In this document: positions 1-64,000 of the stretch, one piece after another
Layout of the letters: each line of letters begins with the position of its first letter
How positions within the stretch are numbered: the stretch's first letter is position 1
Assembly: GCA_947488905.1 (NCBI GenBank)
Contig: CANLBJ010000002.1
Coordinates: 62,001 to 126,000 of the forward strand
From: Ulvibacter algarum
GTDB taxonomy: Bacteria > Bacteroidota > Bacteroidia > Flavobacteriales > Flavobacteriaceae
Direction of reading: 5' to 3'
Length of the DNA: 64,000 nucleotides
The notes under the pieces: generated by a model
Told to the model about the DNA's origin: nothing
The model's database searches: none
What the model saw: the letters and a program-made list of their open reading frames with translations, nothing else
Translations under genes and position numbers: made by a program

Positions 1-263
1 CGGTTAAGTAGTAATTTGCGTTCGCTTTTTGGGCTGTGATTAAAATGGGTAGCGTGAGAGTATTCTTGTACCGTCATGTTTATGACAAACAACTCGCTGT
101 GTTCATTAAACTCACAAAAGCTTTCGGCAATAGATGCCTTTCCTTCACGGATGGCTTTAATCTCTGTTCCGGCAAGGACAATACCGGCATCATAGGAGTC
201 AAGTAATTCATACTCAAACCTAGCTTTCTTGTTCTTTATTTTTACGTTTTTCTGTATTGCCAT
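1..263 (-). CDS. smpB: SsrA-binding protein SmpB (partial, C-terminus beyond window)
   Basis: Only the first 87 codons are present; the reading frame runs off the left edge of the window. The translation starts MAIQKNVKIKNKKARFEY and contains GTEIKAIREGKASI followed by a short beta-rich stretch, the hallmark N-terminal OB-fold of SmpB. SmpB binds the tRNA-like part of tmRNA and brings it to stalled ribosomes for trans-translation. The full protein is normally about 150 residues, so a little over half is visible. The ATG at 261-263 is the only plausible start, since homologues begin just before this basic segment. The gene lies 42 nt downstream of the M23 peptidase on the same strand. Confidence 0.93.
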   Translation of the reverse strand, partial: MAIQKNVKIKNKKARFEYELLDSYDAGIVLAGTEIKAIREGKASIAESFCEFNEHSELFVINMTVQEYSHATHFNHSPKSERKLLLN

Positions 264-305
264 TGTTTTACAAAAGTACAGAACTCATTTAATTAATACA
301 CACTA

Positions 306-1274
306 TTACTTACGACTAATTATATCAAACTTTACAGGCGAATATTCTTTATGCAAAGAGTCATTAACCATCACATTTTTAAAGTAAGATGTGGCGCCTA
401 TAGCTTGAAAACTATTAGCGCGATCTTGTAGATGAAAATGAAGATGAGGTTCACTAGAGTTACCAGAGTTTCCGCAGTTGCCTAGGTATTGTCCCTGTAC
501 TACTTTATCTCCTTTTTTAACCTTAATAGTACCCTCTTCAAAGTGGGCGTAGACAATAAATTCTTCTTTAGCAGTCTTCAAGGTTATCATATTTCCGAAG
601 GGCTCTGCAGGGTTCATCCTACCTGGTGGATTGTCGTGAACACCTGTGTTTACTACTACAACCTCTGCATCACAAACGGCATAAAGCGGTTTGCCAAAAG
701 CGTAATAATCTTCATTACGTCTTCCGCTACGCTGGTAGCTTCTGTTACTTGGTCCTTGTATCATAAAGTCAAAAGCGCCTTGCTGTGATTTTACGGTGAC
801 GTGGTAGTTTTGCGCTTTTGTATCGCCACCCCAAAAGGTAAACCACTCTCCCTTAAAGGGTAGTTTAAATGGAGTTTCATTTCTTGTAAAGTTGGGTTCA
901 ATATGGGTCTCAATAGGTTTAAATAAAAGTCCTTTAATTTTTAAATTGTTGTCTATTGCGATAGAAGTTTTCACCTCTCCATTTGTAAAATGAGCGATGT
1001 AAATCGCTACAATGTCTTCTTGTTTTTCAAATTTGAAAGATTCTAAAACCCCTAAATCTTTTTTAAACCTTATAAATAGATTTTCTAATGCAGAGGCGGG
1101 GACCTTTTTTAAAAAGTCATCACTAAACATAGGTAAAATGCTGTCATAATGTGTGTTGTTGTAATGAGTTTGCATTTTTTTTAAAACACTAACAACATCT
1201 GTAGACTGCGCTGTCATTGATGAGCAGGTTGCAAATAAACAACAAGCGATAAATATTTCTTTAAAACGATTCAT
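306..1274 (-). CDS. Secreted M23 family metallopeptidase with N-terminal DUF3887-like domain
   Basis: 322 residues. Residues 1-22 look like a Sec signal peptide. Residues about 25-118 resemble the small DUF3887-type domain often fused to exported hydrolases. The C-terminal half is a LytM/peptidase M23 domain: H158 and D169 occupy the first zinc-ligand region, YAH at 242-244 supplies the usual catalytic His, and the HLH motif at 277-279 closes the zinc site. Family members are peptidoglycan endopeptidases or envelope-remodelling factors. All key residues seem present, so I expect activity rather than a degenerate LytM factor. The spacing between the first His and Asp is longer than the classic HxxxD, so the substrate is open. 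Confidence 0.85.
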   Translation of the reverse strand: MNRFKEIFIACCLFATCSSMTAQSTDVVSVLKKMQTHYNNTHYDSILPMFSDDFLKKVPASALENLFIRFKKDLGVLESFKFEKQEDIVAIYIAHFTNGEVKTSIAIDNNLKIKGLLFKPIETHIEPNFTRNETPFKLPFKGEWFTFWGGDTKAQNYHVTVKSQQGAFDFMIQGPSNRSYQRSGRRNEDYYAFGKPLYAVCDAEVVVVNTGVHDNPPGRMNPAEPFGNMITLKTAKEEFIVYAHFEEGTIKVKKGDKVVQGQYLGNCGNSGNSSEPHLHFHLQDRANSFQAIGATSYFKNVMVNDSLHKEYSPVKFDIISRK

Positions 1275-1348
1275 AATCTATATAGGTCTTGTAATTTTGC
1301 AACTTTATTAGTGACATAGTATTTACACAAGTTACAAACTTAGAACGT

Positions 1349-2086
1349 ATGAAAAACCTATTAGTTATCTTATCACTAGCTTTATTTGCTAGTTGTCAGT
1401 CTGGAGAAGGAAATGTTGATGCACAAAAAATTGTTGATAAAGCAATTATGACAGCTTGTGATGGTCATTGTGATACTGCAGAAATAGAATTTACTTTTAG
1501 AGATAAATTGTACCGTAGCAAAAGAGATAACGGTACATATGCTTTAAGTAGAGTAGTTAAAAATGATAAGATAGATATTGAAGACGTTGTTACTAATGAC
1601 GGTTTTAATAGATTAATGCGAGGTACAGCGGTAGCTATTAAAGATACTGTAATGATTGCAAAACTTGCAGATGCTGTAAATTCTGTTCATTATTTTGCAC
1701 AACTACCATATGGTCTTAATGAGCCTGCTGTTGTAAAAGAGTTACTGGGAGAAGCGGTTATTAAAAATGAGCCTTATTTTGAGATAGGTGTTACTTTTAA
1801 TCAAGAAGGTGGAGGGACAGATTTTGAAGATGAATTTGTATACTGGATTCATAAAGAAAATTACACAGTAGATTATCTTGCTTATAGTTATGCTACAAAC
1901 GGTGGTGGTATTCGTTTTAGAGAAGCTATTAATCCAAGAACAGTGGGAGGTATACGTTTTGTAGATTACAATAATTTTAAGCCAGCTACACTAGAGACTC
2001 CACTAACAGATCTTGATACAGCCTTTGAAGCTGGTAAATTAAAACTACTATCTAAAATAGAATTAGAGAACGTTTCTGTAAAATAA
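1349..2086 (+). CDS. DUF6503-like lipoprotein
   Basis: 245 residues starting with a lipoprotein signal peptide; the lipobox is LFASC with the acylated Cys at 16. The rest is a soluble, beta-rich domain resembling the DUF6503 family found almost only in Bacteroidetes (conserved features are the early DxHxD-like acidic/His segment, and YxVDYLAY and GGIRFREA motifs near the C-terminus). The beta-rich build recalls outer-membrane lipoprotein folds such as LolA, but I cannot assign a function. A TAATTTTG sequence at 1292-1299 fits the Bacteroidetes -7 box. Its stop lies 2 nt from that of the convergent phosphatase gene, with no hairpin between them. Confidence 0.75.
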   Translation: MKNLLVILSLALFASCQSGEGNVDAQKIVDKAIMTACDGHCDTAEIEFTFRDKLYRSKRDNGTYALSRVVKNDKIDIEDVVTNDGFNRLMRGTAVAIKDTVMIAKLADAVNSVHYFAQLPYGLNEPAVVKELLGEAVIKNEPYFEIGVTFNQEGGGTDFEDEFVYWIHKENYTVDYLAYSYATNGGGIRFREAINPRTVGGIRFVDYNNFKPATLETPLTDLDTAFEAGKLKLLSKIELENVSVK

Positions 2087-2088
2087 GA

Positions 2089-2610
2089 TTATTCTACCTT
2101 TTTCATTGTAGCAGTGGCGACACCTTCATCTGTTACCGTTACTGTAAACAGCATTCCGTTTTCAGAGTCATCAATGTCTTTATATTTGTCTTTGCCAAGA
2201 ATGGCATTTACAAATGCAGGAGTCGTATTGCTATGACCTACTACTAACACAGATTTACCTTTTGTTGCTGCTTTAAAGGCATCATCATACATATTTGATG
2301 GGTCGTAATCTATTATTTCTAAACCTTTGCTAACAGCCGTTGGTGTTGCTGTTTGTTGTGTTCTATTATAATTTGTAGAATATACAAGGTCTAAGTCTGT
2401 GTCTTTAAAATGAGTTGCCCATAAAGTAGCTCTTTTTTTTCCCTCAGTATTAAGTTCTGGATTTCTATTTGTGGTATCACTTCTATCTTTTTCTGCGTGT
2501 CTTATAAGGTAATAAGTAGTCGTATTTTCTTCTGAAATGTTAGATTTTTTATCATTTCCGCAAGAAAAAAGAAAAAAGGTCATTAAAATAATAGCGATGG
2601 AAAATCTCAT
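2089..2610 (-). CDS. Histidine phosphatase (phosphoglycerate mutase-like) lipoprotein
   Basis: 173 residues. The lipoprotein signal has its Cys at 17 (FLFSC). The phosphohistidine motif R37-H38 sits in IRHAEKDRSD, the second basic catalytic residue is R83 in YNRTQQTA, and the second catalytic His is in VVGHSNT at about 126. The short, SixA-like size and the RHAE signature place it in branch 1 of the histidine phosphatase superfamily. Because it is lipidated it should act at the outer or inner membrane surface rather than on glycolytic intermediates. The substrate cannot be read from the sequence. Convergent with the upstream DUF6503-like gene. Confidence 0.85.
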   Translation of the reverse strand: MRFSIAIILMTFFLFSCGNDKKSNISEENTTTYYLIRHAEKDRSDTTNRNPELNTEGKKRATLWATHFKDTDLDLVYSTNYNRTQQTATPTAVSKGLEIIDYDPSNMYDDAFKAATKGKSVLVVGHSNTTPAFVNAILGKDKYKDIDDSENGMLFTVTVTDEGVATATMKKVE

Positions 2611-2760
2611 AGTTTTGTTATTTAAAGCCGAAATTTAAGACTTTTTTATAAGTATGAGCCAAATTATAACATAGTTTATGATATTCATAGCTTTTCATTA
2701 ATACAATAGACGCTATTGCCCTTGTATATTTATGGTATTATTAATCTAAATATTAAAATT

Positions 2761-2946
2761 ATGAATAGCAAAGAAGCAGAAGGAAAATGGAATAAGATTA
2801 AAGGACAAGCTAAGCAACAATATGGTATTACCTTTAATAATGACGAAACATATAGTGAAGGTACTTTAGATAAACTAGTAGGTAACATACAAGAATCTAC
2901 AGGAAAAGCTAAAGAAGCTATTAAAAAAGAAATAGCTAGTTGGTAG
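2761..2946 (+). CDS. CsbD family small stress protein
   Basis: 61 residues starting MNSKEAEGKWNKIKGQAKQQ. The pattern of WNKIKGQ, then a repeated KLVGNIQ...GKAKEA helix, is the CsbD signature. CsbD proteins are small, very hydrophilic, stress-induced proteins of unknown molecular role. A frame-compatible upstream ATG at 2716 would add 15 residues with no family similarity, so I use the ATG at 2761. A perfect palindromic terminator follows 55 nt after the stop. Confidence 0.88.
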   Translation: MNSKEAEGKWNKIKGQAKQQYGITFNNDETYSEGTLDKLVGNIQESTGKAKEAIKKEIASW

Positions 2947-3000
2947 TAATTAAATAGAAGTAAGTTTTATAAGTAGAGTTATATTCATTCTAATAAAAAA

Positions 3001-3030
3001 GGGTTTCAAAATTTTGAAACCCTTTTTTTT
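3001..3030 (+). terminator. Rho-independent terminator after csbD-like gene
   Basis: Perfect 11-bp inverted repeat at 3001-3022 (GGGTTTCAAAA/TTTTGAAACCC), preceded by A-run and followed by eight T residues. Confidence 0.9.
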
Positions 3031-3052
3031 GTTTAATATATTCTTAAAATAA

Positions 3053-3090
3053 AAACCCCTTCCTATTTCCGAAGAAAAGGGGAGGGGTTT
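3053..3090 (-). terminator. Rho-independent terminator of clpB
   Basis: On the minus strand AAACCCCT...AGGGGTTT pairs, with extra G-C pairs inside, and TTTTTATTTT follows. It is 29 nt downstream of the clpB stop. The loop contains one copy of the over-represented 9-mer TTTCCGAAG (3066-3074). Confidence 0.8.
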
Positions 3091-3118
3091 ATTACATTCT
3101 ACAAGTTACACTTGCTTT

Positions 3119-5725
3119 TTATGCATCTTCTAGAACAGCATCTTGATTTCTAAAGACCAAGTTGTCATTAAAACTATCAAGTAATATGATACTATCTGTA
3201 GTAACTTTTCCAGAAAGAATCTCCTTAGAGAGTGAGTTAAGCACCTCTTTTTGTATCACTCTTTTTACAGGTCTAGCTCCATATTGAGGATCATATCCTT
3301 TTTCTGCTAGATATTTAATTGCCTCTTGTGTAGCGTCCATTGTAATACCTTGAGCGGCTAACATTTTTGTTACACCTTTTAATTGAAGACTTACAATTTT
3401 TGAAATATCTTCTTTAGATAATGGAGTAAATAAAATGATGTCATCTATTCTATTTAAAAACTCTGGTCTTACTGTTTGCTTAAGAAGGCCAAGTACTTCT
3501 ACTTTTGCAGCTTCCATTGCAGTTTCTGGGTCTTTAACCGTATCATATTTTTGTTGTATGATCTCGCTTCCCATATTACTAGTCATTATGATAATGGCAT
3601 TTTTAAAATCTGCAACGCGCCCTTTATTATCTGTTAATCTTCCTTCATCAAGAACTTGTAATAAAATATTAAAAGTATCTGGATGCGCTTTTTCTATTTC
3701 ATCAAGTAAAATTACAGAATAAGGCTTACGTCTCACAGCTTCTGTTAACTGACCACCTTCATCATAACCTACGTACCCAGGAGGCGCACCTACTAATCTA
3801 CTCACGCTATGTCTTTCTTGATATTCACTCATATCAATACGAGTCATAGAATTTTCATCATCAAACATATAACCAGCTAAAGCTTTTGCAAGTTCTGTTT
3901 TACCAACTCCAGTTGTACCTAAAAATAGAAAACTACCTATTGGCTTTTTTTGATCTTGCAAACCTGCACGACTTCTGCGTACCGCATCACTCACGGCGAC
4001 TATTGCTTCATTTTGCCCCACTACACGTTTGTGTAACTCATCTTCTAATCGCAATAATTTTTCACGGTCGCTTTGTAGCATTTTTGTGATAGGAATACCT
4101 GTCCACTTTGCTACCACTTCTGCGATGTCTTCGCGAGTAACTTCTTCTTTAATTAAGGTTTCACCTTCTTGTTTTTCTGCAAGTTGAGTTTCTAATTTTG
4201 ATAAGTTTTCTTGAGCTTCCTTAATTTTTCCGTAGCGAATCTCTGCTACTTTCCCAAAATCACCGTCGCGTTCTGCTCTCTCTGCTTCAAGTTTAAAAGC
4301 TTCTATTTCTGTTTTAAGATTTTGTACATTTTCTACAACCTCTTTTTCGCTCTTCCATTTTGCATTAAGCTCGTTGCGTTCTTCTTTTAAGTTAGCAAGA
4401 TCACTGTGTAAAGATTTAAGCTTTGTCTCATCTTTCTCTCTTTTTATAGCTTCAATTTCAATCTCTAGTTGCATTACTTTTCTGTCTAATACATCTAGTT
4501 CTTCCGGCTTGCTGTTAATTTCCATTCGCATTTTACTTGCAGCTTCATCCATCAAGTCAATGGCTTTATCTGGTAAAAAACGATTTGTAATATAACGTTG
4601 CGATAACTCTACAGCTGCAATAATAGCATCATCTTTAATACGAACTTTATGGTGAGTTTCATATTTTTCTTTGATACCACGTAGTATAGAGATCGCACTT
4701 TCTGTATCTGGCTCATCTACTATTACTTTCTGAAATCTTCTTTCAAGCGCCTTGTCCTTTTCAAAATACTTTTGGTATTCATCTAGGGTAGTAGCACCTA
4801 TTGCTCTTAACTCACCACGGGCTAATGCTGGTTTTAAAATATTTGCAGCATCCATTGCGCCTTGACCTCCACCGGCACCAACGAGTGTGTGTATCTCATC
4901 AATGAAGAGTACAATATTTCCGTCACTGTTAGTTACTTCTTTAATTACTGCTTTTAAACGTTCTTCAAATTCTCCTTTAAACTTTGCTCCAGCAATTAAT
5001 GCACCCATGTCTAAAGAATAAACTTCTTTATTTTTTAAATTTTCTGGCACATCGCCATCTACAATTCTATGAGCTAGTCCTTCTGCAATTGCAGTTTTAC
5101 CTGTACCAGGTTCTCCTACTAGCATAGGGTTGTTTTTGGTACGTCTTGTTAATATTTGTAAAATTCTGCGTATTTCTTCATCACGTCCTATAACAGGATC
5201 AAGTTTGCCGTCTCTTGCTAGTTGATTTAGGTTTTTAGCATATTTGTTTAACGAGTTATACGTTTCTTCAGCGCTTTGAGATGTTACTCTATCTCCTTGA
5301 CGTAACTCATCTATGGCTGCTTTTAAGCCTTTTTCTGTTACCCCTTGATCTTTTAGTGTTTGAGCTATGCCGCTTTTAGACTCAAAAATCGCGAGTAATA
5401 AGTGTTCTAGTGAAACAAACTCGTCATTCATCTTTTTTGCGATGATACTAGCTTGGTTCACTGTTTTTGCAGCTTCTCTTGAGAGCATTAACTCTCCACC
5501 AGATACTTTAGGGAAAGACTCAATTTGCTTATCTAGTATTTGTTGTAGTAACTGTATGTTAACGTTTAGTTTCTTTAATAAAAAGGGTGTCACATTTTCA
5601 TCAACTTCAAAAATTGCTTTTAATATGTGTTCGTTTTCTATTTGTTGGTGACCAAGCTCTTGCGCTATTTGTTGCGCCCGTTGTATAGCCTCCTGACTTT
5701 TTATGGTATAGTTATTAAAATTCAT
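3119..5725 (-). CDS. clpB: ATP-dependent chaperone ClpB
   Basis: 868 residues, the usual full length. Order: Clp N-domain repeats (1-145), first AAA+ domain with Walker A GEPGTGKT at 204-211 and Walker B FIDEIHTL, the coiled-coil M-domain (about 400-530) that distinguishes ClpB from ClpA/C, second AAA+ domain with GTTGVGKT near 605 and the C-terminal [11 protein letters not shown] motif. ClpB is the cytosolic disaggregase that works with DnaK/DnaJ/GrpE. No IGF/L loop for ClpP docking is evident, as expected. Monocistronic, with its own terminator. I see no CIRCE element upstream; control may be by an alternative sigma factor or a different repressor. Confidence 0.97.
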
Positions 5726-5838
5726 TGTTTATATATGTTTTAATATTTCAGAAATACTACTATTATTTATATTGCTGAAATGTTATGTTATTAACTTGTT
5801 TTAAACCCTATTTCAAATAGTAAGCCATTATGTAAAAA

Positions 5839-5884
5839 TGCCATAATGTCCTGTAAAACTACTATTGCATAGGACATTATGGCA
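5839..5884. terminator. Long perfect hairpin, probable bidirectional terminator
   Basis: Perfect 14-bp inverted repeat TGCCATAATGTCCT (5839-5852) and AGGACATTATGGCA (5871-5884), 18-nt loop. It is flanked by an A-run on the right and, read on the minus strand, by TTTTTAC. It lies just beyond a second hairpin, giving tandem hairpins between the T9SS gene and the clpB promoter. Confidence 0.65.
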
Positions 5885-5888
5885 AAAA

Positions 5889-5916
5889 GAATGCCGCCAC
5901 AATGGGACGGCATTCT
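5889..5916 (-). terminator. Terminator hairpin of T9SS gene (copy 1)
   Basis: AGAATGCCG/CGGCATTCT stem with an ACAATGGG-type loop, 26 nt after the stop at 5942. Nearly the same hairpin and flanks occur at 8555-8580 behind the next T9SS gene. Confidence 0.7.
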
Positions 5917-5941
5917 AAAACTAACTAGTTTTTACTATTAA

Positions 5942-8194
5942 TTACTTCTTAATGAAACGCTCAACAACGTCAATACCATTAACGGTAGCTTTCATAAAGT
6001 AAGTACCTACTTGTAGGTTAGCAATATCAAGTGTAAGCTCATTGCTTCCACCTTTATTAGCCATTACTTGTTGTCCTAAAACATTGCTAATTACAATATT
6101 CTCAATACTGTAAGCAGCACGTAAGTTAATTGAGTTAGACGCTGGGTTAGGGAAAATTGTGTAATCTACGATTGCAGAATCTGCTAAACCTAAGATTGGA
6201 GAGCAAACAGCATCAAAAGTATAAACTCCATCTTGAGTTGCTTCTGGATAAATATATCCAGTACCATCGTCAAATGCATGTGGCGCACCAATAGCACTAG
6301 CTGTAGAATTTTCCCAATATGCAGGACCTCCATCTGATGTAGTAACCTGAATAGCAATCCAATAATTTGTGTCTGCATTTTCATCACCAGCTAAGAATAC
6401 GGTACTTAGATCTATTACTACTTCACTGATGTCAAAGCCAAAGTTGGTACCTACAACGTTGTGAGATGTAGGTACTACTGCTGCTTGAGTTTCAACAATA
6501 GCTCCTGGTAAGCCTGCATTGTCTTCAAGTATAGTAACGTCTGCAGATACAACAGTAGCTCCCACGTTCATAAATATATTAGGAGTTATGCTATTTAATT
6601 CTGCGTTGGTGCCTGTGAGTACTATATAATCATTAGCGGTTGTCCAGTTACTATTTACGTCACAACCTCTACCGTCTTCAAAAGCATTACTAGCTTGAGT
6701 TTGTACACACTCAACATCGTCACCGCCGCCACCGCCAAGGTCGCAGGTAAGAGCTAAACTAAAGTTCCCAAAAGCAGAGCTAAACCCTTCTACCATAATA
6801 TAGTACGTTGTTGTTCCATCTGCAACAAAAGAAACTTCAGATTGTAAATCGCAAGCATCATCATTTGTAGCAATTTCAGTACCATCACAAGCGTCAAATA
6901 CTCTTAATAAAGAATCATAATCTGTACCACCATCACATAATGATGCCGTGATGGTTCCCGCGTCACCTGAGTAAGAGTACCATACGTCTGGAGAAGCGTT
7001 GCTACCAGAATCTGTAGCATCTGTTGTAGATCCTGTGACAGTTTCATCACAAGCAATATCAATTGCATCAGCACAATCATCATTTGCTACACCACCAGCG
7101 GCACCTACAACAATTGTATAGTCTTCAGATTGACCAAAAGAACTACCTAAAGCACAAGGATCTGCTGTAGCGGTAGAACCAAATTTCTTGTTTACACGCA
7201 TTCTAGTAGCTCCATCTAGAGCATCTGCAGGGACAGCTATAGAACCAATAAAAGCATCTGCCGCTACTGTACCATCTGTGTTAACTATTGCAGCATCAAA
7301 TAAATATGCTTCTCCTGCGTCATCTAGTACTTCATTTTGATTCCAGTCTATGAATACAGCAAAGCTATTTGTAAAGTTTCCTCCAGTGTTACCATTTAGT
7401 GTTATATCATAAGTTTCGTCTTGTTCAACAGTTCCTTCAATAGCAGTAAAGTCTTCGTGAAGTGGGCTCGCATCTACAACAGGGTCTGAAGCGTTGTCTA
7501 TACCGGCAAAAGTTACTTGCGAAATAGGCTCTATATCTGAAGTACCACCTGTAACCTCACAATAAGGAGCAGGGAAGCCACCCCCAGCAGTAGGAAAAGA
7601 AATTTGAAAGCCTTCTCTGTTTACTACTCCACTAGCTCGAAACTCGAGAGTCATATCTCCAGAAGTACCACTAAATGTTGTTGAACCTACAGAAGCAGTC
7701 ATATCTGCGAGAGTAATATCGCCATCTTGTGCTCCATCTGGTCCATTATCATATAGAACAGTACCAGTGACATCTGCACCATCATAAATTTTGATCCAAT
7801 CAAAGTTAGCAAACACTAAAAATGTGTCAAAAGTAAGTTCTGTAACACCAGAAAGTGTACTTATAGTTATGCAGTCACAATTAGGGTAGTTTCCTGGGTC
7901 ACCATCAGTCTCACTTCCACCTGGCCCACCTGGATCAAAAAAGAAGTCTCCTGCAACAGGGCTAAAAGTTTCTGTAGCTCCAGCTGTTGGTACTAAATCT
8001 GATAATACTGCTTTAGAGATTGTGTTATCAACTGAAGCTAATTTAGCAATATATTCACTACTATAAGTAGTCTTCATTTGAGTATTAGCTTCCAACTCTT
8101 GTAACTCGATGTCGCTAAGATTGGATTGATTTTGCTGTGCAAACCCTAGAGAAAGCCCACCAAGCAAAAATGCGAAGAAAGTAATTTTTTTCAT
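5942..8194 (-). CDS. Secreted multidomain protein with T9SS type A sorting domain (CUB-like, GEVED, PPC-like)
   Basis: 750 residues from the ATG at 8192-8194, which directly begins a signal peptide (MKKITFFAFLLGG, cleavage near FAQ). A start 13 codons upstream is in frame but would put a polar stretch before the signal. After it come a CUB-like jelly-roll region rich in Asp/Gly (DWIKIYDGADV), a GEVED-type domain (FIDWNQNEVLDDAGE, ending SEDYTIVVG), a pre-peptidase-like domain starting NDDCADAIDIACDE, and an unassigned beta domain. The last about 80 residues (YTIFPNPASNSINL to FIKK) are a type A T9SS sorting domain, cleaved during export so the protein is anchored on the cell surface or released. 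No catalytic domain is visible; binding or adhesion is likely. Confidence 0.85.
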   Translation of the reverse strand: MKKITFFAFLLGGLSLGFAQQNQSNLSDIELQELEANTQMKTTYSSEYIAKLASVDNTISKAVLSDLVPTAGATETFSPVAGDFFFDPGGPGGSETDGDPGNYPNCDCITISTLSGVTELTFDTFLVFANFDWIKIYDGADVTGTVLYDNGPDGAQDGDITLADMTASVGSTTFSGTSGDMTLEFRASGVVNREGFQISFPTAGGGFPAPYCEVTGGTSDIEPISQVTFAGIDNASDPVVDASPLHEDFTAIEGTVEQDETYDITLNGNTGGNFTNSFAVFIDWNQNEVLDDAGEAYLFDAAIVNTDGTVAADAFIGSIAVPADALDGATRMRVNKKFGSTATADPCALGSSFGQSEDYTIVVGAAGGVANDDCADAIDIACDETVTGSTTDATDSGSNASPDVWYSYSGDAGTITASLCDGGTDYDSLLRVFDACDGTEIATNDDACDLQSEVSFVADGTTTYYIMVEGFSSAFGNFSLALTCDLGGGGGDDVECVQTQASNAFEDGRGCDVNSNWTTANDYIVLTGTNAELNSITPNIFMNVGATVVSADVTILEDNAGLPGAIVETQAAVVPTSHNVVGTNFGFDISEVVIDLSTVFLAGDENADTNYWIAIQVTTSDGGPAYWENSTASAIGAPHAFDDGTGYIYPEATQDGVYTFDAVCSPILGLADSAIVDYTIFPNPASNSINLRAAYSIENIVISNVLGQQVMANKGGSNELTLDIANLQVGTYFMKATVNGIDVVERFIKK

Positions 8195-8607
8195 AATGTT
8201 ATGTATTTGGTTAAAACTATGATAAATATACATAATTTAATTAAATACAATATGGATAAATCACTTGTTTGCGGTTATTGTTGTTTTTTATGTATTATTA
8301 GGTGTTTCTGTAGTTTGTTACGATGGCAATAATTAATGAGTTACTTTTTAAGATAATGCTAAGTTATGTTATTAATAGTTTTTTAATAAGACCATCTAAT
8401 AGTGCTATTAATTAAATGTAAATTATAAATATTAAGTGATTAATTTTTAGTCACTCGATTAAGGGTGATGTATACTTTTCATAATGTAATTTAAATTAAG
8501 ATCCTTTTTTAAGGAAACATAAAAATTGATTTTAAGTAGTAAGTACTAAAAAAAAATGCCGCCCCATTGGGACGGCATTCTAAAACTAATTAGTTTTTTA
8601 CTATTTA
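8195..8607. other. Intergenic region upstream of the first T9SS gene
   Basis: 413 bp of very AT-rich DNA. Apart from the terminator hairpin at 8555-8580 I see no ORF, tRNA or convincing structured RNA. It should contain the promoter of the 5942-8194 gene on the minus strand, but I find no clean TTG-N19-TAnnTTTG match. Confidence 0.6.
8555..8580 (-). terminator. Terminator hairpin of T9SS gene (copy 2)
   Basis: AATGCCG...CGGCATT stem with an inner CCCC/GGG pairing, 28 nt after the stop at 8608; on the minus strand a run of T follows. Duplicate of the hairpin at 5889-5916. Confidence 0.75.
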
Positions 8608-10554
8608 TTACTTCTTAATGAAACGCTCTACAACGTCGATACCATTAACGGTAGCTTTTACAAAGTATGTACCAACCTGTAGGTTAGCAATATCTAATGT
8701 AAGTTCATTGTTTCCGCCTTTATTAGCTAATACTTGTTGTCCTAATATGTTACTAACACTAACGTTCTCGATGCTGTAAGCAGCATTTAAGTTAATTGAA
8801 TTAGTAGCAGGATTAGGGAAAATAGTGTAAGAAACTAATGCAGAGTCTTCAATAGCTAAAATAGTATTGAAAGTATATGGTCCATCAAAAGAGAATAAAA
8901 CAGGGTCTGCTGTTAGGTCACATAATGAGAATACATATAGGTCATAAGCAGTATCTTCTGTTAAAGCAACATCATCAACAGTGTAAGTGAATGTCCCAGC
9001 AGGAACTTGTTCATTTACTAATGCAGTTGTTACATCTCCAGCAGCATAAACTTGTACAGCATAACCGTCTGCAGCACTTGTTGCTTCATCCCAACTTACA
9101 TCTACACCAGTTCCAGTTTCGTTAGCAAGAGTTATATTTGTTGGTGCAACACACTCAGTAATAGTATTGATTTCAAATTTACCTACGTGAAAATCATAAT
9201 CTGGTGTATCGTTAATTTCACCATCATCTGCAAAAATTGCAAATCTTACAGTGCTACCTAAGTAATCCACTAAGTCTACAGCAATTTCAGATCCAGTAAA
9301 TTCAGGTATTTGACCTGCTGCATCACTCCAAGTGTATAAATTAACCCAAGTAACACCATCGTCATTAGAAACTAAAACTTGTACTTCGTCATCAGTACCA
9401 GTCATACCGTCTGGATCTGCTGTGTCACCATTATTGTAGTCTGTAATAGCTGCCTCAACAATTAAAGAAGCTTCAGCAAGACCTGATAAATCAAACTCAG
9501 GAGATACTAACCATTCACCACCAAAGAAGTTTGCGAATAAATTAACTCTGTTTGAGAATTTTTGAACTCCATCTGCATCAAAATAGTAGTTGTCGTTACC
9601 AAAAGTAGCTGAATTCCAGCTTGAAGCTCCAAAATCCATAGGACCTTCTGCTACAAGACCATTGTCAGCTTCTTCCCAGCAAGTAGGTGCATTTACAGCC
9701 ATATTAGCTGTGTAGTCTCCAGTGTATAAATCTAAACAAGGAGTTGTGAATGAAGTAATAACCCATGGTCCAGTACCGTCATCTGCACCGCAATCTGCAC
9801 GTACATAAACATCATACCCAAAACCAGACATTAACGTTGAATCTGTGAAACTAGTCGTGTCTGTAGAAGTTCCACTTGCAGGAATTTCTGATCCAGAAAG
9901 AACTACAGCATACTCCCAAGCAGTTTCTCCACTCACTGAAGCATTCCAGTTTACTGTTGCTTCATTACTTGTAACAGGATCTGCAACAAGATCAGTTACA
10001 AAATCACAAGTAAGCGTTTGTGCAGCAACTAGATTATCTATATAGAAATAGTAGTCACCTGCAGTCCAAGTGTTTAATATTCTGAATCTAACATCACCAC
10101 CATCTGGTAAACTAGCACCAGGTACAACTGTAGAGAAGTTAGCACATTCATTAGAAACTACGTGATTTGTATCATCAATAGTTCCCATTGGCGCTGTAGT
10201 CCACGTAGTCCCGTCATCTGAAGAATATTGTACTTGTGCAGTACCCCAACCTGCTGCTGTAGCGTTAGTTGCTGCGCTCCAATCAACTACTTTATAGTCA
10301 AATGATATTGCTAAGTCTGTCCCGTTAGAAGCTCCAGCATAGTTAGGAGAAGTTAAATCTCCAGCTGCACTACCACTGTATAAATTGTCTCTTAAGCTTG
10401 ACCCTTCACAAGCTTGTGAAGCTGAAACTGCGTAAGAGTCAGTAAAACCAGCTGGATCTGCATCCATGGTTTCTGATACTACTACTTGTGCTCCTGCTTG
10501 CCAACTAGCGGCAGCAAAAAAAGCGCAAAATGTTAAAAGTGTAATTTTTTTCAT
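8608..10554 (-). CDS. Secreted fibronectin type III protein with T9SS type A sorting domain
   Basis: 648 residues. Signal peptide MKKITLLTFCAFFAAASWQAGA is followed by a MAM/cleaved-adhesin-like jelly roll (about 25-180), a fibronectin type III domain starting near CDFVTDLVAD, a second jelly roll (TCWEEADNGL onward; WLVSPEFDLSG is typical of cleaved-adhesin domains), a second FN3 (CVAPTNITLANE onward) and the T9SS type A C-terminal domain (YTIFPNPATNSINL to FIKK). The architecture suggests a cell-surface or released adhesin/carbohydrate-binding protein; no protease or glycosidase active site is visible. The sorting domain is almost identical to that of the neighbouring 5942-8194 protein, although the rest is unrelated. 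Confidence 0.85.
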   Translation of the reverse strand: MKKITLLTFCAFFAAASWQAGAQVVVSETMDADPAGFTDSYAVSASQACEGSSLRDNLYSGSAAGDLTSPNYAGASNGTDLAISFDYKVVDWSAATNATAAGWGTAQVQYSSDDGTTWTTAPMGTIDDTNHVVSNECANFSTVVPGASLPDGGDVRFRILNTWTAGDYYFYIDNLVAAQTLTCDFVTDLVADPVTSNEATVNWNASVSGETAWEYAVVLSGSEIPASGTSTDTTSFTDSTLMSGFGYDVYVRADCGADDGTGPWVITSFTTPCLDLYTGDYTANMAVNAPTCWEEADNGLVAEGPMDFGASSWNSATFGNDNYYFDADGVQKFSNRVNLFANFFGGEWLVSPEFDLSGLAEASLIVEAAITDYNNGDTADPDGMTGTDDEVQVLVSNDDGVTWVNLYTWSDAAGQIPEFTGSEIAVDLVDYLGSTVRFAIFADDGEINDTPDYDFHVGKFEINTITECVAPTNITLANETGTGVDVSWDEATSAADGYAVQVYAAGDVTTALVNEQVPAGTFTYTVDDVALTEDTAYDLYVFSLCDLTADPVLFSFDGPYTFNTILAIEDSALVSYTIFPNPATNSINLNAAYSIENVSVSNILGQQVLANKGGNNELTLDIANLQVGTYFVKATVNGIDVVERFIKK

Positions 10555-10750
10555 TACTATTTAATTTAAGTTAATATTAAGATGCTAAATATACACTTAT
10601 CAACCGTAAGTCTAAAGAAAAACTTAAATATTTAGCTAAAATGTTAAGGTTATCCTTTTATAGTTATTTACTATTAGGTGATAATTTATTATTTAACATT
10701 TTGGTGGTAAATAATGTGAGCGTGTTTTTATAATATTACAAAAAAAAAGA

Positions 10751-11137
10751 ATGGGATTATTTAGTAGATCAAAGAAAGCCAAAGAAGAAAAGGTAGAAAA
10801 TAAACTACCATGGCATATACTTTCTAGTTTAGAACAATTAAACGAGATTAAAGAAATATCAAAATCTACTCCGGTTGCTATTTTTAAACACAGCACAAGA
10901 TGCGGTATCTCTAGAATGGTGATGAGACAATTTGAGTCTAGCTATTCTTTAAATGATAGTCAACTTAAATTATATTATTTAGATTTATTAAATTATCGCT
11001 CTTTGAGCGATGAAGTAGGCTTCACATTTCAGGTAATGCATCAAAGCCCGCAGCTTATTGTTATTAAAGATGGTGTTGCAGTAGCACATGCTTCACATAA
11101 TAGCATACAGGCTCAAGAATTAGAAAATTTTATATAA
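10751..11137 (+). CDS. ytxJ: YtxJ/BrxC-type bacillithiol-linked monothiol protein
   Basis: 128 residues, no signal peptide. The thioredoxin-like fold carries a single active-site Cys (C51) in FKHSTRCGIS, the signature of the YtxJ family (monothiol bacilliredoxin-like). The cis-Pro loop is in HQSPQLIVI. In Firmicutes such proteins are linked to bacillithiol, and this organism carries bshC at the right end of the window, so a role in de-bacillithiolation of proteins is a reasonable inference. Single-gene unit with a strong terminator after the stop. Confidence 0.85.
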   Translation: MGLFSRSKKAKEEKVENKLPWHILSSLEQLNEIKEISKSTPVAIFKHSTRCGISRMVMRQFESSYSLNDSQLKLYYLDLLNYRSLSDEVGFTFQVMHQSPQLIVIKDGVAVAHASHNSIQAQELENFI

Positions 11138-11147
11138 TAAAAAAAAA

Positions 11148-11166
11148 GGCTCCTGTAAAAGGAGCC
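11148..11166. terminator. Bidirectional terminator
   Basis: GGCTCC-TGTAAAA-GGAGCC flanked by an A-run and a T-run. Serves both ytxJ (+) and the convergent lipoprotein gene (-), whose stop lies 7 nt away. Confidence 0.9.
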
Positions 11167-11172
11167 TTTTTT

Positions 11173-12354
11173 TTATCTTAATCTATTATTGTTTAAAATT
11201 TCTTTGAGCCTCAGTTTAATATCTTCGCCCGCATCAAATACCATTTGTTCATTTGAAGGAAAAGGAACAAAGTTGAGTCTAATAAACTGTAAGTCTTCTT
11301 TATTTAAAGCTCTTTTATCTCCTCTATATCTAGCAAACTCATTTTCAAAAATAAATTCAGTTGCTAGTGGATACTTGTTTATATCTCTTCTATTAACAAG
11401 ATCCCTATAAACCACATCACCTTCTACGTAGGTAGCTTTGGTTTGTTTTGTATAAGTTACCCTAGCAGATACTGTAATGTACTTTTCATTTTTAATATCA
11501 TTGCCTAAGCTATCCTTCTTTACATTACCGTTTCTGTCAAGCTCATATTCCCAGCCATCTTTAATACGTTTAGTACGTCTCTCTTCTATTTCTTTAACAC
11601 GCTCTGGAGCAATTGATATATTTTTAAAATTTAAAGCAATCCCATAATTATAAGCAATATCTTGATTACGCTCATTGTGGTATTGGGTCCAGAAATCATC
11701 AAGACCGTAGGTGTTAAAGTCTAGTAAGTCTTGCTCTAGTCTAGACGGAATTATCTGACCGCTTCTATTATTTAAGGTAACGTAAACAAAGTCGGTTCCG
11801 TAAAAACGCGCATCTTCTTTTAGGTTTTGTATACCATTATAATAAGGAGCGAGTTCTTCTAGCTCACAATAAATATTATATGCTGTTCTATAATCTGCAA
11901 TAGTCTCACGATTCATGTACAGTTGTGCCTCACTTGCAAGTGCGTCAACAAGTAAATCTTGAGCAGCGGTGATTTTACCGTTGTAGTCTACCATTGTAAA
12001 GGTCGCTTGTCTTCCAGACTTATAACTTAACGGTAATAAAGGACGAATTTTATCCTGCATAAAAGCTAAGTTCTGGTAAGTGTAAAACGTCTCTTTTGCT
12101 GCAGATACACTGTTAAGACCTTTTAATAAATCTAAACGTCTATTATCTTGAGCGACCATTTTTTTATAGGCATCTTCAAGAAAGCCTATGCGATCATCGT
12201 TTTTACCAGAAGTTTTGTCGCGTTGTAGTTTTTTTATAGCAAGCTCAATAGCTTGCTCATAATCTCCTTGAGCCAGTAATTTCTGGTTCCTCTTGGCACT
12301 GTTACAACTTGCGAGTAACAATACCATACTTAAAATAAAAAGTAACTTTTTCAT
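11173..12354 (-). CDS. Uncharacterised TPR-like lipoprotein
   Basis: 393 residues. Lipoprotein signal MKKLLFILSMVLLLASC, Cys at 17. Immediately after it, LLAQGDYEQAIELAIKKL reads as a TPR-like helical hairpin, and further helical segments run to about residue 180. The C-terminal half (from DARFYGTDFVYVTLNN) looks like a mixed alpha/beta domain with ITVSARVTY strands. I do not recognise a named family with certainty; similar lipoproteins are common in Flavobacteriia and may work in envelope complexes. Single gene between two terminators. Confidence 0.65.
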   Translation of the reverse strand: MKKLLFILSMVLLLASCNSAKRNQKLLAQGDYEQAIELAIKKLQRDKTSGKNDDRIGFLEDAYKKMVAQDNRRLDLLKGLNSVSAAKETFYTYQNLAFMQDKIRPLLPLSYKSGRQATFTMVDYNGKITAAQDLLVDALASEAQLYMNRETIADYRTAYNIYCELEELAPYYNGIQNLKEDARFYGTDFVYVTLNNRSGQIIPSRLEQDLLDFNTYGLDDFWTQYHNERNQDIAYNYGIALNFKNISIAPERVKEIEERRTKRIKDGWEYELDRNGNVKKDSLGNDIKNEKYITVSARVTYTKQTKATYVEGDVVYRDLVNRRDINKYPLATEFIFENEFARYRGDKRALNKEDLQFIRLNFVPFPSNEQMVFDAGEDIKLRLKEILNNNRLR

Positions 12355-12560
12355 AATATATAGGTATTGGTTCAGAATGATATATCCAAACCACGTGCCA
12401 CGTTTTTAGTCTGTTGGTTATTAAGTGATTGTGTTTGTGTGGTGGTGATTTTATTTTTTCTGCGGAAATATTAATTCTTTAAAATTTCCGAAGCAATAAA
12501 CAATATTATTATTTATTAAGAAATACCATCAAAACTCAAAGCCCACAAAACAAGCCAAAA

Positions 12561-12602
12561 AAAATGGGATATCACCGAATTACATCAGTAAAATCCCATT
12601 TT
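12561..12602 (-). terminator. Terminator of fahA
   Basis: AAAATGGGAT (12561-12570) pairs with ATCCCATTTT (12593-12602) across a 22-nt loop. On the minus strand the right arm runs into a T-run. It lies 25 nt after the fahA stop. Confidence 0.75.
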
Positions 12603-12626
12603 TATTTTTTTTAAATCTCTAAAAAT

Positions 12627-13907
12627 CTACTCAATTGCTGGTAAGACTTTTCCGTCACACTGTCCAAAACCAATACGTAAACCATCTTTCTCACAGTATG
12701 CGCGCATTACTACGTTATCACCGTCATTAATAAATTTACGCTGTGATCCATCTTTAAGCGTGATAGGGTTTGCGCCACGCCAAGTAAGTTCTAGCATAGA
12801 ACCATAGCTTTCTTTTGTTGGTCCAGAAATTGTTCCAGATCCCATCATATCTCCACTACGCACGTTACAGCCATTTAATGTATGGTGTGTAAGTTGTTGC
12901 GCCATTGACCAGTACATGTATTTAAAATTAGACTTAGCTAATACTGTTTCTTCACCACCTTCCGGTTGTATACCTACTTCTAGGTTGATGTCAAAATTCA
13001 TGTTGCCACCTTGAGTAAGGTAGGCTAGGGGTGCTGGGTCTTGCACTGGACCATCTGTTCTAAAAGGTTCAAGTGCATCTAGTGTCACAATCCAAGGTGA
13101 TATGGTAGAAGCAAAACTTTTACCTAAAAATGGACCAAGTGGCACATACTCCCAAGCTTGAATGTCACGAGCACTCCAGTCATTAAACTGTACAAGACCA
13201 AAAATATAATCTTCTGCTTCTTCAAGTTTCACTCGTTTACCTAGGTCATTTGCATCTGTTGTAATAAATGCCATCTCAAGTTCAAAATCTAAAGCCTTAG
13301 AAGGTCCAAAACCTGGTTTGCCACCATCTTCTGTAGGTTTAGTTTGACCTATTGGTCTATGTATAGGTGTCCCAGAAGGGATAATAGAGCTACTGCGACC
13401 GTGATACCCTATAGGTATGTGTAGCCAGTTAGGTAATAATGCGTTTTCTGGATCTCTAAAAAGCGATCCTACATTTGTTGCGTGTTCTTTACTGGCATAA
13501 AAATCTGTGTAATCACCCACATCTACAGGTAATTGCATTTCAATCTCATCCATTTTAAACAAAATTTTATCGCAATGTGCGTTATTATTTTGTAATTCGT
13601 GATTTCCTTTTAAAAATATATCACTAATACGATTACGTACTAATCTCCATGTTTTGCGACCATCTGCAATAAAATCATTTAAAGAATCTTGCAAAAACAA
13701 ATCGTCTGTAAGATCAATTCCTTTAAAGTAACCTAATTGGTGTAAGGCCCCAAGATCTATGGCGGTATCACCTATTCTTGTACCTATGGTAATAATGTCA
13801 TCTCTAGTTAAAAACACACCAAAAGGGATGTTTTGTATTGGGAAATCACTGTTTTCTGGAATATTGATCCAGGACTCGCGTGCAGGATTATTGGCTGATA
13901 AAGACAT
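12627..13907 (-). CDS. fahA: Fumarylacetoacetase
   Basis: 426 residues, the normal length for the eukaryote-like FAH. It hydrolyses fumarylacetoacetate to fumarate and acetoacetate, the last step of tyrosine/homogentisate degradation. The N-terminal FAH domain (to about 110) is followed by the catalytic fold with the metal ligands in DYTDFYASKEHATN (Asp), DFELEMAF (two Glu) and FNDWSARD (Asp). IPIGYHGRSSS and GKSFASTISPW are family blocks. No other homogentisate-pathway genes adjoin it. A textbook promoter (13939-13968) precedes it, divergent from glyA. Confidence 0.97.
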   Translation of the reverse strand: MSLSANNPARESWINIPENSDFPIQNIPFGVFLTRDDIITIGTRIGDTAIDLGALHQLGYFKGIDLTDDLFLQDSLNDFIADGRKTWRLVRNRISDIFLKGNHELQNNNAHCDKILFKMDEIEMQLPVDVGDYTDFYASKEHATNVGSLFRDPENALLPNWLHIPIGYHGRSSSIIPSGTPIHRPIGQTKPTEDGGKPGFGPSKALDFELEMAFITTDANDLGKRVKLEEAEDYIFGLVQFNDWSARDIQAWEYVPLGPFLGKSFASTISPWIVTLDALEPFRTDGPVQDPAPLAYLTQGGNMNFDINLEVGIQPEGGEETVLAKSNFKYMYWSMAQQLTHHTLNGCNVRSGDMMGSGTISGPTKESYGSMLELTWRGANPITLKDGSQRKFINDGDNVVMRAYCEKDGLRIGFGQCDGKVLPAIE

Positions 13908-13938
13908 ACTGTTTATTTTCTGTTAGTAAAATATGCAT

Positions 13939-13968
13939 CAAATATAGAATTAAAGATATACGTGACAA
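13939..13968 (-). promoter_or_regulatory. fahA promoter
   Basis: Minus-strand TTG (13968-13966), 19-nt spacer, TATATTTG (13946-13939): an exact match to the Bacteroidetes consensus, 32 nt upstream of the fahA start codon. Confidence 0.8.
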
Positions 13969-14107
13969 ATCCTTTTGCTATTTTTGAACAAGTTTAACAC
14001 TCCTAAGATCGAAAAGGGAGTTTAAAACAAAATAAAGATTGAAAATTTAAGAGGAGTAGTGTGTTATTTTTATTTCTGAAATGTGAAATGACATAACAAT
14101 TTCTCTA

Positions 14108-14154
14108 GATATCTCAGTGCTTCTTTGATAAGCTCTGCGATTATAAGAGATATT
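14108..14154 (+). promoter_or_regulatory. Structured 5' leader of glyA (candidate)
   Basis: The fahA-glyA gap is 294 bp. A TATTTTTG box (13979-13986) would give a roughly 200-nt leader. Within it GATATCTC (14108-14115) can pair with GAGATATT (14147-14154) around an inner GCTT/AAGC hairpin (14119-14133). It matches no riboswitch that I know; the fold is seen by eye only. Confidence 0.3.
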
Positions 14155-14201
14155 GAATCTCAAATTATTAAGATTAAAAAAAAAATAATTACTTATTACT
14201 T

Positions 14202-15476
14202 ATGAAAAGAGACGAACTAATATTTGAATTAATAGAAGCAGAAAAAGACAGACAGATTAATGGTCTTGAGCTTATTGCATCAGAAAACTTTGTGAGCCAA
14301 CAAGTAATGGATGCTGCGGGATCTGTTTTAACAAATAAATATGCAGAAGGATATCCTGGTAAAAGATATTACGGAGGCTGTGAAGTGGTTGATGAGGTAG
14401 AGCAAATAGCAATAGATCGCGCAAAAGAATTATTTGGTGCGGCATATGCAAACGTACAGCCACACTCAGGATCACAAGCAAACACTGCTGTTTTTGCAGC
14501 TTGTTTAAACCCGGGTGATAAATTTTTAGGATTTGACCTTTCTCACGGTGGTCATTTAACTCACGGTAGTCCTGTAAATTTTTCTGGTAAATTATATACC
14601 CCAGTATTTTATGGAGTAGAAGAGGAGACAGGAATGCTAGACTATGATAAAATAGAAGCTATTGCTGTAAAAGAGCAGCCAAAAATGATTATTGCTGGAG
14701 CATCTGCTTATTCTCGTGAGATAGATTATAAACGTTTTAGGGAGATAGCAGATAAAGTGGGAGCTATTTTAATGGCAGATATTGCACACCCTGCAGGGTT
14801 AATTGCAAAAGGTATTATTAGTGATCCATTACCGCATTGTCATGTAGTTACTACTACAACTCATAAAACCTTAAGAGGACCTCGTGGTGGTATGATAATG
14901 ATGGGGCAAGATTTTGAAAATCCATTTGGGATTACTTTGAAGAATGGTAAAAAGCGTATGATGTCTTCTTTATTAGATAGCGGTATTTTTCCGGGTAATC
15001 AAGGTGGGCCTTTAGAGCATATTATCGCAGCAAAGGCAATCGCTTTTGGTGAAGCATTGACAGATGAGTTTTTGCATTACATGGTACAAGTAAAAAAGAA
15101 TGCAGCAGTTATGGCAGCGGCTTTTGTAGCAAAAGATTATAAGATAATTAGTGGAGGTACAGACAATCACATGATGCTTATAGATTTACGTAATAAAAAT
15201 ATAAACGGAAAAGAAGCAGAAGCTGCACTAGGTAAAGCAGATATTACCGTTAATAAAAACATGGTGCCTTTTGATGATAAATCACCATTTGTAACTAGTG
15301 GTATTAGAATAGGAACTGCGGCAATAACCACTCGTGGTTTAAAAGAAGATGACATGCAAGTTATTGTAGATTTTATAGATGATGCGTTATCTAATCACGA
15401 AGATGAAGAAAAACTAGATGTAATTGCAATTAAGGTAAATGCAATGATGGAAGGGAAGCCTTTGTTTGATTCATAA
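14202..15476 (+). CDS. glyA: Serine hydroxymethyltransferase
   Basis: 424 residues, standard length. Interconverts serine + THF and glycine + 5,10-methylene-THF with PLP, the main source of C1 units. The N-terminus [12 protein letters not shown], the [11 protein letters not shown] block and the PLP-lysine motif [15 protein letters not shown] (Lys near 226) are all intact. It has its own promoter region with a long leader and ends with a terminator. ATG at 14202 follows an A-rich stretch and matches the family N-terminus. Confidence 0.98.
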
Positions 15477-15498
15477 AAGCTTAACAAATTATTAAATT

Positions 15499-15531
15499 AA
15501 AGCTTTCGGGAGATTCTCGGAGGCTTTTTTT
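15499..15531 (+). terminator. Terminator of glyA
   Basis: AAAGC...GCTTT outer stem with an inner GGGAGA/TTCTC stem and a T7 tail, 22 nt after the glyA stop. Confidence 0.75.
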
Positions 15532-15542
15532 ATTTTTATAAT

Positions 15543-16244
15543 ATGACACTCAATCAAGTATTAGATAGACTCCATAAAATGGGAGATCCAGAAAAAGCAG
15601 CTTTTAAACAGGCTAAGTATAATATTGTGACCAATAATGCGCTGGGTATTTATATGAAAGATTTGAGGTTGCTTGCCAGAGAAATAGGGAAGGATACAGA
15701 GCTCGCTCTTGACTTATTTGATTCTGGTTTATATGATGCTCGCATTTTATGTAGCAAAATTATGCGACCTAAAGATGTTACAGAAAAGATGATGGAACAC
15801 TGGAACCCTACTTTTGAGAACTGGGAGATTTGTGATAGTTTTTCTATGGGTTTATATTCTAAAACTAACTTTGCAAAAGAGAAGATAGTAGCGTGGTCGT
15901 CTAGAAAGCCAGAATTTGAAAAAAGAGCAGCCTTTGCAACACTAGCTAGCTATTGTATGGCAGATAAAAAAGCAAATAATGAGGTGTACGAGTCATTTTT
16001 TCCTTTAATTATTAGAGAGGCGACAGATGATAGGGTTTATGTAAAAAAAGCTGTTAGCTGGGCGTTGAGAAGCATAGGAAAACGAAACCAAGATTTAAAC
16101 AAAAGTGCTATTGCTGTTGCAAAGAATATTTCAGAAATAGATAATAAAACGGCAAGATGGATTGCAAAAGATGCACTTAAAGAATTAGAAGGTAATAATT
16201 TAAAAGTGCTTGACTACCCAAGGCATATTTACAGAAAGAAATAA
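15543..16244 (+). CDS. DNA alkylation repair protein (AlkD-like HEAT-repeat glycosylase)
   Basis: 233 residues made of repeated amphipathic helices (HEAT-like), without signal or membrane segments. WNPTFENWEICDSF is the conserved helix of the DNA alkylation repair family (AlkC/AlkD), in which aromatic and acidic residues hold the lesion site; FAKEKIVAWSSRKPEFEKRAAFA and VKKAVSWALRSIGKRN are further family blocks. These enzymes remove 3-methyladenine/7-methylguanine. Starts 67 nt after the glyA stop and behind its terminator, so probably transcribed separately. Confidence 0.88.
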   Translation: MTLNQVLDRLHKMGDPEKAAFKQAKYNIVTNNALGIYMKDLRLLAREIGKDTELALDLFDSGLYDARILCSKIMRPKDVTEKMMEHWNPTFENWEICDSFSMGLYSKTNFAKEKIVAWSSRKPEFEKRAAFATLASYCMADKKANNEVYESFFPLIIREATDDRVYVKKAVSWALRSIGKRNQDLNKSAIAVAKNISEIDNKTARWIAKDALKELEGNNLKVLDYPRHIYRKK

Positions 16245-16329
16245 GGCTAATTAATTTAAAAAATTAATTAGTACCGTACTATCATAAATAGTTGTATGTT
16301 TGTACTTTAATAATTTTATACTATTTACA

Positions 16330-16521
16330 ATGAATAAAGGTACAGTAAAGTTCTTCAACGACACAAAAGGTTTCGGTTTTATCACTGAAGAAGGACAAGA
16401 AAAAGATCATTTCGTACACATTTCTGGATTAATCGACGAGATTAGAGAAGGTGATGAGGTTGAATTTGAACTAAAAGAAGGTAACAAAGGTCTTAATGCA
16501 GTAAACGTAAGAGTACTGTAA
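16330..16521 (+). CDS. Cold shock domain protein
   Basis: 63 residues, starting MNKGTVKFFNDTKGFGFI with the RNP1 motif (KGFGFI) and the RNP2-like motif (DHFVHIS) that bind single-stranded nucleic acid. Typical CspA-type RNA chaperone. The reading frame is open further upstream (from 16300) but the family begins at this ATG. A TATGTTTG -7 box lies at 16295-16302, giving a leader shorter than that of E. coli cspA. Confidence 0.95.
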   Translation: MNKGTVKFFNDTKGFGFITEEGQEKDHFVHISGLIDEIREGDEVEFELKEGNKGLNAVNVRVL

Positions 16522-16541
16522 TATATACATTTTTATTTCTT

Positions 16542-16572
16542 AAAAAGCCCATCATAATGATGGGCTTTTTTT
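16542..16572 (+). terminator. Terminator of cold shock gene
   Basis: GCCCATCA-TAA-TGATGGGC stem flanked by A5 and T7. Confidence 0.9.
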
Positions 16573-16698
16573 ATGGCTTGTATTTACTGAGTCTATCTTT
16601 TTATAACTGCTACTAAGCAGTCTACTTGATAAGAGATAGTTTAAATGAATGATTATCTGGTAAAAGCTATATTGTAACTATTAGTTTAACTTAATTAA

Positions 16699-18249
16699 CT
16701 ATTCTTCTGGGAAAGCTATACTCTCATAAGCTCCTGCGTCTGGTGAAGCTGTATTTCTGTTAGTTCCGTTAGCATCTACAGGTACTAGATTTGCCGTAGC
16801 AGTATTCCCTAAACCTTCTGCAGCAGAAGTGCCCATCTCTATATTTAAATTATTTAATCCTGTGTTCTGGAAAAATGGATCTTCGTTTAAAAGTGTATTT
16901 GTATAAAGTGCTGTGTTTGCAAAGTCATAATTAGGCAAGCCATCAAAATCTCCTTGAGTATCTTCAAAACGAATTAAAGAGTTTGAGAAATTAAAATTAA
17001 AAACTTCACCTTCAATATCTGACAAAGCAATCTCGCGACGCTCATTTCCGTAGATAATACAATTATTAAAGTTAGCGTTTATGGGCGCTGTTAAGGCTTC
17101 TGTATCACTCACCTGCAAGAAGTTACTAATGCTAAGTACCGGCGCACTTCTAAAACCGTTGTTCCAGTAATTTGCAAATGTACTGTGGTTAAAAGTATAA
17201 GTACCTCCTAACGATAATAATAAAGATGTTTGCCCGCAGTTAGTAATAACAACATTCTCACCATAAATATTACTAGTTAGTGCTCTAAGCCCATTGTTTG
17301 CGTGGTTATAGAGTTCTACATTTTTAAGTGTAAGTGTCTCGTCACCGTCATTGCTATCCATTATTAACCCGAATGATCCATTTTTAATGGTCGTGTAGCT
17401 AAATTCGTTATTAGTGCTTCCTTGCGTCATCCAAATCCCAAACCATTGACCGGGTACATTCTCAAAAGAAGGTTCTAAACGATCTCCCTGAAAAATAATT
17501 TGATTTTCTAAAAGTTCTGGGTCAAGGCTGGCTGTACCGTTAGCTTTAATAGAGCCCGTTTCTCCTACTAATATTCCGCTATTTGCGTGAAAATGAATTC
17601 TTGCGCCAGGTTGTATATTTAAGGTTTTACCTGAGCCAACTGCTGCAAAACCATATATCACATAAGGGAGCTCATTAGTAAAAGTGAGCTCATCATCATC
17701 AAGAACATAGCCTTCAATTAAAATATCTTCTCCTTCTTCATCAACTCCTAAGCTAAGTGTCTCTGTCATCCCATCGTCAAAACGTTCTGGAAATAAGAAT
17801 ACCGCATCTTGTATTAAAGAAACGAGTTCAACCTCTTGTTCATTAGATCCACTATCAAAAACTATTTGATCTGTGTATAAAAATTTAGGGTCATTGCCAG
17901 GCAAGGTATTAATGTCTGCGGTGGTCTCTACAAATATGAAAATACTGTCTTTTGCGAGTACTCTAATGTCTTCAAATTGTTTACCGGCTAAACCGTCTAC
18001 ATTTAATCTATACAAGCTATTGTCGCCTTCTCTTAGGCGTACGCTTGGTATATTAACGTCTTCATTGCTGCGGTTGTATACTTTTAAGTTGTAAGTGCTT
18101 GACCCTATGTTTGTAAAAATAGTGTCAAGATATACAGTATCTCTAGAAAACTCTAACGACCCTGTGCTGGCAACAGACTCAAAATCATTGCGGCAAGAAC
18201 TCCATAAAATTAGACTACAAAAAATTGCTAATGCGTAAACATATTTCAT
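16699..18249 (-). CDS. Beta-helix lipoprotein
   Basis: 516 residues. Lipoprotein signal ends LILWSSC (Cys 19). Residues about 30-150 form an Ig-like region. From about 200 there are short repeated strands with Asn/Gly turns (LTLKNVELYNHANNGLRAL and similar), the look of a right-handed parallel beta-helix. The C-terminus NTASPDAGAYES is the closing motif common in surface beta-helix (choice-of-anchor Q-like) proteins of Bacteroidetes. No lyase active site is obvious. Function unknown; likely a surface or periplasmic polysaccharide-interacting protein. Confidence 0.75.
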   Translation of the reverse strand: MKYVYALAIFCSLILWSSCRNDFESVASTGSLEFSRDTVYLDTIFTNIGSSTYNLKVYNRSNEDVNIPSVRLREGDNSLYRLNVDGLAGKQFEDIRVLAKDSIFIFVETTADINTLPGNDPKFLYTDQIVFDSGSNEQEVELVSLIQDAVFLFPERFDDGMTETLSLGVDEEGEDILIEGYVLDDDELTFTNELPYVIYGFAAVGSGKTLNIQPGARIHFHANSGILVGETGSIKANGTASLDPELLENQIIFQGDRLEPSFENVPGQWFGIWMTQGSTNNEFSYTTIKNGSFGLIMDSNDGDETLTLKNVELYNHANNGLRALTSNIYGENVVITNCGQTSLLLSLGGTYTFNHSTFANYWNNGFRSAPVLSISNFLQVSDTEALTAPINANFNNCIIYGNERREIALSDIEGEVFNFNFSNSLIRFEDTQGDFDGLPNYDFANTALYTNTLLNEDPFFQNTGLNNLNIEMGTSAAEGLGNTATANLVPVDANGTNRNTASPDAGAYESIAFPEE

Positions 18250-18367
18250 AAAAGATAGTTTGATACAAATATAACAGAAAGCTATTCTTTTTATTGCTGA
18301 AATATTAAAAGAATCCCACTTGTTTCTTAAGCTTTACAAGCGGGAAAGCTTGTCTATAATAGATAGT

Positions 18368-19522
18368 TTACTTTTTCTTATTTGCGGCTCTCTTTTTTTT
18401 ACGAGCCTCTTTTTCTTTGGCTAGCTTTAATTTTTTAAACGCCAGTGTATTTGCTTCTCTTTTTTGTCTTTTAGCTCTAAGTTGTTTTTGCTTATGACTT
18501 AACTCCATGTGTTTATAATCATCGTGCATAGAGTAGGATTGCACTGTGCTATAGCCTGTGATAACAATACCTACAGTCATACCGCCCATATAAGCTCCAT
18601 CCATATTTATATCTATTGTGTTGTTGATGTTAGATAGTTGTATTGTTTCATTATCAAAACCTACATAACTAATTTCAAGAATAGAATTTACAGGCGCATT
18701 AATAAAATAATTACCGTCAAAATCTGATTGTGTACCTGTGGTAGTGTCTTTAATTATAATATTAGCACCGGGTAGAGGTAGTCCATTATCATCGTTTATG
18801 GTGCCAGTGATAGTTATATACTTATCCTTATTTTTATTAATTTCTTCGGAAATATTCTTTTCATTTTCAATTATTTCTGGGGCCACCATTTTACCCATTA
18901 TTGTAGATACATGTTCTATCTCTTTTAATTGTAAACTAAATGATTCATTAGTATCAGTAGCTATATACTCTGCATCTTCATAGCCATCAAGACTAAATAC
19001 CAAGACATCATCTAATAGGTAGGTGATACTAAAATACCCATCTGCAGTTGTATAGGTGCTTTTACCAGACTCTGTAACTTCAATAAAGACATTTGATAAT
19101 GGTTTCCCTTCATTATTAGTGATATAACCTTTTGTTTTTACTTGAATTCTATTCTGTTTTTTATTAAGGCTGCCTATGTCAAGAGAGGTGTAGGTGCTAG
19201 TTTTTATTTCACTTTTCTTTGGTGTAATAAATGAGCTTGCCATCATGGTTAATGGTAGTAATAAAGATGCAGCTAGCGGAGCAAATTTTTGCTTAGAACT
19301 ACGCTCTAAAGTTAAAGGACGATCTAATTGTGATTTTGAGAAACGACCACAAGTGTTATTGTTCTTAATAAAATATTTGACAATGTCCTCATCAATAGTT
19401 TTTGTGAAGTCTATTACATCTTTTGTACATACTTTACAAAATGCTCCTTTGTCAGTTTGTGTCATTTTGCCCCAATCTTCGTGACAAGGCTCTGGAATAC
19501 TTACTTTGATTGCTTTTTTCAT
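18368..19522 (-). CDS. Single-pass membrane protein: Cys-rich cytosolic domain plus carboxypeptidase-like regulatory domains
   Basis: 384 residues from the ATG at 19520-19522 (an in-frame start 19 codons upstream lacks similarity to the family). There is no N-terminal signal. Residues 1-61 hold four cysteines (C13, C29, C32, C58) in a pattern PC-x15-CxxC-x25-CGRF that looks like a small metal- or Fe-S-binding module. Residues 80-99 form one membrane segment. Then follow two carboxypeptidase-regulatory-like beta domains: KGYITNNEGKPLSNV (about 128) and GTINDDNGLPLPGAN (about 235, SusC/TonB-receptor N-terminal type, with SDFDGNYFI and ISYVGF). The tail is extremely Lys/Arg-rich. No TonB barrel. 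Function unknown. Confidence 0.75.
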   Translation of the reverse strand: MKKAIKVSIPEPCHEDWGKMTQTDKGAFCKVCTKDVIDFTKTIDEDIVKYFIKNNNTCGRFSKSQLDRPLTLERSSKQKFAPLAASLLLPLTMMASSFITPKKSEIKTSTYTSLDIGSLNKKQNRIQVKTKGYITNNEGKPLSNVFIEVTESGKSTYTTADGYFSITYLLDDVLVFSLDGYEDAEYIATDTNESFSLQLKEIEHVSTIMGKMVAPEIIENEKNISEEINKNKDKYITITGTINDDNGLPLPGANIIIKDTTTGTQSDFDGNYFINAPVNSILEISYVGFDNETIQLSNINNTIDINMDGAYMGGMTVGIVITGYSTVQSYSMHDDYKHMELSHKQKQLRAKRQKREANTLAFKKLKLAKEKEARKKKRAANKKK

Positions 19523-19726
19523 AAGGATGGTTTTTAAATACACTGTAAATAAACAAGTATAAAAACATCTACTAAACAAAGAATGAGGGAACGAGGTGTT
19601 TGGGTGAGTAAACTGTTAACTTAAGATCAAAAGTTTTTTTTAATATAATTGAGCATTATTGATAGATAGTTACTTATTTTTTCTTATTATGTGAACTATG
19701 ACACATTTAATGTCTATAAATAATTG

Positions 19727-20125
19727 ATGAAAGTAGAAGATAGTTATTTGAATGATAAGTATATAGAGAAGATTACCATGTCACATGGTACTTATTACTT
19801 TTTCGAAAAATTTATTATTAGTGAGATAAGTGCAGGTATTGTTTTTGATTGGGCTTTTGCAAAAGAAGTTATTGATGTAGCAAATGCTTTTTATGGCGAG
19901 GACATAAACATTAGTTATATATCAAACAGAGTAAATAAGTATTCTTTAAATCCTATTGACTGGATTAAATTTTTTAAATACGATTACGCATTAAATAAAA
20001 TAGCATTTGTGTCTTATACAGATGTAGGTACTTCAAATATTTTACTTGAAAAAATATTTATTAAAACTAAGTTGCAAAAATTTAGTACACTAGAGAGTGC
20101 TGTAGATTGGGTACTTGATAATTAA
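19727..20125 (+). CDS. Hypothetical protein, STAS/SpoIIAA-like
   Basis: 132 residues starting at the ATG 19727. No signal peptide or membrane segment. The pattern of strands and helices (a strand with HGTYYFFEKFIISE, then FAKEVIDVANAFYG, KIAFVSYTD, ending STLESAVDWVLDN) resembles short STAS-like proteins of Flavobacteriia that are annotated as hypothetical. I cannot assign a role. It stands alone between two minus-strand genes, 22 nt from the convergent glutamine cyclotransferase. Confidence 0.6.
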   Translation: MKVEDSYLNDKYIEKITMSHGTYYFFEKFIISEISAGIVFDWAFAKEVIDVANAFYGEDINISYISNRVNKYSLNPIDWIKFFKYDYALNKIAFVSYTDVGTSNILLEKIFIKTKLQKFSTLESAVDWVLDN

Positions 20126-20146
20126 TTGTTGTTACTGTATTGTTAT

Positions 20147-21202
20147 CTACTTCTCAACAACCTCAATTTTAAATAGCTTATCCCAGTTTTTACCAGTAAT
20201 ATAAAGAATGTTAGGTTCTCCTTTATATGCAATACCATTAAGTACATCAAGTTTTGCGTGCTGGGTTACTTTATCTTTCAAACCTTTTAAATTAATAACT
20301 CCTTGTACGGCTCCGTTTTTTGGGTCTACAATAGCAATAGCATCTTTTTGATAAATGTTTGCATAAATTTTACCATCTACCCACTCCAGTTCGTTTATAG
20401 TGTCTATCTTACTTGTGTTAGTATATACTTCTATGTGGTTTTGTTCTTGTTGGTTTGCTGGATCTAGGGTCCATATTTTTTCTGTTCCATCACTTTTATA
20501 GATAACATTGCCGTCGTTACATAAACCCCAACCTTGTTTGCTGTTGTTGTAGTTGAAGATGCTTTTCTGCTCCAATGTTTCTTTATTATAGACAAAGCCT
20601 ATGTTTGCTTTCCAGGTTAACTGGTAGATGTTGTCGCCCATTACTGTAAGACCTTCACCAAAATACTGCGGTGCTAAATCTGTTTTTTGAACTACTTCTC
20701 CAGTCTTTAAATCTACTTTACGTAAAGAAGATATTTTATAAAGACCTGTGCTCTCATATAGCTCATCACCTACAAACTCAAGTCCTTGTGTATAAGCTTC
20801 AATATCGTGAGGGTATGTTTCTAATATTTTATAGCTATATAGCTTTGGTTTTATAGAAGATACTAATGTAATAGAAGCATAATCTTCTGCCACGCCATCT
20901 TTGTGAGTGATTTCGGCTTTTATAATTTGAGTACCTAGTTTTAAGTTTGCTAAAGCTAGTTTTGCTGTTTTGTTTCCGTTTACTGAAGTAATCTCTTTGT
21001 CATTTAAAAAATATTTGACACTCGTTACTCCTGTGTTTTTCTTGTCTATTAATTGAACTTCTAGCGTTTCTGAAGCGACAAATCGCTTTTTATGATTCAC
21101 TATTTCTACATCAAACAGATTAGTTTTGGTTGTATTATCATTTCCGCAAGAAATAGAAACGATAGTCAAAAGGGTCATAATTAATAACTTATGAAAGTTC
21201 AT
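20147..21202 (-). CDS. Glutaminyl-peptide cyclotransferase (bacterial beta-propeller type), lipoprotein
   Basis: 351 residues. Lipoprotein signal ends VSISC (Cys 19); an Ig-like segment follows (30-115). The remainder is the Glu_cyclase_2 five-bladed propeller: YTQGLEF near 137, YESTGLY, FGEGLT, LTWKAN, GWGLCNDG, NELEWVDGKIYANI and LNGIAYKGE are all characteristic blocks with the catalytic Glu and Trp residues. The family converts N-terminal Gln to pyroglutamate. It should act in the periplasm or on the outer membrane. Confidence 0.92.
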   Translation of the reverse strand: MNFHKLLIMTLLTIVSISCGNDNTTKTNLFDVEIVNHKKRFVASETLEVQLIDKKNTGVTSVKYFLNDKEITSVNGNKTAKLALANLKLGTQIIKAEITHKDGVAEDYASITLVSSIKPKLYSYKILETYPHDIEAYTQGLEFVGDELYESTGLYKISSLRKVDLKTGEVVQKTDLAPQYFGEGLTVMGDNIYQLTWKANIGFVYNKETLEQKSIFNYNNSKQGWGLCNDGNVIYKSDGTEKIWTLDPANQQEQNHIEVYTNTSKIDTINELEWVDGKIYANIYQKDAIAIVDPKNGAVQGVINLKGLKDKVTQHAKLDVLNGIAYKGEPNILYITGKNWDKLFKIEVVEK

Positions 21203-21255
21203 AGGGCAAATAAATTTTAAGCAAGATATTTATAATAATTGATACCATAAAACGC

Positions 21256-21286
21256 TTGTAACAGGTATTAAATTGTTCTATATTTG
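21256..21286 (+). promoter_or_regulatory. Promoter of the SRP RNA gene
   Basis: TTG (21256-21258), 20-nt spacer, TATATTTG (21279-21286), placing the transcript start at about 21291, exactly where the SRP RNA helix begins. Confidence 0.85.
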
Positions 21287-21290
21287 CAGC

Positions 21291-21392
21291 TGGCAAGTCC
21301 TACACAACTAGCTCCTGTTTAATCCCCCAGGGTGGGAACACAGCAAGGGTACACGGTCGTAGCAGTGTGATGTAGGTAGCTTGCCTTTTTTT
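21291..21392 (+). ncRNA. ffs: Signal recognition particle RNA (4.5S type)
   Basis: The conserved domain IV core is present: AGCTCCTG..., GGTGGGAACACAGCAAGGG and the closing TACACGGTCGTAGCAGTGTGATG region. The 5' GGCAAG (21292-21297) pairs with CTTGCC (21380-21385), closing a small bacterial SRP RNA of about 95-100 nt. T7 directly after acts as terminator. The RNA partners with Ffh to target nascent membrane proteins to FtsY/SecYEG. Confidence 0.92.
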
Positions 21393-21513
21393 GTGCGCAA
21401 AAACGAGATTTTTAAAACAAGTATTTTTATTAGATTTTGTTCGCATTTTTACAGCAAGAGTAGGCTGTAGTAGCAGTTTGGCATTTAAATTACACTAACA
21501 CAATTGTAATTAA

Positions 21514-21530
21514 CTTGCCTTTTTTTGTGC
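21514..21530 (+). repeat. Second copy of SRP RNA 3' end
   Basis: The 17-mer CTTGCCTTTTTTTGTGC at 21380-21396 (SRP RNA 3' arm plus terminator) is repeated exactly here, 134 bp on. GTAGCAGT also recurs (21359 and about 21470). Looks like a decayed tandem duplicate of the RNA 3' part. Confidence 0.6.
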
Positions 21531-21538
21531 CCAATATT

Positions 21539-21569
21539 TTGGTAATTAAGCGCTCTCAGCGCATCTTTG
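21539..21569 (+). promoter_or_regulatory. Promoter of the SDR gene
   Basis: TTG (21539-21541), 20-nt spacer, CATCTTTG (21562-21569), one mismatch to TAnnTTTG. Its position, 17 nt before the ATG at 21587, rules out the longer upstream reading frame as the start. Confidence 0.55.
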
Positions 21570-21586
21570 CACAACAGAAAAAATAT

Positions 21587-22393
21587 ATGTCTCAAGTAGT
21601 TTTAATTACAGGTGGTTCTTCGGGTATTGGTAAAGCAGTTGGTATTTATCTTAAAGAACAAGGTTTTATTGTTTATGGTACTAGCAGAAATCCATCACGT
21701 TTTGATGCAACATTCCCTATAAAATTAGTTGCACTAGATGTGACAGATAGCGCAAGTATACTTTCTTGTGTTGCCGAAATTTTAAAGATTGAAGGTAGGT
21801 TAGATGTGTTAGTCAATAACGCTGGTGTAGGTATTACTGGACCTATAGAAGAAACGCCTACTGTAGAGATTAGTAAAGCTTTTGCTACAAATGTTTATGG
21901 TCCTATAGAAATGATAAATGCCGTTTTGCCAGCTATGCGCAAACAAAATAGTGGTACTATCGTTAATATCTCATCTATAGCTGGTTATATGGGCTTGCCT
22001 TATCGAGGAGTATATTCTGCAACTAAGGGCGCATTAGAGTTGATAACTGAAGCTTATAGAATGGAGGTAAAACAGTTTGGGGTAAGAATGACAAATGTAG
22101 CTCCTGGTGATTTTGCAACTAATATTGCAGCTGGTAGATATCACGCTCCAGAATTAGAAAACTCTCCATATAAAAAAGACTACGGAAATACCCTAAAAAT
22201 GATGGATGCCCATGTGGATGCTGGTGAAGACCCGCTTGCTATGGCAAAAGTTATTTACACTATCATTAAAAGTGACTCACCAAAAATACATTATAAAGTA
22301 GGGGCGCCACTTCAAAAATTTTCTATAGTTTTAAAAAGACTTTTGCCAGACAAAATGTATGAGCGAATTTTAATGAAACATTATAAGTTGTAA
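21587..22393 (+). CDS. SDR family oxidoreductase
   Basis: 268 residues from [15 protein letters not shown]. Classical short-chain dehydrogenase: nucleotide motif TGGSSGIG (9-16), NNAG near 86, Ser of the triad in NISSIAG and YSATKGA (YxxxK). The C-terminus is longer than minimal SDRs, like the 3-oxoacyl/retinol-type group. Substrate unknown. The frame is open upstream to 21515, but those residues overlap the probable promoter and have no SDR similarity. The transaldolase-like gene follows after 41 nt and may be co-transcribed. Confidence 0.9.
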
Positions 22394-22434
22394 TTCTGGA
22401 ATATTTCAGCAACAAAAAAATAAAACGATTACTT

Positions 22435-23088
22435 ATGAAATTTTTTATCGATACTGCAAACCTAGAACAAATTAAAGAAGCACAAGATCTTGGAGTTCTT
22501 GATGGTGTGACTACAAACCCATCATTAATGGCTAAAGAGGGGATTACTGGGCACGATAATATATTAAAACATTATGTAAAAATATGTGAGATTGTAGAAG
22601 GAGATGTCTCTGCAGAGGTAATCTCAACAGATTTTGCTGGTATGGTTAGAGAAGGGGAGGCACTTGCAGAGTTGCACCCGCAGATAGTGGTAAAAATACC
22701 AATGATTAAAGATGGTATTAAGGCTATCAAATATTTTAGTGATAATGATATACGTACTAATTGTACATTAGTTTTCTCTTCTGGACAAGCATTATTAGCT
22801 GCAAAAGCTGGGGCGACTTACGTATCTCCGTTTATAGGTAGACTAGATGATATCTCTACAGATGGTTTAAACTTAATTGCAGAGATTAGGTTAATCTATG
22901 ATAATTACGGCTTTGAAACAGAAATATTAGCTGCTTCTATACGTCATACTATGCATGTAATAGAATGTGCAAAAATAGGTGCAGATGTTATGACTGGACC
23001 TCTTTCTTCTATAGAAGGTTTATTAAAACACCCATTAACAGATAGTGGTCTTGCTAAGTTTTTAGCAGATTATAATAAAGGTAACTAG
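22435..23088 (+). CDS. fsa: Transaldolase-like protein / fructose-6-phosphate aldolase type
   Basis: 217 residues, the length of the small transaldolase subfamily (TalC/FSA). [29 protein letters not shown], the Schiff-base Lys in [10 protein letters not shown] (about 85) and [10 protein letters not shown] are all diagnostic. Enzymes of this subfamily are either genuine transaldolases of the pentose phosphate pathway or fructose-6-phosphate aldolases; sequence alone does not decide safely. Cytosolic. Confidence 0.93.
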
Positions 23089-23113
23089 TTAATTGCTCTA
23101 GATATTTAAGTCT

Positions 23114-24502
23114 TTATAAAACATCTTCAAATGCCAGGTCTGTAATTTCAGCACTGGCATTTTTTATTTTACCGTCAGCATCAACAATAATGGTTCTTTC
23201 TGGCGTGTCAAGTATTAAAACAGATTTTGCAGAAGAAAGATTGTCTAATTGATATTCTGTGTTTTTATCTGTACTTATTGTTTCTACAATTTTACGCCAT
23301 TTTCTAAAATTGTCGTCTGCATTTATAGCGATAAAATCATAGTTAGGATATTTTATTTTTAAATAATTCGCTTTGTCGTGCACTTCTCTATAATGTGTGG
23401 TTGACTCGTAGGTCCAAAAGTAAATAACAGTTGGTCTTTTAATAACGGTATGTAGTGTTTTTGTTTGGTTATCAATGCCTACTAGTTGAACATCTGGTAT
23501 GATACTACCAGGGACAATTTTTAAGGTATTATCAAGTATGTGTTCTAATTCTTCAATGTTTTCTTTATTTGAAGAGAACTCTTTAAATTGATTAAAAAGC
23601 TTTGTTGCATTTTCTACATCTGTTGTATGAAGCAGATAATCAATAGCGCTACGGCGCAATAATTTGTTGCGCAATGGTTCATTATTAGTTAGGTTGTTTA
23701 TAGTAAGCATTTTTGATGATGCATGGGTATAGTTTTCGCGATCAAAAGAATCTACATTTTTGTACTTGTTAAAAGCAACATTATTATAATAGTTGTCTAG
23801 AAAACGGTAATAAGAATAATGTGAACGCATTAAATCATTACCAAAATCAATTTCTTTTCTGTGTGTTAAAAACGCTGCAGGAAGTTGTTCTTGAATAGCT
23901 GCGTTACCATCTAATAATTTTGAAGATATATATAACTCTTTCCAGAGGTACATATCATATGTGAGGTTAGCATCTACAATCTGGTTAAAAGAATCAGATG
24001 AATCATAGGTCTTAGTGGAGTATTTTGTGCAAAATTTACCGTGGGCTTTATTAACTGAGTCTAATTTACCTAAGTACTCTGTAGGTGATAATACAAACCA
24101 GCTAGTTAATTTTTTTTGAACCTTTTCATTGTCTAGAAAAATCTTCATTAAAAGATTATTCTTTTCAGCGCCAATACCACTATATTTTAAAGACTCATCA
24201 AAATCAATGGTGTTTATGTGTAGTAGTATGCTATCGTTCTTTTCTAAGTAAAAACGCTGGTATTCTCTATGTTTAAAAGTGTAAAGGCCTTCACATAAAC
24301 TATCGTTTTTATAAGAAAATCTATTATTGTCATCTAGATTAATAGTATCAATAACTTTGTCATTGTGGCTTAATATTACGTAGTCAACTCTTGGGTTTTC
24401 AATCACCCCTCCTAGGTATGTTCCATTAGCTTTTTTGTTCTTTGTGTTATCACAAGAAATAATTAAAAAGCTACAAAAAAAGATAAGTAATAGTTTATGC
24501 AT
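23114..24502 (-). CDS. Thioredoxin-fold lipoprotein lacking the CXXC motif
   Basis: 462 residues. Lipoprotein signal ends LIISC (Cys 17). The N-terminal about 100 residues resemble the DUF4369-type strand-rich domain that precedes thioredoxin domains in Bacteroidetes. A long helical middle follows, then a TlpA-like domain from about residue 340. Where TlpA has FWATWCPPC this protein has YFWTYESTTHY, so both redox cysteines are gone, while the following helix, strand FIAINADD and the cis-Pro region remain partly recognisable. Probably a non-redox scaffold or binding protein. Divergent from the ABC-F gene. Confidence 0.72.
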   Translation of the reverse strand: MHKLLLIFFCSFLIISCDNTKNKKANGTYLGGVIENPRVDYVILSHNDKVIDTINLDDNNRFSYKNDSLCEGLYTFKHREYQRFYLEKNDSILLHINTIDFDESLKYSGIGAEKNNLLMKIFLDNEKVQKKLTSWFVLSPTEYLGKLDSVNKAHGKFCTKYSTKTYDSSDSFNQIVDANLTYDMYLWKELYISSKLLDGNAAIQEQLPAAFLTHRKEIDFGNDLMRSHYSYYRFLDNYYNNVAFNKYKNVDSFDRENYTHASSKMLTINNLTNNEPLRNKLLRRSAIDYLLHTTDVENATKLFNQFKEFSSNKENIEELEHILDNTLKIVPGSIIPDVQLVGIDNQTKTLHTVIKRPTVIYFWTYESTTHYREVHDKANYLKIKYPNYDFIAINADDNFRKWRKIVETISTDKNTEYQLDNLSSAKSVLILDTPERTIIVDADGKIKNASAEITDLAFEDVL

Positions 24503-24596
24503 ACAATAAATGGTTATTAGCCCAAAAATAAGATTCTCCTTTGGGCATCTTTGTTAATAGTAGGTTAAATAAAAAGAATAAATACTTCTTAATTAA

Positions 24597-26264
<1,668 letters not shown>

Positions 26265-26280
26265 TTTTAATAGTTTTTTA

Positions 26281-26318
26281 AAAAAGGGGTGTTGTTTAAT
26301 AAAACAACACCCCTTTTT
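26281..26318. terminator. Bidirectional terminator
   Basis: GGGGTGTTGTTT (26286-26297) pairs with AAACAACACCCC (26302-26313); flanking A5 and T7 extend the stem. Separates the convergent ABC-F and DUF2007 genes. Confidence 0.92.
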
Positions 26319-26338
26319 TTATTCTTAATTTTAAAAAC

Positions 26339-26584
26339 TTATCCTTTTTCTCCAAGCTCTTCTAGGTATGCATCAATCACACCCTTAGCGCGGTCAAGCT
26401 CCTCTTGTCTTATAAATAATCGCACTTGGTTAGGGACACCTAATGCAAAACCTCCAGTGATTCCGCTTTGATGATCATCTTTTACAATAGGTAAAATATC
26501 CATTTCCATTAATCGCGCCTTAAGACCATTTGCAATCATTGCGGGTCCTGTGTAAATTCTTACTGTTTGTTCTTGAGCATTCAT
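26339..26584 (-). CDS. DUF2007 domain protein
   Basis: 81 residues, no signal. VRIYTGPAMIANGLKARLMEMDI and a second half with VRLFIRQEELDRAKGVIDAYL make a ferredoxin-like alpha/beta fold typical of DUF2007, sometimes annotated as putative signal-transducing protein with no experimental role. The family often carries metal-binding residues; none stands out here apart from DDHQSG. A TTTCCGAAG-type 9-mer lies just upstream (26610-26618). Confidence 0.85.
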   Translation of the reverse strand: MNAQEQTVRIYTGPAMIANGLKARLMEMDILPIVKDDHQSGITGGFALGVPNQVRLFIRQEELDRAKGVIDAYLEELGEKG

Positions 26585-26733
26585 AAAATTCTAATTTGAT
26601 ATAAATTTACTTCGGAAATATGCCAACTACAAGAATTTAACAAATAAATAATAGATAGGGCTTAACCAAATAAAACCCTGCGTTTTTCGTTTTGGTAAGG
26701 TATTTGCTTACTTTTAACCGAAAAATTATCGCT

Positions 26734-27315
26734 ATGAAACCAATACAGAATTACTTTTACGCACTTGCAGTTGTATTATTTACAACAGGAGCCATTGCTC
26801 AAAATATGACAAAAACAGATCCTGTAATTAAAAAAGAATATCAAGGAGTAGTATTTTCTTCAGATAAATCTCTGGTTGAAAATTTAGAAACTTCAGATTT
26901 GTTTTCTTATTCAAATGCAATATTGTCAAACCCAAACCTTAAAGAATTAACAGCAGAAGATAGTTATACTATTTTTCTAGCGCCAGATTCATTTTTTAAT
27001 AAAATGGATAAAGAAGAACGTGAAGCCTTTTTAGCATCTTCTAATGAGTATGTACAAAAACAAGTATTAAATACATTTATAATACCGGGAAGACTAGATA
27101 GTAGGTCAATGATGTATGAACTAGAGAAAAGAGATGGGAAACCATTGTATCTTAAAACATTAAATGGTAAAAATCTAGGAGTAAAGATGAAAGGCAAAAA
27201 CTTAGTTTTATTTGACTCTGATCATCAAGTTAAAATTAAAGACTCAGATTTTTATCATTCAAAAGGTTTCTTTCATATAACAGATGGTTATTTTATGCCA
27301 GAGAGCGAAAAGTAA
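26734..27315 (+). CDS. Secreted fasciclin domain protein
   Basis: 193 residues from MKPIQNYFYALAVVLF, a signal peptide cleaved near AIAQ. An in-frame upstream start (26692) would put 14 residues before the signal. The rest is one FAS1 domain: NAILSNPNLKELTAEDSYTIFLAPDSFF is the H1 box and KIKDSDFYHSKGFFHITDGYFMP the second conserved block. FAS1 domains mediate adhesion to proteins or matrix. Ends in a long palindromic terminator. Confidence 0.88.
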   Translation: MKPIQNYFYALAVVLFTTGAIAQNMTKTDPVIKKEYQGVVFSSDKSLVENLETSDLFSYSNAILSNPNLKELTAEDSYTIFLAPDSFFNKMDKEEREAFLASSNEYVQKQVLNTFIIPGRLDSRSMMYELEKRDGKPLYLKTLNGKNLGVKMKGKNLVLFDSDHQVKIKDSDFYHSKGFFHITDGYFMPESEK

Positions 27316-27332
27316 TTTTAAAATCTAATATT

Positions 27333-27380
27333 AATAATAAAGCCGCATTTCATATTAATATGAAATGCGGCTTTATTATT
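27333..27380. terminator. Perfect 48-bp palindrome, bidirectional terminator
   Basis: 24-bp arms without mismatch centred at 27356/27357, with GC-rich core AAAGCCGCATTTC. Lies between the convergent fasciclin and pheT genes. Confidence 0.9.
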
Positions 27381-27399
27381 TTAAAAATTAAAAGGCTTT

Positions 27400-29826
27400 T
27401 TAGCGTAAAATTGCTCCAAAATCTTTCTCAAATCTAGATTGTAGCTTATTCATAATTTTATCAATCTGCTTGTCTGTTAAGGTCTTGTTCTCATCTTGAA
27501 GTGTGAAGCTTAAAGCATAAGACTTTTTACCTTCTGGCAAGTTATCACCTGTGTATACATCAAAAAGGTTTATCTCTTTTAATAAAGATTTTTCAGTTTG
27601 TTGCGCTGTGTTTTTTAGATCTCCAAAAGTTACTTTCTCATCGAGCAATAAAGCAAAATCTCTTTTTACTTGCGGAAACTTTGGTATTGATTGTAAGCTG
27701 AATGTTCTTTGAGCAAGCGCTTCAAGAATAGCATCCCAGTTAAAGTCTGCATAAACTACTTCTGTATCAAGCCCAAATGCTTTGGTCACTTTTTTCTTGA
27801 GTACACCTAGCTCTACTAAGGTTGTCTTTCTTGTGCCAATAGATATTCCTTCAGAAAAAACATCATTTTTTAATGCGCCTTCTTTTGTCTTTTTAATGCC
27901 CATTTGCTCAAAGAGCGCAGTGACAATGCCTTTAATATAAAAGAAACCTGCCGTTTCTGAAGTGCTATTCCAGCTTTCAGTTACTTTCTTACCTGTAACT
28001 AAGAGCGATAAATGTTTATGCTCTTCACGCCCGTTAGGGTAGTTGTGATACGTTTTTCCAAATTCAAATAATTTTAAATCTGGCATCTTTCTGTTACTAT
28101 TATAAGCTGCTACTTCTAGAGCACTAAATAACATAGACTGTCGCATTACTGCTAGGTCATTGCTTAGTGGGTTTAACATCTCTACAGAGTGTTCTGCTTT
28201 TAAACTTTCTGTGAGAGAAAGATATTTTGCTGTTGTTAATGAGTTGTTTAGTATCTCGTTAAAACCAAGCGCTGCTAGTTGATCGCCTATTTTATTACTA
28301 ACTTCATAATCTTCTATAGGTTGTTTTCCAGAAATTGAAGCATTTAGTTTTTGAGTAAATTCTATATTATTATACCCATAAACACGCAAGATCTCTTCTA
28401 TCACATCTGCTTCACGAGTTACATCATTTCTGTAAGCAGGGATGGTCATCCCAATACCAGTTTCTGTAACGTTATTTACTTTAATATCAAGAGAAGAGAG
28501 AATACTTTTAATTGTTTCTTTTGGTATTTCTTGACCTATTAGTTTTGTGGTATTTTCAAAATTTAAAAATACTTGATGGTCTTCAATTTTTTTAGAATAC
28601 ACATCTACTATATCGCTAGTAATCTGTCCTCCTGTAATCTCACAAATCATAATTGCCGCTACTTGCAGTGCGTATGTTGTGCTATTAGGGTCAATACCTC
28701 TCTCAAAACGGAATGATGCATCTGTGTTAAGTCCGTGACGTTTTGCAGTTTTACGAACGCTTACAGGGTTAAAATATGCGCTTTCTAAAAATATTGCAGT
28801 TGTGCTATCTGTAACTCCACTATCTATACCACCAAAAACTCCTGCAATACATAAAGGCTTATCTGCGTCACAGATCATTAAATCTTCTTCGTGCAATTCA
28901 CGAACTACACCATCTAGTGTGGTAAAAGAAGTACCAGCTTCTACAGTTTTTACATTAATTTGGTTTCCTTCTATTTTACTAGCGTCAAAAGCGTGCAAAG
29001 GTTGCCCAAGATCATGTAAAATGTAATTAGTTATATCTACTACGTTATTTAATGGTGTAAGACCAATTGCTTTAAGTCTGTTTTGTAGCCAAGAAGGAGA
29101 TGGTGCTACAGTAATCCCAGAGATAGAAACACCTGTATAGCGAGGTGCTAGTTCTGTATTATCAACATTGACTTCAACTTTTAAAGTTCTGTTCTCAACA
29201 TTAAATTTTGATCTAGAAGGTGTAATTAATTCTATAGAAACTTCGTGCTGCAGTAAACCTGCTTTTAAGTCACGAGCAACACCCCAGTGGCTCATTGCAT
29301 CTGCACGATTAGGGGTAAGGCCTATTTCAAAAACAATATCATTCTCTACATCAACTACATCAGACACTAAAGTTCCTGGGGCAAGTGATGGGTCTAGAAC
29401 GAGAATTCCGTCATGGCTTTTACCAAGTCCTAGTTCGTCTTCTGCACAGATCATTCCCATACTTACTTCACCGCGAATCTTCCCTTTTTTAATTTGCCAA
29501 GGTTTGCCTTCGTCATCATAAAGGGTTGTGCCCACAGTCGCGACAGGCACTTTTTGTCCTGCAGCTACATTAGGTGCTCCACAAACTATTTGTACGGGCT
29601 CACCAGTACCTAGGTCTACTGTAGTGACTTTTAGTCTATCTGCATTGCTGTGTTGTTCGCAAGTTAAAACGTGACCTACAATCACGCCTTCTAGCCCTCC
29701 TTTTACAGAAGAAAAAGGTTCTATACCTTCAATCTCTAGACCAAGGTCTGTAAGTAGTTCTCCTGTTTTTTCTGCCTCCCAGTCGAGGTTGATAAATTGT
29801 TTTAACCAGTTGTATGATATCTTCAT
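27400..29826 (-). CDS. pheT: Phenylalanine--tRNA ligase beta subunit
   Basis: 808 residues, full length. Starts MKISYNWLKQFI. EMAP-II-like tRNA-binding domain (about 40-150), B3/B4 editing domain (TPNRADAMSHWGVARDL, then HAFDASKI), B5 domain (VIEEILRVYGYNNIEF), catalytic-like core and C-terminal anticodon-binding FDX-ACB domain (PKFPQVKRDFALLLDE). Together with PheS it charges tRNA-Phe. pheS is not in this window, so the two subunit genes are unlinked, as is common in Flavobacteriia. A TATCTTTG box lies 20 nt upstream. Confidence 0.97.
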   Translation of the reverse strand: MKISYNWLKQFINLDWEAEKTGELLTDLGLEIEGIEPFSSVKGGLEGVIVGHVLTCEQHSNADRLKVTTVDLGTGEPVQIVCGAPNVAAGQKVPVATVGTTLYDDEGKPWQIKKGKIRGEVSMGMICAEDELGLGKSHDGILVLDPSLAPGTLVSDVVDVENDIVFEIGLTPNRADAMSHWGVARDLKAGLLQHEVSIELITPSRSKFNVENRTLKVEVNVDNTELAPRYTGVSISGITVAPSPSWLQNRLKAIGLTPLNNVVDITNYILHDLGQPLHAFDASKIEGNQINVKTVEAGTSFTTLDGVVRELHEEDLMICDADKPLCIAGVFGGIDSGVTDSTTAIFLESAYFNPVSVRKTAKRHGLNTDASFRFERGIDPNSTTYALQVAAIMICEITGGQITSDIVDVYSKKIEDHQVFLNFENTTKLIGQEIPKETIKSILSSLDIKVNNVTETGIGMTIPAYRNDVTREADVIEEILRVYGYNNIEFTQKLNASISGKQPIEDYEVSNKIGDQLAALGFNEILNNSLTTAKYLSLTESLKAEHSVEMLNPLSNDLAVMRQSMLFSALEVAAYNSNRKMPDLKLFEFGKTYHNYPNGREEHKHLSLLVTGKKVTESWNSTSETAGFFYIKGIVTALFEQMGIKKTKEGALKNDVFSEGISIGTRKTTLVELGVLKKKVTKAFGLDTEVVYADFNWDAILEALAQRTFSLQSIPKFPQVKRDFALLLDEKVTFGDLKNTAQQTEKSLLKEINLFDVYTGDNLPEGKKSYALSFTLQDENKTLTDKQIDKIMNKLQSRFEKDFGAILR

Positions 29827-29845
29827 GATGGGTTGTTATAGCTCA

Positions 29846-29853
29846 CAAAGATA
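29846..29853 (-). promoter_or_regulatory. pheT promoter -7 box
   Basis: TATCTTTG on the minus strand, 20 nt upstream of the pheT ATG. No clear TTG at the expected spacing, and no Phe-rich leader ORF. Confidence 0.5.
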
Positions 29854-29919
29854 CTATTAATCTCATTTTTTGTAAGTATATTTAAAAACGAATGTCTAAG
29901 AGTTTTTAACATCCTTTTT

Positions 29920-31146
29920 ATGAAATATATAGCGTTTTTATTTATCCTTTTTATTGCCGTTTCTTGTAACAATACTACAGTTATTAAACCTGATGCTGGT
30001 ATTTGGAAAGCTACGCTAGACTTAGGCAAAGGCAATTCATTACCGTTTTTACTAGATTATCACGCTGATAATACGCTAACTATCTTTAATGCTGAAGAAA
30101 AAATAGAGGTAACAGAAGTAACTATAAAAGGAGATTCTATTGTTATAAAAATGCCGGTTTATGAAGGTGTTTTAAAAGGAAAGTTCACAGAAAATTTTAT
30201 TTCTGGAGATTTTATTAAACCTAGTTTAGATAGAATTGTGCCATTTTCTATGCAAAAAGATAATATGCGTTTTAGATTAACAGAAGCGCCTACTTCTATT
30301 ATTTCTGGAAATTGGGAAACTGTTTTTAGTCCAAATAAACCAGGAGATCGTTATGTAGCTAAAGGTGTTTTTAATCAAATAGGGAATAAAGTTACAGGAA
30401 CTTTTAGAACTACAACGGGAGATTATAGGTATCTAGATGGGGTAGTGGCAGGAGATTCTTTAAAGCTATCTACATTTGATGCTGCACACGCTTTTTTATT
30501 TAAAGCCAAGATTAAAGATTCTGTCATTAACGGTATGTTCTATAGTGGTAATCACTGGCAAGAACCTTTTACAGCAAAAAGAAACGAAAACTATGAGTTG
30601 CCGTCTGCAGAGTCATTAACTTATTTAAAAGAGGGGTATGATAAACTATCTTTTAGTTTTCCAGACACAAATGGTAATATAGTTTCATTAACAGATGATC
30701 GTTTTAAAAATAAAGTTGTGGTGGTACAAATTATGGGAAGTTGGTGCCCTAATTGTCTTGATGAAACAAAATTTTACACCCAATATTATAACGAGAATAA
30801 AAGTGATGACTTAGAGTTTGTATCGCTAGCTTTTGAGTATGCTCCAGATAAACAAAAAGCTTTTGCATCTATAGATAGACTCAAGAAAAAAATAAAAGTG
30901 CCTTATCCTATCCTGTTAGCACAGCATGGTAGTGTTGATAAAAAGCAAGCTCAAGAAAAACTACCTATGCTTAACCATATTCTATCTTATCCTACTACTA
31001 TTTTTATTGACAAAAATGGGACAGTGCGTAAAATTCATACAGGTTTTAACGGTCCTGCCACAGGAAACGAGTATACTAAGTTTGTAGCCGAGTTTGATAC
31101 TTTTATTAATGAGTTACAAGACGAGAAAATTTCAGAAGCGAAATAG
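29920..31146 (+). CDS. TlpA-family thiol-disulfide lipoprotein
   Basis: 408 residues. Lipoprotein signal ends AVSC (Cys 16). Residues 20-225 are a beta-rich domain seen before thioredoxin domains in this phylum. The thioredoxin-like domain starts near 245 and has an intact active site GSWCPNC (C276, C279), SLAFEYAP, and a cis-Pro in LSYPTTIFIDKNG. Likely a periplasmic reductase or redox partner. It contrasts with the 23114-24502 protein, which has the same general plan but no cysteines. Confidence 0.9.
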   Translation: MKYIAFLFILFIAVSCNNTTVIKPDAGIWKATLDLGKGNSLPFLLDYHADNTLTIFNAEEKIEVTEVTIKGDSIVIKMPVYEGVLKGKFTENFISGDFIKPSLDRIVPFSMQKDNMRFRLTEAPTSIISGNWETVFSPNKPGDRYVAKGVFNQIGNKVTGTFRTTTGDYRYLDGVVAGDSLKLSTFDAAHAFLFKAKIKDSVINGMFYSGNHWQEPFTAKRNENYELPSAESLTYLKEGYDKLSFSFPDTNGNIVSLTDDRFKNKVVVVQIMGSWCPNCLDETKFYTQYYNENKSDDLEFVSLAFEYAPDKQKAFASIDRLKKKIKVPYPILLAQHGSVDKKQAQEKLPMLNHILSYPTTIFIDKNGTVRKIHTGFNGPATGNEYTKFVAEFDTFINELQDEKISEAK

Positions 31147-31398
31147 ATTGGCTTGTTTTAATATACGAAGCTTTTATGTCTCTATAAAAGAAGGTGATTT
31201 AAGATCTTAAATATATAAAGAGCAACATTTATTAATTAACAAACATCACATAAAACCTCATAGTCTTATTATTTTTTTAATCTTGGCTAAGCCTAAATTT
31301 TAATTTATTACTGCGCTGATAAATTCTCACAAAAAAATACAACTCCAACCTTTTTGTTTGCATATAGAATTTTTATATTGTGGCAATAACAAAAATCA

Positions 31399-31785
31399 AT
31401 GGAAGACAAAATAAAATATGAGATGGAGTTTGTGATACATGTATCACCAGCTATGCTTTATACATACATCTCTACGCCTTCTGGGCTAAGCGAATGGTAC
31501 GCAGATAACGTAAATTCTCGCGGTGAATTTTTCACATTTATATGGGAGGGTAGCGAAGAAAAAGCGAAGTTGCTTGCCAAGAAGAGTAAAGAACGTATCA
31601 AGTTTCAATGGATGGAAGACGATGGTACAGATTTTTTCTTTGAATTACGCATTCAAGTTGACGAAATAACAAAAGATGTTTCTTTAATGATTACAGATTT
31701 TGCAGAAGAAGATGAGGTAGAAGAAGGAAAATTATTATGGAATAATATGATTGGGAATCTTAAGCAAATTCTTGGATCAAAATAA
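31399..31785 (+). CDS. START-like domain protein
   Basis: 128 residues, cytosolic. KYEMEFVIHVSPAMLYTYISTPSGLSEWYADNV is the N-terminal strand-helix of SRPBCC/AHSA1-like folds. This Bacteroidetes START-like family has a lipid- or ligand-binding cavity but no known ligand. The gap before it (31147-31398) is AT-rich and holds no feature I recognise. A terminator hairpin follows 38 nt after the stop, abutting the next start codon. Confidence 0.85.
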   Translation: MEDKIKYEMEFVIHVSPAMLYTYISTPSGLSEWYADNVNSRGEFFTFIWEGSEEKAKLLAKKSKERIKFQWMEDDGTDFFFELRIQVDEITKDVSLMITDFAEEDEVEEGKLLWNNMIGNLKQILGSK

Positions 31786-31812
31786 AGTATAAATAAGTTC
31801 ATAAGATACCTG

Positions 31813-31820
31813 TATCTTTG
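31813..31820 (+). promoter_or_regulatory. Promoter -7 box of aminotransferase gene, overlapping a terminator
   Basis: TATCTTTG; transcription is expected to start at about 31826, inside the left arm of the hairpin at 31823-31846. Confidence 0.6.
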
Positions 31821-31822
31821 CA

Positions 31823-31854
31823 CCGTCTTATCAAAAAATAAGACGGTTTTTTTT
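31823..31854 (+). terminator. Terminator directly abutting a start codon
   Basis: CCGTCTTAT (31823-31831), CAAAAA loop, ATAAGACGG (31838-31846), then T8 and immediately the ATG at 31855. It should end transcripts from the START-like gene. Confidence 0.85.
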
Positions 31855-32694
31855 ATGATAAATCTCAACGGAACCCTAGTTAAAACTTCAGAAGCTACTA
31901 TTGCAATCTCTAATAGAGGTATGCAATATGGTGATGCAGTATTTGAAACCCTTAAAATTTCGGCAGGAAAAATACTTTTCTGGGAAGATCATTATTTTAG
32001 ATTGATGGCTTCTATGCGTATCTTAAGAATGGAAATACCGCAAACGTTTACTTTAGAGTTTTTAGAGTCTGAAATATTAAAAACATTAGACCTCGAAGAG
32101 TCTAAAACCCATCGCGTTAAGCTACTTGTGTGGCGCGATGCAGAGGGCAAATACACGCCCTTAGATAATAAAGTAGGTTACAGTATTTCTTCTGAAATAT
32201 TAGATGCTCCTTTTTACACTTTAAATGAAGAACCTTATGAGGTAGAACTTTATAAAGATCATTATGTGATGTCATCTTTACTTTCTACTTTAAAGACAAC
32301 TAATAAGGTGATTAATGTAGTGGGTAGTATCTGGGCAAAAGAGAATGATTATCAAAACTGTTTGATGATCAATGACAAAAAACAGGTTATTGAAGCCCTT
32401 AACGGAAACCTTTTTTTAGTTAAAAATGGACGTATAAAAACACCGCCTCTTACTGATGGTTGCTTAAAAGGAATTATTAGAAAACAAATTTTAGCGATTT
32501 TAACAGCAGTGCCAGACTATATTATAGAAGAGGAGTCTATATCTCCTTTTGAGCTACAAAAGGCAGATGAGCTATTTATAACTAATGTAATTACAGGTAT
32601 ACAGCCTATTACTAAGTATCGTAAAAAAGAATACGGTAATACGGTAGCTAAAGAGTTGTTGGGTAAGTTAAATGCTAAAGCGAGATTTCAATAA
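31855..32694 (+). CDS. Class IV aminotransferase / 4-amino-4-deoxychorismate lyase type
   Basis: 279 residues. Fold-type IV PLP enzyme: ISNRGMQYGDAVFETLKI, then the PLP-lysine region LLSTLKTTNKVINV, EALNGNLFLVKNGRIKTPPL and DELFITNVITGIQPI. The family includes branched-chain and D-amino-acid aminotransferases and PabC. The short N-terminus and the absence of neighbouring Ile/Val/Leu genes favour PabC (folate synthesis), but this is inference. The ATG directly follows a T8 run, so there is no Shine-Dalgarno sequence. Confidence 0.85.
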   Translation: MINLNGTLVKTSEATIAISNRGMQYGDAVFETLKISAGKILFWEDHYFRLMASMRILRMEIPQTFTLEFLESEILKTLDLEESKTHRVKLLVWRDAEGKYTPLDNKVGYSISSEILDAPFYTLNEEPYEVELYKDHYVMSSLLSTLKTTNKVINVVGSIWAKENDYQNCLMINDKKQVIEALNGNLFLVKNGRIKTPPLTDGCLKGIIRKQILAILTAVPDYIIEEESISPFELQKADELFITNVITGIQPITKYRKKEYGNTVAKELLGKLNAKARFQ

Positions 32695-32807
32695 ATAGCA
32701 AATCAGTAGCTTGTTTTCTCTCTCTTATATTAAATTAAAGAAAGGTCAAAGGTGGCTGAGTGTTTTGTTTTAAAAAGCAAAGTGTTTAAAATGAAATGTA
32801 TCTAAGA

Positions 32808-33371
32808 CTAATTATTATTAGGATTCTCTGGTGCATTTGACCAGATTAAATAATCTCCGCCAAACTCGAGCATTTTCTTTTTCCAGAAATCATTTTTAGA
32901 ATTCCAGATAATAGAGTCTTTATCTTTATTACATACTACTTTCCAGCTATTAAGTGATAGTTCTTCTTCAAGTTGTTCATTAGCCCAACCAGAATAGCCT
33001 AAGAAAAAACGTATTTGTTTTTCTGTAAGAGAATCATTTTCTAGAAGTTTTACAATAGCGTTAAAATCACCTCCCCAGTATATTCCGTTAGATATTTCTA
33101 CACTGTTAGGTATTAATTCTGGGATGGTATGTATAAAGTATAAATTGTCTTGCTCTACCGGGCCACCGTTATAAACGGTTAGCGAAGAGTTTACTTCAGG
33201 AATAAAATCTTTTAATTTAAATTCTAAAGGTTTATTAAGTATAAAACCAACAGAACCATTTTCTTGATTGTATTCTGCTAGTAGTACCACAGATCTATTA
33301 AACGATACATCGCCCATAATAGATGGTTCTGCTACAAGTAGGTGACCTTTTTCTGGTTTTAAAGAAATCAT
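32808..33371 (-). CDS. YqgE/AlgH family protein
   Basis: 187 residues. MISLKPEKGHLLVAEPSIMGDVSF, NGSVGFILNKPL, YNGGPVEQDNLYFIHT and FLGYSGWANEQLEEEL are the four conserved blocks of the UPF0301 (YqgE/AlgH) family. Structure is known, function is not; cytosolic. Unlinked to the genes it neighbours in proteobacteria. Confidence 0.93.
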   Translation of the reverse strand: MISLKPEKGHLLVAEPSIMGDVSFNRSVVLLAEYNQENGSVGFILNKPLEFKLKDFIPEVNSSLTVYNGGPVEQDNLYFIHTIPELIPNSVEISNGIYWGGDFNAIVKLLENDSLTEKQIRFFLGYSGWANEQLEEELSLNSWKVVCNKDKDSIIWNSKNDFWKKKMLEFGGDYLIWSNAPENPNNN

Positions 33372-33458
33372 TGGTTAATTAATTGTTAATTTAAAACTAG
33401 TGAATATAATTGTAATAAAAAAATATAGGATGAAATGAGCTAAAGTTTTAGCATAAAA

Positions 33459-33483
33459 AAAGCCTGCTTAGTAAGCAGGCTTT
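33459..33483 (-). terminator. Terminator of HU gene
   Basis: AAAGCCTGCTT-AGT-AAGCAGGCTTT, 11-bp perfect stem, 20 nt past the stop. Confidence 0.92.
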
Positions 33484-33503
33484 CTTATAAATCTTAAGTT
33501 AGA

Positions 33504-33776
33504 TTAGTTTACAGAGCTCTGTAAATCTGATCCTGCTTTGAACTTCACTACGTTTTTTGCAGCGATTTTGATTGTCTTTCCAGTTTGAGGGTTTCTACCT
33601 TCTCTTGCAGCTCTTTTAGTTACTGACCAAGAACCGAATCCTACTAGAGATACTCTGTTTCCTTTTTTCAAAGAACCTTCTACGTTTCCTAAGAAAGACT
33701 CTAATGCTTTTTTAGCTGCTGCTTTTGTTACTCCAGCGTCAGTCGCCATTGCATCGATTAAATCTGATTTGTTCAT
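33504..33776 (-). CDS. hup: HU family DNA-binding protein
   Basis: 90 residues, full length. MNKSDLIDAMATDAGVTKAAAKKALE is the N-terminal helical dimer body, and RNPQTGKTIKIAAKN the DNA-bending arm with its intercalating Pro. Nucleoid protein. Expressed from a consensus promoter (33825-33854), with a perfect inverted repeat a little further upstream. Confidence 0.97.
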   Translation of the reverse strand: MNKSDLIDAMATDAGVTKAAAKKALESFLGNVEGSLKKGNRVSLVGFGSWSVTKRAAREGRNPQTGKTIKIAAKNVVKFKAGSDLQSSVN

Positions 33777-33824
33777 AATTTTTTTTGAATTAAATTTCAG
33801 TTAAACATTGATTAATTTACTTAA

Positions 33825-33854
33825 CAAATATAATAGGATACATTGGTAACGCAA
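33825..33854 (-). promoter_or_regulatory. Promoter of HU gene
   Basis: Minus-strand TTG (33854-33852), 19-nt spacer, TATATTTG (33832-33825). Exact Bacteroidetes consensus; leader of about 40 nt. Confidence 0.85.
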
Positions 33855-33879
33855 GCAATGACGGGGTAAATACTTATAA

Positions 33880-33908
33880 TTGTTAATAACTATGGGGGTT
33901 ATTAACAA
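33880..33908. repeat. Inverted repeat upstream of HU promoter
   Basis: TTGTTAATAAC-(7 nt)-GTTATTAACAA, perfect 11-bp arms, loop TATGGGG. No T-run beyond either arm on the minus strand, so it fits an operator or regulatory hairpin better than a terminator. Confidence 0.6.
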
Positions 33909-33958
33909 CAAAAAGCTTTTTTTGGCTAATATTTAACGAGATGAGTGTTAATAGGGGT

Positions 33959-34909
33959 TCACGACATTTTAGTATTTTCAGAAAAATCATTTCCATTTAA
34001 GAGTGAAATGATGTCCATTTTTCTTTTTCCAGGTAATTGCATCTCTTTAATAAAAAGGTAACCATCTTGTACGGCAACTTTCATTGTTTTTTTTGTTGTA
34101 ATAATGTGTCCCGTAACTTCTTTATGTTGTTCAGCTTCAAAAGCTGCGGCATAAATTTTCACTTTACTTATCTCGTCATCTTGTATTAACTCACTCCAAG
34201 CTACAGGATAGGGAGATAACCCTCTTATTAATGCTTCTATTTTTTCTCCCGGCATAGACCAGTCTATTCTCATATTTTCTGGTGTTAACTTAGGAGCGTC
34301 TTTTAGCTCTCCTTTTAATGGCTGCGGAAATGTCTCTACGTCACCATTAGCTATAGCATCAACAGTCTTTAAAACGAGTTGGCTCCCTAGTTCCATTAAA
34401 GTATCGTGCAGGCTGCCTACGGTTTCATCTTTTTTGATATCAACAGAAGATTTAAGTAAAATAGCACCAGTGTCTATCTTTTCATCAATAAAGAAAGTGG
34501 TCACACCGGTTTCTTTCTCTCCATTAATAATAGCCCAATTAATAGGAGCAGCACCTCTATATTGTGGTAGGAGGGAAGCGTGTAAATTAAAAGTACCATG
34601 TTCTGGCATAGACCAGACTAATTTGGGTAGCATTCTAAAAGCAACTATAATCTGCAAATTTGCATTTAATGCTTTTAGCTCTGCAAGAAAATCTTTGTTC
34701 TTTAAGTTTGTAGGTTGTAAAACTGGTAAGTCTTGTGATAAAGCATATTCTTTTACTGCAGAAGGTCTTAGTTTTCTACCACGACCTGCAGGTCTATCTG
34801 GAGCTGTTATAACGCCAACGATATTTTGTTCTGCATCTATTAGTGATTTTAAAATCCCGACTGCAAAATCTGGTGTACCTAAAAAAACTATTCTTAAATC
34901 ATTCTTCAT
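33959..34909 (-). CDS. fmt: Methionyl-tRNA formyltransferase
   Basis: 316 residues. RIVFLGTPDFAVGIL at the N-terminus, FNLHASLLPQYRGAAPINW with the catalytic Asn/His, and ETGVTTFFIDEKIDTG with the catalytic Asp; C-terminal OB-like domain. Formylates initiator Met-tRNA using 10-formyl-THF. Lies downstream of recQ on the same strand with a 104-bp gap. Confidence 0.97.
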   Translation of the reverse strand: MKNDLRIVFLGTPDFAVGILKSLIDAEQNIVGVITAPDRPAGRGRKLRPSAVKEYALSQDLPVLQPTNLKNKDFLAELKALNANLQIIVAFRMLPKLVWSMPEHGTFNLHASLLPQYRGAAPINWAIINGEKETGVTTFFIDEKIDTGAILLKSSVDIKKDETVGSLHDTLMELGSQLVLKTVDAIANGDVETFPQPLKGELKDAPKLTPENMRIDWSMPGEKIEALIRGLSPYPVAWSELIQDDEISKVKIYAAAFEAEQHKEVTGHIITTKKTMKVAVQDGYLFIKEMQLPGKRKMDIISLLNGNDFSENTKMS

Positions 34910-35013
34910 TATATATATTCTTAATTTTAAACATGATTATATGTTACGGCTATCTTCAATAACTTAATATGAACAATTATGTAAAAATGCAAATTCTTTA
35001 AAGCAGTAATTAC

Positions 35014-36912
35014 CTATAACTTATAATATTTATTACGAGCATCAATACCAATGCTTCCTTGGTCAGATAATAAACGTAATACTTGTATTATTTTTGACTC
35101 AGCAAAAGTAAGGTTTTCTGTGAGTTCTCTTGAAGATTTATTAGATAGCTCTAGTTCGTTTAGTATACCTTCTCTAATAAGTAGAACTTCTGTTTTTGAA
35201 GTTGCAGTTTTTAAGTTTGTACATACAGAACAAACACCACACGGTGTTGCTGTAGTTTCTCCAAAATAAGAGACCAGCTGCACGCTCTTACAGGTTTTAG
35301 TGTCTTCTATATATCTTAAAACAGAATCTACCTGTGCTCGCTTTTTATCATTTAAAGCTTTTGCTTCACGTGAGATGATATTTATAGATTTATCATCTTC
35401 TCTAGGTACTAAAAATGTGATAGATGCATCTGTTTGTTGTAAGGATACTTTACACAAACCTTGAGCTTCCATTTTAAGCAATACACCTTCAATTACAGGT
35501 ATTGATTGCCCAGTCTTAGATTGTACAAAATCAAGATTAACCTGAGTAGGGGAGTCAAACACACCTCCATAAATACGTAAAATAGTTTTTCCTATTACAG
35601 ACGCTAAAACATCACCAGCAAAATAGTCTAAAACAGTATCATTATGTGCAGTAAAATGTAATGTAGATTTACGCCCAAACTCTTTTGACATTTGTAAAAT
35701 GCCTAACCTGTCAAGAGACTGCAATCCATTATAAGTTAATAACGTATTTAAACCATATACTTTACAGAAGGCAGCAAAACCAAAACTGTGTTTTGTGTTC
35801 ATACCTTCTCCATAAGAAATCTGAAAATAGTTGTTTAATTTTCTATAAATAAGTTTCAAGTCTGCAATAGAGGCGAGAGAGTCTACGTATTGTTTTTTAA
35901 CTAAAGTTTTGTCATAGGTATTAAAAATAAGTACTGCTTGTGCATACTTACCATCTCTACCAGCACGGCCGGCTTCTTGAAAATAACTCTCTAGACTTTC
36001 TGCAAGTTGGGTGTGTATTACAAACCTAACATTGGGGTGGTCAATACCCATACCAAAAGCATTTGTTGCTACCATTATTGGAGTGGTTTCTGCCTTCCAG
36101 TCTTTAAGCCTTTTTTCTTTGTCTTTTGGTGCGAGACCGCCGTGATAAAATTGACTTTTAAAGCCTAAAGTGTTTAACTCTTCACTTAATTGTACGGTTC
36201 CTTTTCTGTTTCTAATATAGATAATAACATTACCTGTGTTGTTTTTAAGTAATTGTTCTATACGATAAAGCTTATCGTCTTCTTGTAAAACCTGATAGGC
36301 AATATTATCTCTAACAAAAGATTTTTTAAAAATGGCAGGAAGCTCCATTTTTAGCTCTAGAATAGTGTCTTCTAAAACTTCTGGAGTAGCCGTAGCTGTA
36401 AGTGCGATTACGGGAGCTAGAGGGCGTAACTCTCTTAATACGGTGATGTTTTTATATGCGGGTCTAAAATCGTTACCCCATTGTGAGATACAGTGTGCCT
36501 CATCTATTGCAATGAGGTTTACCGGCATTTGTTTTATAGCATTTTGTACAGACTCTTGTTGCAATCTTTCTGGAGACATATACAGAAATTTATAATTGCC
36601 GTGTATAGCATTATCAAGGGTAGTCATCAGGTTTGAAAAAGACAGACCACCTGTGATAGAAAGCGCTCTAACTCCTTTTTCTTTTAAGCCAGTTACTTGA
36701 TCATCCATTAATGCTACTAATGGCGAGATAACGATACAAATACCATCCATCGCTAATGCAGGAACCTGAAAACAAACAGATTTTCCGCCACCTGTAGGTA
36801 GTAGCGCCACAGTATCTCTACCATTTATTACAGACTCAATTATATCAAGTTGTAAAGGTCTAAAGGTGTCAAAACCCCAATACTGTTTTAATATGTCTTG
36901 AGGGTTTTTCAA
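35014..36912 (-). CDS. recQ: ATP-dependent DNA helicase RecQ
   Basis: 632 residues. Walker A LLPTGGGKSVCFQ, DEAH box AIDEAHCISQWGNDFRPAY, motif VI EAGRAGRDG, and the RecQ zinc site (CKSVQL..., then CGVCSVC). A winged-helix region follows. The C-terminus ends with no HRDC domain, so this is a short RecQ. 3'-5' helicase of recombination and fork repair. Its start overlaps the stop of the upstream AAA gene by 4 nt (ATGA), indicating an operon. Confidence 0.95.
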   Translation of the reverse strand: MKNPQDILKQYWGFDTFRPLQLDIIESVINGRDTVALLPTGGGKSVCFQVPALAMDGICIVISPLVALMDDQVTGLKEKGVRALSITGGLSFSNLMTTLDNAIHGNYKFLYMSPERLQQESVQNAIKQMPVNLIAIDEAHCISQWGNDFRPAYKNITVLRELRPLAPVIALTATATPEVLEDTILELKMELPAIFKKSFVRDNIAYQVLQEDDKLYRIEQLLKNNTGNVIIYIRNRKGTVQLSEELNTLGFKSQFYHGGLAPKDKEKRLKDWKAETTPIMVATNAFGMGIDHPNVRFVIHTQLAESLESYFQEAGRAGRDGKYAQAVLIFNTYDKTLVKKQYVDSLASIADLKLIYRKLNNYFQISYGEGMNTKHSFGFAAFCKVYGLNTLLTYNGLQSLDRLGILQMSKEFGRKSTLHFTAHNDTVLDYFAGDVLASVIGKTILRIYGGVFDSPTQVNLDFVQSKTGQSIPVIEGVLLKMEAQGLCKVSLQQTDASITFLVPREDDKSINIISREAKALNDKKRAQVDSVLRYIEDTKTCKSVQLVSYFGETTATPCGVCSVCTNLKTATSKTEVLLIREGILNELELSNKSSRELTENLTFAESKIIQVLRLLSDQGSIGIDARNKYYKL

Positions 36913-37460
36913 AAATATTTTTCAATGGTTTTTAATACAAAATCACTACGCTCTTCTACAGTGCCAAAAGGTACTTCAATAACAGAATAGCCAAACTGTT
37001 TATATCCTTTTTTTAAGTATTCATAAATAATGGTTCCTATCTCAAAAGACTCGTATCGCTCATTATCTGTCACGTGTATTTCTTGCCAAGGCGGCAATAA
37101 AAAAACTAAATCGTATCTGTTTGAGTGAATAATATCTGCAAAATCGTGCGGGTATATTTCATTTACGTAGTCCATATATGCAGTAACATCTGGCATTCCG
37201 CGATCGTAAAATAGTATTTCTGCATTTGCAATTTCTGCATTTTTGTATTGCTGAAATCTTCCTTCTAATAATTTTTGGCTAAATAATAAAGGGTCTGTCA
37301 AGAACAACTGCTCAATGCCCTTTGCTTGCGCTTCAAGAATTACTTGACGTGAGATTTCTTCTTCACAAGGGTATCCCTTTGATAATAAGTGGTTTATTAT
37401 TGTGGTTTTCCCTGTAGATGGGCCTCCGGCAAGAACGATTCTTTTAGTTTGTTGTTTCAA
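36909..37460 (-). CDS. AAA family ATPase (NadR/Ttd14-like P-loop)
   Basis: 183 residues if started at the TTG at 37460-37458, giving M-KQQTKRIVLAGGPSTGKT. An ATG at 37527-37529 is in frame and would add 23 residues of low-quality sequence crossing a 9-mer repeat; homologues as I know them begin just before the P-loop. P-loop GGPSTGKTT, then EEISRQVILEAQ, FYDRGMPDVTAYMD and LLPPWQEIHVTDNERYE, typical of the AAA_28 family, which includes nucleotide/NAD kinase-like proteins. Translationally coupled to recQ. Confidence 0.82.
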   Translation of the reverse strand: MKQQTKRIVLAGGPSTGKTTIINHLLSKGYPCEEEISRQVILEAQAKGIEQLFLTDPLLFSQKLLEGRFQQYKNAEIANAEILFYDRGMPDVTAYMDYVNEIYPHDFADIIHSNRYDLVFLLPPWQEIHVTDNERYESFEIGTIIYEYLKKGYKQFGYSVIEVPFGTVEERSDFVLKTIEKYF

Positions 37461-37495
37461 AATAGTAGCTAATGGTATAGTATTATATTTTTTTG

Positions 37496-37543
37496 CTTCG
37501 GAAATATTAGTAACAATTAAACAAACCAATAAAATTTCCGAAG
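37496..37543. repeat. Inverted pair of TTTCCGAAG elements
   Basis: CTTCGGAAA (37496-37504) and TTTCCGAAG (37535-37543), 30 nt apart, upstream of the AAA-recQ operon; flanked by ATATT and AAAAT. Part of the over-represented 9-mer described in the findings. Confidence 0.55.
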
Positions 37544-37647
37544 TGATAGTGGTAATTATACAAAGTAAGTAAATATTTATCGAATCTATCTAGCCTTTTT
37601 AAAGCAAACGGCTTTAACTTGAATTTCATTTTAGATTTCAAACTCCG

Positions 37648-37655
37648 TATCTTTG
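37648..37655 (+). promoter_or_regulatory. Promoter -7 box of DUF493-DUF4290-murA operon
   Basis: TATCTTTG, 20 nt before the ATG at 37676. Confidence 0.6.
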
Positions 37656-37675
37656 TATAATAATAGAATACAGAA

Positions 37676-37966
37676 ATGGCAGATATAAAAAAAACAGAAG
37701 AATTTTACGTAAGATTAAAAGAACAACTAGAGCAAGATACAGAGTGGCCAGCTCCTTATTTATATAAATTTATAGTGCCTGCGAGCAATGAGAATATTGC
37801 AGAAATTGAAGTGATTTTTGACGGTCTAGATGCAGAAATACAAACCCGTGATAGCTCTAAGGGTACCTATACAAGTGTCTCTATAGCTGTAAAAATGGCA
37901 TCACCAGAGGCGGTAATAAAAAAATACGTTGAAGTTTCTAAAATAGAAGGAGTGATATCTTTATAA
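37676..37966 (+). CDS. DUF493 (YbeD-like) protein
   Basis: 96 residues. FYVRLKEQLEQDTEWPAPYLYKFIVP, then SSKGTYTSVSIAVKMASPEAVIKKY: the ferredoxin-like ACT-type fold of DUF493/YbeD. In E. coli ybeD lies near lipB; here it opens a probable operon with DUF4290 and murA, as is usual in Flavobacteriia. Function unknown, possibly allosteric small-molecule binding. Confidence 0.88.
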   Translation: MADIKKTEEFYVRLKEQLEQDTEWPAPYLYKFIVPASNENIAEIEVIFDGLDAEIQTRDSSKGTYTSVSIAVKMASPEAVIKKYVEVSKIEGVISL

Positions 37967-38039
37967 ATTGTGTATTTTGCGACTAGAATACAGTAGATTA
38001 CACTTCTTGAGGACAGCTACTTCCTAAAATACTTACACA

Positions 38040-38705
38040 TTGATAGATAATTTAGAATACAACACTGAGCGCCCTAAGCTCAATATACCAGATTACGGTC
38101 GTCACATTCAGAAAATGGTAGACCAAGCAATAAGCATTGAAGATCCAGTAGAACGCAATAAAATGGCTAAAGGTATTATTGCTGTGATGGGTAACTTAAA
38201 CCCCCATTTACGTGATGTTCCAGATTTTCAGCACATGCTATGGGATCAGCTTTTTATTATTGCAGATTTTAAACTTGATGTAGAGTCTCCTTATCCTATT
38301 CCTACTCGTGAGGAGTTAGCAGAAAGACCAGCACCATTAGAGTATCCTCAAAATTTTCCTAAATACCGTTTTTACGGAAATAATATTAAAGGAATGATTG
38401 ATGTTGCAGTAAGCTGGGAAGATGGAGATAAAAAAGACGGTCTTGTTTTGTCTATAGCAAACCACATGAAAAAATGTTTCTTAAACTGGAACAAAGACAC
38501 AGTGGATGATGATGTGATTTTTAATCACTTATTTGAGCTTTCTGACGGGAAACTAAACCTAAAAGGTAGTGATGAAGTGCTAAGTGATTCTAGCAAGTTA
38601 ATGCAGCATAAAAAACGTTACAACACAAGTAGTAAGAAGAGTAACGGGAGCAGCCATAGCAAAAAGACTAACAATAATCGTAACACTAACCGTAAACGCT
38701 ACTAG
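38040..38705 (+). CDS. DUF4290 protein
   Basis: 221 residues, starting with a TTG codon (38040). No ATG fits, and the family begins at this point: MIDNLEYNTERPKLNIPDYGRHIQKM matches the usual DUF4290 N-terminus. The domain is all-helical and ends near residue 185; the last 35 residues are a Ser/Asn/Lys/Arg-rich tail (SSKKSNGSSHSKKTNNN and on) likely to bind nucleic acid or be disordered. Bacteroidetes-specific, function unknown. murA starts 9 nt after its stop. Confidence 0.88.
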   Translation: MIDNLEYNTERPKLNIPDYGRHIQKMVDQAISIEDPVERNKMAKGIIAVMGNLNPHLRDVPDFQHMLWDQLFIIADFKLDVESPYPIPTREELAERPAPLEYPQNFPKYRFYGNNIKGMIDVAVSWEDGDKKDGLVLSIANHMKKCFLNWNKDTVDDDVIFNHLFELSDGKLNLKGSDEVLSDSSKLMQHKKRYNTSSKKSNGSSHSKKTNNNRNTNRKRY

Positions 38706-38713
38706 ATAATTTT

Positions 38714-40027
38714 ATGGGAACTTTTCAAATAGAAGGAGGACACAGATTAAAAGGAGAAATACACCCTCAAGGTGCAAAAAATGAAGCTCTCCAGATTTTA
38801 TGTGCTGTATTGCTTACACCAGAAGAAGTTATTATTGAGAACATTCCAGATATTAGGGATGTCAATAAATTAATAGGAATTTTAGGTAATCTTGGTGTTA
38901 AAATTCAAAAGCTTGGTAAAGGTAAATATGCCTTTATTGCAGATGATATAAATCTAGATTATTTAGAGTCTGAACTTTTTAAACAAGAAGGAAGTTCACT
39001 TAGAGGTTCTATAATGATTGTTGGGCCTTTGTTAGCTCGTTTTGGTAAAGGATACATTCCTAGACCTGGAGGAGATAAAATAGGAAGACGTAGATTAGAT
39101 ACTCACTTTGAAGGTTTTATTAATCTTGGTGCAAAATTTAGATACAACAAAGAAGAACGCTTTTATGGCGTAGAAGCTCCTAAGGGTTTAAAGGGTGCTT
39201 ATATGTTGTTAGATCAAGCATCTGTTACCGGTACAGCAAACATTGTGATGGCAGCAGTTCTTGCAAAAGGAACTACTACCATATACAACGCAGCTTGTGA
39301 ACCTTACTTGCAACAACTTTGTAAAATGCTGAACTCTATGGGGGCAGACATTAAAGGTGTAGGTTCTAATATGCTAACTATAGAAGGTGTTAAAAAATTA
39401 GGCGGATGCAAACATCGCATTTTGCCAGATATGATAGAAATAGGTAGTTGGATAGGGCTAGCGGCAATGACGCGAAGTGAACTTACTATTAAAAATGTGA
39501 GTTGGGAAAATCTAGGATTAATACCAGACACTTTTAGAAAACTAGGAATTAAACTTGAGAAAAAAGGAGATGATATTTATATCCCTTCTCAAGAGCATTA
39601 TGAAATACAAGGCTACATTGACGGTTCTACATTGACAGTTGCAGATGCACCTTGGCCTGGGTTTACACCAGATTTATTGAGTATTGTGCTCGTGGTTTGT
39701 ACTCAAGCAAAAGGTAATGTGTTAATACACCAAAAAATGTTTGAGAGTCGTTTATTCTTTGTGGATAAATTGATTGATATGGGTGCACGTATTATTTTAT
39801 GTGATCCTCACAGAGCCACTGTAATGGGGCACGACTTTACGTCTGAGTTAAAAGCCACGACTATGGTTTCTCCAGACATTAGAGCTGGAATCTCATTATT
39901 GATTGCAGCACTATCTGCAAAAGGAACAAGTATTATTCATAACATTGAGCAAATAGACCGTGGGTATGAGAATATCGATGAGCGACTAAGAGCTATTGGT
40001 GCAAAAATTACGCGATTAGATTCTTAG
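38714..40027 (+). CDS. murA: UDP-N-acetylglucosamine 1-carboxyvinyltransferase (MurA)
   Basis: 437 residues. First committed step of peptidoglycan synthesis: transfers enolpyruvate from PEP to UDP-GlcNAc. GAKNEALQ carries the conserved Lys22. The active-site loop reads RPGGDKIGRR: Asp121 stands where most MurA have the catalytic Cys (E. coli Cys115), the residue alkylated by fosfomycin. LDQASVTGTANIVMAA and AGISLLIAALSAKG are further blocks. Third gene of the operon, followed by a very strong terminator. Confidence 0.97.
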   Translation: MGTFQIEGGHRLKGEIHPQGAKNEALQILCAVLLTPEEVIIENIPDIRDVNKLIGILGNLGVKIQKLGKGKYAFIADDINLDYLESELFKQEGSSLRGSIMIVGPLLARFGKGYIPRPGGDKIGRRRLDTHFEGFINLGAKFRYNKEERFYGVEAPKGLKGAYMLLDQASVTGTANIVMAAVLAKGTTTIYNAACEPYLQQLCKMLNSMGADIKGVGSNMLTIEGVKKLGGCKHRILPDMIEIGSWIGLAAMTRSELTIKNVSWENLGLIPDTFRKLGIKLEKKGDDIYIPSQEHYEIQGYIDGSTLTVADAPWPGFTPDLLSIVLVVCTQAKGNVLIHQKMFESRLFFVDKLIDMGARIILCDPHRATVMGHDFTSELKATTMVSPDIRAGISLLIAALSAKGTSIIHNIEQIDRGYENIDERLRAIGAKITRLDS

Positions 40028-40045
40028 AGTAGAAATAGAAGCAAT

Positions 40046-40090
40046 AAAAAATCCCTAATTACAAGTTAAACTTGTAATTAGGGATTTTTT
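40046..40090. terminator. Very strong bidirectional terminator
   Basis: Perfect 21-bp stem (40046-40066 with 40070-40090), 3-nt TAA loop. Between convergent murA and the coiled-coil gene. Confidence 0.93.
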
Positions 40091-40105
40091 TGCTGTGTAA
40101 GAATA

Positions 40106-40690
40106 CTAAGTTGTTTTCCTGTTCTTGTTAATTTCGTCTTGCAGCTTACGACGTATTTGTTGTATTTCTTCTAATTTTTTAGAACGGTGCGCTTCAAACT
40201 CAGTCTCAGTCTCTGCTAATTTTATATTAGCTTCTTTTGTGATACTATTACTGTTCTTAAACTTAAATATGAAGAATGCTAAGGCAAAGATAAGCCCACC
40301 AATAATGCTCCACATAATAGTATTATAAGTACCTTTTTTTACAAGCATTCCAAAAAAGCTTATACCATCTTCTTTCTCTCTAGATAGTGATAGGTCTGAG
40401 TTTGTTCCCTCTAGTGTATTCTCTAATTTAGAGATCTGTGCTTTTTGGGCATCTATTGTTTTTTGTGTTGCGACAATGGTCTGCTCTAACTTATCAATAG
40501 AGTCAGATACATTTTTACGCAGTACAGCTAGTTTGGTTTTTGGTATTACCTTAAACTCTTGGTAATTATTAGAACCATCAACGACTTCAGTAAATTGACC
40601 TTTAATACTGTTGTCTTGTTGTTCTGGAGTTTGTGCAAAAACACTGACTGATATTAAAAATATTGTTATTAGGGATAGTGTATTCTTCAT
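40106..40690 (-). CDS. Coiled-coil membrane protein of unknown function
   Basis: 194 residues. Signal peptide MKNTLSLITIFLISVSVFAQ, a periplasmic coiled coil (about 55-105: VLRKNVSDSIDKLEQTI...), a transmembrane helix (about 122-142: IMWSIIGGLIFALAFFIF), and a cytosolic Glu/Lys/Arg-rich coiled coil to the C-terminus. Similar proteins are widespread in Flavobacteriia, sometimes mislabelled as tRNA (guanine-N1)-methyltransferase; no methyltransferase fold is present. Perhaps an envelope scaffold. Confidence 0.7.
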   Translation of the reverse strand: MKNTLSLITIFLISVSVFAQTPEQQDNSIKGQFTEVVDGSNNYQEFKVIPKTKLAVLRKNVSDSIDKLEQTIVATQKTIDAQKAQISKLENTLEGTNSDLSLSREKEDGISFFGMLVKKGTYNTIMWSIIGGLIFALAFFIFKFKNSNSITKEANIKLAETETEFEAHRSKKLEEIQQIRRKLQDEINKNRKTT

Positions 40691-40780
40691 AATGCAAAAG
40701 TAAGTTTGTCCTCATTAAAACAAAAGAAGAATGCAAAAATTATTTAGAGATAGTTAAAGTTTTCAAAACAAGACAAATTA

Positions 40781-42085
40781 TTATGCTAATGCCTCTTTAT
40801 ATCTAGTTAAACATCGCTCTCGTGCTTCTCTATGATTTACCATTTTATCTGGATATGCATCTGTATCATATTCTGGAACCCATTTTTTTATATATTTTTT
40901 GTCTTTATCAAATTTATCAACCTGAGTCATTGGGTTAAAAATCCTAAAATAAGGTGCTGCATCTACACCGCTACCAGCAGCCCATTGCCAGTTGCCTACA
41001 TTACTAGATTGTTCATAATCCAATAGTTTCTCTGCAAAATAGGCTTCACCCCAACGCCAATCTATTAATAAATGTTTGCATAAAAAACTTGCAACTAGCA
41101 TACGCACTCTGTTGTGCATGTGTCCTGTTGTGTTTAACTCGCGCATACCAGCATCTACCAGTAAATAACCAGTTTTTCCTGCTTTCCATTTCTCAAATTC
41201 TTCTTGATTATTACGCCATTTTATGCGATCATATTTACTACGGAAAGCATCTTGTTGTGTTTTAGGAAAATGCCATAAAATTTGCATAAAAAATTCACGC
41301 CATATTAGCTCATTCATAAAAGTGTCATTCTTTTCTGCAATAGCCTTACGCATCATTTTACGTACACTTACAGTACCAAAACGAAGATGAGGTCCTAAGT
41401 GAGATGTGCCATCTATAGCAGGAAAGTTGCGAGTGCCTTCATATTCTTGGATAAGTGTGGGAGTAACATCATAATCAGGTACTTTAATTTTAGACTCCAC
41501 AAAACCAATATCTTTTAATGTAAGATTGGGTAAACTAGTATGCTGTACTAGAGCATCCATAAACTGACTCGTATAATGCATTTTAAGATTTTGATCTTCT
41601 TTAAAAGCACCTTTCCATTTATTTTTATAGGCGGTAAAAACAACATAGGGCTTACCGTCGTCTTTTACAATTTCGTCTTTTTCAAAAATCACTTGATCTT
41701 TATAGGTGTAAAAACCTATATCTTCAGAATCTAATAATTCTTTTATTTCTTCGTCTCTATTTTGAGCATACACTTCATAGTCATGATTAGTTATGACATT
41801 TTGAATATTATAGTCTTTAGTTAGTTGCTTATAAATATCTATAGGTTTACCGTGAAAAATAGCTAGACTGCTTCCTTCTTTTTTAAGCGCATCGCGCATA
41901 GTTTGTAACGTATTAAAGATAAAATTAACACGTGCATCGTCTTTTGGCAATTCGTTTAATATTTCCGAATCAAAAATAAAAATAGGAAGTACAGGATATT
42001 TGCCATGTAATGCTTTAAAAAAGCCTACGTTGTCATCTAATCTTAAATCTCTCCTGAACCAAAAAATATTTACTTTATCTGTCAT
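40781..42085 (-). CDS. phrB: Deoxyribodipyrimidine photolyase (class I, cryptochrome/photolyase family)
   Basis: 434 residues. N-terminal Rossmann antenna domain (VNIFWFRRDLRLDDN) and C-terminal FAD domain with TSHLGPHLRFG, NELIWREFFMQIL, the stretch TGHMHNRVRMLVASFL and QWAAGSGVDAAPYFRIF. The Asn and Trp positions for FAD and the CPD lesion look conserved, so a CPD photolyase is more likely than a signalling cryptochrome. Last gene of the SRPBCC-SDR-photolyase operon. Confidence 0.93.
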   Translation of the reverse strand: MTDKVNIFWFRRDLRLDDNVGFFKALHGKYPVLPIFIFDSEILNELPKDDARVNFIFNTLQTMRDALKKEGSSLAIFHGKPIDIYKQLTKDYNIQNVITNHDYEVYAQNRDEEIKELLDSEDIGFYTYKDQVIFEKDEIVKDDGKPYVVFTAYKNKWKGAFKEDQNLKMHYTSQFMDALVQHTSLPNLTLKDIGFVESKIKVPDYDVTPTLIQEYEGTRNFPAIDGTSHLGPHLRFGTVSVRKMMRKAIAEKNDTFMNELIWREFFMQILWHFPKTQQDAFRSKYDRIKWRNNQEEFEKWKAGKTGYLLVDAGMRELNTTGHMHNRVRMLVASFLCKHLLIDWRWGEAYFAEKLLDYEQSSNVGNWQWAAGSGVDAAPYFRIFNPMTQVDKFDKDKKYIKKWVPEYDTDAYPDKMVNHREARERCLTRYKEALA

Positions 42086-42132
42086 CTATATTTGTTATAA
42101 AATTTTAATACTTGTACAATGATTAATATAGA

Positions 42133-42825
42133 TTACTTTGCTTGTAAGGTAGACATCCCACCGTCTACACCAATGATCTGTCCCGTCATCCAAGAAGATT
42201 CGTCGCTTAATAAAAAAGCTGCAACAGATGCTATATCATCAACGGTACCTACTCTCTTTAAAGGGTGTCGTTCTGCCATTTTCGCCTTTTTTTCGTCACT
42301 AGAAAGTAGTTTTGATGCTAATGGAGTGTCTGTTAATGAAGGTGCAATCACGTTTACTCTAAAACTTGGTGCGTACTCTGCAGCAAGTGCTTTTGCAAAA
42401 CCTTCTATGGCTCCTTTTGCAGCAGCTACAGATGTATGATAAGGCATTCCCACTTTGACGGCTACGGTACTAAAAAACACTAAACTAGCTTGTTCAGAGT
42501 TTTTTAATTTAGGAATTAAATTTTTAACCACCTTAACAAGACTAAAAAAATTGAGTTGCATATCTGCCTCAAATTCTTCTAATTTTAAAGCTGCAAAAGG
42601 TCTTAAATTAATACTGCCAGGACAAAAAACCAAACCATCTATTGTATCAGGTAATTTTAAAGTAGCAATATCATCTTCCATCACATCAAAGGTGTGGTAT
42701 GTGATAGCTTCTGAAATATTCTCGTTTGTCCTACTGGCAATATGAATATTATAGGTGCTGCTTAATTTGTTTGCTAGTGCTTGGCCTATTCCGTAAGAAC
42801 CACCAATTAAAAGTATATTTTTCAT
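42133..42825 (-). CDS. SDR family oxidoreductase
   Basis: 230 residues. N-terminal motif LIGGSYGIGQALANKL, catalytic Ser in FFSTVAVKVG and Tyr-x3-Lys seemingly in YHTSVAAAKGA, with His-Thr-Ser where a standard YxxxK is expected (Y-x7-K as written), so the catalytic pair is not canonical by eye. C-terminus LLSDESSWMTGQIIGVDGG is classical. The start codon abuts the stop of the SRPBCC gene (TAAATG), implying translational coupling. Substrate unknown. Confidence 0.87.
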   Translation of the reverse strand: MKNILLIGGSYGIGQALANKLSSTYNIHIASRTNENISEAITYHTFDVMEDDIATLKLPDTIDGLVFCPGSINLRPFAALKLEEFEADMQLNFFSLVKVVKNLIPKLKNSEQASLVFFSTVAVKVGMPYHTSVAAAKGAIEGFAKALAAEYAPSFRVNVIAPSLTDTPLASKLLSSDEKKAKMAERHPLKRVGTVDDIASVAAFLLSDESSWMTGQIIGVDGGMSTLQAK

Positions 42826-43290
42826 TTATTTAAAATTTCCGAAGAGTTCATTTAGTTTTTTTGTTCGGTACTCAAAAATTTCATCGAGCTTAGGTTTTAC
42901 TATAAAGGGATGTACTAGTTGTCCCAACCATCCCATAGGGACTTTATAATCAATGATATCTTCCATCTCAACACCACCATCAATTTCTTTAATAAAGTGT
43001 TTGTGATGCCATAATGCATAAGGACCAAAACGTTGCTCATCTACAAAATATTCACCTTCTTTTACATGAGTGATTTCTGTAACCCATTTTGTTTTTATGC
43101 CTAAAATAGGGGTAACAATGTATTGTATTATTTGACCTGCAAACATGGGCCTATCTGCTCCAGAGAGTATATTAAATCCCATATAATCTGGTGTAATAGT
43201 AGCTAGGTTTTTAGGGTCTGAAAGAAAATCCCAAGCCTCTTTCTTTGTAATTGGCAAATTTTGTTTTGAGTGTTTAGTGTATATTTTCAT
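42826..43290 (-). CDS. SRPBCC family (cyclase/START-like) protein
   Basis: 154 residues, cytosolic. LPITKKEAWDFLSDPKNLATITPDYM, GQIIQYIVTPILGIKTKWVTEI and FVDEQRFGPYALWHHKHFIKEI form the helix-grip ligand-binding fold. Homologues of this exact type often precede an SDR and photolyase in light-responsive operons of marine bacteria. First gene behind a promoter with an inverted repeat. Confidence 0.9.
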   Translation of the reverse strand: MKIYTKHSKQNLPITKKEAWDFLSDPKNLATITPDYMGFNILSGADRPMFAGQIIQYIVTPILGIKTKWVTEITHVKEGEYFVDEQRFGPYALWHHKHFIKEIDGGVEMEDIIDYKVPMGWLGQLVHPFIVKPKLDEIFEYRTKKLNELFGNFK

Positions 43291-43313
43291 CAGATTATTT
43301 AATAAGCTTTTAA

Positions 43314-43351
43314 CAAAAGTACAAAATGTTTAACTATTTTAAGTAAACATT
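43314..43351 (-). promoter_or_regulatory. Photolyase operon promoter with overlapping inverted repeat
   Basis: Minus-strand TACTTTTG (43321-43314) matches the -7 consensus. AATGTTTA (43325-43332) and TAAACATT (43344-43351), 11 nt apart, cover the spacer and -33 region, an ideal place for a repressor operator. Confidence 0.6.
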
Positions 43352-43485
43352 AAACAAAAATTAACAAACAAATGTTTTGCAGTTGTAAAAATGACCTTTA
43401 AATGATATCTGTTTTTGTGAATTTATTAACTCAATATTAATTTCTAATTAATATTTTCGTGGCAATTAAACCTAAAACACAAATC

Positions 43486-44328
43486 ATGAAAAAATTAATG
43501 CTTTTTATCGCTGCTGTAGCAATGACTGCGGGAGTATCTGCTCAAATTGAAACACCGGCACCAAGCCCATTACAAAAAATAGAACAGAAAGTAGGACTTA
43601 CAGATGTAACTGTAGAGTACTCTAGACCTTCTAAAAAGGGAAGAACAATTTTTGGAGACTTAGTACCTTACGGAAAAGTATGGCGTACAGGAGCAAATAA
43701 AAACACAACCATCAACTTTAGTGAAGATGTAATTGTAGGTGGTAAAGAAGTAAAAGCTGGTACGTATGCACTCTTTACAAAACCTAATGCTACTAACTGG
43801 GATGTGTACTTATACACAGATACAGAAAACTGGGGAACACCAGAAAAATGGGATGATAGTAAAGTAGCTGCAATGGTAAGTGCACCAGCACAACCAATGC
43901 CAATGTCTATAGAGACATTTACTTTATCTTTTGATGACTTTAAAGGTAGCGATGCAAACCTTGGTATGATGTGGGACAATGTGTATATAGCAATGCCTAT
44001 AAAAACTATGACAGATAAAGCAGTTTCTGCTAGTATAGAAAAAGTAATGGCTGGACCAGCTGCAAATGATTATTACAGCGCAGCTGTTTATTACTTAGAA
44101 AATGGTAAAGACATTAATCAAGCAAAAACTTGGATTGACAAAGCTGTATCTATGAACGGAAATGCATTCTGGTACCAGAGACAACAATCTTTAATCTATG
44201 CGAAATCTGGAGATAAAAAAGGAGCAATAAAAGCTGCTAAATCTTCTATGGCGCTTGCAGAAAAAGCTGGTAACGCAGATTACGTAGCCTTAAATATGAA
44301 ATCTTTAAAAGAATGGGGAGCAATGTAA
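43486..44328 (+). CDS. Exported DUF2911 protein with C-terminal TPR-like repeats
   Basis: 280 residues from MKKLMLFIAAVAMTAGVSAQ, a signal peptide; the frame is open to 43459 but that adds nine polar residues. Residues about 30-175 are DUF2911 (VTVEYSRPSKKGRTIFG, YGKVWRTGANKNTTINF, AGTYALFTKPN), beta-rich and of unknown function. Residues 200-280 (DYYSAAVYYLENGKDINQAKTWI, GDKKGAIKAAKSSMALAEKAG) look like two TPRs. Common secreted protein in Flavobacteriia. Own terminator. Confidence 0.88.
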   Translation: MKKLMLFIAAVAMTAGVSAQIETPAPSPLQKIEQKVGLTDVTVEYSRPSKKGRTIFGDLVPYGKVWRTGANKNTTINFSEDVIVGGKEVKAGTYALFTKPNATNWDVYLYTDTENWGTPEKWDDSKVAAMVSAPAQPMPMSIETFTLSFDDFKGSDANLGMMWDNVYIAMPIKTMTDKAVSASIEKVMAGPAANDYYSAAVYYLENGKDINQAKTWIDKAVSMNGNAFWYQRQQSLIYAKSGDKKGAIKAAKSSMALAEKAGNADYVALNMKSLKEWGAM

Positions 44329-44350
44329 TTATTGCATCACATAATTTTAA

Positions 44351-44384
44351 AAAAGCATCTCACAAAAATGAGATGCTTTTTTTT
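44351..44384 (+). terminator. Terminator of DUF2911 gene
   Basis: AAAAGCATCTCA (44351-44362) with TGAGATGCTTTT (44369-44380) and further T. It isolates the TPP riboswitch that follows from upstream transcription. Confidence 0.92.
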
Positions 44385-44492
44385 ATACATTTAATTTTAA
44401 AGATAAAAAATGTAAGATTCTTTCTTCTGAAATGTTAAATATTTGACTTTAAGGTGTTTGTGTGTAAATAAGTGTTATATTTATAACACATT

Positions 44493-44575
44493 AAATCGGG
44501 GTGCTTAAGTAAAACAGCTGAGAGGAAATACCCGTCGAACTTCGCGAGATAATACTCCCTGAAGGAATTTGATTA
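44493..44575 (+). ncRNA. TPP riboswitch (thi-box), orphan
   Basis: All thi-box elements are in order on the plus strand: GGGGTGC (44498-44504), CTGAGAG (44518-44524), ATACCC (44528-44533), GAAC (44537-44540) and GATAATAC (44548-44555). P1 AATC/GATT (44494-44497, 44571-44574), P4 CTTC/GAAG (44540-44543, 44561-44564) and P5 GAG/CTC all pair. Binds thiamine pyrophosphate. No plus-strand gene follows: the next gene, hisIE, is on the opposite strand, convergent. A perfect GTGTTATA/TATAACAC repeat (44472-44489) lies just upstream. Confidence 0.85.
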
Positions 44576-44576
44576 G

Positions 44577-44617
44577 AAATGGGAAAAAAACTTGAAACGT
44601 TTTATTCCCATTTTTTT
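44577..44617 (+). terminator. Terminator of the TPP riboswitch transcript
   Basis: AAATGGGAA (44577-44585) with TTCCCATTT (44605-44613), T-tract to 44617, immediately after P1. It could also serve hisIE, whose stop is at 44625, from the other side. Confidence 0.8.
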
Positions 44618-44624
44618 ATGTAAT

Positions 44625-45209
44625 TTATTTTGATCTCTCCCGCAACACTTCTTCAATATCAGTAATCTTAATATTCTTAGCATTAAACATTACAAGCAAG
44701 TGATAAAACAAATCTGCGGCTTCATTTTTAAATAAATCATCATTGTCGTCTTTAGCTTCAATAACAAGCTCTATAGCTTCCTCGCCAAATTTCTGAATAA
44801 TTTTATTCATACCTCTCTTAAAAAGAGATACAGTGTAAGATGACTCATCGCCTTCTTCAACTCGTTTTGCAATAGTTTGCTCTAACTCAAATAAAAACCC
44901 TTTTACACTATTGTCGTCAAAACAATTGTCTGTCCCTTTGTGGCAAACTGGGCCTACGGGATTTACTTTAATGAGCAAACTATCTTGATCGCAGTCTTCT
45001 TTTATAGATACTACTTCTAGAAAATTTCCTGATGTTTCTCCCTTAGTCCACAAGCGTTTTTTGCTTCTGCTATAAAAAGTTACACGTTGTTCTGCTTTTG
45101 TTTTTAAATAAGCTTCCTCGTTCATATAGCCCACCATTAATACTTGAAGTGTTGCTGCGTTTTGTATAACAGCTGGCAATAAGCCGTTGTCTTTATATTG
45201 TAATTTCAT
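44625..45209 (-). CDS. hisIE: Bifunctional phosphoribosyl-AMP cyclohydrolase / phosphoribosyl-ATP pyrophosphatase
   Basis: 194 residues. The N-terminal HisI part has the zinc/Mg site: TFYSRSKKRLWTKGETSGN, DCDQDSLLI and PVCHKGTDNCF. The C-terminal HisE part begins at about 105 and has FGEEAIELVIEAKDD and NEAADLFYHLLVM. Catalyses steps 2 and 3 of histidine synthesis. Last gene of the his operon, 4 nt after hisF; its 3' end faces the orphan TPP riboswitch. Confidence 0.97.
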   Translation of the reverse strand: MKLQYKDNGLLPAVIQNAATLQVLMVGYMNEEAYLKTKAEQRVTFYSRSKKRLWTKGETSGNFLEVVSIKEDCDQDSLLIKVNPVGPVCHKGTDNCFDDNSVKGFLFELEQTIAKRVEEGDESSYTVSLFKRGMNKIIQKFGEEAIELVIEAKDDNDDLFKNEAADLFYHLLVMFNAKNIKITDIEEVLRERSK

Positions 45210-45213
45210 AATT

Positions 45214-45969
45214 TTATTTTCTTACTGAAATATTATTTCTTGATAAATAGTCTTTTAAAACGGGGATAGGTATTTCGTTAAAATGAAAAATACTTGCTGC
45301 TAATCCGCCTGTGGCTTTGGTTTGTTCAAAAACTTCTTTAAAATGCTTTTCTGACCCCGCACCTCCCGATGCAATAACAGGTAATGATATAGCTTCAGAC
45401 ACTTTTTTTGTAATGTCTAAAGAGAAACCATCTTTTGTCCCGTCACTGTTCATAGATGTTAATAAAATCTCACCGCCACCTAGACGCTCTATTTCTTGTG
45501 CCCATGCAACCGTTTTTAAGTCGGTTTTATTTCTGCCACCGTGTGTGTACACCCACCAATCGTTATCTTCAAATTTTGTGTCTATTGCAACAACCAGACA
45601 TTGACTCCCAAAACGTTTTGCAATGGCGCTAATTAAATCTGGATTCTTTACGGCTGCACTATTTATACTAACCTTATCTGCTCCGGCTTGCACTAATGCC
45701 GCAACATCATCTACGCTACTTATACCGCCACCCACTGTAAAAGGGATATTAATTTCTTTAGCGATTTTAGTAACTAATTCTACTAAAGTTTTTCTTTTTT
45801 CGACAGTTGCAGTAATGTCTAGAAATACAAGTTCATCTGCGCCTTCTTTTACATATCGTTGTGCTAACTCAATAGGGTCACCAGCATCTCTAATGTCTAA
45901 AAAATTTACACCTTTTACAGTGCGCCCGTCTTGAATATCTAAGCAAGGTATGATTCTCTTTTTTAGCAT
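45214..45969 (-). CDS. hisF: Imidazole glycerol phosphate synthase subunit HisF
   Basis: 251 residues, TIM barrel. [20 protein letters not shown] has the catalytic Asp11 equivalent, and FTVGGGISS and VIASGGAGS are the phosphate loops; Asp130 equivalent lies in VVAIDTK. Cyclase subunit that uses ammonia channelled from HisH to make IGP and AICAR. Overlaps hisA by 7 nt. Confidence 0.98.
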
Positions 45970-46676
45970 AATTCTTCTAGTTGTTTCATTGTGATTCTTC
46001 CTTCATAGATGGCTTTACCAATAATAGCACCTTCACAGCCTAAGGCTTTTAAAGAATACAAATCATCCATGTTTGCAACACCACCACTAGCAATTAAGTT
46101 AATGGTTGTTTGCTCCATAATTTCTTTATATAATATTTCCGAAGCACCCTCTAGCATCCCGTCTTTAGAGATGTCTGTACAGATAATAGATTTGATACCT
46201 GCTAGTTCATACTCTTTTATAAAGTCAATAACGTCAAGCGATGAGGTTTCTGTCCATCCCTGTGTTGCAATCTTCTTATCTCTGCAGTCTGCTCCAAGAA
46301 TTATTTTATCTGCGCCATATGTAGCGAGCCATTTTAGTACTTGGTCTTTGTTTTTTACTGCAATACTTCCAGCTGTTATTTGCTGTGCGCCAGAGTTAAA
46401 AGCCACCTTAATATCTTCATCACTTTTTATACCACCGCCAAAGTCTATCTTTAAAGAGGTCTTGCTAGCAACTAGTTCTAGTACTTTATAATTGACAATA
46501 TTTTTAGCCTTTGCACCGTCAAGATCAACCATGTGCAGATGTTTAATCCCGTGGGCTTCAAATTGCTTGGCAACTTCTAGTGGGCTTTCATTATATATTT
46601 TGGTCGTGCTGTAGTCGCCTTTTGTTAAGCGTACACATTTACCGTCTATAATATCTATTGCAGGTATGAGTCTCAT
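45963..46676 (-). CDS. hisA: Phosphoribosylformimino-5-aminoimidazole carboxamide ribotide isomerase HisA
   Basis: 237 residues, TIM barrel related to His[18 protein letters not shown] carries the catalytic Asp8; [12 protein letters not shown] and [12 protein letters not shown] are phosphate loops; catalytic Asp in [11 protein letters not shown]. Converts ProFAR to PRFAR. Overlaps hisH by 4 nt and hisF by 7 nt. Confidence 0.98.
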
Positions 46677-47251
46677 AATTCTAAAAAGTTTTTAAGTATT
46701 GTATTGCCTACACTGGCAGATTTTTCTGGGTGAAATTGCGTCGCATAAAAATTGTCTTTCTGCAGTGCGGCAGAGAAGGGCAAGATATACTCGCTTTGAG
46801 CTATAGTGTTCTCATTAATATCTGCATAAAAACTGTGTACAAAATAGACATCATCTTCTACTTTTAATCCATTAAAAATAGGACTGTTTAAAGCAGTAAA
46901 GTTGTTCCATCCCATTTGCGGGACAATGTCTGTTGCCGGAAAACGTTTTACTTTGTTATCAAAAATACCAAGGCAATTTGTGTCTCCCTCTTCACTGTGC
47001 GCACAGAGTAACTGCATTCCTAAACAGATCCCTAAAACAGGATTCTTTAATTGAGGTATCAATTGATCTAGATTACGTTCTTTTAAATACTGCATTGCAG
47101 TACTAGCTTCACCAACACCAGGAAAAATAACTTTATCAGCGTTCATTAATTCTTCTGGATCATCTGTAATAATACTTTCATACCCTAAACGCGTTATTGC
47201 ATTTTGCACAGATTTTACATTGCCGGCATTATATTTTACTATCGCTATCAT
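46673..47251 (-). CDS. hisH: Imidazole glycerol phosphate synthase subunit HisH
   Basis: 192 residues, class I glutamine amidotransferase. Nucleophile Cys in [11 protein letters not shown], His-x-Glu of the triad in QFHPEKS, PGVGEAS oxyanion region. Supplies ammonia to HisF. Overlaps hisB by 4 nt. Confidence 0.97.
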
Positions 47252-48336
47252 AATACTCCTTTTGTGCTAGGAATACTGAAGTCTTCCGTTTTACCTATTG
47301 CCATTTTTATTGCTTTTGCCCACGCTTTAAAGATAGATTCTATCTTGTGGTGTTCATTATCGCCTTCTGCTTTTATGTTAAGGTTGCATAATGCAGCGTC
47401 ACTAAAACTTTTAAAGAAGTGCATAAACATCTCTGTAGGTAAGTCGCCTATTTGTTCTCTTTTAAAATCTGCATCCCAAACCAACCAAGGTCTACCGCCA
47501 AAGTCAATAGCAACCTGTGATAAGCAGTCATCCATAGGTAATAAAAAACCATAACGTTGTATTGCTTTTTTAGAACCTAAAGCCTGTCTAAAAGCCTCAC
47601 CTAAGGCTAGTGCTACGTCTTCTATAGTGTGGTGCTCGTCAATGTGTAAATCACCTTTTACTTGCACATTGAGATCCATATTACCGTGTTTAGCAAGCTG
47701 CTCTAGCATGTGGTCAAAAAAGCCTAAACCTGTACTAATATCTTTTTTGCCAGAACCGTCTAGGTTTAAAGAAATTGCAATTTCAGTTTCTGAGGTATTT
47801 CTTAAAACCGTTGCAGTTCTTGGTCGCTCTTTTAAAAATTGATAAATTTCTGACCAGTTCCAAGTACTTAAAACGGCATCTTCATTTTTATCTCCAATGA
47901 AGATTCCTTGAGCTTTTAGGTTTGTAGCTAACTCGATATCTGTGGCACGATCGCCAATCACAAAAGAGTTTGCAAGATCATAATTACCGTGAATGTATTT
48001 ATTTAGTAACCCAGTTCTTGGTTTACGAGTAGGGGCGTTGTCTGCCGGAAAACTATTGTCTATTAATATTTCAGAAAAAACAACACCTTCATTTTTAAAA
48101 GCTTCAATGAGTTTGTTTTGTGCAGGCCAGAAAGTGTCTTCTGGAAAAGAATCTGTACCCAATCCATCTTGATTAGTCACCATCACAAGTTCATAATCTA
48201 ACTCTGTTGCAATTTTAGAAAGATTAGCAAATACGCCAGGATAATAGGTTAGTTTTTCTAGGCTATCTAGTTGATAATCTATGGGTGGCTCTATGGCAAG
48301 CGTACCGTCACGGTCTATAAATAATACTTTTTTCAT
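47248..48336 (-). CDS. hisB: Bifunctional histidinol-phosphatase / imidazoleglycerol-phosphate dehydratase
   Basis: 362 residues from the ATG at 48336-48334. The open frame extends upstream to 48408 but those 24 residues lie in hisC; the chosen start creates a 4-nt ATGA overlap with hisC like its neighbours, and gives [17 protein letters not shown] with the HAD nucleophile Asp8 and Asp10. The N-terminal HAD domain is the histidinol-phosphatase; from about 175 the IGP dehydratase domain has [28 protein letters not shown] and [15 protein letters not shown] metal motifs. Catalyses steps 7 and 9. Confidence 0.97.
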
Positions 48337-49364
48337 TGTGCAAGTTTGTTTAAGGCGTTGATTAATTGAGCGTTTTCTTCTGGTGTTCCCACAGAAAAAC
48401 GGAGGCAATTATTAATTTGTTGAGATCTATTTCTCACTATTATTTGTTGCGCTGTTAACGCATTATAGATGACCTTAGCATCTGTAACCGTGGCTAAAAT
48501 GAAGTTGGTTACAGATGGGTATTGTTTAAAAACCAATGGGTTTTTGTCTAAGGCCGCACTAAGTTTATGTCTTTCAGAAATGATAATTTCTTTTTGAGAC
48601 AGGTATGTTTCAGTATCCTTTAATGCAGTAATGGCGGCTGCTTGGTTAAGACCACTTACATTATAAGGAGGTTTTACTTTATTATAATATTCAATTATTT
48701 CTTCGCTAGCGTAGCCTATTCCTACGCGTGCAGATGCTAATCCGTAAGCCTTGCTTAGTGTTTGCATTACTACAATGTTCTCAAATTTTGACAACCATTG
48801 ATTGCAAGAAATAGCATCACTAAAATCAATATATGCTTCGTCAATTAAAACAATACCATTAAAGTCTTTAATGAGTTGCTCCATTAAACCACTGTCCAGT
48901 AAATTACCTGTTGGGTTATTAGGCGAACACAAAATCAATAATTTTACATCAGTATCTGCAATGGCATTTTTAGTCGCTTCAAAGTCAATGTCAAAACTAT
49001 TAGTGAGAGGCACTTTTACAAGCGCTACATTATTTATAGCAGCAGAAACTTCATACATTCCGTAAGTAGGAGTGAGGATAACAGCTTTGTCTTTTTCAGG
49101 TTCGCAAAAAACTCTAAAAGTGATATCAATAATCTCATCACTACCATTCCCTATAAATAGATTTTTTTCTGAAACGTTCTTTATTTGAGAAATTTCCTTT
49201 TTTAATTGACGCTGATAAGGGTCTGGGTACCGGTTTAAATTTCCGAAGGGATTCTCATTGGCATCTAGAAAAATACCTTCCATCCCTGTAAACTCATCGC
49301 GAGCGCTAGAATATCCTTTAAGTGCAGCGATACTTGGTCTAACTAAGTTTTTAATATTATTCAT
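48333..49364 (-). CDS. hisC: Histidinol-phosphate aminotransferase
   Basis: 343 residues, fold-type I PLP enzyme. [30 protein letters not shown] and the PLP lysine in [15 protein letters not shown]; Arg for phosphate binding in [11 protein letters not shown]. Transaminates imidazole acetol phosphate with glutamate. Overlaps hisD by 8 nt. Confidence 0.97.
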
Positions 49365-50646
49365 TTTCTAAAGCTTTTAGTCGCAGGGTTACAGCATTTT
49401 TGTGAGCAATTAATTCTTCTGCTTCTGCCATAATCTCTATAGCTGGTCCTATGTTTTTAATCCCCTCTTTATCTAATTTCTGAAATGTGATTTCTTTTGT
49501 AAAACTGCTCAGTGTTACTCCACTATAATTTTTTGCAAATCCTGCTGTGGGTAATGTGTGGTTAGTACCACTCGCATAATCTCCTGCGCTTTCGCAGCTA
49601 TAGTTCCCTATAAATACAGAACCAGCATTTTCTATTTTTGTTAGCCATTCGTCTGCTTTTTCCGAAGCTAAAATTAAGTGTTCTGGGGCATATTGATTAC
49701 TATAGTTAATGCATTCATCTATAGTTTCAAAAAGAAGTGATGTGCTATTTTTTAATGCTTTTGCAGCTATATCTTTACGGGGCAATGCTGCTAACTGTAT
49801 GTCTAATTCTTTTAAAGTTTCCGAAGTAATACGAGCGTTATTACTTACCAAGACTACTTGACTGTCTGGGCCGTGTTCTGCTTGCGATAATAAATCTGAT
49901 GCAATAAATGCGGGCACACCAGTTTCATCTGCTATGACTAAAACTTCGCTAGGTCCGGCTGGCATATCTATCGCTATACCTTCTTGTTGTACTTGCTGTT
50001 TTGCAGTGGTAACGTAAGAATTTCCTGGGCCAAAAATTTTATAAACTTGCGGTACAGATTCTGTTCCGTATGCCATTGCTGCGATGGCTTGTGCACCACC
50101 AACTTTAAAAATAGTGGTAATGCCTACTAACTGTGCTGTGTAAAGTATCGCGGGGTTAATGTTGCCTTCGCTATCTGGTGGGGTGCATAAAATAATCTCA
50201 TTACAGCCAGCAATTTTTGCAGGAATACCAAGCATTAATACCGTTGAGAATAGGGGAGCACTACCACCAGGAATGTACAAACCAACTTTGCTAATCGCTC
50301 TACTTTCTTGCCAGCAAGTCACCCCTTTTGTAGTTTCAATTTTTTGAGGTGTAAGCTCCTGTGCTTTGTGAAAAGCTGTGATGTTTCCCTTTGCGAGTTG
50401 GATTGCTTCTTTTAATGCTGTAGAAACTTTGTTGCTTGCTTTAGAAATTTCCTGAGACGTCACTTTTAATTCAGAAAGTTGCGCTTTGTCAAATTTTTGA
50501 GTGTAGTCTAAAAGCGCCTTGTCGCCTCCCGTTTTTACAGTGTTTAATATTTTTGCGACTGCGGGAACAATGGTTTCATTGTCAGCTATAGGGCGTTTGC
50601 AAAGGCTTGCCCATTCTGGCTTTGATGGATTTTTATACTCTTTCAT
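49357..50646 (-). CDS. hisD: Histidinol dehydrogenase
   Basis: 429 residues. GLYIPGGSAPLFSTVLM, AYGTESVPQVYKIFGPGNSY, the zinc/catalytic region SQAEHGPDSQVVLVS and PEHLILA, and YASGTNHTLPT are all present. Oxidises histidinol to histidine in two NAD-dependent steps. Stop of hisG and start share one nucleotide. Confidence 0.98.
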   Translation of the reverse strand: MKEYKNPSKPEWASLCKRPIADNETIVPAVAKILNTVKTGGDKALLDYTQKFDKAQLSELKVTSQEISKASNKVSTALKEAIQLAKGNITAFHKAQELTPQKIETTKGVTCWQESRAISKVGLYIPGGSAPLFSTVLMLGIPAKIAGCNEIILCTPPDSEGNINPAILYTAQLVGITTIFKVGGAQAIAAMAYGTESVPQVYKIFGPGNSYVTTAKQQVQQEGIAIDMPAGPSEVLVIADETGVPAFIASDLLSQAEHGPDSQVVLVSNNARITSETLKELDIQLAALPRKDIAAKALKNSTSLLFETIDECINYSNQYAPEHLILASEKADEWLTKIENAGSVFIGNYSCESAGDYASGTNHTLPTAGFAKNYSGVTLSSFTKEITFQKLDKEGIKNIGPAIEIMAEAEELIAHKNAVTLRLKALENE

Positions 50647-51503
50647 TACAATACCATTTTATCAATAGGAACTATTAAAAGATCTTCTGCACCAGCTGTT
50701 TTAAGTTGGTCAATAACTTCCCAAAACTGGTTTTCTTCAATCACACTGTGTAGTGAGCTCCATCCTTCTTTTGCTAGTGGTAAAATGGTTGGGCTTTTTA
50801 AAACTGGAAGTATGCTACTCACAGCTTCTATCTTATCGTTAGGTACATTTAGCAATATATATTTAGATTTTTTTGCACGTTGTACAGCTTGGATTCTAAA
50901 CAATAATTGATCTAATAACTGTTGTGCGTCTTTGGTTAAATTTGGCGCTTTTGCTAATACAGCTTCAGATTTTAAAACTACTTGTGTTTCTTTTAATCCG
51001 TTTTTAAATAGTGTACTACCAGAACTTACAATATCAAAAATACCATCTGCCAGCCCAATATTTGGTGCAATCTCTACAGAGCCAGAAATAACGTGTAAAT
51101 CTGCTTTTACATTATTTTTATCTAAGTATGTTTTAAGCGTGTTAGGGTAGGAAGTTGCAATTTTTTTACCTTCAAAATAAGAGAGGTCATTAACTTCTAT
51201 TTCTTTAGGTACTGCAAGTGATACGCGGCATTTAGAAAAACCAAGCTTCTCAACAATAGAGACATTTTTCTGTTTTTCAATGAGTAGATTCTCTCCAACA
51301 ATAGCGATATCAATCACTCCATCTTCTAGATATTGTGGGATGTCTGAGTTACGTAAATAGTAAATTTCTAATGGGAAGTTGCGTACGGTTACTTTAAGTT
51401 GGTCTCTGCCATTATCTACAGAGATACCACAACTTTTTAATAATCTAAGAGAGTCTTCATTGAGTCTCCCGCTTTTCTGAATGGCAATTTTTAATGGTTT
51501 CAT
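50646..51503 (-). CDS. hisG: ATP phosphoribosyltransferase (long form, HisG-L)
   Basis: 285 residues; the short form is near 210, so this is the long form with its own C-terminal regulatory ACT-like domain for histidine feedback inhibition (region VPNDKIEAVSSILPVLKSPT) and needs no HisZ. IAIQKSGRLNED at the N-terminus and the PRPP loop GIFDIVSSGSTLFKNGL are clear. First committed step of histidine synthesis, first gene of the operon, preceded by an attenuator. Confidence 0.98.
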   Translation of the reverse strand: MKPLKIAIQKSGRLNEDSLRLLKSCGISVDNGRDQLKVTVRNFPLEIYYLRNSDIPQYLEDGVIDIAIVGENLLIEKQKNVSIVEKLGFSKCRVSLAVPKEIEVNDLSYFEGKKIATSYPNTLKTYLDKNNVKADLHVISGSVEIAPNIGLADGIFDIVSSGSTLFKNGLKETQVVLKSEAVLAKAPNLTKDAQQLLDQLLFRIQAVQRAKKSKYILLNVPNDKIEAVSSILPVLKSPTILPLAKEGWSSLHSVIEENQFWEVIDQLKTAGAEDLLIVPIDKMVL

Positions 51504-51559
51504 TAATTGATTTTTTTAAATAAATCTGAATAATGAAATGGGATTTTGAAGAAAACAAA

Positions 51560-51587
51560 AAACCCGTCTAATTACTCAGACGGGTTT
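51560..51587 (-). terminator. his operon attenuator terminator
   Basis: AAACCCGTCT (51560-51569) with AGACGGGTTT (51578-51587), perfect 10-bp stem, followed on the minus strand by TTTTTTGTTTTC. It lies between the leader peptide stop (51613) and hisG (51503). Confidence 0.88.
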
Positions 51588-51612
51588 CATAATATATTAG
51601 TTTATACACATA

Positions 51613-51672
51613 TCATTTCCTGCTCGACTGAAGTCCAGTATGAAGATGATGATGATGTACTTGATTGTTCAT
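51613..51672 (-). CDS. hisL: his operon leader peptide (HisL-like), 19 residues
   Basis: A small ORF with ATG at 51672-51670 and TGA at 51615-51613 translates to MNNQVHHHHLHTGLQSSRK. Five of its 19 residues are His, four consecutive (CAT x4) plus one after a Leu. Too short for ordinary gene finding. Its position, about 10 nt from a putative transcription start and just before an intrinsic terminator in front of hisG, is the classic layout for ribosome-mediated attenuation: ribosomes stalled at His codons when His-tRNA is scarce would favour an antiterminator. The peptide itself has no other expected function. Confidence 0.85.
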   Translation of the reverse strand: MNNQVHHHHLHTGLQSSRK

Positions 51673-51689
51673 TGTAATTATTTCTTTGG

Positions 51690-51697
51690 CAAAACTA
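51690..51697 (-). promoter_or_regulatory. his operon promoter -7 box
   Basis: Minus-strand TAGTTTTG, giving a start about 10 nt before the leader peptide ATG. No TTG at 19-20 nt spacing. Confidence 0.5.
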
Positions 51698-51754
51698 GTT
51701 TGTTTTTTACAAAAATGGATTGCTTATTTCATTTTTAACATTTAATTGTCAATT

Positions 51755-52279
51755 TTAATTTTTAAGATTAATGCTATCTATCTGTAAATTAAAGCTTTCC
51801 TTCTTTTTGTTCCCAATAAGTATCGCAATTTCTGAAATATACTCTCTATCAAAATTGGCCATATTTAATTTACGACCTCTAAATTGTGGTTTCATATCTT
51901 TTAAAAGAATAGAAATGGTTTCCCATTTTCCTGTCGTTTGCATATTGATTACATATGAGTAAAATGTATCAAATTTGTCTTTTACTCTAAACTGATAAAT
52001 CTTGCCATCACCTTTTAATTTAATTTGAATTGCTGTTTTTTCTGAAACTTTAACTGGATTAAAATTATGACGTACAGAGGCAAAACCTCCATTATTTTCT
52101 AATCTTACCTTGCCACTAAAAAGACCGTGACCTTCTTCATTTATTATTAGAGAGCTTTCTGAAACTCCACCCATAACGCCATCATTAACAATGAACCATT
52201 GAGACAGATCGCTATCTGTGTTAAAATTAAAAATAGGAGAATTCACAAATAAGAGTATTAAGATGAATAAAGGTTTCAT
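51755..52279 (-). CDS. CIA30-like (NDUFAF1-type) exported protein
   Basis: 174 residues with an N-terminal hydrophobic signal (MKPLFILILLFVNS). FNTDSDLSQWFIVNDGVMGGVSESS, GGFASVRHNF and FRGRKLN form the galactose-binding-like jelly roll of the CIA30 family, named from the complex I assembly factor. Bacterial versions are small carbohydrate-binding-like proteins; a complex I role is not implied. Separated from the his leader by a short gap. Confidence 0.88.
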   Translation of the reverse strand: MKPLFILILLFVNSPIFNFNTDSDLSQWFIVNDGVMGGVSESSLIINEEGHGLFSGKVRLENNGGFASVRHNFNPVKVSEKTAIQIKLKGDGKIYQFRVKDKFDTFYSYVINMQTTGKWETISILLKDMKPQFRGRKLNMANFDREYISEIAILIGNKKKESFNLQIDSINLKN

Positions 52280-52329
52280 CTTATAAAGGTATTCAGCTTA
52301 TCAAGAACAAAAAAGAAATTAATAAAACC

Positions 52330-52923
52330 TTAACCATGTATTGTTTCTTGTTTTCCGTAGCTTTTAATGATTTCACCTTCAAATGCAACGAGTTCTTGCC
52401 AGCGTTTTTCTACGTCAAGATCTTTACCATATTTGCGAGCAAAACCTAAGAAGGTTGTATAATGTCCTGCCTCACTTATCATTAGTTCTCTGTAAAATTT
52501 TGATAATTTCTCATCACTAATGCGCTCACTTAATAATTTAAAACGCTCACAGCTTCTTGCTTCTATCATCGCAGAGAATAGTAACCTATCTACCATTGCT
52601 TCTGTTCTGGTTTTATTACCACCAGCTTTTGTAAATTTAAATAATTGATTTACATAATGGTCTTTGCGTTCACGCCCCAAAGTATAACCGCGTTCTTTAA
52701 TAATGTCGTGCACCATCTGAAAATGCTCTAACTCTTCTTGTGCAAGTTTTAAAAGCTCTGTTACCAGCTCTTCGTGCTCACTATTAAGTGTGATGATGGT
52801 GATAGCATTTGTCGCTGCTTTTTGCTCACACCAAGCGTGATCTGTAAGAATCTCTTCTAGATTACTTTCTACAATAGTAACCCATCTTGGGTCTGTTTCT
52901 AGTTTTAAATGGAGCATTGACAT
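52330..52923 (-). CDS. miaE: tRNA-(ms2io6A)-hydroxylase
   Basis: 197 residues, all-helical di-iron protein. Iron ligands: Glu in HAWCEQKAATNA, EELEHFQMVHD (ExxH), and later EARSCERFK and SEAGHY (ExxH), the pattern of ferritin-like di-iron carboxylate enzymes. MiaE hydroxylates the isopentenyl group of ms2i6A37 in tRNA using O2. Downstream of a membrane protein gene with a 26-nt gap. Confidence 0.93.
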   Translation of the reverse strand: MSMLHLKLETDPRWVTIVESNLEEILTDHAWCEQKAATNAITIITLNSEHEELVTELLKLAQEELEHFQMVHDIIKERGYTLGRERKDHYVNQLFKFTKAGGNKTRTEAMVDRLLFSAMIEARSCERFKLLSERISDEKLSKFYRELMISEAGHYTTFLGFARKYGKDLDVEKRWQELVAFEGEIIKSYGKQETIHG

Positions 52924-52949
52924 AGGGTAGTGGTTTTGAGCAAATATAA

Positions 52950-53552
52950 TTAATCTATTGCGTTGATTTGTTTTTTGAATTTTTGAATCTTGTCATAATC
53001 AGAAATTTCAAGAATATCAATAAGATTTAACCAATGTAATACTCCAATTTTGTGGTAATGAATCAATAATTCTGGGTGCTTTTTTAGAGATCTGTTGTTT
53101 TCTTGTAAAAAGGAAGTTGCTATTTTCTTGCCACTTTTAAGGTGTAGTTTTATTCTATTATCTAAACCGTGAGATATTGCTGGTTCAAAATCAGTGTTGT
53201 AATATTTGTATTTTCCTTTACGATCACCGTAAAATGAAAACTCTATTTTATTTATTTCTGAAATTTTAAATGTTGATTTATGTATCGTTATTTGATCTTG
53301 ATTTAATACTAAGTCGCGATTATATTTCCCTCTTGGTTTCTCTGAAGAAAATAGGTTGAAAAATTTAAGAAAAGTTACATATGTTACTAATAGTAAAGCG
53401 CTAAAAGAAACCCATCCGCCTATTTTTAGTCCAGTTGTACTATAAATACACAAGAGTAAAAGAAAGACAAGTAGAAGAATTAAAGCAACACTGTTTCTCT
53501 TAGAAAGATAAAAGCTGTTGTCGTGTTTAAAACTTTTAAAACGTGCTTGCAT
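52950..53552 (-). CDS. Two-transmembrane protein of unknown function
   Basis: 200 residues. Two hydrophobic helices near the N-terminus (about 22-40 VALILLLVFLLLLCIY and 45-64), then a soluble domain with PH-like strand pattern (LVLNQDQITIHKSTFKISEINKIEFSFYG). No cysteine pairs or catalytic motifs. Stop of the upstream sialidase-like gene and this start share one nucleotide (TAATG), so they are co-transcribed. I do not recognise the family. Confidence 0.68.
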   Translation of the reverse strand: MQARFKSFKHDNSFYLSKRNSVALILLLVFLLLLCIYSTTGLKIGGWVSFSALLLVTYVTFLKFFNLFSSEKPRGKYNRDLVLNQDQITIHKSTFKISEINKIEFSFYGDRKGKYKYYNTDFEPAISHGLDNRIKLHLKSGKKIATSFLQENNRSLKKHPELLIHYHKIGVLHWLNLIDILEISDYDKIQKFKKQINAID

Positions 53553-55135
53553 TATAATTTAATAACCTTTTGATGGTAGATGCCAGTACTTGTTTTTATT
53601 TCAAAAATGAACGTGCCTTTTGATAAATGAGAGATGTTAATAGGTTCTTCTTCATTATTTAAAGCATTTTTAACAATAGTTGTTTTTTTTCCATCTAGAG
53701 AATAAATAGTGAGTATTGTCCAGCCTTCTGTTTTAATAGTGACAAAATCTCTCGCAGGATTCGGGAAAATAAAAGGGGATGGCTGGTCTCTCGTTAAATC
53801 ATCAACAGATAAAATAGCACCATCAGTATCAGACCTTTGATACCAGATTTTTAGTGTGCCGGTTCTTGTGTCTCCCCAAGTGGTATGTACTACTTGATCT
53901 ACAAGTTGTACACTCATAAAGTCATTGCCTGCAAGTGCTAGTACATCATTGTAAGCAACGGTTTCATCTGTAATCTGAAAATTGCTTTGAAATGTATTAG
54001 CTCCATTTGGTCTATAAGCTGCCCATATTTCTGAGGCAGTCTCATATCCGCTTTCTGGGGCGTTACGTCTATCTCGCCAAGTAACAATTAAGTCACCATT
54101 ATTATTAAAATCTGCCCAGACTAAATCTTGTAATCTATCATTTGCAACAGGATCATCATTAATGCGTGATGTAGCAGACCAAGTCGCTCCAGCATCAAAC
54201 GTTTCGGTAAAGTAAATATCTAAATCTTCATTTATGTTTGACGGATAGAAAAAAGCTAAATGATTTATATCTGATGGGTCTTCTCTCAACAAATATCCTT
54301 TTTTAGGTAATGGATCATTGTTAGTTGAAGTCTCATTTGAAGCAAAGACTGTTTGATAATTAAAAGTAGCACCACCATCTGCGCTTGCTGCTAAAATGTA
54401 TTGAGCCATAGAATTTTGAGAGAATACAAAAGAAGGATATACCGCATAAAAAACGCCATTTTCTTGAACAGTAGGAGTAGGCATTGGCGAAGTAATTAAG
54501 TCACCAGAAAGCCAATTATCATTATCTAAAGTTGAGAGCGTAAAATTGTTGCCACCATCTGTAGATGTAGAAATAAAAGGATGATAATCTGGCGCAGCTT
54601 CTTTAGCATTCATAGAAGTTATATATATGTTTCCTGCGTTGCTTGTAGTACTCTTATCTACAGCTATCCAGGGTCTGTCTATTATCTTTTGGGCTGGCAT
54701 AACATCAATATTTAAGACCTCTATGGGCGCATTAAAAGCAAGACCTCCGTCTGTAGATTTACTTATTTGAATACCACCCGCAAGAGGATCTCCGTCAGAG
54801 CCAGTCCAATCTATGTAAGCAATTAATACATTGCCCTCGGGATCAAAAGCAATAGATGGATCTGCAGAAGTATATCCTGGTTGCACGTGGTCTAGATTTG
54901 TAATGGTAGACCAAGTCACGCCGCTATCAAAACTAGCTCTCACTTTAATTTTTATGTTTTGTGTCGCATTTACAAAACCCATCCAAGCAACAACAAGATG
55001 ATTAGGATTATCTGGGTTTACTTTAAGATAGGGCTCTCCTTCAAAGAATGCACCAGTAGATATGTTTATGTTTTCTTGGGCATTTAAACCCAAAGAGAAA
55101 ATTAAGCAAGTAAAAACAAAGACAGTTTTATTCAA
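53552..55135 (-). CDS. Sialidase-like/BNR-repeat exported protein with T9SS type A domain
   Basis: 527 residues. Signal peptide MNKTVFVFTCLIFSLGLNAQ. A six-bladed propeller follows with several Asp-box-like motifs (SFDSGVTW, STDGGLAF, STDGGNNF, SADGGATF, TFDAGATW) typical of sialidase/BNR-repeat proteins. The C-terminus FIFPNPARDFVTIKTEGW to QKVIKL is a T9SS type A sorting domain, so it is secreted to the cell surface. The catalytic Arg triad of true sialidases is not obvious, so the activity is uncertain; carbohydrate binding is equally likely. Confidence 0.82.
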   Translation of the reverse strand: MNKTVFVFTCLIFSLGLNAQENINISTGAFFEGEPYLKVNPDNPNHLVVAWMGFVNATQNIKIKVRASFDSGVTWSTITNLDHVQPGYTSADPSIAFDPEGNVLIAYIDWTGSDGDPLAGGIQISKSTDGGLAFNAPIEVLNIDVMPAQKIIDRPWIAVDKSTTSNAGNIYITSMNAKEAAPDYHPFISTSTDGGNNFTLSTLDNDNWLSGDLITSPMPTPTVQENGVFYAVYPSFVFSQNSMAQYILAASADGGATFNYQTVFASNETSTNNDPLPKKGYLLREDPSDINHLAFFYPSNINEDLDIYFTETFDAGATWSATSRINDDPVANDRLQDLVWADFNNNGDLIVTWRDRRNAPESGYETASEIWAAYRPNGANTFQSNFQITDETVAYNDVLALAGNDFMSVQLVDQVVHTTWGDTRTGTLKIWYQRSDTDGAILSVDDLTRDQPSPFIFPNPARDFVTIKTEGWTILTIYSLDGKKTTIVKNALNNEEEPINISHLSKGTFIFEIKTSTGIYHQKVIKL

Positions 55136-55399
55136 GTTTTTTAATTTCTATATTTTAATAAAAAGAGTTCTGATAAAGATATTGAAAATCTGAATGATTT
55201 TATTCTGTATTTGCTTCAAAACTTAATTGTCACTTGCTTTTTTTGTCATCAATTAGGTTTAGTAAAAAACTGTTTATAACTTCGGAAATATCGTCTATTT
55301 GAATCTTCTTAAAATTTGTAAATTCACAGTCCTTAAAATAATCTCAAAAAGCACATTTCCGAAGTAATAATCGGGTGCTTAAAATTTCAGAAGAAAAAC

Positions 55400-57718
55400 G
55401 TGCAACAGTATTTAGATCAGTTAAATGAGGCCCAATTAGCGCCTACCATACAGAAAGACGGAGCGATGATTGTCATTGCAGGAGCAGGGTCTGGAAAGAC
55501 ACGTGTATTGACTTTTCGTATCGCTTACTTAATGTCACAAGGTGTAGACCCTTTTAATATTCTTGCTTTGACATTTACCAATAAAGCGGCGCGTGAAATG
55601 AAATCTCGTATTACATCTATTGTAGGTGCGAGCGAGGGGAAGAACCTATGGATGGGAACTTTTCATAGTATTTTTGCCAAGATATTGCGTTTTGAAGCAG
55701 ATAAACTAGGATATCCTGGAAACTTTACCATTTATGATACGCAAGATTCTCAGAGTGTGATACGTGCGGTGATTAAAGAGATGCAACTTGATAAAGATAT
55801 CTATAAGTATAAGCAGGTATATTCTCGTATATCTAGTTATAAAAATAGTCTCGTTACTGTCAAAGCATACTTTAATAATCCTGAATTGATGGAAGCAGAT
55901 GCGATGGCAAAAATGCCTCGTCTAGGAGATATTTATCAGCGTTATGTTGATAAATGTTTTAAAGCTGGCGCGATGGATTTTGATGATTTATTGTTAAAAA
56001 CTAATGAACTCTTAACTCGTTTTCCGCAAGTACTAGCTAAATATCAAGACCGTTTTAGATACATACTAGTTGATGAGTACCAAGATACAAACCACAGCCA
56101 ATATTTAATTGTAAAAGCGCTGAGTGATCGTTTTCAGAATATATGTGTGGTGGGTGATGATGCACAAAGTATATATGCTTTTAGAGGTGCAAACATTAAT
56201 AACATCTTGAATTTTCAGAAAGATTATGATGATGTTAAAACATACCGTTTAGAGCAGAACTACCGTTCTACAAAAAACATAGTAAATGCAGCAAACAGTA
56301 TTATAGAAAAGAATAAAACACGATTAGATAAAGTTGTGTGGACGGCAAATGATGATGGTGCTAAGATAATGGTAAACCGTACCATGACAGATGGTGATGA
56401 AGGCCGTTTTGTGGCTTCGAGCATTTTTGAGAATGCCATGAATGAGCAATTACCATTTGATAAATTTGCAATACTTTATAGAACAAATGCACAGTCTCGT
56501 GCCATGGAAGATGCCTTGCGTAAAAAAGATATTCCGTATCGTATTTATGGAGGTCTTAGTTTTTACCAGCGTAAAGAGATTAAAGATGTAATTGCTTATT
56601 TGCGTTTAGTTTTAAACCCAAAAGATGAAGAGGCATTAAAACGTGTTATTAATTATCCTGCAAGAGGAATAGGGCAAACAACAATTGATAAATTAATTGT
56701 AGCAGCAAATCACTATGAGCGCTCTATGTTTGAGGTGATGCAAGTGCTTGACAAAGTAGATCTTAAAATAAACAAAGGAACTCGTGGGAAATTGCAAGAC
56801 TTTGTTACCATGATACAAAGTTTTCAAGTGCTTAATAATGGTTATGATGCCTTTATGATAGCAGAGCATGTTGCTAAGAAAACAGGGCTTGTTACAGAGC
56901 TTAAAAAAGATGGTACACCAGAGGGTATTGCCCGTATGGAGAACATTGAAGAACTTTTAAATGGTATTAGTGATTTTGTAGAAGAACAAAAAGAGCTTGC
57001 AGATTCTGACGGTTCGCTTTCAGAATTTATGGAAGATGTGGCACTTGCTACAGATGCAGACAGTGATAAAGGCGAAGAGAATAAAGTAGCTTTAATGACA
57101 GTGCATTTAGCCAAGGGCTTAGAGTTTCCGTATGTCTATATTGTAGGGATGGAAGAGGAGTTGTTCCCTAGTGGGATGAGTATGAACACTCGTAGCGAAC
57201 TAGAAGAAGAGCGTCGCCTATTTTATGTAGCTGTAACTAGGGCAGAAAAGCAAGCGGTTTTAACTTACACACAATCAAGATATCGTTGGGGAAAACTTAT
57301 TGATGCAGAGCCTAGTAGATTTATTTCTGAAATAGATGAATCTTTTTTAGAGTACTTAACACCTATTACAGAGCATAGATATAAGCCGTTAATAGATTCA
57401 GATATTTTTGGTGAGGTAGATAAAAGTAAATTACGTCTTAAAAAACCCACAGCAGGAAAAGCACCTTCTGGCCCTTCTGAAGAGCAGTTGCAAAAATTAA
57501 GGAGATTACGCCCTATAAAAAGTGATACGGATAAAAATTATGATGCTGCTGCAGCAAATATTAAAGTAGGATCTTTTGTGGAGCATGTTCGCTTCGGAAA
57601 AGGGAGAATCGTTAAAATTGAAGGAGTAGGGGCAGATACAAAGGCAGAAATTAATTTTTCTAATGGAGGCTTGAAGAAGCTTTTGCTAAGATTTGCTAAG
57701 CTGAATGTTTTAGATTAG
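55400..57718 (+). CDS. UvrD/PcrA-type DNA helicase
   Basis: 772 residues with a GTG start (55400), which fits the family N-terminus V/MQQYLDQLNEAQLAP. SF1A motifs: IAGAGSGKTR (Walker A), FTNKAAREM, LVDEYQDTNHSQY, VVGDDAQSIYAFRGA, YRLEQNYRST, MTVHLAKGLEFPYVYIVGMEE and RRLFYVAVTRA. The C-terminal HVRFGKGRIVKIEG matches the SH3-like tail of PcrA/UvrD. 3'-5' helicase for nucleotide excision and mismatch repair. Two TTTCCGAAG-type elements lie just upstream. Confidence 0.95.
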   Translation: MQQYLDQLNEAQLAPTIQKDGAMIVIAGAGSGKTRVLTFRIAYLMSQGVDPFNILALTFTNKAAREMKSRITSIVGASEGKNLWMGTFHSIFAKILRFEADKLGYPGNFTIYDTQDSQSVIRAVIKEMQLDKDIYKYKQVYSRISSYKNSLVTVKAYFNNPELMEADAMAKMPRLGDIYQRYVDKCFKAGAMDFDDLLLKTNELLTRFPQVLAKYQDRFRYILVDEYQDTNHSQYLIVKALSDRFQNICVVGDDAQSIYAFRGANINNILNFQKDYDDVKTYRLEQNYRSTKNIVNAANSIIEKNKTRLDKVVWTANDDGAKIMVNRTMTDGDEGRFVASSIFENAMNEQLPFDKFAILYRTNAQSRAMEDALRKKDIPYRIYGGLSFYQRKEIKDVIAYLRLVLNPKDEEALKRVINYPARGIGQTTIDKLIVAANHYERSMFEVMQVLDKVDLKINKGTRGKLQDFVTMIQSFQVLNNGYDAFMIAEHVAKKTGLVTELKKDGTPEGIARMENIEELLNGISDFVEEQKELADSDGSLSEFMEDVALATDADSDKGEENKVALMTVHLAKGLEFPYVYIVGMEEELFPSGMSMNTRSELEEERRLFYVAVTRAEKQAVLTYTQSRYRWGKLIDAEPSRFISEIDESFLEYLTPITEHRYKPLIDSDIFGEVDKSKLRLKKPTAGKAPSGPSEEQLQKLRRLRPIKSDTDKNYDAAAANIKVGSFVEHVRFGKGRIVKIEGVGADTKAEINFSNGGLKKLLLRFAKLNVLD

Positions 57719-57784
57719 CTTTGAGTGGTATGCTTTTATCTATTAATTATACAATTAAAGATTGAGTGTTAATACTTGAGATTT

Positions 57785-58345
57785 ATGTTTAAAACATTTT
57801 TTAAAGGACTTGCAGAAAAAGAAAACGGAGATTTTTATTTTAAAGATAAAGATGTCTCTCTTGGTCTTGGTGTAAGAAGCCCCAATGTTACTTATGTTGT
57901 TAAATTTGAGTACAAAGGTTGTGAGTTTTCTGTAATGAACTCTACAGGTAGGTCATACGAGGGTAATATCACTTGTAAATTGCCTTCAAGTTTTCAGATT
58001 ATTCCTTTTGAAATAACAAATATATCTCATCTCAAAAATCTTTTTTTAAGAAAGAAAAATCGACTTAAAATTCAATCTGTAAATAAGAATATTGCTTATT
58101 TTCTAGAGAAAAGTAAAGACTTGAAAGATCTAAATGTTTTAGCTTTAAAAGATAATTATAGTCCGTGGATTGTTAGTGATGTTGAGCTACGTACTATTGT
58201 GTGCAAATATCATTTAGAGTTTAATGATTGGACAGATGTTGTAGAGCCTACAATCGCTTTGTATAAATCACTAATTGACGAATTTGAAAAAGGAGTCGCT
58301 CATTTTAACTACAGTCAATATCGTGATGCGATTAACTTAGTTTAG
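57785..58345 (+). CDS. Hypothetical protein
   Basis: 186 residues from the ATG at 57785; a TTG three codons upstream is also in frame. No signal or membrane segment. Begins MFKTFFKGLAEKENGDFYFKDKD, beta-rich N-terminal half, helical C-terminal half. I see no motif or known family. Located 66 nt after the helicase and may be co-transcribed with it, though no other evidence links them. Confidence 0.55.
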   Translation: MFKTFFKGLAEKENGDFYFKDKDVSLGLGVRSPNVTYVVKFEYKGCEFSVMNSTGRSYEGNITCKLPSSFQIIPFEITNISHLKNLFLRKKNRLKIQSVNKNIAYFLEKSKDLKDLNVLALKDNYSPWIVSDVELRTIVCKYHLEFNDWTDVVEPTIALYKSLIDEFEKGVAHFNYSQYRDAINLV

Positions 58346-58397
58346 ACTTTTTGCACTAATTTATTTTGATGATATTTCCGAAGTAATTAGAAGGACA

Positions 58398-59291
58398 TTA
58401 CTCAATACTTAAATAAGTATTAATATAATTGCTTAATTGTATTTGTGTGCTAAGCTTATCTGCATCAGACCAATCGTCACCGTGACCGCCTTCAAAAACA
58501 TTAAACACGTGTGTAGTACCTTGGGTGGTAAGAGCTGCGTCAAGAGTTTGCGCCTCTGTTAAGGGCACCAAAGGATCTTGATCTCCATAAAACATCACTG
58601 TAGGACTAGATGCGCTAGAAACCTGAAGAGCAGGACTGTTTGCAACTACAAGATCTGTACCGGCTGGGTAAGCAGACGCATCTACTAATAAACTAAGTAA
58701 TAAAGGGAAATTTTCATTCTCGCTATAAAACGGGTGTGTAAAGTTTGAAGGTCCTACAACATCACCTACAAACTTTACTCTATCATCTGTGTCATACACA
58801 TAGTCATACATTAAAGAAATATGCGCTCCAGCACTAGCGCCTACAAGTCCAAATTCTGTTTTAATTTGGTATTCTGCAGCATTCTCTATCAAGTGATTTA
58901 TAGCAGATTGTAGGTCTAAAAACTGATTAGGAAAAGCAGCGTGACTTATAGTAGCAAGTTTATAATTCATGTTTACAATAGCGTGATCTGGGTGATTGTT
59001 TTGTATCAAGGTAAGAAAGGCATCCATATCTGCTTTGTCTCCCTCTACCCAGCCACCACCGTGCACAAGGATGATTACTTTTGTCTTTGTGGTAAGACGG
59101 CCAGCCGGTAAGTAAAGATCATACACTTGCTGACTATCATCACCATAAGATACATTTAATTGAGTATTTGCGGTTAGAGCAGCGACTTCTTCTTGCACCG
59201 TCTCATCATTAGATTCATCATCTGAGTTACAGGAGATGAAACAGAAATTTAAAGAAAGAAATAATATGAGTGCAAGTTTTTTGAGATACAT
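58398..59291 (-). CDS. Alpha/beta-hydrolase lipoprotein (BD-FAE-like esterase), copy 1
   Basis: 297 residues. Lipoprotein signal ends FISC (Cys 21). Oxyanion motif HGGGWVEGDK and nucleophile elbow LVGASAGAHIS (GxSxG); Asp in YGDQDPLVPL and catalytic His in EGGHGDDW. Resembles the Bacteroidetes BD-FAE/carbohydrate-esterase group, probably deacetylating or cleaving ferulate-type esters at the cell surface; substrate unknown. Clear paralogue of the 60276-61202 gene. Confidence 0.87.
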   Translation of the reverse strand: MYLKKLALILFLSLNFCFISCNSDDESNDETVQEEVAALTANTQLNVSYGDDSQQVYDLYLPAGRLTTKTKVIILVHGGGWVEGDKADMDAFLTLIQNNHPDHAIVNMNYKLATISHAAFPNQFLDLQSAINHLIENAAEYQIKTEFGLVGASAGAHISLMYDYVYDTDDRVKFVGDVVGPSNFTHPFYSENENFPLLLSLLVDASAYPAGTDLVVANSPALQVSSASSPTVMFYGDQDPLVPLTEAQTLDAALTTQGTTHVFNVFEGGHGDDWSDADKLSTQIQLSNYINTYLSIE

Positions 59292-59401
59292 ATCTTCGTA
59301 TTTTTATTAATTAACGCAATAATACTGTGTTTATGTTATGTTTTTGTTAGAATTTCTGAAATGTTAAATAGATGTATTAACTTTATATAAATTTAAGCAC
59401 A

Positions 59402-59611
59402 ATGATTAAAGAAGGAACTAAAGTTACCTGGAAATGGGGAAGCGGGACAGCGTCGGGTACAGTGAAATCTACTTTTACAACAAAAGTAACACGCACTATT
59501 GACGGAACTGAAGTAGTGAGAAATGGAGAGTCTGGTAATAAAGCACTCTACATAGAGGTAGAGGATGGTAATAATGTATTAAAATTAGAGAGCGAAGTCT
59601 CTAGAGCATAA
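59402..59611 (+). CDS. HVA1/DUF2945 family small protein
   Basis: 69 residues. MIKEGTKVTWKWGSGTASGTVKS with GNKALYIEVEDGNNVLKLESEV matches the hypervirulence-associated TUDOR (HVA1) fold: a short beta-barrel of unknown role in bacteria. Ends 9 nt before the Sua5 gene, same strand. Confidence 0.85.
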   Translation: MIKEGTKVTWKWGSGTASGTVKSTFTTKVTRTIDGTEVVRNGESGNKALYIEVEDGNNVLKLESEVSRA

Positions 59612-59620
59612 TTTTTAAGT

Positions 59621-60238
59621 ATGGCAGAGTTAATAAAAATATACGATAATAATCCTAACGAGAAGGATATTAAAAGAGTGGTGTCAATTATTAGAAAAGG
59701 AGGTTTAGTTATTTATCCTAGTGACACAGTATACGCTTTAGGTTGTGATGTAACAAATAAAAGTGCATATGAACGACTTGCGCAAATAAAAGGAGTGAAG
59801 CCAGAAAAGGCAAACTTTAGTATTGTCTGTGAAGATTTGAGTAATCTCTCAGATTATGTAAAGCAAATAGATGGTGCTACTTTTAAGTTGCTGAAACGTG
59901 CCTTACCAGGACCATATACTTTTATATTGCCAAGTAACAATAAGTTAACTGGTTATTTTAAAAAGCAAAAAGAAGTGGGGATAAGGGTGCCAGACAATTC
60001 TATAACCCAAGCGATTATTAAAGAGCTAGGTAATCCTATGGTATCTACTTCTATAAAAGATGATGATGAGGTGTTAGAGTATACTACAGACCCAGAGCTT
60101 ATTTTTGAAAAATGGGGTAAACTAGTTGATGTAGTAGTAGATGGTGGTTATGGAGATAATGTGGCATCTACAATTATTGATCTAACTAGCGGTGAGCCTG
60201 TGTTAATAAGAGAGGGTAAAGGAAGCTTAGAGATTTAA
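59621..60238 (+). CDS. L-threonylcarbamoyladenylate synthase (Sua5/YciO/YrdC family)
   Basis: 205 residues. RKGGLVIYPSDTVYALGCDVTN, IKGVKPEKANFSIVCED, LPGPYTFILPSNN, VGIRVPDN and the later STSIKD give the YrdC fold with its ATP/threonine pocket. Makes TC-AMP for t6A37 of ANN-decoding tRNAs. Single-domain length (about 205) is YrdC-like, without the extra Sua5 domain. Confidence 0.92.
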   Translation: MAELIKIYDNNPNEKDIKRVVSIIRKGGLVIYPSDTVYALGCDVTNKSAYERLAQIKGVKPEKANFSIVCEDLSNLSDYVKQIDGATFKLLKRALPGPYTFILPSNNKLTGYFKKQKEVGIRVPDNSITQAIIKELGNPMVSTSIKDDDEVLEYTTDPELIFEKWGKLVDVVVDGGYGDNVASTIIDLTSGEPVLIREGKGSLEI

Positions 60239-60275
60239 ATTGCTTCTCTATAAGCACTAATAAACAGCTTGTATT

Positions 60276-61202
60276 TTATAGATCACTTACAAATAAATGT
60301 TCTGTAATAAATGCTTGCAGATTATTGTGTAAAGTCTCATTATATGTTTCTGTATACCAAGCACCATGGCCTCCTTCAAAAATATTTAAACTAGTTTCTA
60401 TGTTGTGATTTGATAAATCTTCATTTAATGTAAGTCCATTTGAGAGAGGTACTACCATATCTGTATCACCATAAAACAATAATGTTGGTTTGCTAGTATA
60501 AGAAACGTTATAAGATGGACTTAACAGTTTTAAATAATCTGTAGTAGGATAATTTTTAGATAATTGTCTTTGGTAGTGCATTGTGTCTACTAATAAGTCT
60601 ACAAGTTGATTAGCTACGCCGTTATAATGGGGGTCTAAAAAATTTGTAGGGCCGCAAAGACTTCCTACAAACTTCACATCATTATCAGTATCATATTTAT
60701 AAGTATACTGGAGCGCTAAGTGACCACCAGCACTACTGCCTATAAGACCAATTTCTGGATTAATACTATATTCGTTTCTTTTACTTTTAATAAAATTTAT
60801 AGCTGCTTTAATATCAATAAACTGATTAGGAAACGCAAAATGACTGTCGCTACCTAAGACGTAGTTTATGTTTACTATTGCGTGATTAGGATTATTTTGT
60901 TTTAAGTCTAAAACAAGATTAGTCATACTAGATTTATCTCCATTGGTCCAATTACCCCCGTGAACAACCATTATTACTTTGGTTTTTTGTCTTGTTCTCC
61001 CTTCAGGAAGATAGATGTCAAACACTTGTTGAGGGTGATCACCATAAGATTCATTTAGTAGGGTAGACTCGTTTAAACTTTCTTGAATATCTGTAGTTAA
61101 TCCAGCTTCTACTTCATTAATACTATCAGATGAAATTTCTGTTTGAGAACAAGATGAAAAAGTTAGGGCAATAAAAGAAAATGTAACAATTAGTAGTCTC
61201 AT
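60276..61202 (-). CDS. Alpha/beta-hydrolase lipoprotein, copy 2
   Basis: 308 residues. Lipoprotein signal ends TFSSC (Cys 18). HGGNWTNGDKSS (oxyanion), GLIGSSAGGHLALQ (GxSxG), YGDTDMVVPLS and EGGHGAW carry the Ser-Asp-His triad. Roughly half identical by eye to the 58398-59291 protein over the whole catalytic domain. The two copies flank HVA1 and Sua5, so they arose by a local duplication that has diverged considerably. Probable surface esterase. Confidence 0.87.
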   Translation of the reverse strand: MRLLIVTFSFIALTFSSCSQTEISSDSINEVEAGLTTDIQESLNESTLLNESYGDHPQQVFDIYLPEGRTRQKTKVIMVVHGGNWTNGDKSSMTNLVLDLKQNNPNHAIVNINYVLGSDSHFAFPNQFIDIKAAINFIKSKRNEYSINPEIGLIGSSAGGHLALQYTYKYDTDNDVKFVGSLCGPTNFLDPHYNGVANQLVDLLVDTMHYQRQLSKNYPTTDYLKLLSPSYNVSYTSKPTLLFYGDTDMVVPLSNGLTLNEDLSNHNIETSLNIFEGGHGAWYTETYNETLHNNLQAFITEHLFVSDL

Positions 61203-61293
61203 CTAGTTTGATTCTTAAAAAGTGTAAAAGTAATTTTTTTTATTCATAAAACAGTTAAAAACAGTGCTTTATCGTTGATATTTTTCTTTTAAT

Positions 61294-61343
61294 CGACAAT
61301 AAATCAAGTTTAGGTGTTTTTGTGTTAATTTATTGTCGTTTTT
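61294..61343. repeat. Orphan hairpin upstream of alpha/beta-hydrolase copy 2
   Basis: CGACAATAAAT (61294-61304) and ATTTATTGTCG (61328-61338), perfect 11-bp arms, followed by T5 on the plus strand. No plus-strand gene leads into it. Confidence 0.5.
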
Positions 61344-61542
61344 GTAAAATATAAGATGTAGCGTTGTTAGTCTCTTGTTAAAGGAAGATTTTTGTTGTTA
61401 AATTAGTAATTAAGTGTATCCTATATTTTTGTTTTAAGGGCAATAATTCTGTAAATAAATAATAAATTCAAACAGTAATAATTTCTATTTTTTTGTAACC
61501 GAGCGAGGCTTTAATTGTTCAAGAATTTAAACATAAAAAAAT

Positions 61543-61566
61543 CCCGTTAGTGTTAAAACTAACGGG
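61543..61566 (-). terminator. Terminator of the OmpA-family gene
   Basis: CCCGTTAGT (61543-61551) with ACTAACGGG (61558-61566); minus-strand T7 beyond. 31 nt past the stop. Confidence 0.88.
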
Positions 61567-61597
61567 CTTTTTAATATTAATATTTCCGAAGAAAATA

Positions 61598-62458
61598 CTA
61601 GTTACCTCCTTCAAGGTTTTTCATCTCAGATTCTATCATTTCATAAAATTGATCAATTTTAGGAAGGATATAAATTTTTGTTCTTCTGTTTAAAGATTTG
61701 TTTTCAACACTAGTATTAGGTACAAGTGGTACAAACTCTCCACGACCAGCAGCAATTAGTTGAGATGGATTAGCACCTAACTGTATTAATTGTCTCACCA
61801 CTGCTGTAGCACGTTTTGCACTTAAGTCTAAGTTGTCTATTAACGTCCCACCACCATTATAAGGTACATTATCTGTATGTCCTTCTACAAGTGCTTCAAA
61901 GTCTGGTTTACCGTTAATAACTGTAGCTACTTTACCAAGAATTTCGTTTGCTCTTGTAGATAGGTTATAGCTACCGCTTCTAAACAATACTTTATCACTT
62001 AATGAAATAAACACTACACCTTTCTCTACATTAATCTGTATATCTTGATCATTCATCCCAACTTCTTTTTTCAAGCTAGATACTAATGCAAGTGTTACAG
62101 AATCCTTTTTTGATAAAGCGTCTTGTAAACGTGTTATCTTAAGGTCTCTTTCTTTTAAACTTTCTAAAGATTTTTCAAGATTATCAGCTCCTTTAGATGT
62201 AAGTACGGTAAGATCTTTAGAGCTCTCAATTAAGTGCTGGTTAGAGTCTTTTAAATCATTTAAACGGTCTTGTAATCCTTCTGCTCTAGCCATTGCTGCA
62301 GACTTGTCTGACAGGCATGAGTTCAGTTTTACGGTTGCTGTATTTAATAAATCTTCTGTTTGCTTTTGCTTAGTTTGTAGCGCGGCAAACTCTTTCTTAG
62401 ACACACAAGAAGTGAGTGTTAAGCCTGCGCATAGGGTAATTAATAAGATTTTTTTCAT
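61598..62458 (-). CDS. OmpA/Pal family peptidoglycan-binding lipoprotein
   Basis: 286 residues. Lipoprotein signal ends LTSC (Cys 18). Residues 22-115 form a coiled coil (FAALQTKQKQTEDLLNTATVK...). The OmpA C-like domain follows: INVEKGVVFISLSDKVLFRSGS, FEALVEGHTDN and LDLSAKRATAVVRQL carry the Asp and Arg that bind the diaminopimelate of peptidoglycan. Outer-membrane anchor. Its promoter (62490-62518) is close to consensus. Confidence 0.92.
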   Translation of the reverse strand: MKKILLITLCAGLTLTSCVSKKEFAALQTKQKQTEDLLNTATVKLNSCLSDKSAAMARAEGLQDRLNDLKDSNQHLIESSKDLTVLTSKGADNLEKSLESLKERDLKITRLQDALSKKDSVTLALVSSLKKEVGMNDQDIQINVEKGVVFISLSDKVLFRSGSYNLSTRANEILGKVATVINGKPDFEALVEGHTDNVPYNGGGTLIDNLDLSAKRATAVVRQLIQLGANPSQLIAAGRGEFVPLVPNTSVENKSLNRRTKIYILPKIDQFYEMIESEMKNLEGGN

Positions 62459-62489
62459 AATTAAATTATAGGTTGTTATTAATATAAGA

Positions 62490-62518
62490 CAAAATTATTA
62501 AAAGTTAGATTGTAGCAA
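62490..62518 (-). promoter_or_regulatory. Promoter of the OmpA-family gene
   Basis: Minus-strand TTG (62518-62516), 18-nt spacer, TAATTTTG (62497-62490). Confidence 0.65.
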
Positions 62519-62538
62519 TGGGCATTAACAATACTTTA

Positions 62539-63537
62539 TTACTTAATTAGGTCACTGTATAAACGTTTTCCTTTTACAAAGTATTGCCACACGATGCTTT
62601 TCTGGGCAGCATAGCCTTTTTGTTTTTTAATTTTACGTCGTTTTACAATTGTATTAGGTAATAAACAGTAAAAACTAAAATGTGCTTTAAGGACTGCAAC
62701 AAAGTGTAAAGGTTTCATCTGCAATAATAATTGTATTGCTGCAACACCGTCAAGTAGCATTCTAACAAGTATTAAAAATACAACTTTTATTCCAGGTATA
62801 TTTTTAACCATCATTAATAAGGAGTTCCTAAAATTATAAAACGTTTTTTTTGGGTTCTGTGTTTCTAAGGTTGCACCACCCAGATGGTAGATTTTAGATT
62901 TTCCTATATATTTTATTTCTTTACCTAAACCGTGAAGGCGCCAGCATAAATCTATTTCTTCTTGGTGCGCAAAAAATGTTTCATCAAACCCTCCAGAGAT
63001 TTTAAAATCTGTGTTTCTAATAAACAAACAAGCACCAGTAGCCCAAAATATAGAAATGGTGTCGTCATATTGACCTTTGTCCTCTTCTATAGTGTTAAAA
63101 ATACGACCACGACAAAAAGGGTATCCTAAAGAATCAATAAAACCACCCGCAGCACCAGCATATTCAAAATGTGTTTTATTTTTATCATCTAGTATTTTAG
63201 GTTGTGCAGCTGCTAGGTTTTTGTCTTTCTGAAATTCACTAACAACAGGCACTAGCCAGTTTTTTGTAACTGCGACATCACTATTTAATAGAACTAAAAG
63301 GTCTTCGTTTAGATTTTTTAATGCTTCATTGTATCCTTTTGCATAACCACCATTTGTTGCGTTCTGTATAATTTTTACTGAAGGAAACTCACGTTGTACA
63401 AAAGCAACAGAATCATCTGTAGAGGCGTTATCTGCTACATAAATAATAGCATCACCAGAAAAGGCAACCACAGAAGGGAGGTATGTTTCTAATAATTTTT
63501 TACCATTCCAGTTAAGAATGACGACTGCAGTTTTCAT
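62539..63537 (-). CDS. GT2 family glycosyltransferase
   Basis: 332 residues. MKTAVVILNWNGKKLLETYL, VADNASTDDSVAFV and LLVLLNSDVAV (nucleotide-sugar/metal region), then GGFDETFFAHQEEIDLCWRLHGLGKEI with the catalytic acidic residues. The C-terminal 90 residues include hydrophobic stretches (GIKVVFLILVRMLLDGVAAI) that may dock to the membrane. Resembles rhamnosyltransferase-type GT2 enzymes of surface polysaccharide or glycoprotein synthesis. Donor and acceptor unknown. Divergent from bshC; TAATTTTG -7 box at 63542-63549. Confidence 0.9.
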   Translation of the reverse strand: MKTAVVILNWNGKKLLETYLPSVVAFSGDAIIYVADNASTDDSVAFVQREFPSVKIIQNATNGGYAKGYNEALKNLNEDLLVLLNSDVAVTKNWLVPVVSEFQKDKNLAAAQPKILDDKNKTHFEYAGAAGGFIDSLGYPFCRGRIFNTIEEDKGQYDDTISIFWATGACLFIRNTDFKISGGFDETFFAHQEEIDLCWRLHGLGKEIKYIGKSKIYHLGGATLETQNPKKTFYNFRNSLLMMVKNIPGIKVVFLILVRMLLDGVAAIQLLLQMKPLHFVAVLKAHFSFYCLLPNTIVKRRKIKKQKGYAAQKSIVWQYFVKGKRLYSDLIK

Positions 63538-63634
63538 ATTGCAAAATTACAGTCTTTTTTAAGATTTGTGTAATTAACAATACTTTAAAACGTACCAATT
63601 AAAAAGTGCTTATTTTTGTTACAAGATTAAATCT

Positions 63635-64000
63635 ATGCCAACCCAACACATTGCTTACTCAGATACAGGATATTTTTCAAAAACCGTTTGTGATTATTTA
63701 TCACGAGATACGTCTTTAAAGGATTTCTACGGAAATTTTCCAAACTTGGAGAATTTTAAAAATCAAATAAAACAGAAGTCAGAAAATTTTTCTCTGGAGT
63801 CACGAGCTACTTTAGTGGCACAATTAAATGAGCAGTATAAAGGTCTTTCGGTATCAAAAAGCACGCAAAAAAATATTGATTCATTAATAGATGGTAATTC
63901 ATATACCATCACCACTGGACATCAACTTAATCTTTTTACAGGGCCATTATATTTTTTATACAAGATTATATCGGTCATTAATCTTTCAGAAGAATTAAAC
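63635..64000 (+). CDS. bshC: Bacillithiol biosynthesis cysteine-adding enzyme BshC (partial, N-terminus)
   Basis: The first 122 codons are present before the window ends. MPTQHIAYSDTGYFSKTVCDYL and the highly conserved TTGHQLNLFTGPLYFLYKII identify BshC, the last enzyme of bacillithiol synthesis, which joins cysteine to glucosaminyl malate. Full length is about 530 residues, so only a quarter is visible. A TATTTTTG box at 63611-63618 precedes the ATG by 16 nt. Supports bacillithiol as the main thiol here, matching the ytxJ-like gene at 10751. Confidence 0.92.
   Translation, partial: MPTQHIAYSDTGYFSKTVCDYLSRDTSLKDFYGNFPNLENFKNQIKQKSENFSLESRATLVAQLNEQYKGLSVSKSTQKNIDSLIDGNSYTITTGHQLNLFTGPLYFLYKIISVINLSEELN

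Follow-up and report, generated by a model that had tools for sequence, protein, structure and literature searches.

Riboswitches are defined by control of an attached gene. At one locus of Ulvibacter algarum, a TPP-type aptamer is followed at once by a terminator and then by a gene on the opposite strand. What does such an aptamer do? The sequence-only reading of this locus had offered three answers: a relic of a lost or moved thi operon, a stand-alone RNA of about 120 nt, or an antisense RNA over hisIE and hisF made by TPP-free readthrough. Analysis of the surrounding 64,000 nt of DNA (the window) and of related genomes leads us to think it fairly probable that the locus encodes an independent RNA of ∼125 nt, which carries an aptamer for a thiamine compound and acts in trans. 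The parts of this reading differ in strength. That the RNA is a stand-alone, conserved gene seems to us very probable, while ligand-dependent action in trans is a point on which we find the balance even.

The RNA element and its neighbours

A profile search of the 501 nt around the locus with RF00059 gave a full-length match (model positions 1–105, E = 1.4e-8), and the same match was recovered from the whole genome (3.55 Mb) at E = 2.3e-8. Its score lies below the Rfam gathering score for the family, 54.3, so the aptamer is missing from a gathering-threshold Rfam scan of the window. The covariance-model check proposed in the sequence-only reading thus upheld full-length homology and failed on the curated cut-off. 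Despite that cut-off, homology of the element to RF00059 is clear, and a chance origin of the match can be excluded given the conserved relatives described below. The element has the five-helix fold of RF00059 with the CUGAGA, GGGGUGC and L5 blocks, in agreement with the earlier description of a thi-box in which P1, P4 and P5 pair. Besides P1 (see the table), helices P2 (CGGG/CCCG), P3 (GCT/AGC), P4 (CTTC/GAAG) and P5 (GAG/CTC) can be read from the window copy, and eight of its positions are flagged in the RF00059 alignment as not in standard pairs.

Just upstream lies a box, TATATTTA, that matches what we take to be the flavobacterial −7 consensus; no −33 TTG was identified upstream of it in the window at the spacing we assume for this group. 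A TAnnTT box starts between −14 and +2 of the element start in all 56 members of the set defined below, versus 36 of 224 control windows taken 150–450 nt upstream of the element, and transcription likely starts at or beside P1. The intrinsic terminator stands directly 3′ of P1, as had been claimed. Its stem is formed by 44577-44585 with 44605-44613, and across the 56 members the helix is 99.6% paired, with both-side changes in 6 of 10 pairs. On sequence grounds, then, the element has the promoter-like box and the intrinsic terminator of an independent small-RNA gene.

What had been said of the neighbours also held. The upstream gene has a hairpin and T-run of its own, and no plus-strand gene follows the RNA: hisIE is convergent and ends 8 nt beyond the terminator, and no thiamine gene stands directly downstream as in a cis riboswitch. 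A simple terminator scan found neither of the two hairpins at the locus. Elsewhere in the window (21284-21390) is a small SRP RNA matching RF04183, a family named for Bacteroidales, at 94.3 bits.

Table. Coordinates, in window numbering, of the RNA element and its neighbours
Feature	Position	Strand	Basis or remark
TPP-type aptamer (RF00059 match, sub-threshold)	44487..44583	+	48.6 bits, E 1.4e-8
−7-type promoter box TATATTTA, just 5′ of aptamer	44476..44483	+	sequence; box conserved in members
P1 5′ strand TTAAAT	44491..44496	+	partner ATTTGA 44567-44572, one G-U; sequence
J3/2 core CTGAGA	44518..44523	+	CTGAGA in 50/56 members, CTGAAA in 6
P4-P5 arm, L5 ATAATA, without the J4/5 CG step	44540..44564	+	alignment columns
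Intrinsic terminator	44577..44617	+	AAATGGGAA ... TTCCCATTT, U-run 44611-44617
DUF2911 protein gene, upstream neighbour	43486..44328	+	PF11138, E 1e-54
Terminator-like hairpin and T-run of DUF2911 gene	44355-44384	+	sequence
hisIE, convergent neighbour, outside the RNA unit	44625..45209	-	PF01502 and PF01503

Relatives and covariation

In a second genome of the same genus (G005), the RNA is identical to the window copy at 126 of 133 aligned positions, compared to 62 of 83 in the upstream spacer, 462 of 582 in hisIE and 715 of 843 in the DUF2911 gene. There the DUF2911 gene again lies on one side, but the convergent frame on the other side is one of 208 codons (L034:4376-5002), absent from the window and without a Pfam match, which separates the RNA from hisIE. 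In three further genomes of the genus (G003, G006, G008), an RF00059 search with stricter filters found nothing at E ≤ 0.01.

More distant copies were found in several ways. Searching 397 family genomes at the DNA level produced matches in 17; 13 of these (the window genome, G000, included) carry the RNA, which is missing from the other four. In GTDB representatives, a pattern scan yielded 24 exact matches in 23 stretches, from Aequorivita, Winogradskyella, Marixanthomonas, Hanstruepera, Arcticiflavibacter, Luteirhabdus, Pukyongia and Thermobacterium, together with one Ulvibacter MAG and one Flavobacteriaceae MAG. Thirty-three distinct copies of the stand-alone RNA were used to build a covariance model, R1; run against the 397 family genomes (E ≤ 1e-4, stricter filters), it returned 76 matches in 73 genomes, 36 of them of the stand-alone type, in 34 genomes of 25 genera. 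All 76 were inspected. Apart from two loci, L025 and L136, the others were classed as cis elements accompanied by a same-strand gene, the exception being L218, where a distant frame on the opposite strand was the only one found. In a class-wide search with a further model, R2, 203 of 395 genomes had a match. Seventeen of these loci were read (L148–L164): L148, from the same family (G210), is a stand-alone copy, and the stand-alone terminator was seen in none of the remaining 16 (L149–L164). Two copies per genome occur in G265, G322 and Winogradskyella bathintestinalis, where they lie 3 kb apart (L082:884-1015 and L082:3866-3996).

The two loci set aside may be informative about origins. L025 (G041:C1:627266-627353) is a stand-alone TPP aptamer scoring 65.1 bits, above the gathering score, with its own TATCTTTA box, a convergent neighbour and a terminator that differs from the 56-member type; it may represent this arrangement at an earlier stage. 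L136 (G279:C72:70792-70919), of ambiguous type, consists of an aptamer and a different terminator before a same-strand gene resembling those for secreted proteins, and may connect the attached form with the free one. The genus of L136 also holds a carrier of the stand-alone RNA (G435). Neither locus, nor any cis element, was included in the 56-member set.

For the covariation analysis, we chose 55 loci by hand and aligned their 56 members to R1. This model held 16 pairs, in P2, two of P5 and the terminator; since it lacked P1, P3 and P4, the support for these three helices was not fitted. Over the 33 pairs of P1–P5 and the terminator, 92.5% of cells are paired and 24 pairs show both-side changes, and of 500 shuffles none equalled the alignment on any of the five measures used. 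In slid controls, 37–53% of cells were paired. The covariation score is 0.239, compared to 0.119 in shuffles, with the caveat that many members come from close Aequorivita species and that relatedness inflates such scores. P1 shows both-side changes in 6 of 7 pairs of alignment A4, with 85.9% of cells paired, and the eight strongest covarying column pairs (among pairs formed in >70% of members) fall in P1, P2, P4, P5 and the terminator. At the level of the alignment, these data demonstrate purifying and compensatory selection on a unit of promoter-like box, aptamer and terminator. Of the three earlier options, the stand-alone RNA is thus strongly supported as a conserved gene, by 56 copies of this unit.

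Ligand pocket and thiamine genes

By its alignment, the stand-alone aptamer is a variant of the TPP type. Among 30 high-scoring RF00059 sites of related genomes (L004–L033), 27 have CG at the end of the 3′ strand of J4/5; judged by the same alignment columns, 2 of 56 stand-alone members do. We take this step, from the E. coli thiM structures, to be the pyrophosphate contact. L025 is counted among the 30 sites and is one of the three exceptions, reading GUG. The window copy has CCU before GAAG and no CG step, and CG anywhere in J4/5 plus P4′ occurs in five of the stand-alone members. Text-pattern counts gave 25/28 high-scoring sites versus 1/56 stand-alone members in unequal windows and 27/30 versus 23/56 in an equal window, the last figure being raised by P5, whose sequence CGGATAAT is picked up by the pattern as well; both counts are superseded by the alignment-column test. 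Other blocks are kept, with GGGGUGC in 49 of 56 members and the L5 UAAU in all 56. Given the absence of the CG step from J4/5, the ligand of the stand-alone RNA may be a compound other than TPP.

The change could also have gone further, leaving a structural or protein-binding RNA built on an inherited TPP aptamer scaffold that has ceased to bind thiamine compounds. Such a scaffold would fit the absence of CG by alignment column in 54 of 56 members, the changed P2/P4 region of the distant members L130, L131, L134 and L137, and the score of the window copy below the gathering cut-off. It sits less well with the retention of CUGAGA (50/56), GGGGUGC and UAAU, and with both-side changes throughout P1–P5, which indicate that the whole aptamer is under selection and not a fragment. 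Moreover, the CG step is also missing from the four TonB-linked elements examined, which presumably are still sensors. On balance, we consider loss of ligand binding unlikely, and return to an RNA that would sense a thiamine compound.

The host genome contains two RF00059 matches at E ≤ 10, one of which is the window copy. The other (C1:670053, 36.2 bits; L003:7054-7168, with L003 3672-5066 and 7326-9506) lies 158 nt before a TonB receptor. About 3 kb from it are a Thiamine_BP protein and a PnuC-type (NMN_transporter) protein, and an AAA_28 protein is near. We examined 22 RF00059 matches: 18 precede a same-strand frame of >700 codons resembling the host TonB receptor (a likeness Pfam-checked for the window genome's frame only), three are the stand-alone RNA and one is before a transporter-like frame. 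The TonB-linked and stand-alone elements differ and are not to be pooled. In G005, the P3 arm of the TonB-linked element (L035 ∼4900-5060, 30 bits) is swollen by short near-repeats.

No match to ThiC was found in the host genome, and two TMP-TENI proteins were over the cut-off. The lack of thiC, together with a TonB receptor that has its own cis TPP-type element, is consistent with thiamine scavenging. Among 65 genomes tested, thiC was found in 11, comprising 3 of 32 carriers of the stand-alone RNA and 8 of 33 hand-picked non-carriers, a tally that leaves out the carriers G258, G360 and G386 (completeness 68–89). As thiC is absent from 29 of 32 carriers and also from 25 of 33 non-carriers, thiamine auxotrophy was rejected as a trait that sets carriers apart. 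In one carrier with thiC (G023), a high-scoring RF00059 site lies ∼0.8 kb before that gene and the stand-alone RNA is elsewhere on the same contig.

Mode of action, precedents and significance

If the RNA worked as a cis attenuator, ligand would set termination versus readthrough, either for a same-strand gene or for antisense transcription over a convergent neighbour. A same-strand frame is indeed the first downstream frame (≥80 codons) in 13 of 55 members, 85 to 638 nt away, and L136 has aptamer and terminator before a same-strand gene. Folding also offers a candidate second state. Folded alone, the window element has a z-score of −2.16 (8 of 200 shuffles as good), and its minimum-energy fold lacks P1, the 3′ strand of which pairs with J2/4 (44534-44572); this predicted alternative may be the ligand-free state. 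However, the terminator starts after P1 without overlap, and no conserved antiterminator emerged from column-pair covariation in the 56 members or from folding of truncated transcripts. A single listed covarying pair (columns 8–120) ties P1 to the 5′ arm of the terminator; it is isolated and varies in two related sequences. When truncated transcripts are folded, pairing of any one aptamer column with that arm is limited to at most 6 of 56 members. The missing conserved partner of the 5′ arm is an observation at the level of sequence, not a biochemical one. Context argues in the same direction: the first downstream frame runs opposite to the RNA in 42 of 55 members, and the 55 downstream genes fall into 33 clusters (the 54 upstream genes into 28). 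We regard attenuation as improbable. Since the RNA lies beside unrelated genes in many relatives, this free-standing, thiamine-sensor-like RNA is probably a working regulator not tied to one neighbour.

Signs of a possible partner were sought in the sequence. Among the 56 members, no conserved unpaired segment suggests itself as a pairing seed beyond the aptamer core. The conserved P3 loop CUUAAG was rejected as a seed because other members have ordinary P3 helices, and the terminator stem AAAGGGAA/TTCCCTTT was rejected as a special signal because 51 of 118 relatives (Flavobacteriales) have stems like it. Stems of the form AAAGGGAA...TTCCCTTT often match on both strands, and a control with the pattern reversed found 2 in total. 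An encoded peptide was likewise rejected: the longest closed frame has a median of 11.5 codons and reaches at least 20 in 10 of 56 members, with no shared frame suggested. In a small duplex test against TonB start regions of four genomes, 56, 148, 74 and 90 of 200 shuffles were as good, so that base pairing to these regions was at chance level; against one pnuT region, 15 of 200 shuffles were as good, a weak result. With no seed apparent and TonB duplexes at chance, a protein partner or another mRNA is as likely.

Conceivably no partner is needed, if an abundant RNA simply soaks up a thiamine compound as a buffer or decoy. In favour of such a role, conservation centres on the aptamer, nothing resembles a target seed and some genomes hold two copies; yet the free RNA would have to match the concentration range of its ligand, and we know of no precedent for a ligand-buffer RNA. 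We give this possibility a slim chance. Still less probable is the proposed TPP-controlled antisense RNA coupling thiamine to histidine synthesis. hisIE ends 8 nt past the terminator here and adjoins the RNA in G335 too, but it lies within 3 kb of the RNA in just 3 of 56 members, the 208-codon frame intervenes in G005 and no switchable terminator is indicated. Comparison of the hisIE 3′ flank in relatives therefore gave a link that is not kept and, with 33 downstream clusters of 55, the connection to the his operon was rejected. A relic of a lost or moved thi operon, or an assembly artefact, is hardly credible: the host has no thiC match, but the RNA is better conserved than the spacer and hisIE, covaries over 56 copies, recurs in the same arrangement in 25 genera and varied contexts, and coexists in G023 with a separate RF00059 site before thiC.

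We return to an independent RNA acting in trans, the expression, ligand and trans action of which we infer. RNA polymerase would start at the promoter box just 5′ of P1, make the TPP-type aptamer and stop at the built-in terminator ∼125 nt on, presumably with or without ligand. Binding of a thiamine compound, either TPP or, in view of the changed J4/5, a related one, would lock P1 and the tertiary docking. Bound and free RNA would then differ in stability or in exposed parts, and the RNA would work on a protein or an mRNA, with thiamine scavenging as the most plausible process. A bolder proposal, which we put forward tentatively and with more doubt than belief, is that these RNAs constitute a new class of free-standing riboswitch, with a thiamine-family aptamer, its own promoter, a constitutive terminator, no expression platform, and a pyrophosphate pocket remodelled toward thiamine, TMP or another compound, exerting trans control of scavenging across Flavobacteriaceae.

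How does this RNA compare with known systems? It shares with the TPP riboswitch RF00059 the P1–P5 architecture, CUGAGA, GGGGUGC, the L5 UAAU and a full-length match, and differs in standing alone without a downstream gene, a conserved antiterminator or the J4/5 CG, and in its sub-threshold score. The remaining comparisons draw on excerpts of the cited papers. TPP riboswitches of Bacteroidetes precede the thiSEGCHF operon and an outer-membrane thiamine receptor (PMC5613172); the host belongs to the same phylum and has a TonB-linked TPP-type element too, but the stand-alone RNA does not lie directly before thiamine genes. SreA, a SAM riboswitch of Listeria, also acts in trans on prfA mRNA (PMC8079631), so that action of a riboswitch-type RNA away from its locus is established there. 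SreA, however, is also a normal cis riboswitch, shortened by SAM-dependent termination and with SAM as ligand, whereas the stand-alone RNA lacks a cis gene and its terminator gives no sign of being switchable. A B12-riboswitch-controlled RNA of Listeria, Rli55, sequesters EutV (PMC8079631). It is likewise a vitamin-cofactor sensor on an independent non-coding RNA, but has a separate effector part behind the switch, where the stand-alone RNA has none besides the terminator. A C. difficile review mentions an orphan riboswitch between CD2517 and CD2517.1, its function not known (PMC11477304), which from its table placement is apparently of the c-di-GMP kind. The F. psychrophilum transcriptome includes independent small RNAs and a thiamine cis element, and the excerpted text describes no RNA like the stand-alone element (PMC9723704). 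One of its RNAs, Rfp18, is also an independent, conserved small RNA gene of Flavobacteriaceae but differs in that no vitamin aptamer is described for it in the excerpt (PMC9723704). In titles and abstract openings of the top-ranked open PMC literature, no stand-alone TPP aptamer RNA is described, which is limited evidence of novelty.

As the window copy does not reach the Rfam gathering score, scans at that cut-off may be passing over similar RNAs. A TPP-type aptamer conserved as a gene in its own right would be a natural and directly testable ligand-sensing small RNA, in a setting of bacteria that mostly seem to scavenge vitamin B1, given thiC in 11 of 65 genomes. In the evolutionary series from elements before thiC, through those before TonB receptors, to the stand-alone form, the ligand pocket shifts together with context, and ligand specificity is therefore testable on natural variants.
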